From: a virus
Strand: one strand, 5' to 3'
Virus record (IMG/VR): IMGVR_UViG_3300036761_001965
Coordinates: 1-33,538 of that record
DNA: 33,538 bases
Shown: in pieces, positions 1 through 33,538 of the stretch
Layout of the letters: every line of letters begins with the position of its first letter
Position numbering within the stretch: the stretch's first letter is position 1
Notes under the pieces: generated by a model
What the model was told of the DNA's origin: nothing
What the model saw: the letters and a program-made list of their open reading frames with translations, nothing else
Databases searched by the model: none
Made by a program: the position numbers and the translations under genes

Positions 1-159
1 AAGCGCTATCGGTGGGGCCTGGCGCGCCGGGCCGGCACGCTGCTGGCGATGAACGCCAACCCCGATCGGCTGCCGGACTGGATTCAGAGCCGGCTCAGCG
101 ACGGCCGGAATCGGATCATCGAGAACCGCGATCCGGATATGCGGAGGCTGATGAAATGA
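1..159 (+). CDS. C-terminal end of an unknown protein (partial)
   Basis: The window opens inside a reading frame that runs from base 1 to a TGA at 157-159, giving the last 52 residues of a protein. The visible part is charged and mostly helical by composition, rich in Arg and Asp, and ends in RDPDMRRLMK. I recognise no domain. It is treated as real because the next gene starts inside its stop codon (ATGA overlap) and a GGAGG at 143-147 inside this frame is well placed for that next start, as expected for translational coupling. The 5' end lies outside the window, so neither length nor function can be judged. Confidence 0.55.
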   Translation, partial: KRYRWGLARRAGTLLAMNANPDRLPDWIQSRLSDGRNRIIENRDPDMRRLMK

Positions 160-425
160 GATCTACTCGCGCACCCGCCAAACGCTCGACCGTCAACCCC
201 TTCGTCCCGTGGGTTCCACGCGCCTCGCCCCGCCAACTGCAAGCGATGGCCGGGCGCGTGCTCGCCGGCGACGTCTTCCAGACGGGCAGCGTCGAAGAGT
301 GCTGTGCGCTGCTGCAGGTCCTGCGGGGATCAGGGCAGGGCTTGAAGCCGCGCACCGACTGGGAGAAGCAGCATGCGCCGTGGACGTTTGTGGTGCAGCC
401 GATCGGGCACGTCCGACCGGCGTGA
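156..425 (+). CDS. Small hypothetical protein
   Basis: An 89-residue protein starting at the ATG of an ATGA overlap with the previous gene; GGAGG at 143-147 lies 8 nt upstream, which is why this start is preferred to the earlier in-frame ATG at 12. The N-terminus is basic and the middle (about residues 30-60) looks helical, with a Cys-Cys pair in VEECCALL. No signal peptide, membrane segment or known motif is seen. It is probably co-translated with its upstream neighbour. No function is assigned. Confidence 0.5.
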   Translation: MRSTRAPAKRSTVNPFVPWVPRASPRQLQAMAGRVLAGDVFQTGSVEECCALLQVLRGSGQGLKPRTDWEKQHAPWTFVVQPIGHVRPA

Positions 426-453
426 CTACCGACCACTGAGCTAGGCAGTGAGC

Positions 454-475
454 GGATGCCGCGATTATAGCATCC
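454..475. other. Small inverted repeat in the gap before 506
   Basis: GGATGC (454-459) and GCATCC (470-475) can pair around a 10-nt loop. A second short inverted repeat, CACTG/CAGTG (434-438 and 446-450), lies just upstream. There is no T-run after either, so an intrinsic terminator is not supported. On the minus strand the loop contains TATAAT (469-464), without a good -35 box. This may be only a minor hairpin between two small operons. Confidence 0.3.
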
Positions 476-505
476 TCCCCTGTCTCCCGAAAAATGGAGG
501 ATCCC

Positions 506-742
506 ATGAACTTAGACGATCTACAAAAACTGATCCAGACGGGCCGCGTCGTCCTGATCAATAGTCTCGTGATCAACGACTATTCGCAGCACGTCACCGT
601 CGAGGCGGCAGCGCTCCCGCCGGCGCCCCCGCCCGTGGAGCGCCTCTATCCGTGGAATGACGATGCGACCGGCCAACGGTACGCCGCGGAATGCGCCCGC
701 CGGCGCTGGCTGAACGATCGCACGGATACGGTCTCCTGGTGA
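506..742 (+). CDS. Small hypothetical protein
   Basis: A 78-residue protein. The start at 506 is chosen because GGAGG at 496-500 sits 5 nt upstream; the in-frame ATG at 494 overlaps that Shine-Dalgarno sequence and is less likely. The N-terminal half (MNLDDLQKLIQTG, then a Val/Ile-rich stretch) suggests a helix followed by strands; a Pro/Ala-rich linker lies around residues 36-45; the C-terminal part is basic and aromatic. No known domain or membrane segment is seen. The next short ORF begins 8 nt after its stop. Confidence 0.5.
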   Translation: MNLDDLQKLIQTGRVVLINSLVINDYSQHVTVEAAALPPAPPPVERLYPWNDDATGQRYAAECARRRWLNDRTDTVSW

Positions 743-750
743 GGTGTGCC

Positions 751-888
751 ATGCTAACCGATCCGCGTGAAACCTATCTGATCGCGTTGCGGAGATCGGA
801 TAGGGGGGGGACGGTCCCCGCAATTTCCGAAACGCCCAACGCGGAAAACACGCCAAACACCCGAGAAAAACGCGGTTTTCTGCGTTAG
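751..888 (+). pseudogene. Short ORF running into a dispersed repeat; probably a gene fragment
   Basis: An ATG at 751 with GAGGTG 4-9 nt upstream opens a 45-codon frame that begins MLTDPRETYLIALRRSD. From about codon 18 onward the frame is made entirely of the palindrome-rich repeat at 803-956. A related but different peptide is read from the second copy of that repeat near 6553. The simplest reading is that the 5' end of a small gene, with its own ribosome binding site, was interrupted by insertion of the repeat. It could still be translated as a short chimeric peptide. Confidence 0.35.
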
Positions 889-956
889 GGCGAACGTCCG
901 AAATAGGCGTGTTCGGGCCGCGTTTGGGTGTGTTTGAAACGCTGTAAAACGCAGGG
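803..956. repeat. REP-like palindromic repeat, copy A
   Basis: Copy A of a dispersed non-coding repeat; copy B is at 6553-6706 in the same orientation. Both begin with a G-rich/C-rich near-palindrome ending in GTCCCCGCAATT, continue with closely spaced AACGC and AAACAC motifs (including AACACGCCAAACACCCGA in both copies), have a central AAAAACGCG palindrome followed by GCGTTA, and end with CCGCGTTT and a TGAAACGC-N-GTAAAACGCA block. The two halves are imperfect inverted repeats, so the element can fold into a long hairpin. The copies differ by substitutions and about 11 bp of extra sequence in the centre of B. It may be a REP/MITE-type element or an iteron-like protein-binding region. Confidence 0.7.
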
Positions 957-975
957 AGAAGAGTAGGAGGTACCC

Positions 976-1911
976 ATGACTAAAAGCATTACCCTGATTC
1001 TGAGTCTCATCTTGATCGCCGTCATCGTGCTGGTGGCGAACTCGGCCGCCGGCAACTTCGCCCCCGAGAAACAAGCTCAGGCGACGGCCGTCACCTTGCA
1101 GGCTGAAGCCGACGCGGCGCGGGCGGCCATGAATCTGAAGTATGATGCCCTGCGCAAGGAAATCATGACCCGCGCGCGCGCCGAGCGCGATCGGCAGATC
1201 GAGATCAACAAAGCCGAGACCCTGCGCATCGGCGAACTGAATACGCTCAACGCCGAGTATGCGGCGAAACTAGCCGTCATCCAGAAAGACATCACGACGA
1301 CCAACGCCGAGTATGCGGCGAAACTAGCCGTCATCCAGAAAGACATCACGACGACCAACGCCCTGGCGACCGGACTGCAAATTCTCATCACGGGGATCGC
1401 CATCGCCCTGGTGCTGATCGCCTTCGCCGGCGTGACCTATGCGCGCAACCGCGCCCAGACCGTGCAGGTCGGGGACACGACCATCATCCTGAAGGGCGAT
1501 ACCATCTTCCAGCCGGAGAATTCGCTCGCGCCCTACATGGCCTCCGACGATCTGCCGCGTTGGCTGAAATGGCTCTATCAACTGGACGCCTATCGGGCGT
1601 TACGGCGCGCCGCCCCATCCGCCGCCCGTTGGCAGCAGGTCCAGGAATCCCGCGCGGCCCTCGAGCCGCACTTCACGGCGCCGCAGGTGCAGAGCCCGGC
1701 GGCGATCCTGGCATTGAAGCAGGAGCAGACCCGGCGCATCGGCTTGCTGGCCAGGCGCATGCAGGGCAAAGAGGCCAGGCAGGCCGTGAGCGAGTTAAAG
1801 TCAACGCCGGCCTTCGACGAGGCGGCGTTCGGGGGTCTCGAAATCGGCTGGCTGCCGGAGTTGGAAGCCGGCAGCCAGAAAATTCTAAAGGATTTGGCGG
1901 AGGTCTCATGA
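976..1911 (+). CDS. Two-TM coiled-coil membrane protein
   Basis: A 311-residue protein; AGGAGG at 965-970 lies 5 nt before the ATG. Residues 5-22 form a hydrophobic N-terminal segment and residues about 133-154 a second one. Between them is a charged, Ala/Glu/Lys-rich helical stretch predicted to be coiled coil and probably extracytoplasmic. Inside it an 18-residue unit starting NAEYAAKLAV is perfectly duplicated. After the second TM is a cytoplasmic domain of about 155 residues, first strand-rich, then helical. It overlaps the next membrane gene by ATGA, and an FtsK-like ATPase follows. A membrane-anchored spacer or scaffold for that ATPase is inferred from context only; no family was recognised. 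Confidence 0.75.
   Translation: MTKSITLILSLILIAVIVLVANSAAGNFAPEKQAQATAVTLQAEADAARAAMNLKYDALRKEIMTRARAERDRQIEINKAETLRIGELNTLNAEYAAKLAVIQKDITTTNAEYAAKLAVIQKDITTTNALATGLQILITGIAIALVLIAFAGVTYARNRAQTVQVGDTTIILKGDTIFQPENSLAPYMASDDLPRWLKWLYQLDAYRALRRAAPSAARWQQVQESRAALEPHFTAPQVQSPAAILALKQEQTRRIGLLARRMQGKEARQAVSELKSTPAFDEAAFGGLEIGWLPELEAGSQKILKDLAEVS
1249..1356 (+). repeat. Perfect 54-bp tandem duplication inside the coiled-coil gene
   Basis: Bases 1249-1302 and 1303-1356 are identical, followed by the first 6 bases of a third copy. Each unit encodes 18 residues of the coiled coil and keeps the frame. Perfect identity, including third codon positions, points to a recent slippage or unequal exchange event, so copy number may vary between relatives. 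Confidence 0.95.
1597..1625 (+). repeat. 29-bp perfect direct repeat, copy 1 (inside the coiled-coil gene)
   Basis: This 29-base stretch, beginning GCGTTACGGCGCGCC, is identical to 6634-6662. Here it encodes residues 208-217 (ALRRAAPSAA) of the two-TM protein; there it lies in non-coding repeat copy B. Both copies have the same orientation and are 5,037 bp apart, with the 5553-6512 integrase ending about 120 bp before copy 2. It may be an attachment-site core, or sequence copied from one site to the other. Confidence 0.8.
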
Positions 1912-2657
1912 AACGATTACTCGGCATCACCCTATTGCTCGCGTTGCTTTTTCCGGGCACGGCGCTAGCCCAGGACACGACGACGCCGACGCAGCTGCAA
2001 GCCGAGGCCCAGCAGGCGGCGAACCAGGCTGGATCATTGCAGGGGCAGGCCGCCGGACTGCGCGCCCAGGCCAGTGGTCTGGATCAACAGGCTGCTCAAT
2101 CTCAACAGCGAGCGCAGCAGCTGCTGGCGCAGGCGGCGCAACTGGCTGCCAATCAGGCGGCGATCGGAGTGGCCCAGCAGGCCCAGCAGGCGGCCGGCGA
2201 AGCTAAGGCGTTGTACGATCAGGCGGCCCGGCTTGAGAGCCAGGCCAAGACCCTGGACGCCCAGGCTGAACAGCAGTGGCGGCTGGCCTCATTCAAAATG
2301 ACCCAGGCCCTCGCTCTCGCCGCGCATCTGACGCAGGCGGCACTGGTGAATACGACTCAGCAGTCGTTGAATGCCGCCCGGCTGAGTGGGCAGGTCTACG
2401 AGCAGGGCCATACGATCGTCATGCTCAATAACCAGCGCGATCAGGCCAGCCGTTTGCTTCTGGCCGAGGGGCTATTGTCGCTCGTCGTCATTGTCGTCCT
2501 GGCGTGGCTGCTGGTCCGCCGGCACCAGGAACAAATCAATCACCTCACCGCGGTATTCGCCAAGACGACGCCGGCGAAAGACACGACGGCCGTCGTGAAG
2601 GATAGCAATGTCAGCACTTACCTCATTCTCAAAGAGGTTGCAGATGGAACTCGTTAA
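1908..2657 (+). CDS. Signal-peptide, Ala/Gln-rich coiled-coil protein with one TM
   Basis: A 249-residue protein starting in an ATGA overlap with the preceding gene. Residues 1-21 look like a Sec signal peptide (MKRLLGITLL..., with a cleavage site ALA|QD). Residues 27-180 are dominated by Ala and Gln with heptad-like spacing, as in long coiled coils or murein-lipoprotein-like rods. Residues 184-203 form a TM helix followed by a basic stop-transfer (VRRHQ) and a cytoplasmic tail of about 45 residues. The expected topology is an extracytoplasmic rod anchored at its C-terminus. Its end overlaps the ATPase gene. Together with the 976-1911 product it could form the membrane part of a complex served by the ATPase; this is inferred from gene order. 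Confidence 0.75.
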   Translation: MKRLLGITLLLALLFPGTALAQDTTTPTQLQAEAQQAANQAGSLQGQAAGLRAQASGLDQQAAQSQQRAQQLLAQAAQLAANQAAIGVAQQAQQAAGEAKALYDQAARLESQAKTLDAQAEQQWRLASFKMTQALALAAHLTQAALVNTTQQSLNAARLSGQVYEQGHTIVMLNNQRDQASRLLLAEGLLSLVVIVVLAWLLVRRHQEQINHLTAVFAKTTPAKDTTAVVKDSNVSTYLILKEVADGTR

Positions 2658-4107
2658 AGCTAACCAGCAGCGCGCCCTCACGGCGCAACTCCAGACCGAT
2701 GGGCTGCGCTTTGCCAATCTCGCGCGCGAAGCATTCCGCTTCCATGATCGGTTGAGCCATCCGAATAAAGATGGCACGTTCTTCACGCCCCGCATCAGCT
2801 GGGTCCATTTCTCGGACGAGCCAGAGACGGGGCGGACGCGCTTCGCGGTGCTCGTGGTCGATCCCAATGCCCTGCATCATGTGCCGCTGGCTCACTTCGA
2901 CGCGCGCGCGCTGGAACTGCTGAAGGTGCAGCTGCGGTACCCGGTCTTTCGCGTGCCGGCGGAGGCCCTCGCCCAACTCTATCATCTCTCGTCCGATCGG
3001 GCCGAGACGATGGTTGCCTACCTGGTCGATCTGCTGCCACAAAAGCGCGTGCTGCCCAAGCAGGTCGATCTATCCACGACCTTGCTCAAGGGCACGCTGA
3101 TGATCGGCACGGACGGCCGGCAGCAGATCGGCGGCACGCTGCAGGATCTGCGCTCGATCATGATCGCGGGGGCGCCGGATAGCGGCAAGTCCACGCTGCT
3201 GCGCTCGCTGGCGTTCCAGGCCGGACAACAGGGCTGGCAGGTTTACCTGGCCGAGCCGGACACTTCGCACACCTGGCAGCGGGAAGCCTGGCTGCGCGTG
3301 CCGGGCGTGGTCGACGTGCGCAATGATGAGGCGGGTATTCTCGCTATGATCGGCGCGATCGAGGCTGAGGTCGCGCGCCGGTCGGAATGCTTCACGCAAT
3401 ATGCTCAGGCGCATGACGGCATCCCGCCCGAAGACAGCGCGCAGTATACGCAGCTGACCAGCGAGCCGATGCCGCCGATCTTGTTCGGCATCGACGAATA
3501 CCTCGACTTTCGGCACGCGCTCTTTGCGGATGTGCTGGAAACGGTCACGCGCAAGTATCGGAAGTATGGCTTGCTGACGTTGGTGGCGGCGCACAACTGG
3601 CAGGCGCAGAGTATCAGCTCGTCGTTCGCCAGCCTACTGCATACCCGCATCTGCCTGCACGTGGACGATCCCTATATCGGGCAGGCCACGCTCTATCGCA
3701 ACTATCACTATGGCAAGCAGGCGGTGGGTCTCGACGTGCGGGGCAGGGGACTGACGATGATCAATGGCCGGATGACCGAGTTCCAGTGTTACCGCCTGCC
3801 GTCGGAGAGGTTCGCGACGGTGCTGCGCCCGCTGACGGCGGCGCCGGCGGAGACGCCCGATGGCATCGACTGGCCACTGGTCAAGCGCATGGTCGATTGG
3901 TCGATGGATGAGCAGCGTAAAGGTGATCTAGGAAAGTTCAGCGTGCGCGGGGTGTGCGGGGCGTTCAAGGCTGAGATCAGCTCGTCTGATTTCACTCTGT
4001 TAGCCAAGCGGCTGCAGAGCCAGGGCTATCTGTCGCAGGCCGCGGCGAATGATGTGCGCATGGTTACCGATAAATTGGCGAAGAAGGTGGCGTATGAACT
4101 TCGATAA
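2644..4107 (+). CDS. FtsK/HerA-superfamily ATPase (DNA translocase-like)
   Basis: A 487-residue P-loop ATPase without TM segments. Visible motifs are Walker A GAPDSGKST (residues 176-184), Walker B ILFGIDE (D284, E285) and a later LLTLVAAHNW segment typical of the FtsK/SpoIIIE/TraB group, where a sensor residue follows strand 4. The C-terminal 90 residues look like a small helical, winged-helix-type domain. The start at 2644 has AGAGG 6 nt upstream and overlaps the previous gene by 14 nt; an alternative ATG at 2608, with GAAGGA upstream, would add 12 residues. Such enzymes pump DNA or drive DNA or protein transfer in plasmids, integrative elements and some phages. Coupling to two membrane coiled-coil genes suggests membrane recruitment in trans. 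Confidence 0.8.
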   Translation: MELVKANQQRALTAQLQTDGLRFANLAREAFRFHDRLSHPNKDGTFFTPRISWVHFSDEPETGRTRFAVLVVDPNALHHVPLAHFDARALELLKVQLRYPVFRVPAEALAQLYHLSSDRAETMVAYLVDLLPQKRVLPKQVDLSTTLLKGTLMIGTDGRQQIGGTLQDLRSIMIAGAPDSGKSTLLRSLAFQAGQQGWQVYLAEPDTSHTWQREAWLRVPGVVDVRNDEAGILAMIGAIEAEVARRSECFTQYAQAHDGIPPEDSAQYTQLTSEPMPPILFGIDEYLDFRHALFADVLETVTRKYRKYGLLTLVAAHNWQAQSISSSFASLLHTRICLHVDDPYIGQATLYRNYHYGKQAVGLDVRGRGLTMINGRMTEFQCYRLPSERFATVLRPLTAAPAETPDGIDWPLVKRMVDWSMDEQRKGDLGKFSVRGVCGAFKAEISSSDFTLLAKRLQSQGYLSQAAANDVRMVTDKLAKKVAYELR

Positions 4108-4543
4108 GTTGCTGGGGAACGTCGCTTCGGCGATCGACGTCGCCGATCGGATCGAGGGCATCGTCAGTGGCTCCCGCTATTCCGATTGGTCCGGCGCGAT
4201 CGAGCGGCATGGTCCGCTGGGCGTGTTCGTCGAGTTCGTGAGTTATCTATCCGGTTACAACTCGCCGAAATTAAAAGTGAGTCACTTCAATGTCGGGTCA
4301 TCCTGGAGTGGCATCCGGATCGAGTGGTTGCTGCGGCGCCACGGTATCGTCTTGTGGGACCGCGGTCTCGAGGGGGACGATCTCTATTTCCGCGTGAAAC
4401 GCCGGCAACTCAACTGGGCTGAGTATGTGATGCTGCGGGCCGGGGTGCCGGTGGCGGTACGCAATCGACTGAATGAAGCCTGGGCCGCCCGGCATCCCGC
4501 CGGCGACGAGCCGGCCCGGCACAGTAAGCGGCGGAGAGGCTAA
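4094..4543 (+). CDS. Hypothetical protein coupled to the FtsK-like ATPase
   Basis: A 149-residue protein whose ATG at 4094 lies inside the last codons of the ATPase gene, with AAGGTGG just upstream. The N-terminal third is helical. The middle (about residues 60-115) alternates strands and helices and contains WSGIRIEWLLRRHGI and a basic KRRQLNWAEY segment. The C-terminus is strongly basic (HSKRRRG). The basic character and its coupling to a DNA translocase suggest nucleic-acid binding, perhaps as a partner of the ATPase, but I do not recognise the family. Confidence 0.6.
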   Translation: MNFDKLLGNVASAIDVADRIEGIVSGSRYSDWSGAIERHGPLGVFVEFVSYLSGYNSPKLKVSHFNVGSSWSGIRIEWLLRRHGIVLWDRGLEGDDLYFRVKRRQLNWAEYVMLRAGVPVAVRNRLNEAWAARHPAGDEPARHSKRRRG

Positions 4544-4551
4544 TCACTATC

Positions 4552-4746
4552 ATGAAACCACTTGACACTGGCACGCTGAGCACTCTCAGCGAGGAAGAGA
4601 TCGCCGCACTGAAAACCGTCATCGACGATCTGCGCAAGGGCCACGGAAACATTCAGTATCTCTTCCAGCTGCTCGCCTACCTCGTCCGGCTCTTGCGCCG
4701 GCGTGCTGCGGCGTCGAAAGCGCTAAAACGCCCTAAAGGGGGCTGA
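4552..4746 (+). CDS. Small helical hypothetical protein
   Basis: A 64-residue protein with two likely helices: an acidic one (LSEEEIAALKTVIDDLRK) and an amphipathic one rich in Leu, Tyr and Arg (IQYLFQLLAYLVRLLRRR), ending in a basic tail. The second helix could be membrane-peripheral or a dimerisation helix. There is no strong Shine-Dalgarno sequence in the 8-nt gap after the previous gene (nearest GAGAGG about 13 nt upstream). The next gene starts 1 nt after its stop. Function is unknown. Confidence 0.5.
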   Translation: MKPLDTGTLSTLSEEEIAALKTVIDDLRKGHGNIQYLFQLLAYLVRLLRRRAAASKALKRPKGG

Positions 4747-4747
4747 C

Positions 4748-5218
4748 GTGCCAAAGAAAGCCAAATCCAAGTCTTCGCGCCGTTCCCGCGGAACACAACG
4801 CGTACTCGCTACGTTCACATTTCCTGATAGTCCAGATGGTTCACAAACGTTCACAAGCCTGGTTGTGGCGATTAAGACCTGTGAATCGCTTAAAGGCGTG
4901 TTGGAGTTGCTGGACTTGACCCTGGAACGCTTTGGCGACCTTCTGAGCGAGACGCCGCAGCTTAAGCGCACGGAGACGCATGTCAGCAAACCCTACGCTT
5001 CGATGCTGTGCGCCGGCAAACGCCTGGTGTCGCCGCGCATGACGAAAGCGATTGAGCTGGTCATCGGGCAGCAACTCACCGAGATCGCCGGCGAGCCGAT
5101 CGGTCTGCGCCTCACGAAGAATTCGCCGTGGCATTTCTCGATCGCCAAGATCTGCGCGAAACACGGCCGCTATGAAATCGACGGGCGGCGTAAGCACTGC
5201 CCGCAATGTGGAAAATAA
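4748..5218 (+). CDS. Small regulator candidate: HTH-like core plus C-terminal zinc finger
   Basis: A 156-residue protein with a GTG start at 4748 and AAGGGGG upstream, nearly abutting the preceding gene. The N-terminus is very basic (KKAKSKSSRRSRG). Residues about 78-103 contain VSKPYASMLCAGKRLVSPRM, which resembles the recognition half of a Cro/XRE-type helix-turn-helix. The last 21 residues carry C136, H139, C151 and C154, a CX2H/CX2C zinc-binding set ending in CPQCGK. A DNA-binding regulator of the recombinase or transfer genes is plausible; both assignments are by eye. Confidence 0.6.
   Translation: MPKKAKSKSSRRSRGTQRVLATFTFPDSPDGSQTFTSLVVAIKTCESLKGVLELLDLTLERFGDLLSETPQLKRTETHVSKPYASMLCAGKRLVSPRMTKAIELVIGQQLTEIAGEPIGLRLTKNSPWHFSIAKICAKHGRYEIDGRRKHCPQCGK
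4782..4794. repeat. Variant of the iterated near-palindromic 14-mer
   Basis: GTTCCCGCGGAAC is one base shorter than the 14-mer found at 7874, 15340 and (reverse complement) 31772. It lies within the 5' end of the 4748-5218 gene and has GTTCC/GGAAC arms. Confidence 0.5.
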
Positions 5219-5243
5219 GTGAAAAGTAGAAGGTGGAGAAAAA

Positions 5244-5492
5244 ATGAGCACCATCATCAGGTACGTGAGCGAGGCGGTGGCGCGCGCCACGGCGGAGTCG
5301 CTCAAGGTCAAGCCCATCAACGTGTACAGTCCCGATCTCGTCACGCGGGCGGAACTTGAAAAGGTGGTGGATGAATACAAGCAGCAGATCGCCGGCTTGC
5401 GGGCTTTGCCGGAACGAGCGGCTTCACGTCCATTTGAGCAACCAGGCTGGAATGAAGACCAGGACGATTCGGACGACGATGACGAGTTTTAA
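5244..5492 (+). CDS. Small hypothetical protein with acidic tail
   Basis: An 82-residue protein starting at ATG 5244 with AGGTGGAG at 5231-5238. Residues 1-45 look helical with a basic patch (a helix from VSEAVARATAESLKVK onward). Residues 43-55 could be coiled coil (ELEKVVDEYKQQ in the middle region). The C-terminus ends in a run of Asp/Glu (DDSDDDDEF). It lies directly upstream of the integrase promoter, a position often held by a small recombination directionality factor, but no MerR/HTH motif is visible, so no role is assigned. Confidence 0.55.
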   Translation: MSTIIRYVSEAVARATAESLKVKPINVYSPDLVTRAELEKVVDEYKQQIAGLRALPERAASRPFEQPGWNEDQDDSDDDDEF

Positions 5493-5521
5493 GAACACCT
5501 GTGCTTTTTCCGCTGTATAAT
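5493..5521 (+). promoter_or_regulatory. Promoter of integrase 1 with degenerate SOS-type half site
   Basis: TATAAT at 5516-5521 is followed by the integrase start about 30 nt later. Upstream, GAACACCTGTGC (5493-5504) matches the perfect GAACACCTGTTC box found before 7787 except for one base in the right arm. The stretch between box and -10 is also similar (CGCTGTATAATGGA versus CGCGGTATAATGGA). The repetition of the whole arrangement is the main support. No TTGACA-like -35 is seen at ideal spacing here. Confidence 0.6.
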
Positions 5522-5552
5522 GGACTGTAACATTGATTAGAGACCATTGACC

Positions 5553-6512
5553 ATGCCCAAGCCAAACGCCCTCATCATTGCCCCGCAGCGTGACGTCGAA
5601 GCCCAGGCCGATCTGCGCGCCCTGATCGCCGACTGGCACGCCGCGCTCGACCTGCGCGTGAACACCGCAGAACTCTCCGCCGCCTCGCGCCGCACCTATA
5701 CCGAAGGCGCCCAGCACTTCTTTGACTGGTGCTATGGCTATTCCGCTTTGACCGACGATGTGATCCGCGATTGGATCGCCGATCTGCGCGGCGCCGCCTT
5801 CAAGCCTGCCACGATCAATACCTGGCTGTCCGGGCTGCGCGCGTTTTTCGCCTGGGCCGTGGGCGCGCGCCGCATCCCCTACAACCCCGCCGCCGGCATC
5901 AAAAGCGCCAAGCGCACCGACAGCCGCAAACACAAGCGCGAGATGCTAACCAGCGCCGAGATCCGCCGCGTGCTGGCCCTGCCCGAGGAGACCCCGGTCG
6001 GCAAGCGCGATCGGGCGATCCTCTATCTGATGGCCTACACGGCGGCGCGCACGATCGAGGTGCACCGCGCCAACCTGGATCAGCTGCGCACGGAGTCCGA
6101 TCGGCTCGTCCTCAAGGTGCAAGGCAAAGGCCGGGAGGAGGCGGACGAGATCATCGTGATTACTCATCCCCAGGCCGAGGCGGCGCTGCACGATTGGCTG
6201 AGTGTCCGCGGGAACAAGCCGGGACCGCTGTTTACCTCGCTCTCGCCGCGCACGCGCGGCGGCCGGCTGTCGCTGTCGGCCATCCGCTGGACCGTGAAGT
6301 CGTACTATAAGGCGGCCGGCGTGCGCGGGGCCAACAAGACGACGCACAGTCTGCGCCACTCCGCGATCAGCAACGCGATCAATAACGGAGCACCGGTTCA
6401 AAAGGTGCGTGCGATGGCGCGGCATCAGTCGATCGATACTACGATGATCTACGTACATGAGGCCGATCGGGTGACTAATCCGGCTGAGCTGTTTATCGAC
6501 TATGGCGAGTAG
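5553..6512 (+). CDS. Tyrosine recombinase/integrase 1
   Basis: A 319-residue site-specific recombinase. Residues about 20-105 form the SAM-like core-binding domain (ASRRTYTEGAQHFFDWC and WLSGLRAFFAWAV). The catalytic domain follows, with R166 (AARTIE), H265-x-x-R268 (HSLRH), H291 (ARHQS) and nucleophile Y300 (MIYVHE); a Lys in KVQGKGR fits the beta-hairpin lysine. All key residues are present, so an active enzyme is expected. ATG 5553 is used; an in-frame TTG at 5547 is the alternative. No good Shine-Dalgarno sequence is seen. It has its own promoter just upstream, and the 29-bp repeat copy at 6634 lies 3' of it, as attP often does for integrases. Confidence 0.92.
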   Translation: MPKPNALIIAPQRDVEAQADLRALIADWHAALDLRVNTAELSAASRRTYTEGAQHFFDWCYGYSALTDDVIRDWIADLRGAAFKPATINTWLSGLRAFFAWAVGARRIPYNPAAGIKSAKRTDSRKHKREMLTSAEIRRVLALPEETPVGKRDRAILYLMAYTAARTIEVHRANLDQLRTESDRLVLKVQGKGREEADEIIVITHPQAEAALHDWLSVRGNKPGPLFTSLSPRTRGGRLSLSAIRWTVKSYYKAAGVRGANKTTHSLRHSAISNAINNGAPVQKVRAMARHQSIDTTMIYVHEADRVTNPAELFIDYGE

Positions 6513-6552
6513 CGCCGCCAGGCGCGCCGCTGTCGCGTTATCCCCCACCAAC

Positions 6553-6706
6553 AGGGGTGGGGGCTGTCCCCGCAATTCCCAAAACGCCAAACGCGGGAAA
6601 CACGCCAAACACCCGATAAAAACGCGTTTTTCAGCGTTACGGCGCGCCGCCCCATCCGCCGCGTTTTGCCCGTGTTTTGGCCGCGTTTGAAACGCGGTAA
6701 AACGCA
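6553..6706. repeat. REP-like palindromic repeat, copy B
   Basis: This is the second copy of the repeat at 803-956, in the same orientation, filling most of the 270-bp gap between the two recombinase genes. Its centre contains a perfect 14-bp palindrome, AAAAACGCGTTTTT (6618-6631). Compared with copy A, the segment right of the palindrome is replaced and carries the 29-bp sequence shared with 1597-1625. The outer parts hold AAACGC/GCGTTT motifs at close spacing on both sides. Confidence 0.7.
6634..6662 (+). repeat. 29-bp perfect direct repeat, copy 2
   Basis: Identical to 1597-1625. It starts 3 bp after the central palindrome of repeat copy B and is absent from the matching place in copy A, so it was gained in B (or lost from A). 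Its place 121 bp after the stop of integrase 1 makes it a candidate recombination core. Confidence 0.75.
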
Positions 6707-6768
6707 CTCCAACACCCCTCCAACGAGATCGTAATCACCCCTTAACCCCGCGCCGGCCCCGCAGCGTC

Positions 6769-6774
6769 TATAAT
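6769..6774 (+). promoter_or_regulatory. -10 box of integrase 2; near-leaderless transcript
   Basis: A perfect TATAAT ends 8 nt before the GTG start at 6783. A transcription start at the usual distance would fall at or next to the start codon, and no Shine-Dalgarno sequence exists there, which suggests leaderless translation. No clear -35 hexamer is seen in the C-rich upstream sequence. Confidence 0.5.
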
Positions 6775-6782
6775 GCTGCTCC

Positions 6783-7742
6783 GTGCTGGCCGAACAGATC
6801 GAGCAATATCTGACTTCCCTGGTCACGCTACGCTCGCCACAAACCATCTCGTGGTATCGCAAGCGCCTCGCCCCCCTGCGGTCTCTCCCTCAGAACATGT
6901 GTTCGATCACCCTGCTCGATCTGCAAGCGGTCTACGCCGGCCTCGCTCAGCGCCAGACCCAATACCTCAATCACCCGTCAGGCCGCGCCCCCCTCGACAA
7001 ACCGCTCGCGCCGGCGACCCTGCGCGGCTACGTCCGGGCCTGGCGCGCCTTCTTCAACTGGGCCGTCGATGGCGGCGTCATCGGGGTCAGCCCAGCGCGT
7101 AAACTCAAACTCCCGCCTATCGCCAAGCAGCCGCCCAAGGCGATCAGCTGCGCCGACAAGGACCGCCTGCTCGCCGCGGCGCGCCTGACCTCGTCCCGCG
7201 ATTACGCGATCGTCTGCATCCTGGCCGATAGCGCCTGCCGCGCCGGCGGGTTGTGCCATATCACGCTCGACAATCTCGATCTTGATCGTCAGCAAGCGAT
7301 CGTGATCGAGAAAGGTCAGACGCGCTTCCTCCTCTTCACCGATCACACCGTCGCCGCGCTGCGTGACTACCTGCGCGACCGGCCTGAGACGCCCTACCGC
7401 GAGGTATTCATCGGCCACAAGGGGCTGCCCCTCCAACCCGGCGGGATTCATGCGCTGCTGGATCGCCTGGCCGACGGCGCCGGCGTCCAGGGCCGACACA
7501 ATCCGCATGCCTTCCGGCACGGCTGGGCGCGGGCGGCGCTGGCCGGCGGCGCGGACCTTAGCGACGTGGCGCACGTGCTGGGCCACGCGCAGATCCAGAC
7601 GACGTTCGAGTTCTACGGGCGCTGGGACGCGACGGAGTTACACGACATCCACGATCGCTACACGTGGCTGGCGGATGAAGTAATCCGTTCTTTGCCGGAC
7701 GAAGAATCTATCCCGCTTGAGGCTGACCTGGTTCTGGAGTAA
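6783..7742 (+). CDS. Tyrosine recombinase/integrase 2
   Basis: A 319-residue recombinase, clearly different in sequence from integrase 1. The N-terminal core-binding domain spans about residues 1-100 (TLRGYVRAWRAFFNWAVDGG at its end). Catalytic residues are R153 (ACRAGG), H242-x-x-R245 (HAFRH), H268 (LGHAQ) and Y278 (FEFYGRW). The GTG start at 6783 is the only reasonable start near the -10 box and would be leaderless. The product is XerC/D-like in size. Tandem pairs of distinct tyrosine recombinases occur in transposons of the Tn554 type and in some integrative elements, where both are needed; whether this pair works together is unknown. Confidence 0.92.
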   Translation: MLAEQIEQYLTSLVTLRSPQTISWYRKRLAPLRSLPQNMCSITLLDLQAVYAGLAQRQTQYLNHPSGRAPLDKPLAPATLRGYVRAWRAFFNWAVDGGVIGVSPARKLKLPPIAKQPPKAISCADKDRLLAAARLTSSRDYAIVCILADSACRAGGLCHITLDNLDLDRQQAIVIEKGQTRFLLFTDHTVAALRDYLRDRPETPYREVFIGHKGLPLQPGGIHALLDRLADGAGVQGRHNPHAFRHGWARAALAGGADLSDVAHVLGHAQIQTTFEFYGRWDATELHDIHDRYTWLADEVIRSLPDEESIPLEADLVLE

Positions 7743-7744
7743 TC

Positions 7745-7773
7745 TTGAACACCTGTTCTAAACGCGGTATAAT
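7745..7773 (+). promoter_or_regulatory. Promoter overlapped by a LexA/SOS-type operator
   Basis: TTGAAC (7745-7750) and TATAAT (7768-7773) are separated by exactly 17 bp, a near-consensus housekeeping promoter. GAACACCTGTTC (7747-7758) overlaps the -35 box and fits the GAAC-N4-GTTC core of the LexA operator known in Bacillus and relatives. A repressor bound there would block RNA polymerase. The degenerate copy before integrase 1 suggests coordinated, damage-responsive control. The host LexA specificity is not known, so the regulator could also be a phage repressor. Confidence 0.65.
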
Positions 7774-7786
7774 GGAGGCTACTGGA

Positions 7787-8044
7787 ATGCCTGCCATGTC
7801 CGACCGAATCACCCGGCCCCCGCCGCGGGATAACGCCTCTCGAAAAGGTTCCACGCGCTGGGGGCCGGCCCGCGTTCCCGCGGAAACCCTACCCCGCCGG
7901 CGGTCCCCCGGACTCCCCTTCCACCGCGCGCCCCTCGAACGCCTCGCCGATCGTCCTTTCGAAAGGATCGGGGAACCGCTCCTCGTGAGTCGTCCATTGC
8001 GCCAGTTCCTGCTGCAGCAGGGTGACGATATGATCGGCTACTAG
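7787..8044 (+). CDS. Small Arg/Pro-rich basic ORF under the SOS-type promoter
   Basis: An 85-codon ORF starting at ATG 7787 with GGAGG at 7774-7778 (8-nt spacing). The protein is very basic, rich in Arg and Pro in the first two thirds, with a likely C-terminal helix (LRQFLLQQGDDMIGY). It has no recognised domain. Its TAG shares the CTAG at 8041-8044 with the stop of the convergent peptidase gene. The odd composition and the GC-rich palindromes inside make coding status uncertain; the promoter and ribosome binding site argue for it. A regulatory RNA is the main alternative. Confidence 0.4.
   Translation: MPAMSDRITRPPPRDNASRKGSTRWGPARVPAETLPRRRSPGLPFHRAPLERLADRPFERIGEPLLVSRPLRQFLLQQGDDMIGY
7874..7887. 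repeat. Iterated 14-mer, copy
   Basis: GTTCCCGCGGAAAC, identical to 15340-15353 and to the reverse complement of 31772-31785. The arms are almost palindromic around CCGCGG. Confidence 0.6.
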
Positions 8045-8607
8045 GTCGTCAGCGAGGGCTTGATGGCTAAGTCGAGCAGAATGAAGCCGCGAATCGCCAG
8101 CGCATCCGTCTCCCCGTAGGGTCGCAGATCCTGCAGCAGACCGTTCCACGGGTTGACGATGTGAAAAGCACCGTGCGGGTCGCGCCCGTGAATCAATACG
8201 AAGTGCTGCTGCAGCCCGCCGGCGTAGCGGTTGGCGTCGACATACACGATCACGGGCTCGCCCCGATCGACGCGGGCGTCAATCTGCGTGAGGAAGCGCG
8301 CCGGCAGCGGGGCGATGCCGGCGCCGAAGTCCTGCCGGCCGTTGTAGTTCATTTGCGGATAAAGATTGGGCAGGCGCGGCCAGCTGATGTAGTTGTAGCT
8401 GCCGCTGGGAATGAAGCCGCGTCCTTCGGCCAGCGTCTGTTGCACGGCCAGCGGCGTCGTCGGCCAGCCGCACAACGTCAGTTTTTGGGCGATCGCCGTG
8501 ATGCCGCAGCCGTATGCCCCCAGGGTGCTCTCGCGCGAGGCTTGGGGCAGGCCGTAGTGTTTCGCCGCGTGCAGCGGGTCGCGTTGAGAGTAAAAAGATG
8601 TCGTCAT
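8041..8607 (-). CDS. C39-like cysteine peptidase, candidate endolysin
   Basis: A 188-residue protein whose fold signature is that of the peptidase C39-like (papain-fold) family: Q8 (oxyanion Gln in FYSQRDP), C34 (GAYGCGITA), H134 (QQHFVLIHGRD) and N151 (IVNPWNG) form a full catalytic set. The start at 8607 follows AGGTGG by 4 nt and overlaps the upstream gene by ATGA; longer frames read back into that gene. There is no signal peptide, so release would depend on the holin. As the last gene of the late operon, next to holin-like genes, it is the best candidate for the cell-wall peptidase; a virion-associated or maturation protease is the alternative. Confidence 0.75.
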   Translation of the reverse strand: MTTSFYSQRDPLHAAKHYGLPQASRESTLGAYGCGITAIAQKLTLCGWPTTPLAVQQTLAEGRGFIPSGSYNYISWPRLPNLYPQMNYNGRQDFGAGIAPLPARFLTQIDARVDRGEPVIVYVDANRYAGGLQQHFVLIHGRDPHGAFHIVNPWNGLLQDLRPYGETDALAIRGFILLDLAIKPSLTT

Positions 8608-8843
8608 AGGTCCACCTTGAAATTGAAAAGTAGTTCCTGCGTGTCGGCATTGAATTGAAACAAACGCCACATCCGGTCATTCAGTAAATCGCGCATCTCC
8701 TCGCACGGACCGTACAACGTGTGCGGGGGTTCCTCTTCGGCGAAGACGCGCAGCAGCTTGAGACTGCGCGTCTGTCGCGTGCACTCATAACATTCCTCCC
8801 GCGCGCAGCCCTCACAGCGTTGAGTAATCACATACCAGGGCAT
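8604..8843 (-). CDS. Small Cys-rich protein in the lysis cassette
   Basis: A 79-residue protein starting MPWYVITQRC. C10, C13, C18 and C21 (CEGCAREECYEC) could bind a zinc ion. The rest is helical with a hydrophobic C-terminal strand segment (ELLFNFKVDL). Its stop overlaps the peptidase start by ATGA, so the two are probably made together. The start at 8843 is chosen because the longer frame reads through the gap and into 8849-9184. No family was recognised. Confidence 0.6.
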   Translation of the reverse strand: MPWYVITQRCEGCAREECYECTRQTRSLKLLRVFAEEEPPHTLYGPCEEMRDLLNDRMWRLFQFNADTQELLFNFKVDL

Positions 8844-8848
8844 GCGGC

Positions 8849-9184
8849 TCACTTGATCAGGTGTGTTATCAAAACGAGGAATGTACCGCAGGACACCAGG
8901 AAAGAGACGATCTGCAGCCCCACCAGCCAGGGCGCGATGTGCAGCGCGGTATGAATTTGATGCGGCCAATCCACCGGCTGACCGGCGTGCCGGTCGTTCA
9001 CGATCGCATAACCATCCACGGTATAGTCCAGATAGTAGCTCAGCGCGGCGGCCGCCTGCGCAGGTACGGCGAAGCGCGCGCTGAGGATATAGATGTTGTC
9101 GGGCAAGTCGTCATAGGGACAGAGCCGCAGTCCGATCGGGCGGCCGCCATCCCGGCTAGAATAGATCCAGACGTACGTCGTCAT
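8849..9184 (-). CDS. Small membrane protein in the lysis cassette
   Basis: A 111-residue protein with a soluble N-terminal part (aromatic and Asp-rich, MTTYVWIYSSRDGG onward) and one hydrophobic segment at about residues 83-108 (PWLVGLQIVSFLVSCGTFLV). It starts in an ATGA overlap with the coiled-coil membrane protein upstream. Position and topology suit an auxiliary lysis factor or a C-tail-anchored membrane protein. There is no recognisable spanin lipobox. Confidence 0.6.
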   Translation of the reverse strand: MTTYVWIYSSRDGGRPIGLRLCPYDDLPDNIYILSARFAVPAQAAAALSYYLDYTVDGYAIVNDRHAGQPVDWPHQIHTALHIAPWLVGLQIVSFLVSCGTFLVLITHLIK

Positions 9185-9585
9185 CGCAAGTCACCGCCCT
9201 CCGGTGTGGTATCGACTTGGCGTTCTGGCAGCGCCGGCAGCGGCCCTGTTTGTTTGCGATCTTCCCGATGCTGGGTAAGCGTGCCGTACTCGAGCTGCAT
9301 CACGTTGAAAGCCCGGCCCATGCGTTGTCCCCAATCGTGCCATTTGGAAATTTTGATCTGCTGATCCAGGATGAACCCATCCTGGATATTCATGTGCTGC
9401 TGCTGTTGCTGATTCTGCTGCTTGATCCGTTCGTTCTCAGCCCGCACCGAGGCGAGTTGGGTCTCGAGATCCTTGACCTTGAGCGCGTTGTAATTGGCAC
9501 CTCGTAGGGCGGCGATGGCCGTAATGATGCCGGCCAGCGAAACCCCGATTGCCGTGATGAGTGCCGCCAATTCGCCCGAGGTCAT
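9181..9585 (-). CDS. N-terminally anchored coiled-coil membrane protein (holin or spanin-like)
   Basis: A 134-residue protein with one hydrophobic N-terminal segment (residues about 6-27, ALITAIGVSLAGIITAIAAL), then a coiled coil of about 35 residues running into a Gln-rich tract (KQQNQQQQQHM), then a polar tail ending in Pro/Asp/Glu-rich sequence. One N-terminal TM followed by a periplasmic coiled coil resembles i-spanins and some small phage membrane proteins of the holin neighbourhood. It overlaps the next gene by ATGA and follows the holin gene by 9 nt. Confidence 0.6.
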   Translation of the reverse strand: MTSGELAALITAIGVSLAGIITAIAALRGANYNALKVKDLETQLASVRAENERIKQQNQQQQQHMNIQDGFILDQQIKISKWHDWGQRMGRAFNVMQLEYGTLTQHREDRKQTGPLPALPERQVDTTPEGGDLR

Positions 9586-9594
9586 GGGACATGG

Positions 9595-9900
9595 TTAGTC
9601 CGTCGGCGAATTGGTCTTCGTGCCCGCGATCGCCTTGCCGATGCCGGAGGAAAACAAGGCCGTGAGATCGTACAGGCCCGAGGCTCCCAGTCCAAACAGC
9701 GTGATGCCGACGATCAGCTTGCCGGTGGCCGGCGGGAGCAGTGCCAGGGCGCCGTAGTAGGCTGCCCCGACCAGGAACGAAACGAGCATAACGAGCCGGC
9801 CGTTCAAGCCGAATCCCTTGATAAACTGCACCAACCCCAACACCGCCAGCAAAATAAAAGGCAGAAAGGGCGCGAGTTCAACGGGTACCAGGTCGTTCAT
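9595..9900 (-). CDS. Putative holin
   Basis: A 101-residue, very hydrophobic protein with three likely TM helices (residues about 11-29, 36-55 and 62-88), short loops and a polar C-terminal tail (GTKTNSPTD). GGAGG is 6 nt upstream of the ATG. Size, topology and position between the tail hub gene and the peptidase gene fit a class I-type holin, which forms membrane pores that release or activate the endolysin. Sequence identity to a named holin family cannot be shown by eye. Confidence 0.7.
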   Translation of the reverse strand: MNDLVPVELAPFLPFILLAVLGLVQFIKGFGLNGRLVMLVSFLVGAAYYGALALLPPATGKLIVGITLFGLGASGLYDLTALFSSGIGKAIAGTKTNSPTD

Positions 9901-9940
9901 AGTGTCCTCCGTGAGAGTAATTGTTTCCGGGGTGACCCGG

Positions 9941-11425
9941 TCATTGGGCGGCGCGGTTGATCGAATTGATCTGACCCGCGCTGTCCGTCAATATCGTGGC
10001 ATCGGTGATCGGTAGGAATTCGATATTGCTGACTTCGACGGTCGCCGACGTCGTGCCGTCTGCGTTGAACGTGCGCGTGATGCGGATGACAAACAGCTCC
10101 TCGTCCAGGTCGATCCAGTCGTAGGCGCTGCCATTGCGGACGACGCTGCCGCGATAGACGACCCGGACCTTGTCGCCGGCGTGCAGCGCCGAGGGGCAGC
10201 GCAAGACGCTCAAGGCATAGGTGACCTGCGCGATCTTGTGCTGATCGAGATAGCGCCGCGCTCGGTTGTAAAGCTGCATGGCTCCCTGCGCCCACGATCC
10301 GCCTGAGAGATCGGTTAACGTGATGTCGTTAAAAATGATGACGGCTTCATGCGGGTCGGCCGCCCAGGCCGCCGCATCCTCCAGGTAAAGCTGGGGGTTG
10401 CCGATGAGCGTGGCGCCGTTGGGCGGCGGATCGGGGATGTCGCCCGAGCCGCGCACCGACACCCGGTTGATCCCGTTGAGGCCCGCGACGACGGCGTCGT
10501 ATCCGATCGGTTGGGCGAGATCGTTCGGATCGGTGCACCACAGGATTTGTTGGATCGGCCAGATCATAAAGCCGGCATTATTGACGACGTGATAGATCTC
10601 GTTTTTATCCCCTTCGTAGCCGGTAATTTCGGTCTGCGCGCCGCGCCGGCCCGGCATGACGTGAATGTTGGCCCAGCGCGTATCGGCCCGATCGAGGTGA
10701 AAGAGTTTCACTTTCGCCCGGTTGACGTTACCGTCGTCGGCGCCGGCCCCCCACGGAATGATCCGGTTCACGACGGGCGCGCGATCGGAAGTGACTTGTA
10801 GCGAGCTGATGATTGCGATCTGGGGATTGGTGTCCTGCCCGGCCAGCGCCTGCGCGACATTGGTGAAACGAATCGCCGAGAGATTACCGAAAGCGCCGAC
10901 CGTCAACTCGCGCAGGGTGCTGCTCATGCGGAAGTGCTTGCCCGGCAGCTGGCTGATCAATTTAATGAGCGCCGCCAGGCAGGAATCGCCGTCAAAGCGC
11001 CCGTAGAAATTTCCGAGATCGCCATCGACGGCGCCAACGGTCCAGCCGGCCGGCGCCAGGATGGCCGGCAGGACTTCGCTGCTGATCGGACTGTTGTCGA
11101 AAAAGCACCACCAGCCCATGCTGTAGCGCAACAACTCGCCCAGTAGATTAGTGCCGTTGACCAGGCGGGTGGGCGTGGCCGCCGTTGCGTCGATCGTGTC
11201 CCTACCGACATTGCCATAGACGTCGAGGCCGTCACTCGACGCGAGATGGCAATAAGCGGCTTGCTGCACGTAGGTGGCGGCGCGATAGTCGGTCGCCGGC
11301 AGCGTAAATTGGAGCGGGCCGGCCTCGTCGAGAGATTCCGTGATCGAGATCGAGAGCACGTTTTGCAGCGGGCCGTCGCCGATCTTGTGCCAGGCGCCGT
11401 CATAGAGATCAACGTGAAAGGTCAT
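9941..11425 (-). CDS. Tail hub/baseplate protein, Gp37-like
   Basis: A 494-residue protein starting MTFHVDLYDGAWHKIGDG in an ATGA overlap with the Dit-like gene. The start, with a strand-rich region and a phrase of the type ITESLDEAGPLQFTLP, resembles tail proteins of the siphovirus ReqiPepy6 Gp37-like/prophage tail group, which form the hub at the tail tip. The C-terminal third includes LHAGDKVRVVYRG and FNADGTTSATVEVSN segments expected in OB-like or beta-rich hub domains. The order tape measure, Dit-like, Dit-like, hub supports the role. No peptidoglycan hydrolase domain is seen. Confidence 0.75.
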   Translation of the reverse strand: MTFHVDLYDGAWHKIGDGPLQNVLSISITESLDEAGPLQFTLPATDYRAATYVQQAAYCHLASSDGLDVYGNVGRDTIDATAATPTRLVNGTNLLGELLRYSMGWWCFFDNSPISSEVLPAILAPAGWTVGAVDGDLGNFYGRFDGDSCLAALIKLISQLPGKHFRMSSTLRELTVGAFGNLSAIRFTNVAQALAGQDTNPQIAIISSLQVTSDRAPVVNRIIPWGAGADDGNVNRAKVKLFHLDRADTRWANIHVMPGRRGAQTEITGYEGDKNEIYHVVNNAGFMIWPIQQILWCTDPNDLAQPIGYDAVVAGLNGINRVSVRGSGDIPDPPPNGATLIGNPQLYLEDAAAWAADPHEAVIIFNDITLTDLSGGSWAQGAMQLYNRARRYLDQHKIAQVTYALSVLRCPSALHAGDKVRVVYRGSVVRNGSAYDWIDLDEELFVIRITRTFNADGTTSATVEVSNIEFLPITDATILTDSAGQINSINRAAQ

Positions 11426-12465
11426 AAGTAAGTATTCCACCAGGTCAGGCTGCCCGACCAACCGGACGCGCCGGCCACGCTGACCGTGATCGCGTTGTCG
11501 CCGGGCAGCAGCGTCAACCAATTTTCCTGACCCGCGCCAAAGGTAAAACCCTCGTAAGCGCCGGCGCCGGCTTTCGTGACCAGCCAGTTCCCTGTATCGA
11601 TTTTCAGGAGTTGACCACTCGTTGCCGAGCCGGTCCAGGTGCAGGTATTGCCGTTCGTGCCATTCGTCAGGGTCAGAGAAGTGAGCGTTCCCGACGGGGT
11701 GATCTGTAGCACGACCGCCGCCGGCATATTGCCGGCGTTGGTGAGGGTGAGGGGATAACTCATCGAGTTGCTAAGCGATGTTCCGCTTTGGGTCTCCCCA
11801 TACCATAGCCCCTCGCGCAAATAAAAATCCAATTCGACAGGCAAATGCAGTTTGTTGACGTAGCTTTCTGGGTATTTTCCTCGAATCGGTTTGGCCCAGG
11901 CCCAGCGGTGATCGCCATTCCGCAGCAGCCCCCAGAGTTTCGATTCACCCACGGCGACGACCGAGCGCTTCAGCACTTCCAGAGCGTTCTCGACATTGAG
12001 ATAGGCGTCCGGGTGCGCGATGAGATAACCGACCGCCGATCCGCTTCCGATCGAGGGCAGGCTGGCGGTTTGCGGATCAGGCAGTTTCATCCAGGTAGCA
12101 CTGAACACTTGCTCGATGTCGTACTCGTAGAGATGATCGTTAAAGGTGAAGCGGATCTTGTCGCCGGCGTAGCAGAATGATTGGAAGGCGGTGCCGAGCC
12201 CGTAAATTGCTTTGGTACCCTGCGTCCCGGTATAGATCGTCCCCGCGCCGGCCACGTAGTCGTTGCGCCAGGCCAGTTCAAATTTCTTCGTGACGGTGAT
12301 CGCCATCTGCGGATTGGCCGCCGCGCCCACGTAGTCGAACGCGCCGGCCATGCCGCTCACCTGCGAGACCGCCGACGGCCGTTGAATCTGCCAATCGTCC
12401 ACGGCTTGCAGCTCGGGGAAGACGTAGCCAGTTGCCCAGTTAGATCCGAATCGAGAGATAAGCAT
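11422..12465 (-). CDS. Distal tail (Dit)-like protein, paralogue 2
   Basis: A 347-residue beta-rich protein starting MLISRFGSNWATGYVFPE, with AAGGA 6 nt upstream. It is a clear paralogue of the 12484-13365 product: N-terminal ISRFGSNW/IARFGNTW, central LPVELDFYLREGLWYGE/LPVELSFYCREGLWYGE, and C-terminal SGWSGSLTWWNTYL/SSWSGSLIWWDTYQ. The C-terminal half has a galectin/CBM-like beta-sandwich character (TWTGSATSGQLLKIDTG). Position right after the tape measure and before the hub is typical of Dit, which forms the ring joining tail tube to tip. It is about 54 residues longer than its paralogue. Confidence 0.7.
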   Translation of the reverse strand: MLISRFGSNWATGYVFPELQAVDDWQIQRPSAVSQVSGMAGAFDYVGAAANPQMAITVTKKFELAWRNDYVAGAGTIYTGTQGTKAIYGLGTAFQSFCYAGDKIRFTFNDHLYEYDIEQVFSATWMKLPDPQTASLPSIGSGSAVGYLIAHPDAYLNVENALEVLKRSVVAVGESKLWGLLRNGDHRWAWAKPIRGKYPESYVNKLHLPVELDFYLREGLWYGETQSGTSLSNSMSYPLTLTNAGNMPAAVVLQITPSGTLTSLTLTNGTNGNTCTWTGSATSGQLLKIDTGNWLVTKAGAGAYEGFTFGAGQENWLTLLPGDNAITVSVAGASGWSGSLTWWNTYL

Positions 12466-12483
12466 GAGCGATCCTTGCGGCTG

Positions 12484-13365
12484 TCATTGATAGGTATCCC
12501 ACCAGATCAAACTCCCTGACCAGCTACTCGACCCCGCCACCGTGATCGTGAGCGCGTTGCTGCCCGGCGCGAGTTGTCCCCAGCACGATTGATTATCCCC
12601 GTAGCTCAGGCCGGCATAGCCGTTACCGCCGCCGCGCTGCACGCGCCAGGCGCCCGTGTCGATGCGCAGCAGCTGACCCATGGCCGCGGCGCCGGTCCAG
12701 GTAAAGATGTCGCCGTTCGTCGTGTTGGCAAAGACCAGCTGCGTCAAAGTACCGACTGCGGATGTGACTTGCAATTGAAAGAAGGCCGGCCGGTTGCCGT
12801 CGTTGATCGCGGTGTAGGTGGAGGGTAGCGCCGAAGTGAGTGACAGACCCTGCTGCTCTTCGCCATACCACAGGCCCTCACGGCAATAGAACGAAAGTTC
12901 TACTGGAAGCCGTAGTCGCGTTGGAACAGATTCCGCGAACCTCCCACTGATCGCTTTGGCCCAGGCCCAGCGCCGCTGTTCGTCGCGGGTGAGCGCCCAC
13001 AGCTTCGACTCGATGTGCGCCAGGGTACAGCGGAGCAAGTAGTCGAGGGTGCGATCGAGGTCCACGAGCTGCCAGCTCGAGCCGTTAATTTGACCCCAGA
13101 GTGTGCCAGCGCCGAATACTTCACCCGTGCCATAGAGGATGCGCGCGTGTGTCGTCGGGACGAGATCAGGCCCCAAGACCCAGGACTTGTGAACCATGAG
13201 CGGCGTCGCCGGCCCGGCCGCTTGGCCCTCGCTGGAGAATCCGCCGGCTGCCCCGCCGACGCGCACGATCGTATCGGTCAGCTCCGTGGCCCAATCATCC
13301 GCGCCCTTGACTTCGCCAAAGGGGCAGGCGGTCTCCCAGGTGTTGCCGAAGCGCGCAATGATCAT
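12484..13365 (-). CDS. Distal tail (Dit)-like protein, paralogue 1
   Basis: A 293-residue protein starting MIIARFGNTWETACPFGE in an ATGA overlap with the tape measure gene. It shares N-terminal, central and C-terminal blocks with its 11422-12465 paralogue, with a shorter middle. The first Dit-like gene after the tape measure is the expected classic Dit; the second may form an additional ring or a carbohydrate-binding collar. Both end in a tryptophan-rich strand pair (SGSLIWWDTY). Which of the two contacts the hub cannot be told from sequence. Confidence 0.7.
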   Translation of the reverse strand: MIIARFGNTWETACPFGEVKGADDWATELTDTIVRVGGAAGGFSSEGQAAGPATPLMVHKSWVLGPDLVPTTHARILYGTGEVFGAGTLWGQINGSSWQLVDLDRTLDYLLRCTLAHIESKLWALTRDEQRRWAWAKAISGRFAESVPTRLRLPVELSFYCREGLWYGEEQQGLSLTSALPSTYTAINDGNRPAFFQLQVTSAVGTLTQLVFANTTNGDIFTWTGAAAMGQLLRIDTGAWRVQRGGGNGYAGLSYGDNQSCWGQLAPGSNALTITVAGSSSWSGSLIWWDTYQ

Positions 13366-16300
13366 ACGTTCACTCCGCGCGCGCGCATCTGATCGGCGGT
13401 GCTGGGGGACGACACGCCGAAGGGCGCTCCGCTGCTGCCGGGGTTGGCCGGTGCAGGCGCCGGCGTGTTGCTCATGGACTGCTGCAAGGCTTGCCAGCGC
13501 TCTAGCACTTGACCGATCGCCGTGAGCGCCTGGCTGTTGTCGATCAGGATCGCCGACGAGACGATCGGCGCGACGAGTTTTTGCTGTTCGACCACGCGCC
13601 CCAAGTTCGTGACCGCTGAGGTGATGTCGGCCTGCGTCGTCATTAGGATCGGTTTCTGTAAGTCGGTGCGCTGTCGCCGCAAATCTTCTAGCCGGTCGGT
13701 GGCTTCATCGGTATTGAGGTTCGCCTTCATATCGACTTGATAGAGATCGGCCATTTTCCGACGTTCCGTGATCGAATCGCCGGCCACGCCTTTCAGGGAA
13801 TCGGCGTCAAATTTCACGCTGGCCGGAATGACCACGGGCGGGATCTGCTGGCCGAAAGTAGACAGCGCTTGTGTCGCCGGCTGGGTGTCGAGGGCCGTCG
13901 AGACCATGATGAGCGGCTGCTGTCTGGCGAGATCGGCCATGCTTACTTGGGCCGGCGTCGTATCGGTCGTGACGGTGATATTCTGGTGCGCTTGCAGCGG
14001 AATTGGGAAATCCGTACGGGCTTCTGTGAGATCGGTATAGAGTCCGTTGACCCTCTTTTGAAAGGCATCGATATTGCTATCCTTGGCCAGATCGGAAGTG
14101 TAACCAATGATGGCTGTAGTCGCGTCGTAGGTCGCCTTATCCACCAGCCCCCACTGCAACGCGAGTTGATTCATGGCCTTGGCGCGCACCTGCGGGTCTT
14201 GCACGGTCGCCAGTTGCTGCGCCGCAATGTCGAAGAGAATCTGCGCGGTCGCCTTCTTGTGCTCGGCGGCATTCGCTTCAATCTGTTTATTCAATTCGTC
14301 GTACTGCCCCGTGAGCTCGCCGATCTTCTTGCTATTGTCGATGTAGGACGTGACCGCTCCGCTGGCTTCGCCCAGTTTGCCTTTTACCGCGTCAATGCTG
14401 GCCGCGGTGTTCGCCAGTCGCAGCTGGTATTCCGCTTCGCTTTCGCCATTCTTCTTCACGGCGGTGGCCTGGTCTTCCTGCAGTACCGCCAGTTTCGCCA
14501 CTGCCGCGGCGCGGGCCGTTTCGCTCAGAGCCGCCGCGTTGTGGGACGTGACGGCCCGCCCGTTCGCCGCCGTGAGCTTGTCAATTTCAGCCTTGAGTTC
14601 TGCGGCTTTTTTGCCGGTTTCTGCCTGCTTGTCCGCGTAAGCCGTCAGCTCTTTGGTGACGGCGCCGGCCATCGCGATCTTGAGCACGTCGATCGACTGC
14701 ACGGCCAGCGCATTGCCGCGCGCCACGCCCTCGATAGCCGCGTCGCGGGTGGCCTGGTAATACTCGCGCAGGCCCGCCGTCGCATCCGCCGTCGTCGCCG
14801 TGAGATCGTGTTGGGTCGCGTTATAAATCGAGGCTTCTTTCCCCAGCGCGCTGAGCCCCTGAACCGCCTGATCGAGCAGGCCGCCCCGCGCGTGCAGCGC
14901 TTGGTTCGCGACATAGTCGGATTCGGCCAGTGCGTAGTTGCTTTGGACCAGTCGCCGCTGCTCTCCGTCCACGAGTTGGACGACTTTGATCAGATTGCCT
15001 TGGGCGTCGATCTCATAGCCGGCGGCTTTGGCCGTCGCTTCAATGCTGCTGCGGTAGTCGGCATAACCGTCTTTGGTCAGCTGCAGTTTCTCGTGCACCT
15101 GATCGAGCGTGTCGCGCACCCGCTCCTGACCATGCCAATAGATCTCGGTCGCGGCCGCCGCTTGCTGGATCAGGTCGCCGCTGCGGCTCATCTCGATCAG
15201 CTTGTCGTTGCTGGCGCCGGCGGCTTCCTGCACCTTGCCCAAATAATTGACGATCACGATTAAGCCCGCCACGAGCAGGCCCAGCTCGCCGGTCAGGATC
15301 GCCCCGCCATCTTTCAGGCGCACGAAGACGTCCTTGAGCGTTCCCGCGGAAACACCCGCGCCTTTCAAATACTCGGTCGAATCCTTCAGGCTGCCGATCA
15401 GCCCGCCCAGCCCGCCGGCCGCCGCGCCCAAGGCCGGTCGTAAGTCGTTGAACACGCCGACGGCCTTGCCGGCGATCGTCAGCACCGGCCCGGCAGCCGC
15501 CGCGGTCGCCCCCAGCGCGAGAATCAGATTTTGCTGCTCTTGCGTGAGACCGTTGAAGGCCGTTATCAAACTATTGACGACGCGCGCGCCTTCCGTGACC
15601 AACGGGATCAGGTTCTGCCCGATCATCGCCAGCGCGTCTTCCATCTCGGCCTTGGCGATCTTGGTCTGGCCGGCCAGCGCGCCCGACGTGCGCGCGAAGT
15701 CGCCCTGCGCCGCCGAGGTCTGCGCCAGGATGAGCGCCTGCGTGGCCAGGACGCGGCTTTGCGGGGTGAGCGCTTCGGTGGTCGTCTTGATGAGACCGAT
15801 CCGCATGGCCTCTTGCTTTAGGTTGACGTCATTGATCAGCACGCCATAGCGCCGGATGCCTTCGGATTCGCCGCGCAGCGCGCCGCCGATCGCGTTAATG
15901 GCGTCTTCGGGGGATGTGTTGTTAAAGGACGCCATGTCGGTGGCAAGTTGAATGTTTTGTTTGGAGAAGTTGACCAGCTCGTCGCCGGCCAGGCCCGCCG
16001 ACTTTCCGAACGTCGCGAAGGTCGCCGCCGCATCGAGAGCTTGCTGCTTGGATTGCCCGAGCGACGTCGCCGCGGTGTTGGCAAAATCCTGAATGCCTTT
16101 CGCGGAATCACCGAAGAGGACGTTGACCTTGCTGACCGTTTCGCCCAGATCGCTGGCCGTCTTGACCGCGACGCCGGCCAGCGCCACCAGCGGCAGCGTC
16201 ACGCCGACGGTCGCCTTCTGTCCGAGTCCGCCGAGGGTATCGCCCAGCCGGCTGGATTTATCGGTGACACGCTGCGACGTGCTGCCCAGATCCGCCAGGG

Positions 16301-16394
16301 CGCGATCGCTGTTTTTGATCGCCGCAATGCCGGCGTCGATGCCGGCCGTGTCCGCCGTGCTCGCAATTTTATAAAGGTCTTCAATTGTCGCCAT
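13362..16394 (-). CDS. Tail tape measure protein
   Basis: A 1,010-residue protein of the TP901-type tape measure family. The N-terminal 330 residues carry the conserved core (TASDLGETVSKVNVLFGDS, ALDAAATFATFGKSAGL and SPEDAINAIGGALRGESEGI segments). A hydrophobic segment lies at about 365-385 (ILTGELGLLVAGLIVIVNYL). Long Ala/Lys/Glu-rich helices at about 560-760 are predicted coiled coil. The end is Pro/Ala/Ser-rich. It sets tail length; with about 1.5 angstrom per residue the length implies a tail near 150 nm. It overlaps the chaperone gene upstream and the first Dit-like gene downstream. Confidence 0.92.
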   Translation of the reverse strand: MATIEDLYKIASTADTAGIDAGIAAIKNSDRALADLGSTSQRVTDKSSRLGDTLGGLGQKATVGVTLPLVALAGVAVKTASDLGETVSKVNVLFGDSAKGIQDFANTAATSLGQSKQQALDAAATFATFGKSAGLAGDELVNFSKQNIQLATDMASFNNTSPEDAINAIGGALRGESEGIRRYGVLINDVNLKQEAMRIGLIKTTTEALTPQSRVLATQALILAQTSAAQGDFARTSGALAGQTKIAKAEMEDALAMIGQNLIPLVTEGARVVNSLITAFNGLTQEQQNLILALGATAAAAGPVLTIAGKAVGVFNDLRPALGAAAGGLGGLIGSLKDSTEYLKGAGVSAGTLKDVFVRLKDGGAILTGELGLLVAGLIVIVNYLGKVQEAAGASNDKLIEMSRSGDLIQQAAAATEIYWHGQERVRDTLDQVHEKLQLTKDGYADYRSSIEATAKAAGYEIDAQGNLIKVVQLVDGEQRRLVQSNYALAESDYVANQALHARGGLLDQAVQGLSALGKEASIYNATQHDLTATTADATAGLREYYQATRDAAIEGVARGNALAVQSIDVLKIAMAGAVTKELTAYADKQAETGKKAAELKAEIDKLTAANGRAVTSHNAAALSETARAAAVAKLAVLQEDQATAVKKNGESEAEYQLRLANTAASIDAVKGKLGEASGAVTSYIDNSKKIGELTGQYDELNKQIEANAAEHKKATAQILFDIAAQQLATVQDPQVRAKAMNQLALQWGLVDKATYDATTAIIGYTSDLAKDSNIDAFQKRVNGLYTDLTEARTDFPIPLQAHQNITVTTDTTPAQVSMADLARQQPLIMVSTALDTQPATQALSTFGQQIPPVVIPASVKFDADSLKGVAGDSITERRKMADLYQVDMKANLNTDEATDRLEDLRRQRTDLQKPILMTTQADITSAVTNLGRVVEQQKLVAPIVSSAILIDNSQALTAIGQVLERWQALQQSMSNTPAPAPANPGSSGAPFGVSSPSTADQMRARGVNV
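15340..15353. repeat. Iterated 14-mer, copy in the tape measure gene
   Basis: GTTCCCGCGGAAAC, the same 14-mer as at 7874-7887, here inside coding sequence. Confidence 0.6.
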
Positions 16395-16997
16395 ACGCCA
16401 AGTCCCCGATCAGGTCGAGTACCGTATCCAGCCACTCCGCCTGATCGCTGCAAGTTCCGCGCCAGCCTAGTTTGTCTTCCGCCGCTTCATACGCCGAAAA
16501 AATCTGATAGGTGTCCCATGCGATCGAGAGGCGCCGCAATCCCCGGTAATCCTGATCGCGCAAGCCGCCGCTCGCCGGCAGGGTGTGCCAGCGCTGCAAG
16601 TCGAAGGCTGTAATTAAGGCCGTAGGCGCGGAAACTCGGTTTCCGGTTCGGTCTCTATCTCCACGGGCATACCGCACCACGCCCGCCAGGCTTTTGGGTC
16701 CAGCATCTTCAAGGTCTGCATATAGGCCCTGACCTGCGTGCTGGCCCACAACACGGCTTGCCCGTCGAGGCCGCGCAGATTGGTGAGCGGCACGGCATTG
16801 TGCAGCGAATGCCAGTTTTCGATCAGGCCGGCCGCCGCCGCCGCGCTGACCACCACGCCGGCGTATTGAATGTCCGTCTGTTCGGCGTGCTTATCGAGCG
16901 CCGCTTGCAGCGCCGTGTCGTAGTCCTCCAACTGCCCGTAGTTCGGGTAATTGGGCATCTCAAAATGCAGGCCGAAGCCCTCCTCGTCGAACATCAT
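16381..16997 (-). CDS. Tail assembly chaperone fusion made by -1 frameshift (gpGT-like)
   Basis: The open frame at 16381-16749 lies -1 relative to the chaperone gene at 16614-16997 and has no convincing start of its own. A slip on CCCAAAA (16698-16692) would join the first 102 residues of the short chaperone (through DPK) to 103 residues beginning SLAGVVRYARG, giving about 205 residues. The extension ends in an acidic helical part (EWLDTVLDLIGDLAYGDN). In lambda, gpG and gpGT made this way keep the tape measure soluble and recruit tube subunits. The gene lies between the tail tube and tape measure genes, exactly as in lambda-like phages. Confidence 0.8.
16614..16997 (-). CDS. Tail assembly chaperone, short form (gpG-like)
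   Basis: A 127-residue protein. The start at 16997 (ATGA overlap with the tail tube stop, GGAGG 8 nt upstream) is preferred to the longer in-frame start at 17024. It contains helical segments (YDTALQAALDKHAEQ, VSAAAAAGLIENW, QVRAYMQTLKML) and an acidic C-terminus (PVEIETEPETEF) that is replaced when the ribosome slips. Position and size fit the short tail assembly chaperone. The TAA stop is at 16614-16616. Confidence 0.8.
   Translation of the reverse strand: MMFDEEGFGLHFEMPNYPNYGQLEDYDTALQAALDKHAEQTDIQYAGVVVSAAAAAGLIENWHSLHNAVPLTNLRGLDGQAVLWASTQVRAYMQTLKMLDPKAWRAWCGMPVEIETEPETEFPRLRP
16692..16698 (-). other. Programmed -1 ribosomal slippery site CCCAAAA
   Basis: In the zero frame the site reads C CCA AAA, the X XXY YYZ pattern that allows both tRNAs to re-pair after a one-base backward shift. 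It lies inside the region where the two chaperone frames overlap (16614-16749), and the -1 frame is the one that stays open to 16381. Confidence 0.8.
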
Positions 16998-18028
16998 AGG
17001 GTCGCCTCCGAAGTGCGCAGCCACAGGCCGGCCGAAACGCCGGTCACCTGGTCCAGCTGACCAGCCGCCTTGATCGGCAGCATGGGAGTTTTGTTATCGC
17101 CGCTGATCTCGGGCAGGTCCATCGGGTTGATGTACAGCGATGGGATGCAGATATGCGCCTCGTAATGGTTCGTCGTCTCGATGCCGGGGCCTTGCAGGAT
17201 CATCTCCAGCGCCATCGCCGTGCCGGCGCGCCCGGCGTCGTAGAACGTGCTGCTGTAATCGAGCCAGGACATATCGAAGGTGACGTCGATATTGCGGTCG
17301 CCCGGCGATTGTTCGATGAGGGTCGGGTCCATCGTCAGGCCGTAGGCATCCGCGTCCAGGTTGTTGGAAATCTTGATCGAGAGGTTGCGCAGCTTGATCA
17401 CTTCGTCCGCATCCGCGAGGCTGATCTTTTTAGTGGCGCCGTCCAGATCGGTCGTCCCGCCGATGTTGATGATCGCGTCGTAGAAAAGGAAGCCGCGATT
17501 GAGCGCCGGATAGGCCGGCGTGCCCAGGAGCGCCGCGGATGACGTGGTGCCATCCTCGAAGGTCCCGCCGCACTTGGCCTCGTCCTTGGCGATCATATCG
17601 AAGGTCAGGCCGATTTGCTGCTTGGTGATCGCCTCGATCGTGACGGCGTTGACGGCGGCGCCCAGGATGTTCACCCCGAAGCTGCTGTTATATTGCTGCT
17701 GGAGGCTGAGCGTGTCGAATAAGGCCGCGTCGTTATACAGCAGGGCGTGATCGTAGGAAGCCCCGGCGGCGGTCGTCGTGAGGTCTGTCATAAACGAGTG
17801 GAAGAGCGTGCCGACATTGGTAAACCACCAGGGCAATTTCACCGGTCCGTTGACCGGCTTCGCGCCCAGGACGTTCTGCTGAATGTCACGCCCCACCCCC
17901 GTGGTGCGATAGGGCAGCACGTCGCGCTTGCTGCCGACCTGCGCCGAGTTGACCCACAGCCATTTCGCCGGCGTGGTCCAGGTGTTGTTCGCGCTTTCCT
18001 TGGAATACACAAAATGCTTGAGTGCCAT
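16994..18028 (-). CDS. Major tail tube protein, copy 1 of tandem pair
   Basis: A 344-residue protein, with AAGGAG 7 nt upstream of the ATG. It is almost identical to the 18092-19126 product over the N-terminal 80 residues (HFVYSKESANNTWTTPAKW onward) and the C-terminal 120. The differences cluster at about residues 81-95 and 150-215. The length is typical of tail tube proteins carrying an extra domain. It lies just upstream of the chaperone gene, the standard place for the tube subunit. Whether both copies build the tube or one is a decoration variant is not decided by sequence. Confidence 0.8.
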   Translation of the reverse strand: MALKHFVYSKESANNTWTTPAKWLWVNSAQVGSKRDVLPYRTTGVGRDIQQNVLGAKPVNGPVKLPWWFTNVGTLFHSFMTDLTTTAAGASYDHALLYNDAALFDTLSLQQQYNSSFGVNILGAAVNAVTIEAITKQQIGLTFDMIAKDEAKCGGTFEDGTTSSAALLGTPAYPALNRGFLFYDAIINIGGTTDLDGATKKISLADADEVIKLRNLSIKISNNLDADAYGLTMDPTLIEQSPGDRNIDVTFDMSWLDYSSTFYDAGRAGTAMALEMILQGPGIETTNHYEAHICIPSLYINPMDLPEISGDNKTPMLPIKAAGQLDQVTGVSAGLWLRTSEATL

Positions 18029-18091
18029 ACGATTACTCCTTGCTTAATTTTTCGTGACGCTCCGCCGGCTCTCGACGGTGAACGAGATCGA
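18029..18091 (-). other. Scar of the 3' end of the tail terminator gene between the tube copies
   Basis: The spacer between the tail tube copies matches the last codons of the 19143-19703 gene. A block of about 21 nt at 18071-18091 (CTCGACGGTGAACG on the + strand) equals 19176-19196 with one change, and the stretch around CTCCTTGCTTA also matches, with about 6 bases lost between. It is a dead remnant carried along when a unit of about 1.1 kb was duplicated. Confidence 0.75.
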
Positions 18092-19126
18092 CTAAATAGT
18101 CGCCTCCGAAGTGCGCAGCCATAGACCGAACGACACGCCCGTCGCCTGATGGAGTTGGCCGGTGGCTTTAACCGGCAGCATCGGCGTTTTGTTGTCGCCG
18201 CTAATTTCGGGCAGGTCCATCGGGTTGATATACAGCGATGGGATGCAGATATGCGCCTCGTAATGGTTCGTCGTCTCGATGACGGGGCCTTGCAGGATCA
18301 TCTCCAGCGCCATCGCCGTGCCGGCGCGCCCGGCGTCGTAGAACGTGCTGCTGTAATCGAGCCAGGACATATCGAAGGTGACGTCGATATTGCGGTCGCC
18401 GGGGCTTTGCTCGATGAGGGTCGGGTCCATCGTCAGGCCGTAGGCATCGGCGTCCAGGTTGTTGGAAATCTTGATCGAGAGGCTGCGCAGCTTCGCCACG
18501 GTGGTCGGAGCGCTCAACGACAATTTTCTATCTGTCCCGCCCAGCGCCGGCGTGCCGCCGATATGGATCAGCGCGTCGTAGAACAGAAAGCCGCGGTTCA
18601 GCGTCGGATAGACCGCTGGACTGATCGCGGCGACGGAAGCAGCGCCACTCTCAAACGTGCCGCCGCATTCCGCCTCGTCCTTGGCGATCATGTCGAAGGT
18701 CAGGCCGACTTGCTGTTTCGTGATCGCGTCGATGGTGACGGCGTTAACCGCCGCCCCCAGGACGTTGACCCCGAAGCTGCTGTTATACTGCTGCTGGAGG
18801 CTGAGCGTGTCGAATAAGGCCGCGTCGTTATACAGCAGGGCGTGATCATACACTCCGGTGGCCACCGTCGCCGTGTGGATCGCCGTCATGAACGAGTGAA
18901 AAAGCGTGCCGACGTTGGTAAACCACCAGGGCAGTTTCACCGGACCGTTGACGGGCTTCGCGCCCAGGACGTTCTGCTGAATGTCACGCCCCACCCCCGT
19001 GGTGCGATAGGGCAGCACGTCGCGCTTGCTGCCGACCTGCGCCGAGTTGACCCACAGCCATTTCGCCGGCGTGGTCCAGGTGTTGTTTGCGCTTTCCTTG
19101 GAATAGACAAAATGCTTAATCGCCAT
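18092..19126 (-). CDS. Major tail tube protein, copy 2 of tandem pair
   Basis: A 344-residue protein, equal in length to the 16994-18028 product, with AAGGAG 8 nt upstream. Conserved blocks include the region around PVNGPVKLPWWFTNVGTLFH and the C-terminal NPMDLPEISGDNKTPMLP. The variable parts (residues about 81-95, and 150-215 with GTPALGGTDRKLSLSAPTTV versus the other copy's GTTDLDGATKKISLADADEV) look like surface loops. It is the first tube gene read after the tail terminator and therefore probably the ancestral position. Confidence 0.8.
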   Translation of the reverse strand: MAIKHFVYSKESANNTWTTPAKWLWVNSAQVGSKRDVLPYRTTGVGRDIQQNVLGAKPVNGPVKLPWWFTNVGTLFHSFMTAIHTATVATGVYDHALLYNDAALFDTLSLQQQYNSSFGVNVLGAAVNAVTIDAITKQQVGLTFDMIAKDEAECGGTFESGAASVAAISPAVYPTLNRGFLFYDALIHIGGTPALGGTDRKLSLSAPTTVAKLRSLSIKISNNLDADAYGLTMDPTLIEQSPGDRNIDVTFDMSWLDYSSTFYDAGRAGTAMALEMILQGPVIETTNHYEAHICIPSLYINPMDLPEISGDNKTPMLPVKATGQLHQATGVSFGLWLRTSEATI

Positions 19127-19142
19127 GGTCTATGCTCCTTGC

Positions 19143-19703
19143 TTAGTTTTCGGTGACAAAGACAAACCGCCGGGTCTCGACGGTGAACGGGATCGATCCA
19201 AAGTTCTCATAGTTGTTCGTGCGGTTATCCAGGCCATAGAGGATCGGGCCGTCGAGAAAAAACTGGGCCACGAGTTCGTCGATAGTCTGAGCGCCGATCG
19301 TCTGGGTGGTTTGCAGACTACCCAGCGCGTGATGGACGTGCCGCTGCAATTCCAGCTGCGCCGTCATGACCAACCGCTTGATCAGATCGTAACTGGTGAC
19401 GGTCGCCCGCCGATCGTCAGTGGTCGAATCGACCAGCCAGTCGGCCAAACTCTGCGCCGCCAGGTTGGCCGTGAACGTGACCAGGCCGTGATAGAGGCAG
19501 GTGTACAACTCGCCCGTCAACGGTTCTTCGGGCGTCTCCTGCCCGATCAGCACTTCCACGAACGGATAGCGATCGACGGGCAGGGGCAGCGGTGCGCCGC
19601 CGCGAATGAAGAGCTGTACCTCGTCCAATGCACTATTCGCCTCCAGCGCGTCGAGCAGCGCATCGGCGATCGCGTTCACCATGAAATCCGTCACTAGGGT
19701 CAT
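19143..19703 (-). CDS. Tail terminator/tail completion-like protein
   Basis: A 186-residue protein (MTLVTDFMVNAIADALLDAL...) with an N-terminal helix, then mixed strands (PFVEVLIGQETPEEPLTGEL, HGLVTFTANLA) and a long central helix. The size and place, directly before the tail tube gene and after a gpG-like completion protein, match tail terminator proteins that cap the tube and connect it to the head. Its 3' end is the source of the remnant between the two tube genes. Assignment is by position and secondary-structure character only. Confidence 0.6.
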   Translation of the reverse strand: MTLVTDFMVNAIADALLDALEANSALDEVQLFIRGGAPLPLPVDRYPFVEVLIGQETPEEPLTGELYTCLYHGLVTFTANLAAQSLADWLVDSTTDDRRATVTSYDLIKRLVMTAQLELQRHVHHALGSLQTTQTIGAQTIDELVAQFFLDGPILYGLDNRTNNYENFGSIPFTVETRRFVFVTEN

Positions 19704-20233
19704 AGCACCCCGCCGCCCGTCTCAAAGGTCAGCCAGGCATACACGAACTGCCTGAACTGCTCGCGATCCTTATTCGTGATTTGCAGCATGGGCCGCGCCG
19801 GCATGTGCTCCGTGCCGAGTTGATGGTAGGTCCAGCGCGGCACCCCGCCCCGTTGGCCGGCCTTGACTCGATTGATCACCCGCAGCGTCTGCAGCGTGAC
19901 CTGCCAACGGAAGCCGGCTTGCATGGCGCCGGTCAGGACGAGTTTTGGCAGATTGCCATAGTGCCGGCGTTTCCAGGCCGCGTAAGCGGGACTCAATGGC
20001 GCCCAGCGCTTGGGCGTGCCCTGCGCCTCGAACTGGCGCGGGATGTGCTTATCCACCAGATACGCGCCGAAGCGCTGTAAGGGCTGCTGGAGATCCTGTG
20101 CGCGCACGTACAGCGCATTCAGGTAATCCACCACATCCGCCTTATCCACACCGCCGGAAAACTGAATTTCAGCGCCGACGATCTTGACCGTGGCCTTGCG
20201 GCCCTGCGAGAAGCCGAAGATTTGTTTAGCCAA
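19700..20233 (-). CDS. Phage virion morphogenesis/tail completion protein (gpG/HK97 gp10-like)
   Basis: A protein of about 177 residues. Typical features are RWAPLSPAYAAWKRRHYG, KLVLTGAMQAGF and YHQLGTEHMPARPML, which are hallmarks of the phage virion morphogenesis family (PF05069 type). The start is uncertain: TTG 20233 follows GGTGA by 5 nt and is used here; GTG 20242 and ATG 20296 (long overlap with the upstream gene) are alternatives. It overlaps the connector gene by 8 nt and the terminator gene by ATGA. Role: head-tail joining or tail completion. Confidence 0.75.
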   Translation of the reverse strand: MAKQIFGFSQGRKATVKIVGAEIQFSGGVDKADVVDYLNALYVRAQDLQQPLQRFGAYLVDKHIPRQFEAQGTPKRWAPLSPAYAAWKRRHYGNLPKLVLTGAMQAGFRWQVTLQTLRVINRVKAGQRGGVPRWTYHQLGTEHMPARPMLQITNKDREQFRQFVYAWLTFETGGGVL

Positions 20234-20648
20234 GGTTCTCACCCCGTGACCAATACCGATCGCGCTGCGGCTGAGGAGCGACGGCAAAGGCGACATTATC
20301 GTCTTCCGGTTGTGGCGCGTCGGGTAATTGCTGCTCGTTGCGGCGCAAGCGGGACAGGAAAGTCGTATAGGCCTCGCGCCAATAGGCGACCTTGGGTGGT
20401 TCGTCCTGGCTAGAATAGCGGGCATACCAGGCCTGCGGCGCGACTCCAAACATGGCGTAACGCTTGAGCAGCTGCAAGCCGCCCGCGCTGGTGATGGGCG
20501 TGTCATAGCCGGCGGCCTGCGCGACGCCGTCGAGCTCCGCGCTGACCTGTGCGCAGATTGCTTCCACGTCGTCGCGGGTCGGGGACGAGGCATCGGTAAA
20601 AGTTTCGCGCATCAATTGCATGATGTCCGCCAGGGTACAGTAAGGCAT
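20226..20648 (-). CDS. Head-tail connector (gp6-like) protein
   Basis: A 140-residue protein starting MPYCTLADIMQLMRETFTD, whose opening, with a short strand and helix and then repeated helices (VEAICAQVSAELDGVAQAAGY), resembles gp6/gp15-type head-tail adaptors and DUF1320-like proteins that bind under the portal. The C-terminus is Pro/Asn/Gln-rich and disordered. Its ATG shares one base with the stop of the beta-helix gene upstream. Position before the tail completion genes supports an adaptor role. Confidence 0.65.
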   Translation of the reverse strand: MPYCTLADIMQLMRETFTDASSPTRDDVEAICAQVSAELDGVAQAAGYDTPITSAGGLQLLKRYAMFGVAPQAWYARYSSQDEPPKVAYWREAYTTFLSRLRRNEQQLPDAPQPEDDNVAFAVAPQPQRDRYWSRGENLG

Positions 20649-22468
20649 TAGGTCAATACTCCAATCTGGCGCAGCGCCTTCACAATTTGCTTCAACGTGT
20701 ATCCGTCGAAGGTGCTCGCGTCGTTTACCGCCGTCCCTGAGTTTTGTGTAAACGCCGCCGCGGCGCCGCCCGTCGTGGCGCGCGCCACGGCAGCAGCACC
20801 ATAGAGGCCGATTTTATCGCTTGATCCCCCTAGGAGCACATCACCATATGCTGAGAAATCACCATACACTTCCAAGGTGTCAGCGAAGAATCGAGTGATC
20901 CCCGCCGGACTGATTCGCATTCTCGTTGTAGCGCCAGCGTCATAAATATAAAAATCCTTCACGCCATTGGCATCGAGATCCTGACCGATTTGCCAATTAT
21001 CCATCGTGATTGCAGCCCGTTCTGACGTGGTATCCTCGGATGGATAGATATAGATTTGAGTAGCAGCGGCATCGGTATTACCCTTAATCGTGAGCCGCCC
21101 CTCGGTCTGATCAAGCGCTGTCCCAACGTTCAACCCGCCTTTCACCTGGTTCGCGCCGCCGCTCATCCATTGCTTGACGTTCGTCGAGGTGGTTACATCC
21201 ACATCAGCCACGGTGTTGTTTGAAAGTTGATTGCTGATTAAGATGACTTGATCACAATCCGTCACCGCGATGCCAAGCACCTGCGAATCGTGCACTTCAT
21301 TTCCAATCACGTTGACGTAATCGGCATTGTAGCAGTAGATGCCGACGACTGGCACGCCCGTCGTGTCGTCTACTGTCACGCCTGATCTTCGACAAATGTT
21401 GTTGGACAGTACCACGCTGCTGCTGCGGATGCTGTTACCTGCTTGCACCATGATGTTGGCACTGACCGTTTTGTCGATATAGTTTCCATCGACGGCCGCA
21501 TTCGTGCCTCCGAAGATTCTGATCCCGGCCGGCGTGCTGCCAGATGAATTACGCTGATCGCAGGATAGAATTTGGTTATTGGCAATGACGATCCCATTTG
21601 GGAATTCACCCGTTGCCAAATCCTGAAAGGCAATTCCGTCGTCTTTGCAATTCTCAATCAGGCAATTCACGATGGTTGCATCAGCTATATTTCCGAACAA
21701 GCTGATTCCACCTGCCTCACTATTTTCAATCCAGCAGCCATTGATGAGGACGTTACGCGTCTGCGTGTCGGCTGCTTTTGTGTCGCACCAAATCGCCATC
21801 GTGATGATCGAAGTGAAAATGCAGCGCTCGATACGGATGTTTTGGGCTTCATTGATGCCTAGGCAATAGGAAGCAGTATCGAATCCGTAGGTACCTACCC
21901 GTTGATCGAAGCATAAATTCTGAATGACCACGTTCTCAACTGTCGCACCCGGGTCGGCGGTGAATAGAATCCACGGTGAGGCCGAAATGTAGTTGACAAG
22001 CCAGGACGATCCATACTCGCCGAGCAGCGACGTGTTACCCCCATAGAGCAATGTCGCAGTGACTCGATAGTACCCCGCCGGGAAGTAAACCGTCAGTCCG
22101 TTCCCCGCCGCCGCCGTCAACGCCGCCTGAATCGCCGCGGTATCATCCGTTGCGCCGTCGCCGATCGCCCCGTAGTCTTTGACGTTGAGCCACGCGGCGC
22201 CCGGTATCGTGACGACCGTCGCAGCGTTACCGCTATCATCCGTTGCCGTCACGCCGGCGCCGATGAAGTTTATCTTCGCGCGCTGCGTCAGGGGCGTACC
22301 TTCATCTTCGACGATGTGCCCGGCGGTGGGGGATACCTCCGCCAGCAGATACGTCTCGACCGCCGTCACTTCGTCGTAGAGCGCGTTGACGTCCTCGGCG
22401 TCGATGGTGCTCACCCCATCGATCTGCGGATCGAAGAGCCGGACTTCGTTGGGAAAAACAGCCGTCAT
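20648..22468 (-). CDS. Right-handed beta-helix (pectate lyase superfamily) spike protein
   Basis: A 606-residue protein; AGGAG lies upstream of ATG 22468. Residues 1-95 form an N-terminal attachment region. At about 97-115 the signature VKDYGAIGDGATDDTAAIQA begins a Pectate_lyase_3-type domain. It continues through repeated coils of 20-25 residues with V(V/I)xxN and IxxNxxxxxxxxGI patterns to about residue 460, then a distal beta-rich part and a short C-terminal helical tail (LKQIVKALRQIGVLT). Such proteins bind or cleave cell-surface polysaccharide as tailspikes. It is unusual that it lies inside the head gene cluster, between capsid and connector genes. Confidence 0.85.
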   Translation of the reverse strand: MTAVFPNEVRLFDPQIDGVSTIDAEDVNALYDEVTAVETYLLAEVSPTAGHIVEDEGTPLTQRAKINFIGAGVTATDDSGNAATVVTIPGAAWLNVKDYGAIGDGATDDTAAIQAALTAAAGNGLTVYFPAGYYRVTATLLYGGNTSLLGEYGSSWLVNYISASPWILFTADPGATVENVVIQNLCFDQRVGTYGFDTASYCLGINEAQNIRIERCIFTSIITMAIWCDTKAADTQTRNVLINGCWIENSEAGGISLFGNIADATIVNCLIENCKDDGIAFQDLATGEFPNGIVIANNQILSCDQRNSSGSTPAGIRIFGGTNAAVDGNYIDKTVSANIMVQAGNSIRSSSVVLSNNICRRSGVTVDDTTGVPVVGIYCYNADYVNVIGNEVHDSQVLGIAVTDCDQVILISNQLSNNTVADVDVTTSTNVKQWMSGGANQVKGGLNVGTALDQTEGRLTIKGNTDAAATQIYIYPSEDTTSERAAITMDNWQIGQDLDANGVKDFYIYDAGATTRMRISPAGITRFFADTLEVYGDFSAYGDVLLGGSSDKIGLYGAAAVARATTGGAAAAFTQNSGTAVNDASTFDGYTLKQIVKALRQIGVLT

Positions 22469-22482
22469 GATCGGGTGATCTC

Positions 22483-22830
22483 CTAGTGTCGTTGCAGCCG
22501 GCGAAACGGCGCTTGTTCGTCGAGCCAGGTCCAGGTGTGCCGGCAGCTGCGGCAGGCGTAGCCCGTGGCCGTGTGCGCCAGGAACTGCTGCGGCATGGCG
22601 CAATTGATGCACGTGCCGGGTAGCCAGTCCGGATCGGGATTGGTCGCTGGTGTGGCCGGCTCGATGGTTGCCGCGGAAACCACCACTGCCACCGGTGGCG
22701 GGGGCAGCGGATCAGGCTCCGGCGCCGGGGCCGGCTGTACGCCCTGGCGCAGGACCCGCGCGGCGGCGCTGACTTCCTCGGCCGTGATGCCGTCCTTCGG
22801 GTCGATGATGTGGGTTGCTCGTTTAGTCAT
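22483..22830 (-). CDS. Small zinc-ribbon protein with Pro-rich linker
   Basis: A 115-residue protein with AGGAG 8 nt upstream. Residues 1-30 are helical, 31-70 a Pro/Ala/Val linker (PAPAPEPDPLPPPPVAV), and 74-96 hold CINC and CRSC, a CX2C-X15-CX2C zinc ribbon, followed by a tryptophan-containing basic tail. This is a plausible nucleic-acid or protein-binding module in a virion operon. Its neighbours are the signal-peptide protein upstream and the beta-helix gene 14 nt downstream. I recognise no family beyond the ribbon. Confidence 0.65.
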   Translation of the reverse strand: MTKRATHIIDPKDGITAEEVSAAARVLRQGVQPAPAPEPDPLPPPPVAVVVSAATIEPATPATNPDPDWLPGTCINCAMPQQFLAHTATGYACRSCRHTWTWLDEQAPFRRLQRH

Positions 22831-22855
22831 AGTGTCTGCTCCTGTTGGCTCTGGA

Positions 22856-22877
22856 GCGGAGGGACGTCTCCCCCCGC
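22856..22877 (-). other. Hairpin between zinc-ribbon and signal-peptide genes
   Basis: GCGGAGGGA and TCCCCCCGC pair as a 9-bp stem with one mismatch around a 4-nt loop. The leftward transcript has no U-tract after it, so this is an mRNA structure rather than a proven terminator. Confidence 0.35.
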
Positions 22878-22907
22878 GTCAGAGAGCCACGCGCGGGCCG
22901 GCCAGCC

Positions 22908-23504
22908 TCATTGCCGGTTAACCGGCCGCACGGTGATCGTCGGCGTATAGGTCTGCCCGCTGGCCGAGAACAGCAGTTTCAAGCGCAGGCAGCGGCCCAT
23001 CACCGGGATCTCCCGGCCGACCGTGTCGCTGCCCGTCACCGCCAGCGACAGATCGGAGATGCCGGTCGTCAATGACCCGGTGCTCGTCGAGGTCGTCATG
23101 GTGAGCACGCCCGTCGAGGTGATGGCTTGCGAGGCCACGGTATAGGCGGGGTAGATGAGATATTGAGTGGCCGTAAACCAGGGTGTGGCCGTGCTGCAAT
23201 TGAGCGTGGTGGCATTGCTGAATTGCGGGATCACCGTCAGGACGCCCGCCCCCGTCACCACCTGCGCGACTTGAATCTGCACCGCGCCGTAGTCAAAGAC
23301 GTTGACGGTCGTGAGTGAGATATTCGGCGTGGACGTGTACGCCGTCGTGCCGGCGGCGACCACGATCGGGCTGGCCTTGCTGATAAAGCCCCCGCCCGGA
23401 TCGGCCTGGGCGGTGCCCGGCTGAAAGACGGCGATCACCAGGGCCAACGCGCTCAGCGTCAAGATCGCGACAAAACACAAACTCATGATTCGATTCAGTT
23501 TCAT
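22908..23504 (-). CDS. Signal-peptide beta-rich protein
   Basis: A 198-residue protein with a basic start, a hydrophobic core and a likely cleavage site (PGTAQA|DPGG) after about residue 34. The mature part is Ser/Thr/Val-rich, strand-rich and has little charge, ending VRPVNRQ; it may be Ig-like or jelly-roll. A perfect palindrome, GCCGGTTAACCGGC (22913-22926), overlaps its last codons. A Sec-exported protein in the capsid gene region is unusual. It could be a surface protein made during infection, a superinfection-exclusion factor, or a virion protein with an N-terminal membrane anchor. Confidence 0.7.
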   Translation of the reverse strand: MKLNRIMSLCFVAILTLSALALVIAVFQPGTAQADPGGGFISKASPIVVAAGTTAYTSTPNISLTTVNVFDYGAVQIQVAQVVTGAGVLTVIPQFSNATTLNCSTATPWFTATQYLIYPAYTVASQAITSTGVLTMTTSTSTGSLTTGISDLSLAVTGSDTVGREIPVMGRCLRLKLLFSASGQTYTPTITVRPVNRQ

Positions 23505-23531
23505 GGTACCTCTCCTCTCAGAGGTTCAGGG

Positions 23532-23556
23532 CAGGCGGGCCGGCAGCACCCGCCTG
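23532..23556 (-). terminator. Hairpin just downstream of the major capsid stop (terminator-like)
   Basis: CAGGCGGG (23532-23539) and CCCGCCTG (23549-23556) form a perfect 8-bp stem with a 9-nt loop starting 4 nt after the capsid stop codon. There is no U-tract in the leftward direction, so it may be a weak terminator, a processing site or a 3' stabiliser for capsid mRNA. Confidence 0.4.
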
Positions 23557-23560
23557 GTGA

Positions 23561-24694
23561 TTACGCGCCGGCGCCGGTCGAGCGCAGCGCAAAGCGCCAG
23601 CCGCCCACCGCATTGGTGTGGCTGCCGCCCATCACGTGCTGCGCGCCGTAGGCCGTGCCGCCGTTGTCGAACGAGCCGTCCATGGCGCCGCCGCCCAGCC
23701 GCACGCGATCTCCCATCTTCATGAACAGCTGCGGCGTATCGTAGCCGGTCAGGAACGCCATCTCACAGGCCCAGCCATCGGCGAGGTCGGCGAAGATATA
23801 CCAGCTGGTGTCTCCGTTCGTCGGGTCGAGATACGGGATCCACGGATTCTCGATCGGCTCCAGGATGTTCTGGAGCACGTTGCTGGTCGGGACGATCGCG
23901 TTGGTATCGCCCTTGGCCATGATCAGCGCGCTGTTCAGGATCGCGCGCACGGCCATGCGCAGCGCCGGCGGATGCACTAGGTACTTCGGTCGATTCAGCA
24001 TCGGGACGCCCGAATCTTCCTTGAACTTGGAATACTGCGCCAGCGCGGCCGTCAGGTTATCCACACTCAGCGGCAGGCTGATGAGATTCCCGTCGGTGGG
24101 CCGGCCGCCGCCGCTGGTGGCAAACAGCGTGCTATTCGCCACGTACAGCGCCGAAGCGAACCACTCCTCGGTGTTGATCGCCTGCCAGGCCAGATCATCG
24201 GGCGCGCGTTTGACGGATCCCAGATCGTCGTTGACCAGCATCTGCCAGGTGATCGCCCGCGCCCCGCCGTAGACCTTCGGCGCATAGGAGAATTTCGACT
24301 CCGAGACCGCGTCGTATACCAGGTTGCCATGCTCGCCGGTCTCCGTAAGGATGCCGGCCCCGCGCGTCGCCTTCAGCCGATCGACCGAGCGAAAGTCCTT
24401 GAGCGGATCGCCGATGTGCACGTACTTGCGGTAGGAGCTCGGCGCGGATTGATAGGCCGCGATCAATTTCGCGTCGAGGGCATGCCCCACCAGCAGCGGA
24501 AAGTCGCTGGTGCTCAGGACTTCGTGCAGGCGGATCTTGGCGATCGGATCGCCGCGTTCCGCTTCATTGATCAGGTTCGCCGCGTTGGCTACCTTTTTCT
24601 TCATACCCTCGCTCAGGGTGCGGCCCACGCGCGTGCCGGCCTGATCCGCTTCCTGCAAAGACAACTCTTGCATTACTTGTGTAAATTCAGCCAT
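23561..24694 (-). CDS. Major capsid protein (HK97 fold)
   Basis: A 377-residue protein with GGAGG 5 nt before the ATG. The sequence fits the HK97-fold head subunit of the Mu gpT-like group: an N-terminal helical arm (to about residue 40), then KYVHIGDPLKDFRSVDR and the E-loop region (GAGILTETGEHGNLVYD), a central helix region (DDLAWQAINTEEWFASALY), and a P-domain/A-domain end with YLDPTNGDTSWYIFAD and LFMKMGDRVRLGGG. It lies after protease/scaffold and cement genes, the standard order. It is flanked by hairpins on both sides, which may help its high expression. Confidence 0.9.
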   Translation of the reverse strand: MAEFTQVMQELSLQEADQAGTRVGRTLSEGMKKKVANAANLINEAERGDPIAKIRLHEVLSTSDFPLLVGHALDAKLIAAYQSAPSSYRKYVHIGDPLKDFRSVDRLKATRGAGILTETGEHGNLVYDAVSESKFSYAPKVYGGARAITWQMLVNDDLGSVKRAPDDLAWQAINTEEWFASALYVANSTLFATSGGGRPTDGNLISLPLSVDNLTAALAQYSKFKEDSGVPMLNRPKYLVHPPALRMAVRAILNSALIMAKGDTNAIVPTSNVLQNILEPIENPWIPYLDPTNGDTSWYIFADLADGWACEMAFLTGYDTPQLFMKMGDRVRLGGGAMDGSFDNGGTAYGAQHVMGGSHTNAVGGWRFALRSTGAGA

Positions 24695-24721
24695 CGTTAC
24701 CTCCCACGATTGTCAGATTGA

Positions 24722-24736
24722 GCGCTCACCGAGCGC
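24722..24736 (-). other. Hairpin between cement and capsid genes
   Basis: GCGCTC and GAGCGC pair perfectly around ACC (6-bp stem, 3-nt loop) in the 45-nt gap between the two genes. No U-tract follows. It could set mRNA stability or start access for the capsid gene. Confidence 0.4.
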
Positions 24737-24739
24737 AGG

Positions 24740-25111
24740 TTAATTCGCCAGAGCGACATTGATCGTCGCGGTCGCGCCGCTATCGACGGCGCTCAGGGCG
24801 TAACCGCAGGCTTTCCCGGCGGTCGAGTCCTTGTTAATCTCGTCCGGGGTTTCGCCGGCGTCGTAGTACAGCTTATCCCCGATCGCCACCGCCGAGCCTG
24901 TGCTGTTATTCTTGGCCGTGACGCTCAGCGCAGCGACCGTCATCACGCCGGGCAGCAGCACGTCGGCCTTGCCGTCCACCGCGGCGTAGCTCGTCACGGC
25001 CACGCCGTGCAGATCGACAAACTCGACCAGATCGCCCGCGACCACACCGGATCCGACGGTCATCCGCAGCGTGACGCCACCCTCACCACTTTGATATACG
25101 ATGTTCTTCAT
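24740..25111 (-). CDS. Capsid cement/decoration protein (DUF2190-like)
   Basis: A 123-residue strand-rich protein starting MKNIVYQSGEGGVTLRM; GGAGG lies 8 nt upstream of this ATG. The opening YQSGEGGVTL...GDLVEF and the later AIGDKLYYDAG match the DUF2190 family, found next to major capsid genes, whose members sit on the capsid surface and reinforce it. Its place between scaffold and capsid genes agrees. The longer in-frame start at 25171 is rejected because it reads through the neighbouring gene's end. Confidence 0.8.
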   Translation of the reverse strand: MKNIVYQSGEGGVTLRMTVGSGVVAGDLVEFVDLHGVAVTSYAAVDGKADVLLPGVMTVAALSVTAKNNSTGSAVAIGDKLYYDAGETPDEINKDSTAGKACGYALSAVDSGATATINVALAN

Positions 25112-25136
25112 AGCGGTTTCCTCCACCGTTTCAGTT

Positions 25137-25907
25137 TTAGCGGCCCTTGGCCGCGATCTTGGCTTGTTCAACGGTCAAGCCCCAACCCTGCATAGCCTCG
25201 GCCAGCGCCTGCCCTCCGCTGCCGGCCTCCGGCGTGCTATCCGTGCCCATGCCGCTGATCGCGCCTGCGCCCGTCACCTTGGCGAGGTAGGCTTTCTCGG
25301 CCTTGACGGCTGCGGCGATCGCCGTCTTCAAGCCGTCCTCCGTCAACGGCTGGCGTGCCGCGTTCGCCCGCGCCGCCGCCATCAGGGACGTGCCCAGCGC
25401 CGGGCTGCTCCCGTCCGCCGGCATCCCGTCCGACATGGCCGGCTGCTGCGTCTGCTCCTTGTACCAGCCGTTGTCACCCTCGACCCAGCCGTCGCTGTAC
25501 ACCGCGGCCCAGGCCAGGTTGATGGCGCGCTTCTCGCCTTTCGGCAGCGATTCGACGTAAGCTTCCAGCCAGAGCGATTGGGCTTGCTCGGGCAATGCCG
25601 CCACGTCTGGGGGCAGCTCGACCGTTGGTGGATCGCCGGGCTTGAGTCCCGACCCCGCCGGAGCGAGGGTGCCCGCTGGCTCAGTGGCGGGCGTCGGATC
25701 GTCGGCCGCTTCGACAAAGCGACGAATGGCGGCTTCGCTCAAACTTCGTACGCGCGTTTGTGCTTCCGCCGGCAGGCCCGAGCCGGCGAGCGCTTCGCCG
25801 ACAATGCGATCGGCGTCCTTGACCCGCAGCGCCTGTTCCTTTTTGCGGAGCGCCGCGGACTGGCGCAGCAATTTCTTGTGCGCCTCACTCAAGTGGATCT
25901 CTATCAT
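25137..25907 (-). CDS. Scaffolding protein from an internal start in the protease gene
   Basis: An ATG at 25907 inside the long frame (codon 454) is preceded by AGGAGG (25921-25916) with 8-nt spacing, the best ribosome binding site of the neighbourhood. It would give a 256-residue protein in the same frame, starting MIEIHLSEAHKKLLRQSAAL with a coiled-coil helix, then Pro/Ala/Gly-rich linkers, a helical part (LNLAWAAVYSDGWVE) and a helical C-terminus ending IAAKGR. This copies the lambda C/Nu3 design, where the scaffold is the C-terminal part of the protease. The full-length protein would serve as protease with a scaffold tail. Confidence 0.7.
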   Translation of the reverse strand: MIEIHLSEAHKKLLRQSAALRKKEQALRVKDADRIVGEALAGSGLPAEAQTRVRSLSEAAIRRFVEAADDPTPATEPAGTLAPAGSGLKPGDPPTVELPPDVAALPEQAQSLWLEAYVESLPKGEKRAINLAWAAVYSDGWVEGDNGWYKEQTQQPAMSDGMPADGSSPALGTSLMAAARANAARQPLTEDGLKTAIAAAVKAEKAYLAKVTGAGAISGMGTDSTPEAGSGGQALAEAMQGWGLTVEQAKIAAKGR

Positions 25908-27266
25908 AGCGTTGACCTCCTGTGATGTGTGATCGTCTCCGCGCCCGCTCGACGCAGGCGCGGCTGCTACTGCTACTGCTACTGCTGGTGTGGGTTCGTC
26001 GGTTGGTGATGTCTTCGGTTTGCCTCCTCCTCGTGCTGATTCGGCCAGCTGCCCCAGCCCGCCGGCCGCCGCGCGTGTGACGAAGTCCAACCGGCGTCCC
26101 GCGGTGAACGCCTCGACGATGAAATCGCCCGTGGCTTCATCTTCGACACCGCGGCCGTCGGCCACGATGCTCATATCGCCGGCCAGGCCCTCGCCGATCT
26201 TGGTCTTCAGCCAGTCGGCGGTCTCGCTCAAAAATCCGTTGCGGAAACACGCCGCCTTACGCCCGGAGAAGGGCCCCTCGGCGATCGTCTCGATATAGAA
26301 ATCCTCTAACTTCGTCGGCAGCCGGCCCACCAGATCGTAGAGATCGCCTTCGGGGCGCTCGCGCTCTTCGGTGAGCGTCGGATGGTTGACGAAGATTTGA
26401 GCGCCGGCGAAGACGGCCGGGACCGTCTGCAAGGCGGCTACGGTGTAGACGTTGCCATTGAGCGAGCGGCCTTCGACGACGACGATACCAGCCAGGTTGC
26501 CGGCGGGGTCTAGGCGGGCATGGCTCATCATCCCCTCGGTCAACTCGCGGGAGACGGCGGGACTGGCCGCTTCGGCGACAGGTCGCGCCGCAGCCATCAT
26601 CGGCACGGCTTCCGCGCTATCGTCCGGCAGGATGTTGACCTGAATCGCCGGCGTTACCGGCGTTACCTCCGCATCATCATCGGGAGGATAGAGCGCGCGC
26701 AGGCGCAGGGCCGGCATTTCCCTGTCGATGAAACTATTGAAGGCGGCCAGCGCCATGCCAATCGCGTGCGATAGGAACTCCCGCTCGTCTTTATTCAGGC
26801 GGGCACGTGGCCCGACCAGATCGTCGGCTTCGACCGTGAAAGCACGGTGAATGATGCTGATCAAGTAGTCGATCACGGTTGCGGCGCCGATCGCCTCGTG
26901 GACTACCCCGGCCAATTTATTCAGGTCATCGATCTGACCGTGCAATTCGGACATGAGTTGAATCACCTGTTCGATGATCTGATATTCGCGCTGGGTGTGG
27001 CGCGCGCCGACCTCCACCAGGCCGTGCTGCTGGAGCACGCCGGCCACAATCTCATGGCGCGGGGTATAGGTCTGCGCTTCGGTTAACGCCTTGACCTCGA
27101 TGGTCTGAGCGTCTTGCACGACGGCCAGCAGCCGGCGGGGCGCTTCGACGAGTTGGGTGTAGCAAATGGCGATCGCCGCCTCTTTGTCCTTGCCGGACGC
27201 CATGACTTTGTTGACGCATTTTTCAAATTTCGGCCATAAGGGTTTAGGGACATTCGTATAGGGCAT
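25137..27266 (-). CDS. Prohead protease fused to scaffold (maturation protease)
   Basis: A 709-residue protein. Residues 1-45 form a small helical domain (FEKCVNKVMASGKDKEAAIA); 46-230 are helical and acidic; 240-400 look like a serine-type prohead protease, with a strand-rich region VVVEGRSLNGNVY, H295 in FVNHPTL and S366 in GDMSIVADG as the likely catalytic His and Ser; 405-450 is a flexible Ala/Val/Ser linker (with short GCTACT repeats in DNA); 454-709 is the scaffold-like part with its own start. It cleaves scaffold and itself during prohead maturation in related phages. Position before cement and capsid genes fits. Confidence 0.75.
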   Translation of the reverse strand: MPYTNVPKPLWPKFEKCVNKVMASGKDKEAAIAICYTQLVEAPRRLLAVVQDAQTIEVKALTEAQTYTPRHEIVAGVLQQHGLVEVGARHTQREYQIIEQVIQLMSELHGQIDDLNKLAGVVHEAIGAATVIDYLISIIHRAFTVEADDLVGPRARLNKDEREFLSHAIGMALAAFNSFIDREMPALRLRALYPPDDDAEVTPVTPAIQVNILPDDSAEAVPMMAAARPVAEAASPAVSRELTEGMMSHARLDPAGNLAGIVVVEGRSLNGNVYTVAALQTVPAVFAGAQIFVNHPTLTEERERPEGDLYDLVGRLPTKLEDFYIETIAEGPFSGRKAACFRNGFLSETADWLKTKIGEGLAGDMSIVADGRGVEDEATGDFIVEAFTAGRRLDFVTRAAAGGLGQLAESARGGGKPKTSPTDEPTPAVAVAVAAAPASSGRGDDHTSQEVNAMIEIHLSEAHKKLLRQSAALRKKEQALRVKDADRIVGEALAGSGLPAEAQTRVRSLSEAAIRRFVEAADDPTPATEPAGTLAPAGSGLKPGDPPTVELPPDVAALPEQAQSLWLEAYVESLPKGEKRAINLAWAAVYSDGWVEGDNGWYKEQTQQPAMSDGMPADGSSPALGTSLMAAARANAARQPLTEDGLKTAIAAAVKAEKAYLAKVTGAGAISGMGTDSTPEAGSGGQALAEAMQGWGLTVEQAKIAAKGR

Positions 27267-27277
27267 ACTCTAGCCTT

Positions 27278-27976
27278 TCAGGGCAATGGCCCATTCTTCG
27301 CAATGAACTTCCACGATCCATCCTCTTGCAGCACGATGCGCAGCGGGTTCCAGTTCTTCGCCCGCCCCACGCAATCGTCGCAGTGGTCTGCCGGGTGAAG
27401 CGTCCACGTCGCGTGATACTCCTGCTCGCTCTTTCGCTCAATGCGCCAGGAGCACTGGCAGTTCGTGTGACACTGCGTCGATCCGTCCCGCGGGTAGGCC
27501 GGCAGATCCGGCCAGCCCACCGCCTGGCCCTTGGCTGCCATGTACGCGCGCTGGTAAACGGTCTCCAACGACTGCGCGTACATCTGCGCGCGATAAGCCC
27601 CGCCGACCAATTTGCCGGCGGCCTCGATGTCGGTGATCCACGTCGCCAGGAAGCCCAGCTGCAGATCCAGATACTCTTTGACGATCGCCGGCGGCGCGGC
27701 GCCCTTCCCCCGGCCGGCGCGCCAACCCATCTCCAACAATTCCTGCGCGGTGTTCTTGAGCGCGTTCATCACGCGCCCGCCGAAGCGCTCCAGGGCCGAC
27801 TGGCTAAACTGCGATCGCTCCAGCGTGGCCGCCGCCTCGCCGATGTATTGCGAGGCGACTTTGAGCGCTGCCGTCGCCTGGCTGCGGTAGGTCGCGCCTT
27901 CGAGCAGCGTCAGGGCCTGCACGACGCCCGACGTGGCCGCGCTGATGACTTGCGTTAAGGAGGCTGCGTCATTCAT
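27278..27976 (-). CDS. Minor head/head morphogenesis protein (Mu gpF-like)
   Basis: A 232-residue protein; ATG 27976 has AGAGG 6 nt upstream and overlaps the portal stop by 8 nt. The N-terminal 140 residues are helical. The C-terminus has CHTNCQCSWRIER and HPADHCDDCVGRAKNWNP, Cys/His motifs common in the C-terminal part of phage Mu gpF-like minor capsid proteins. These bind the portal inside the prohead and are ejected or aid assembly. Position between portal and protease genes matches that family. Confidence 0.75.
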   Translation of the reverse strand: MNDAASLTQVISAATSGVVQALTLLEGATYRSQATAALKVASQYIGEAAATLERSQFSQSALERFGGRVMNALKNTAQELLEMGWRAGRGKGAAPPAIVKEYLDLQLGFLATWITDIEAAGKLVGGAYRAQMYAQSLETVYQRAYMAAKGQAVGWPDLPAYPRDGSTQCHTNCQCSWRIERKSEQEYHATWTLHPADHCDDCVGRAKNWNPLRIVLQEDGSWKFIAKNGPLP

Positions 27977-29684
27977 AGGCGGCCTCTTGCAGTGCCTCGA
28001 TCGCTGCCTTGATCGCCGTCGCCTGCTGATCGGGCAGGGCCGCACCATGGGGCGCCGGCGTGCCGGGAGCCGGCTTCGCCGCCGGCGCGGTCGCCATCAC
28101 CCGCCTCAACTCCTGCAAGGCCGTATCAATATCCGTCTCCCCGAAGGCTTGCAGGATGTAGCGCGCCAGCCGATCGGGCGCGACGTACTCCTGACCCGCC
28201 GCCGCCTGCGCGTTGATCAACGACGAAATCGCGCCGATAAACACGGCCAGATCGGCGGTCACGATCGGCGGAAAATCGATCTCGATCGTCGGGTCGAACT
28301 CCATAGGATAACCGTTCGCATCCAACCGCGCCTCTTCGGGGTCGAGATCGCCGTATTCGATCGCCATCGCCACCACGAAATTCAGGATGTACAGAAACTC
28401 ATCGTGGAAGAGCTGCTGCCAACTCTCAAACATCTTGAGCATCGGCCCTTCCATCTGCGTGGCGCTGGCGAGATTCGCCACACTCGGATCGCCCGTCAGG
28501 TTCTGCTCGGTGATGCCCAGGCCGGCCCCCACCTGCTGGCGCAGCATGCGCCCATCCTGATAGGCGTTACTGGCCCCGGAATCGGTGCGGAGTTGATCGA
28601 GTGTGACGTTTTCGTTCTCGATAATCGTCTGCGCGCCTTCGCTCCGCTCGCGGTTGAAATTGCCGGCGCCGGCCCCGCCCATCCGATTGGCGACGTCGTA
28701 GGTTCCCCACTGCTGCGCCAGGCGCGCCACGGCGGACTTGTTGCCTGACACCTTCTGCCGAAAGGCCCACGTCGCCAAGGCCAAGGTCAACGTGGCGCGG
28801 TCCTCCATGAAACCCTTGTACGCCTTCACCCACGGGAGCACGCGCAGCAGCAGGGGCACGCCGCGCTTGCCGTGCGAGTTGATCTTGATCTGGTGCATGC
28901 AAATAAAGGTCGAGCCATCGCCCACGGTGCTGTGTTCGATGCGCTTGAAAGCGCCCTGACCCCGCGTGGCGTTGTGCGGCGGGTCCAGTCCAAAATCGGG
29001 AACATAGTCAGTGCGCAGCCGCGGGCCGGCTAACACGCGGCTCTGCCAGTCGAACGGCTGGCGCGCCCAGCGCCGCTCGTAGAACAGCCGCTTGCGCTTA
29101 TTGTCCGGGTCGGTGATCACCTGGTTGATCTCTTCCGGCTCGGCGATGCTCATCTTGACGTGGCCGTTGAAGCGGTTGACGAAGAAGATCGGGAAGACCT
29201 CGCCGGCCAGCTGCAGCCGCTCGGACAGTTCCCACTGCCCCGCCGCGCTGGCGATAACCTGGTTGTCCGGATCGTCCCAAAAAGCCTTGACCACTTTCTG
29301 CACGCGCGGGTCTTTGGCATTGATGCTCACGCCCCGGCCAAACGTGTAGTCGCGGATCAGCTGAATGGCGCGGCCGGCCAGCGGGTCACGCTGCCAATAG
29401 TAATAGGAGGCTTGCAGCGCATCGAGGCGATCGTACTCGTCAAGCGTCGTCCAGGCATGATCGCCGCTCAGGCGCATGAAGCCCGGCGGGGTCAAGTTGG
29501 CGGTGTTGTTTGACGACTCACTTAACGTGAGGTCTTCGTAGAGCGCGCTGAGCAGCTCAGCCTGGCGCTGCGGATCGTCGCCGGCAGCTTCCAGTAAGGC
29601 GCGTGCCGCGGGGCGGGATTCACGGGCCGGCTGTGCGCGCCGGCCCGCTTGGGGGGTGGATTTGCGTTTAGTCTCAGTCATCAA
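27969..29684 (-). CDS. Portal protein
   Basis: A 571-residue protein starting MMTETKRKSTPQAGRR with a basic disordered N-terminus (about 45 residues). It continues with YYYWQRDPLAGRAIQLIRDY and a central wing/stem region (VTLDQLRTDSGASNAYQDGR, MLRQQVGAGLGITEQNLTGD, then AMAIEYGDLDPEEARLDANG), characteristic of phage portals. The C-terminal part is helical and Ala/Pro-rich. The portal dodecamer is the DNA-entry vertex and the terminase docking site. It overlaps the terminase large gene by ATGA. Confidence 0.88.
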   Translation of the reverse strand: MMTETKRKSTPQAGRRAQPARESRPAARALLEAAGDDPQRQAELLSALYEDLTLSESSNNTANLTPPGFMRLSGDHAWTTLDEYDRLDALQASYYYWQRDPLAGRAIQLIRDYTFGRGVSINAKDPRVQKVVKAFWDDPDNQVIASAAGQWELSERLQLAGEVFPIFFVNRFNGHVKMSIAEPEEINQVITDPDNKRKRLFYERRWARQPFDWQSRVLAGPRLRTDYVPDFGLDPPHNATRGQGAFKRIEHSTVGDGSTFICMHQIKINSHGKRGVPLLLRVLPWVKAYKGFMEDRATLTLALATWAFRQKVSGNKSAVARLAQQWGTYDVANRMGGAGAGNFNRERSEGAQTIIENENVTLDQLRTDSGASNAYQDGRMLRQQVGAGLGITEQNLTGDPSVANLASATQMEGPMLKMFESWQQLFHDEFLYILNFVVAMAIEYGDLDPEEARLDANGYPMEFDPTIEIDFPPIVTADLAVFIGAISSLINAQAAAGQEYVAPDRLARYILQAFGETDIDTALQELRRVMATAPAAKPAPGTPAPHGAALPDQQATAIKAAIEALQEAAYE

Positions 29685-31147
29685 TACCCTATTTCGACCC
29701 GAATAGAATCATCATAAAGAACTTCCCGATCGCCCTGGGCAATGTTGGTCGCCCACACCGCCAGGGCCAGCATCCAATATTTATCGGCATGATGTTTCTC
29801 ATTGGCGACGGTATCAAAGACCACGTTCTTTGACGCCGTGATGCTCTTCTTGATGCTGTGAATTTGGTAGGACAAATCCCGGTCCATCGGGATCGGTACC
29901 TGTCCCTTTTGCATCCTGACCCGCAACTCCACCGACCACAGCTCTTTGTTGGCGTTGGTGAAATCCACGCCCTGGGCGCGCGCTCCAAAGGCCGCATTGA
30001 GCTGTTCGGCTAGCTGCATGCCCAACCCATTCTGATCGATTAACAATCCCGTCACCGGTAACACCGTCAACGCCTTCGCCGCGACTGCGCGCTGGTCTTC
30101 AAAAGGCACGCGGCTCAGACTAATCATCAAGCGCAGCGGTGTTTGTCGCGTGGCCGCCTTGCCCACAAATCCCAATTCGGTCAGGTCGTGCTTGCGCCCG
30201 ATGTCCATGCCACCGGAGAGCGCGGGCTCGGCCTTGCCCTCTTTAATCGCCTGCGCAACATCGTCAATCGCCTGAAGCGCCTCCTCGACCGTTTTCGCGT
30301 GCCGAAACCACAACTGCCCGGCCTGCGCCTCGATCTGATTCTGCTTAATCTCGTCCCACGTAATCCAGGCGATCGATTCATCAATCCAGGCGCATTCATA
30401 TTCTTGTTGGAAGTCTTCGAGGGTCATATTCTCGAAGATTTCCAGTAGCCGCTGCGTGCCGAAGAGTTTGACGCGCTCCTCGGTCAGCATATAGCCGGCG
30501 AGTTTCTCGGCCTCGATCACATCGCGGCACAATGCCGCCGTCACCCACCAGGGTACCGCGCTGCGCCGGTAGCCGGGGTACTTCTTGATCTTCTCTTCGT
30601 AGATCTCCCAGAAGACCCCGCCGGCCCCGAGCGGCGTGCTCCCCATCGAGAGCTGCCCGCCTTTGGTGACGACCGGCACCGCGCTGGTATAGATCTCGCG
30701 GTCCTTGGCGTAATGCGCGAACTCGTCGAGATAAACGTCGCCGCCCTTGCCGCGCACCGGCCGGCACGGGTGGCTGATCAGCCGGCTGCCGTTATCGAAC
30801 TCCAGTTCGAGCGCATTGTCGATAATGAGCCGGGGCCGCACCTCCCGATCGAGGGCCTCGCTGATCTGCTTGGCATAGCGGATCTTCTCGGTCGCCTCTT
30901 CCTGGCTGATGCTGACATACGTGCTGGTGTGGCGCTTCTTGAGTTTGCCGCGCGCCACACCCCGCGCCGCGGTCAGCCAGGAAAAGCCGGCGCGCCGCGA
31001 CTTGGTGATGATGTCAAATAGTGACGGGTTGTTAAGGTGCTCAAACTGGAACTGCTCCCACTGCGCGTCCGGTTGGTCGGTCGCCGCCGGCAGGTCCAGA
31101 TAGGTCAGCAAAAAATCAAGTTCGGGTGAGATCGGCGGGACGCTCAT
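29681..31147 (-). CDS. terL: Terminase large subunit
   Basis: A 488-residue packaging motor. Visible motifs are a degenerate Walker A-like SRRAGFSW (50-57), Walker B VYLDE (138-142), coupling motif GSTPLG (169-174), and nuclease-domain acidic residues in GMDIGRKHD (D315) and LLIDQNG (D371), with a C-terminal HHADKYWMLALAV segment of the RNase H-like fold. The ATPase drives DNA into the prohead; the nuclease cuts the genome. It overlaps terS by ATGA. The short Walker A lacking a canonical GKT is common in phage terminases of the Mu gp28-related groups. The packaging type (cos or headful) cannot be told. Confidence 0.9.
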   Translation of the reverse strand: MSVPPISPELDFLLTYLDLPAATDQPDAQWEQFQFEHLNNPSLFDIITKSRRAGFSWLTAARGVARGKLKKRHTSTYVSISQEEATEKIRYAKQISEALDREVRPRLIIDNALELEFDNGSRLISHPCRPVRGKGGDVYLDEFAHYAKDREIYTSAVPVVTKGGQLSMGSTPLGAGGVFWEIYEEKIKKYPGYRRSAVPWWVTAALCRDVIEAEKLAGYMLTEERVKLFGTQRLLEIFENMTLEDFQQEYECAWIDESIAWITWDEIKQNQIEAQAGQLWFRHAKTVEEALQAIDDVAQAIKEGKAEPALSGGMDIGRKHDLTELGFVGKAATRQTPLRLMISLSRVPFEDQRAVAAKALTVLPVTGLLIDQNGLGMQLAEQLNAAFGARAQGVDFTNANKELWSVELRVRMQKGQVPIPMDRDLSYQIHSIKKSITASKNVVFDTVANEKHHADKYWMLALAVWATNIAQGDREVLYDDSIRVEIGY

Positions 31148-31767
31148 GACACATTTCCGGCCTCCCCCTGCGTCCGTTTCGCCAGGGCCGCCGCCAGGGT
31201 CGGCGCCGCTTTCTCCCAGCGTTTTTCCCGGCGCTGCTCAATTTCGTCCGATGACAAGGTCTCGATCTCACCCTGAATCTTGTCGGTGAAGAGCCCGTAA
31301 TAGCGGCCCAGCTGCACCAGCGCATCCTTGGCGTCCACTAATTCGATCGAGACGCCTTTATCAGTTTTGTTGTACTTACGCACCAGATGCAGTTTTCCGA
31401 GTTCACGCGCCCGCTTGAGATCAAGTTTGATGCCGCGTCCGCTGATCGATAAGAAGTCAGCCATGTCGGCCGAGGCCAACGCGCTCAGGCGCGCAATCAC
31501 TTCGTCCGCACTCAGGTGATGTTCTGCCAGCCGCGTTTTAATAGCTTGCGAAATGTTATGCTTTGTCAGGTTTTCCGAGGCGATCGATCGAATGCTCTTT
31601 TCGCTGTAACCCGCCCGCCGCGCCGCCTCGGTTGCATTCAAATTGCAGATGAAATACTCCTCGACGAAGACGCGTTGCTTCGCGGTCAGGCCCTCCGCGC
31701 CGATCGCTTCTGGCTGGCTTTGGCGCACTGTTCTTTTCTTCGTCGTCGGATTCTTCTTCGTCGTCAT
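31144..31767 (-). CDS. terS: Terminase small subunit
   Basis: A 207-residue protein with a basic, Lys-rich start (TTKKNPTTKKRTVRQSQ), then LTAKQRVFVEEYFICNLNAT with AARRAGYSEKSIRS, which form the DNA-binding helix-turn-helix region of Terminase_2-type small subunits, followed by an oligomerisation region and a disordered Arg/Glu-rich C-terminus. It recognises the packaging site and regulates TerL. The ATG is 4 nt downstream (leftward) of the near-palindrome at 31772-31785, and no strong Shine-Dalgarno sequence is present. Confidence 0.85.
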   Translation of the reverse strand: MTTKKNPTTKKRTVRQSQPEAIGAEGLTAKQRVFVEEYFICNLNATEAARRAGYSEKSIRSIASENLTKHNISQAIKTRLAEHHLSADEVIARLSALASADMADFLSISGRGIKLDLKRARELGKLHLVRKYNKTDKGVSIELVDAKDALVQLGRYYGLFTDKIQGEIETLSSDEIEQRREKRWEKAAPTLAAALAKRTQGEAGNVS

Positions 31768-31771
31768 CGTC

Positions 31772-31785
31772 GTTTCCGCGGGAAC
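31772..31785. repeat. Iterated near-palindromic 14-mer just upstream of terS
   Basis: GTTTCCGCGGGAAC, the reverse complement of the 14-mer at 7874 and 15340. It sits between the 31787-32014 gene and the terS start, immediately before its start codon. Confidence 0.6.
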
Positions 31786-31786
31786 C

Positions 31787-32014
31787 TCACCGCACCCGCT
31801 CGATCTCCGCCGCGCACTCCGCCGACAGCACCGCCACGTCGATGCTCCCCGTCACCGCCAGCACGCGCACGCCGGGGAAATTCTCCAGCATGAACTCGTT
31901 CAGCGTGCGCCGCATGACCTCGACCTGCTGCGGCTTGATCGCCGTAAACTTCACCAGCAGCACCTCGCCCCGCGCCGGCGTCAGCCGCGTAATCTCCGCC
32001 AGAAGGCCTTCCAT
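31787..32014 (-). CDS. Small hypothetical protein upstream of terS
   Basis: A 75-residue protein starting MEGLLAEITRLTPARGEVLL. It has a beta-alpha character: helices flanking strands (EVLLVKFTAI and GVRVLAVTG) and an acidic end (AECAAEIERVR). Composition and periodicity suggest a compact soluble domain. Its start is 3 nt from the stop of the upstream gene. No family was recognised. Confidence 0.6.
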   Translation of the reverse strand: MEGLLAEITRLTPARGEVLLVKFTAIKPQQVEVMRRTLNEFMLENFPGVRVLAVTGSIDVAVLSAECAAEIERVR

Positions 32015-32017
32015 GAA

Positions 32018-32242
32018 TTACCACATGCGCCAGGTCGCAATCACCAAGCCCGCCGCGGCCCCGACCACCAGCGCACCGATCAGGAACAGCGGCCAGCGCA
32101 ATTCCGGCAGGGCGCAGCGCGGGGCCTCGGCCAGAGGCTGGAGTTCGTAGACTTCACCGGCGTGATGATAGCCGCACACCGCGCAAAACTCAGGTGCCGA
32201 TTCGTTCACGTGCCGTCCGCCGGCTGGCCGGGCGTCAACCAC
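32018..32242 (-). CDS. Small membrane protein with zinc-binding motif
   Basis: About 74 residues from a GTG at 32242 (an upstream GTG at 32311 is the longer alternative, overlapping the next gene by 61 nt). It has CAVCGYHH, a possible metal-binding CXXC site, then a Pro/Leu-rich part and a C-terminal TM helix of about 20 residues (PLFLIGALVVGAAAGLVIAT) ending in TWRMW. A tail-anchored protein in the front part of the late operon. The start is uncertain and there is no family match. Confidence 0.5.
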   Translation of the reverse strand: MVDARPAGGRHVNESAPEFCAVCGYHHAGEVYELQPLAEAPRCALPELRWPLFLIGALVVGAAAGLVIATWRMW

Positions 32243-32250
32243 CGCGTCGC

Positions 32251-32571
32251 CTACGCCGTGCTTTTCGGCAAATTCCGATATACCGTAAAATCGCGTACAT
32301 TTGAATGCCACTCTCCGGACGGCAGCGCCACGTGCGCTTGAATCCGCCAGGCGCCTGACGGGACGAGATCCCCCAAGACACTTATATATTTCAACAGACT
32401 ATCGCTGCCATCCGTCACAAATTCCGCATCCTTAACCAAGGTCTCCCCGGTCGGCTTCAAAAAAATAATCTCCTTCGTGATCGCCGCGCTCAAATCGACA
32501 GCTTGACCAGCGTCGCTCAAGGGCACGGTGAACAGCGTTCCTGCGTCGTTTTCGTGGATTTCCTCAATCAT
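32251..32571 (-). CDS. BppU N-terminal domain-like protein
   Basis: A 106-residue protein starting MIEEIHENDAGTLFTVPLSD. The arrangement of strands with VDLSAAITKEIIFLKPTGE and WRIQAHVALPSGEWHSNVRDFTVY matches the small beta-sandwich found at the N-terminus of phage baseplate upper proteins (BppU/DUF2479 type), which attach receptor-binding parts. Here it stands alone, next to a repeat-rich adhesin-like gene whose stop it overlaps by one base. A role in host recognition or as an adaptor is inferred. Confidence 0.6.
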   Translation of the reverse strand: MIEEIHENDAGTLFTVPLSDAGQAVDLSAAITKEIIFLKPTGETLVKDAEFVTDGSDSLLKYISVLGDLVPSGAWRIQAHVALPSGEWHSNVRDFTVYRNLPKSTA

Positions 32572-33538
32572 TAGAACTCCAAATCAAACCGGCGTTCACG
32601 ATCGATACTCAAGTCGAATTCGCGTTCCCGATCAATCGATAACGAGAACACCACCCGGTCGCGCACCGCTTCGCCCAGGATGACCCATGGCGCCGGCGCG
32701 TAAGCCGTCGCCAGGCCGGCCACGCCTGAAATCGTCACCGCGCGAGTGGCTGTGATCGCCGGAGCGGGCAGAGCGGCCAGGGCCGTGCCGGCCACTGCCA
32801 AAATGATCGTCCCGCTGCTGGCGCTGATGATTGGCGCCAGGACATCGGTGCTGGCCGTCGCCATGAGCGCCGCGATGGAAATGTTGCTACTCGTCGCAAC
32901 GTTAGGCGCGAGCGCACTGGCCGTCGCCGTCCCCACAAGCGCCAGCAGGGTGCTGCTGGCTGACAGGGTCGGCCCGATCGCGCTCGCCGTAGCGGTAGCA
33001 CTGAAGGCCTCCCCCGTGACGCCGCTGCCGGCGGCCGGCACCGGCGCGCTGGCCGTGGCCGTGGCGCTGATGACTGTGAGATTACTGCTCGTCGAGAGCG
33101 CCGGCGCGAGCGCATTCGCCGGCGCCGTGGCGCTAATGGCTGAAACGACCACACTGCCCGAGGTAACAACAATAGGAGAGATCGCTGCAGCGCTGGCTGT
33201 TCCCACGACGCCCGCGACCATAACGCTGCTCGTGGTGCTAATCGCCGGCGCAATTCCCGTCGCCGCTGCCGTGGCGCTAACGGCCGTGACACTCGCGCCG
33301 GCCGATACGGTCGGAACGATCGCGCTGGCGTCGGCCGCTCCGGCGACGGCCGCGAGCGCGCTGCTGGTGGACAGGCTGGGCGTGATACCCGCCGCCGCTG
33401 CCGTCCCGACTACGCCCGCGACCATAACGCTGCTCGTGGTGCTAATCGCCGGCGCAATTCCCGTCGCCGCTGCCGTGGCGCTAACGGCCGTGACACTCGC
33501 GCCGGCCGATACGGTCGGAACGATCGCGCTGGCGTCGG
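32571..33538 (-). CDS. Repeat-rich Ala/Ser/Thr/Val adhesin-like protein (5' end outside window)
   Basis: At least 322 residues, open to the window edge. It consists of about 11 visible imperfect repeats of 22-25 residues of the type VxxVxATAxAxxIAPxxSxSS, preceded by a longer-period perfect duplication, then a distinct C-terminus with a duplicated 10-residue motif (SIDREREFDL, SIDRERRFDL). The composition (Ala, Ser, Thr, Val, Pro, almost no charge) suits a strand-based fibrous or adhesive protein. It could be a tail-fibre shaft or spike component. A read-through start at 33425 exists only because the repeat contains an ATG, so the true start is beyond the window. Confidence 0.65.
   Translation of the reverse strand, partial: DASAIVPTVSAGASVTAVSATAAATGIAPAISTTSSVMVAGVVGTAAAAGITPSLSTSSALAAVAGAADASAIVPTVSAGASVTAVSATAAATGIAPAISTTSSVMVAGVVGTASAAAISPIVVTSGSVVVSAISATAPANALAPALSTSSNLTVISATATASAPVPAAGSGVTGEAFSATATASAIGPTLSASSTLLALVGTATASALAPNVATSSNISIAALMATASTDVLAPIISASSGTIILAVAGTALAALPAPAITATRAVTISGVAGLATAYAPAPWVILGEAVRDRVVFSLSIDREREFDLSIDRERRFDLEF
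33208..33538 (-). repeat. 204-bp tandem repeat in the adhesin-like gene
   Basis: Bases 33208-33334 and 33412-33538 are identical to the window edge (127 bp compared), an offset of 204 bp or 68 codons. This period comprises three of the 22-24-residue units. Perfect identity at third positions suggests recent duplication, and more copies may lie beyond the window. Confidence 0.85.

Follow-up and report, generated by a model that had tools for sequence, protein, structure and literature searches.

FtsK-type DNA pumps are known from mobile genetic elements, where such a pump typically has a membrane domain of its own, and TcpA is itself a membrane protein. The TcpA coupling proteins provide a precedent for motors of this type, and Replic_Relax corresponds to the MobC relaxase family (PMC5357655). 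In Streptomyces, the membrane protein SpdB2 binds to TraB (PMC4170104). FtsK, Replic_Relax and ParM have been described as a plasmid-prophage gene set in Bacillus phages, where they have been read as maintenance genes (PMC9658697, PMC7685451). Two B. subtilis phages that are 96% identical and both viable differ by an FtsK/Replic_Relax insert, which phage 268TH007 carries, so such cassettes behave as mobile cargo (PMC9476937).

We analyzed a stretch of 33,538 nt, hereafter the window (one strand, 5' to 3'; IMG/VR virus record IMGVR_UViG_3300036761_001965, positions 1 to 33,538), which is a partial siphovirus genome of 33.5 kb. Its late genes lie on the minus strand and run convergent with a plus-strand region that holds the four genes P1 to P4, followed by three small ORFs and a pair of tyrosine recombinase genes. 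P1, P2 and P3 probably constitute a membrane-anchored DNA-translocase module of the plasmid or ICE type, carried by a temperate siphovirus and serving to move or retain the DNA of the element. The anchor appears here to be split into two proteins, in a layout repeated across phages and plasmid-like elements of the Chloroflexota, whose mobile elements have been little studied. The features of the window are:

803–953, plus strand: left copy of a direct repeat of about 150 bp, just upstream of P1 (79.6% identical to 6555–6706 over 152 bp, E 1.9e-33)
976–1911, plus strand: P1, 311-aa membrane protein with transmembrane (TM) segments 4–22 and 136–154 (ORF, perfect Shine-Dalgarno sequence, hydropathy)
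1908–2657, plus strand: P2, 249-aa protein with signal peptide 4–22, Ala/Gln-rich rod and TM segment 185–203 (ORF, hydropathy, autocorrelation)
2644–4107 (alternative start 2608), plus strand: P3, soluble FtsK/HerA-type DNA translocase (Pfam, phage FtsK families, structure model, Foldseek)
4094–4543, plus strand: P4, 149-aa basic protein, pI 10.1 (ORF, Anaerolineae-wide family)
4552–4746, plus strand: 64-aa basic ORF (ORF only)
4748–5218, plus strand: 156-aa ORF with a zinc-ribbon-like C-terminal end, CxxH...CPQC (sequence inspection)
5244–5492, plus strand: 82-aa acidic ORF (ORF only)
5547–6512, plus strand: tyrosine recombinase 1, likely start ATG 5553 (Phage_integrase 7.1e-24, PHROG integrase 2e-39)
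6555–6706, plus strand: right copy of the direct repeat (comparison with 803–953)
6783–7742, plus strand: tyrosine recombinase 2 (Phage_integrase 3.3e-22)
8041–33425, minus strand: siphovirus late genes, namely two Dit genes, tape measure, tail, capsid, portal and terminase (PHROG matches)

The host probably belongs to the Anaerolineales/Chloroflexota group, because the named genomes with terminase relatives of more than 50% identity, such as that of Ornatilinea apprima (53%), are mostly from Anaerolineales or else from other members of the Chloroflexota. A chimeric contig is an unlikely origin of the window: there is no GC break at the junction, at about 7742–8041, and two other phages carry such a module, although an identical contig (L012) does not span the junction. 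The late region also contains two minor tail proteins in tandem (16994–18028 and 18092–19126, 88% identical), two Dit-like paralogues (11422–12465 and 12484–13365) and, at the contig end (32571–33538), a repetitive Ala/Val-rich ORF with a 204-bp spaced repeat that may have caused the assembly to stop.

Membrane proteins and motor of the module

The three genes with overlapping starts and the coupled basic gene that the first-pass annotation had placed at 976–4543 are all present as ORFs, with overlaps of 4, 14 and 14 bp. P1 starts at ATG 976 behind AGGAGGT and P2 at ATG 1908 behind GGAGGT, the two genes sharing an ATGA. The start of P3 is ATG 2644 behind GAGGT, within the end of P2, with ATG 2608 as an alternative, and that of P4 is most likely ATG 4094, within the end of P3, rather than ATG 4049.

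P1 had been described as a coiled-coil protein with two TM segments; both segments stand, but the coiled-coil label is weak because the ectodomain lacks heptad periodicity. The protein is predicted to expose this helical ectodomain between the TM segments and to end in a cytoplasmic tail of about 150 residues. The ectodomain contains an 18-aa tandem duplication, encoded by a 54-bp tandem duplication (1243–1350, 96%) that yields two helical repeats and is apparently recent. P2 does have the signal peptide, rod and C-terminal TM segment ascribed to it, and its rod shows heptad periodicity (autocorrelation of +0.33 at 7); a cytoplasmic tail of about 45 residues is predicted to follow the TM segment. 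Proteins with the P1 architecture occupy the equivalent position in L256, L113, L205 and L314, and proteins with the P2 architecture precede the ATPase in L113, L205, L243, L256, L260 and L314. No profile matched P1 or P2 and no sequence homologue of either was detectable. Their counterparts in other modules are alike in architecture only, which weighs against the membrane-anchored pump; the case for both proteins is built on architecture, ribosome-binding sites and position.

Sequence and structural modeling identify P3 as a translocase of the FtsK type, though a highly diverged one. Its Walker A (GAPDSGKST, residues 188–196) and Walker B (ILFGIDEY, residues 291–298) motifs are intact within a motor core spanning residues ~160–400, and it matches phage FtsK families (2.8e-8) as well as Pfam FtsK_SpoIIIE, in the latter case slightly below the curated cut-off (E 9.4e-5). 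A structure model built from a ten-sequence alignment has pLDDT values of mostly 70–87 for blocks within residues 180–360 and weak ends. The best solved matches found by Foldseek are TcpA of pCW3 (4.4e-13), followed by the FtsK motor (1.1e-12), in alignments that cover the core only, as indicated by query TM-scores of ~0.4. P3 would assemble as a hexamer, and its helical C-terminal domain (residues ~420–495) may bind DNA. Hydropathy revealed no TM segment in P3 or P4, and P3 thus fits its initial description as a soluble FtsK/HerA-type ATPase devoid of a membrane domain.

A tree of 44 motor cores groups P3 with the Chloroflexota sequences L205, L206 and L113 (support 100/98), apart from the cellular FtsK proteins of the same class (100/99) and from a Bacillota clade (100/100); P3 sits on a very long branch (2.81), which makes its precise position uncertain. 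Direct searches with P3 (tblastn) returned weak matches in Bacillota phages and plasmids, and in several of these the ATPase gene lies between upstream and downstream genes for a small TM protein and a Replic_Relax protein, respectively. Single-protein scans of viral and genome contigs with P3 or recombinase 1 yielded no match, nor did DNA patterns for Walker A and a P4 motif among viral contigs. A 4.3-kb match labeled 'Bacteriophage sp.' (L008) was dropped as it reads as a fragment of a cellular FtsK gene.

Recurrence in phages and plasmid-like elements of the Chloroflexota

A direct search with P3 alone at 1e-8 recovers family members in 3 of the 400 Chloroflexota genomes covered. A further search used a profile, A10, made from four sequences (P3, L113, L205 and L206, which renders P3's own score uninformative), and A10 separates a family of ~450-aa ATPases from cellular FtsK across 396 genomes of the class. 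Cellular FtsK also matches A10, so its tally of 389 genomes is not the size of the family.

A membrane-protein ORF lies on the same strand directly upstream of the ATPase in 21 of 21 family members, in addition to the window, counting members with more than ~500 bp of upstream contig and without a TM segment of their own (five others are cut by the contig end). The ATPases of L207, L209, L210 and L211 instead carry their own N-terminal TM segment. A crude control puts the background frequency of upstream TM ORFs at 14/27, which is high and a point against the membrane-anchored pump; given that frequency, 21 out of 21 would have a chance probability of the order of 1e-6 if the loci were independent, which they are not fully. 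These observations support the view that membrane proteins and ATPase form a recurrent unit, and they favor the suggested recruitment of P3 to the membrane, since the family ATPases with enough upstream contig either follow a membrane-protein ORF or carry a fused TM segment. The series of fused TM segment, one membrane protein and two membrane proteins offers a direct handle on how such pumps are anchored.

The full layout, in which a protein with two or three TM segments is followed by a rod protein with a signal or lipoprotein signal and a TM segment and then by the ATPase, is present in two phages, G026 (L113) and G043 (L314), and in the genomes L205, L243, L246, L247, L256 and L260. The genes thus recur together elsewhere, and the full-length homologues of P3 and P4 argue against a chance arrangement. 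In L314, a holin-like ORF and terminase genes come immediately downstream of the module. L256 alone has all four genes, in the order P4, P1-like, P2-like, ATPase, and its ATPase is 26% identical to P3 over 492 positions (3e-21). In the reverse complement of L247, a second rod protein with signal peptide and TM segment follows the ATPase (2861–3808), which suggests that some modules have more than one rod subunit gene. Besides the window, a clear family member occurs in only G026 and G043 of 64 terminase-related virus records, many of them fragments. The module is thus an optional part of these phages, and this scarcity counts against the pump. The first-pass annotation did not know the layout as a described phage system: we did not find it described in the literature, but a related Bacillota phage cassette had already been noted (PMC9658697, PMC7685451, PMC9476937).

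The inclusion of P4 as an integral part was not supported. Its family is a chromosomal one of the Anaerolineae, found in 52 of the 396 genomes of the class sample, usually away from such an ATPase and often near ThrRS, aspartokinase or cobT-like genes (named by sequence inspection). Most aligned chromosomal copies are 43–54% identical to P4, and the L256 protein adjoining its module is 33% identical (E 4e-19). A role as a conserved fourth core subunit was rejected as a module ATPase adjoins 0 of 20 other P4 loci among the matches listed; a separate, weak ATPase match is present at one P4 locus (L309). P4 has no match in Pfam or PDB, and we discarded its identification as a Replic_Relax protein given the lack of a Pfam match and of similarity to the phi18-2 protein; a single-sequence structure model was left out owing to its pLDDT of 41.7. 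These comparisons suggest that P4 is a gene of host origin that joined the module as an accessory, and since it stems from a host chromosomal family the core of the module comprises three genes. The chromosomal P4-family genes are often divergent from a gene for a 107–137-aa membrane protein with a tail resembling RPQ.V.QT..TP (L291–L310), an apparently undescribed conserved pair. The 156-aa ORF downstream of P4 has no family match and is possibly a DNA-binding regulator.

The neighbors of the family ATPases are, by sequence, genes of plasmids, phage-plasmids or integrative elements. An actin-like ParM gene lies beside the ATPase in seven loci (L113, L207, L245, L253, L258, L259 and L260) and ParA in two (L206 and L246), whilst nearby genes encode DnaA_N proteins (L113 and L205), Replic_Relax proteins (L255, 4.6e-23; L206, at the cut-off), an integrase (L206) and a DUF2637 membrane protein (L314). 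DUF2637 membrane proteins occur on actinobacterial plasmids. Such neighbors fit a transfer machine, as suggested earlier, or one of plasmid type. A point against the pump is that no relaxase, ParM, ParA, rep or secretion gene (T4SS genes included) was recognized among the ORFs of the partial window.

Readings of the function

The presence of the same gene set on plasmid-like elements of Chloroflexota makes a DNA transfer or maintenance machine likely. In the membrane-anchored translocase that we favor, P3 is the FtsK-like motor, as its homology shows, and P1 and P2 would be separately encoded membrane subunits whose cytoplasmic tails hold the P3 hexamer, a role that we propose because gene order is conserved and some family ATPases carry a fused TM segment. 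The extracytoplasmic helical rods of P1 and P2 may determine where in the envelope or septum the two proteins sit. P3 would engage the DNA of the element itself, perhaps using its C-terminal domain for loading, and pump this DNA at the membrane, so that an extrachromosomal form could be moved to a neighboring cell or segregated when the cell divides. An accessory role would fall to P4 and to the tyrosine recombinases.

One tentative form of this mechanism is a conjugation-like, T4SS-independent export of phage or element DNA between cells, by analogy with Streptomyces TraB and Spd. The best fold match of P3 is a conjugation coupling protein, Replic_Relax genes accompany L255, L206 and the Bacillota cassettes, L314 has its DUF2637 protein, and the binding of SpdB2 to TraB offers a parallel for the membrane partners; against this form, neither a relaxase nor a clt-like repeat was recognized in the window, which also lacks recognizable T4SS genes, and virions already serve phages for this purpose. 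If it operated in phages of filamentous Anaerolineae, a split-subunit dsDNA export machine could pass prophage or plasmid-prophage DNA from cell to cell along the filament without virions. We consider this version unlikely; if true, it would give a tailed phage a second, virion-independent and conjugation-like route of spread.

The other form, which we hold to be equally tentative, is maintenance of a plasmid-prophage, whose partition or dimer resolution would be aided by a split FtsK acting with the element's own tyrosine recombinase or with ParM or ParA. The ParM-like and ParA genes beside the relatives, the two recombinases adjoining the module in the window and the published interpretation of the FtsK/Replic_Relax/ParM set (PMC9658697, PMC7685451) are consistent with maintenance. 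No par gene was recognized in the window, integrases would equally suit an integrated prophage, and the nearly identical B. subtilis phages are viable with and without their FtsK cassette (PMC9476937), all of which speak against it.

The direct repeats bear on a further reading, compatible with any function, in which the 5.75-kb unit between them is a separate integrative element inserted in the phage with the module as its passenger. The two copies, rich in AAACGC motifs, are 5752 bp apart and enclose exactly P1 to recombinase 1, and most phages with 60–66% identical terminases, many of which are fragments, lack the module. We nevertheless find this reading doubtful: with an identity of only 79% over 150 bp, the repeats do not resemble fresh att sites, a module also occurs in two further phages of the group, and the repeat was not found in 396 genomes of the Anaerolineae class, a sample from which the host species may be missing. 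The same search, of limited weight for that reason, gave no sign of a common host repeat. The repeats could be insertion remnants, recombinase sites or regulatory repeats. A 29-bp segment inside the P1 coding sequence (1597–1625) is identical to 6634–6662 of the right copy. Separately, GAACACCTGTTCT-type palindromes, which resemble the Gram-positive LexA box, are found at 5493–5505, 7747–7759 and 6892–6904 (3 versus 0.08 expected); each of the first two immediately precedes a TATAAT-like box, the one at 5493–5505 lying upstream of recombinase 1 and the one at 7747–7759 downstream of recombinase 2.

Defense or superinfection exclusion, by a membrane ATPase complex acting on incoming DNA, is very unlikely in our view. 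P3 does match the PADLOC profile mad8 of MADS (E 6e-13) and HerA-type ATPases are known in defense, but the match is limited to the P-loop core (residues 183–355), no nuclease, methylase or other MADS component was recognized among the module ORFs, and the relatives adjoin par and rep genes. Protein export of type VII, in which a motor resembling EccC/EssC would work with membrane partners, is highly improbable. The best NCBIfam matches of P3, to EssC/EccC, speak for it but fall far under the cut-off; against it, P3 has a single motor domain, no other type VII gene was recognized and the fold search puts TcpA and FtsK first.

Comparison with described systems

P3 shares its motor fold with cellular FtsK/SpoIIIE, from which it differs by lacking a TM domain and by falling in a separate clade. 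As for HerA–NurA systems, no NurA nuclease match was detected among the module ORFs. TdtA of the Thermus element ICEth1 is, like P3, an FtsK-HerA ATPase of an integrative element, where it is membrane-associated and required for DNA donation (PMC5365140); its operon comprises NurA, a restriction enzyme and a methylase and has no membrane rods.

The TraB and Spd proteins of Streptomyces and AICEs resemble the module in combining an FtsK-like pump with variable small membrane proteins on integrative elements that carry an integrase (PMC3218068, PMC4170104). P3 itself does not match the NCBIfam plasmid_TraB family, of which its relatives show trace matches only, and a search for clt- or KOPS-like repeats revealed no over-represented octamer cluster in the window.

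The Bacillota cassette (small TM protein, FtsK, Replic_Relax) is organized by the same logic as the module, its gene starts overlapping too, and occurs in both temperate phages and plasmids. It has one membrane protein instead of two and Replic_Relax in place of P4, and its ATPase, ~20–26% identical to P3, belongs to another clade. TcpA, encoded by pCW3, Tn916-type ICEs and IMEs, functions alongside a relaxase and a T4SS, of which no gene was recognized in the partial window, and has its own membrane domain, whereas P3 has no TM segment; it is nonetheless the top structural match of P3 and, like it, an FtsK-type protein with a single motor domain carried by mobile elements.
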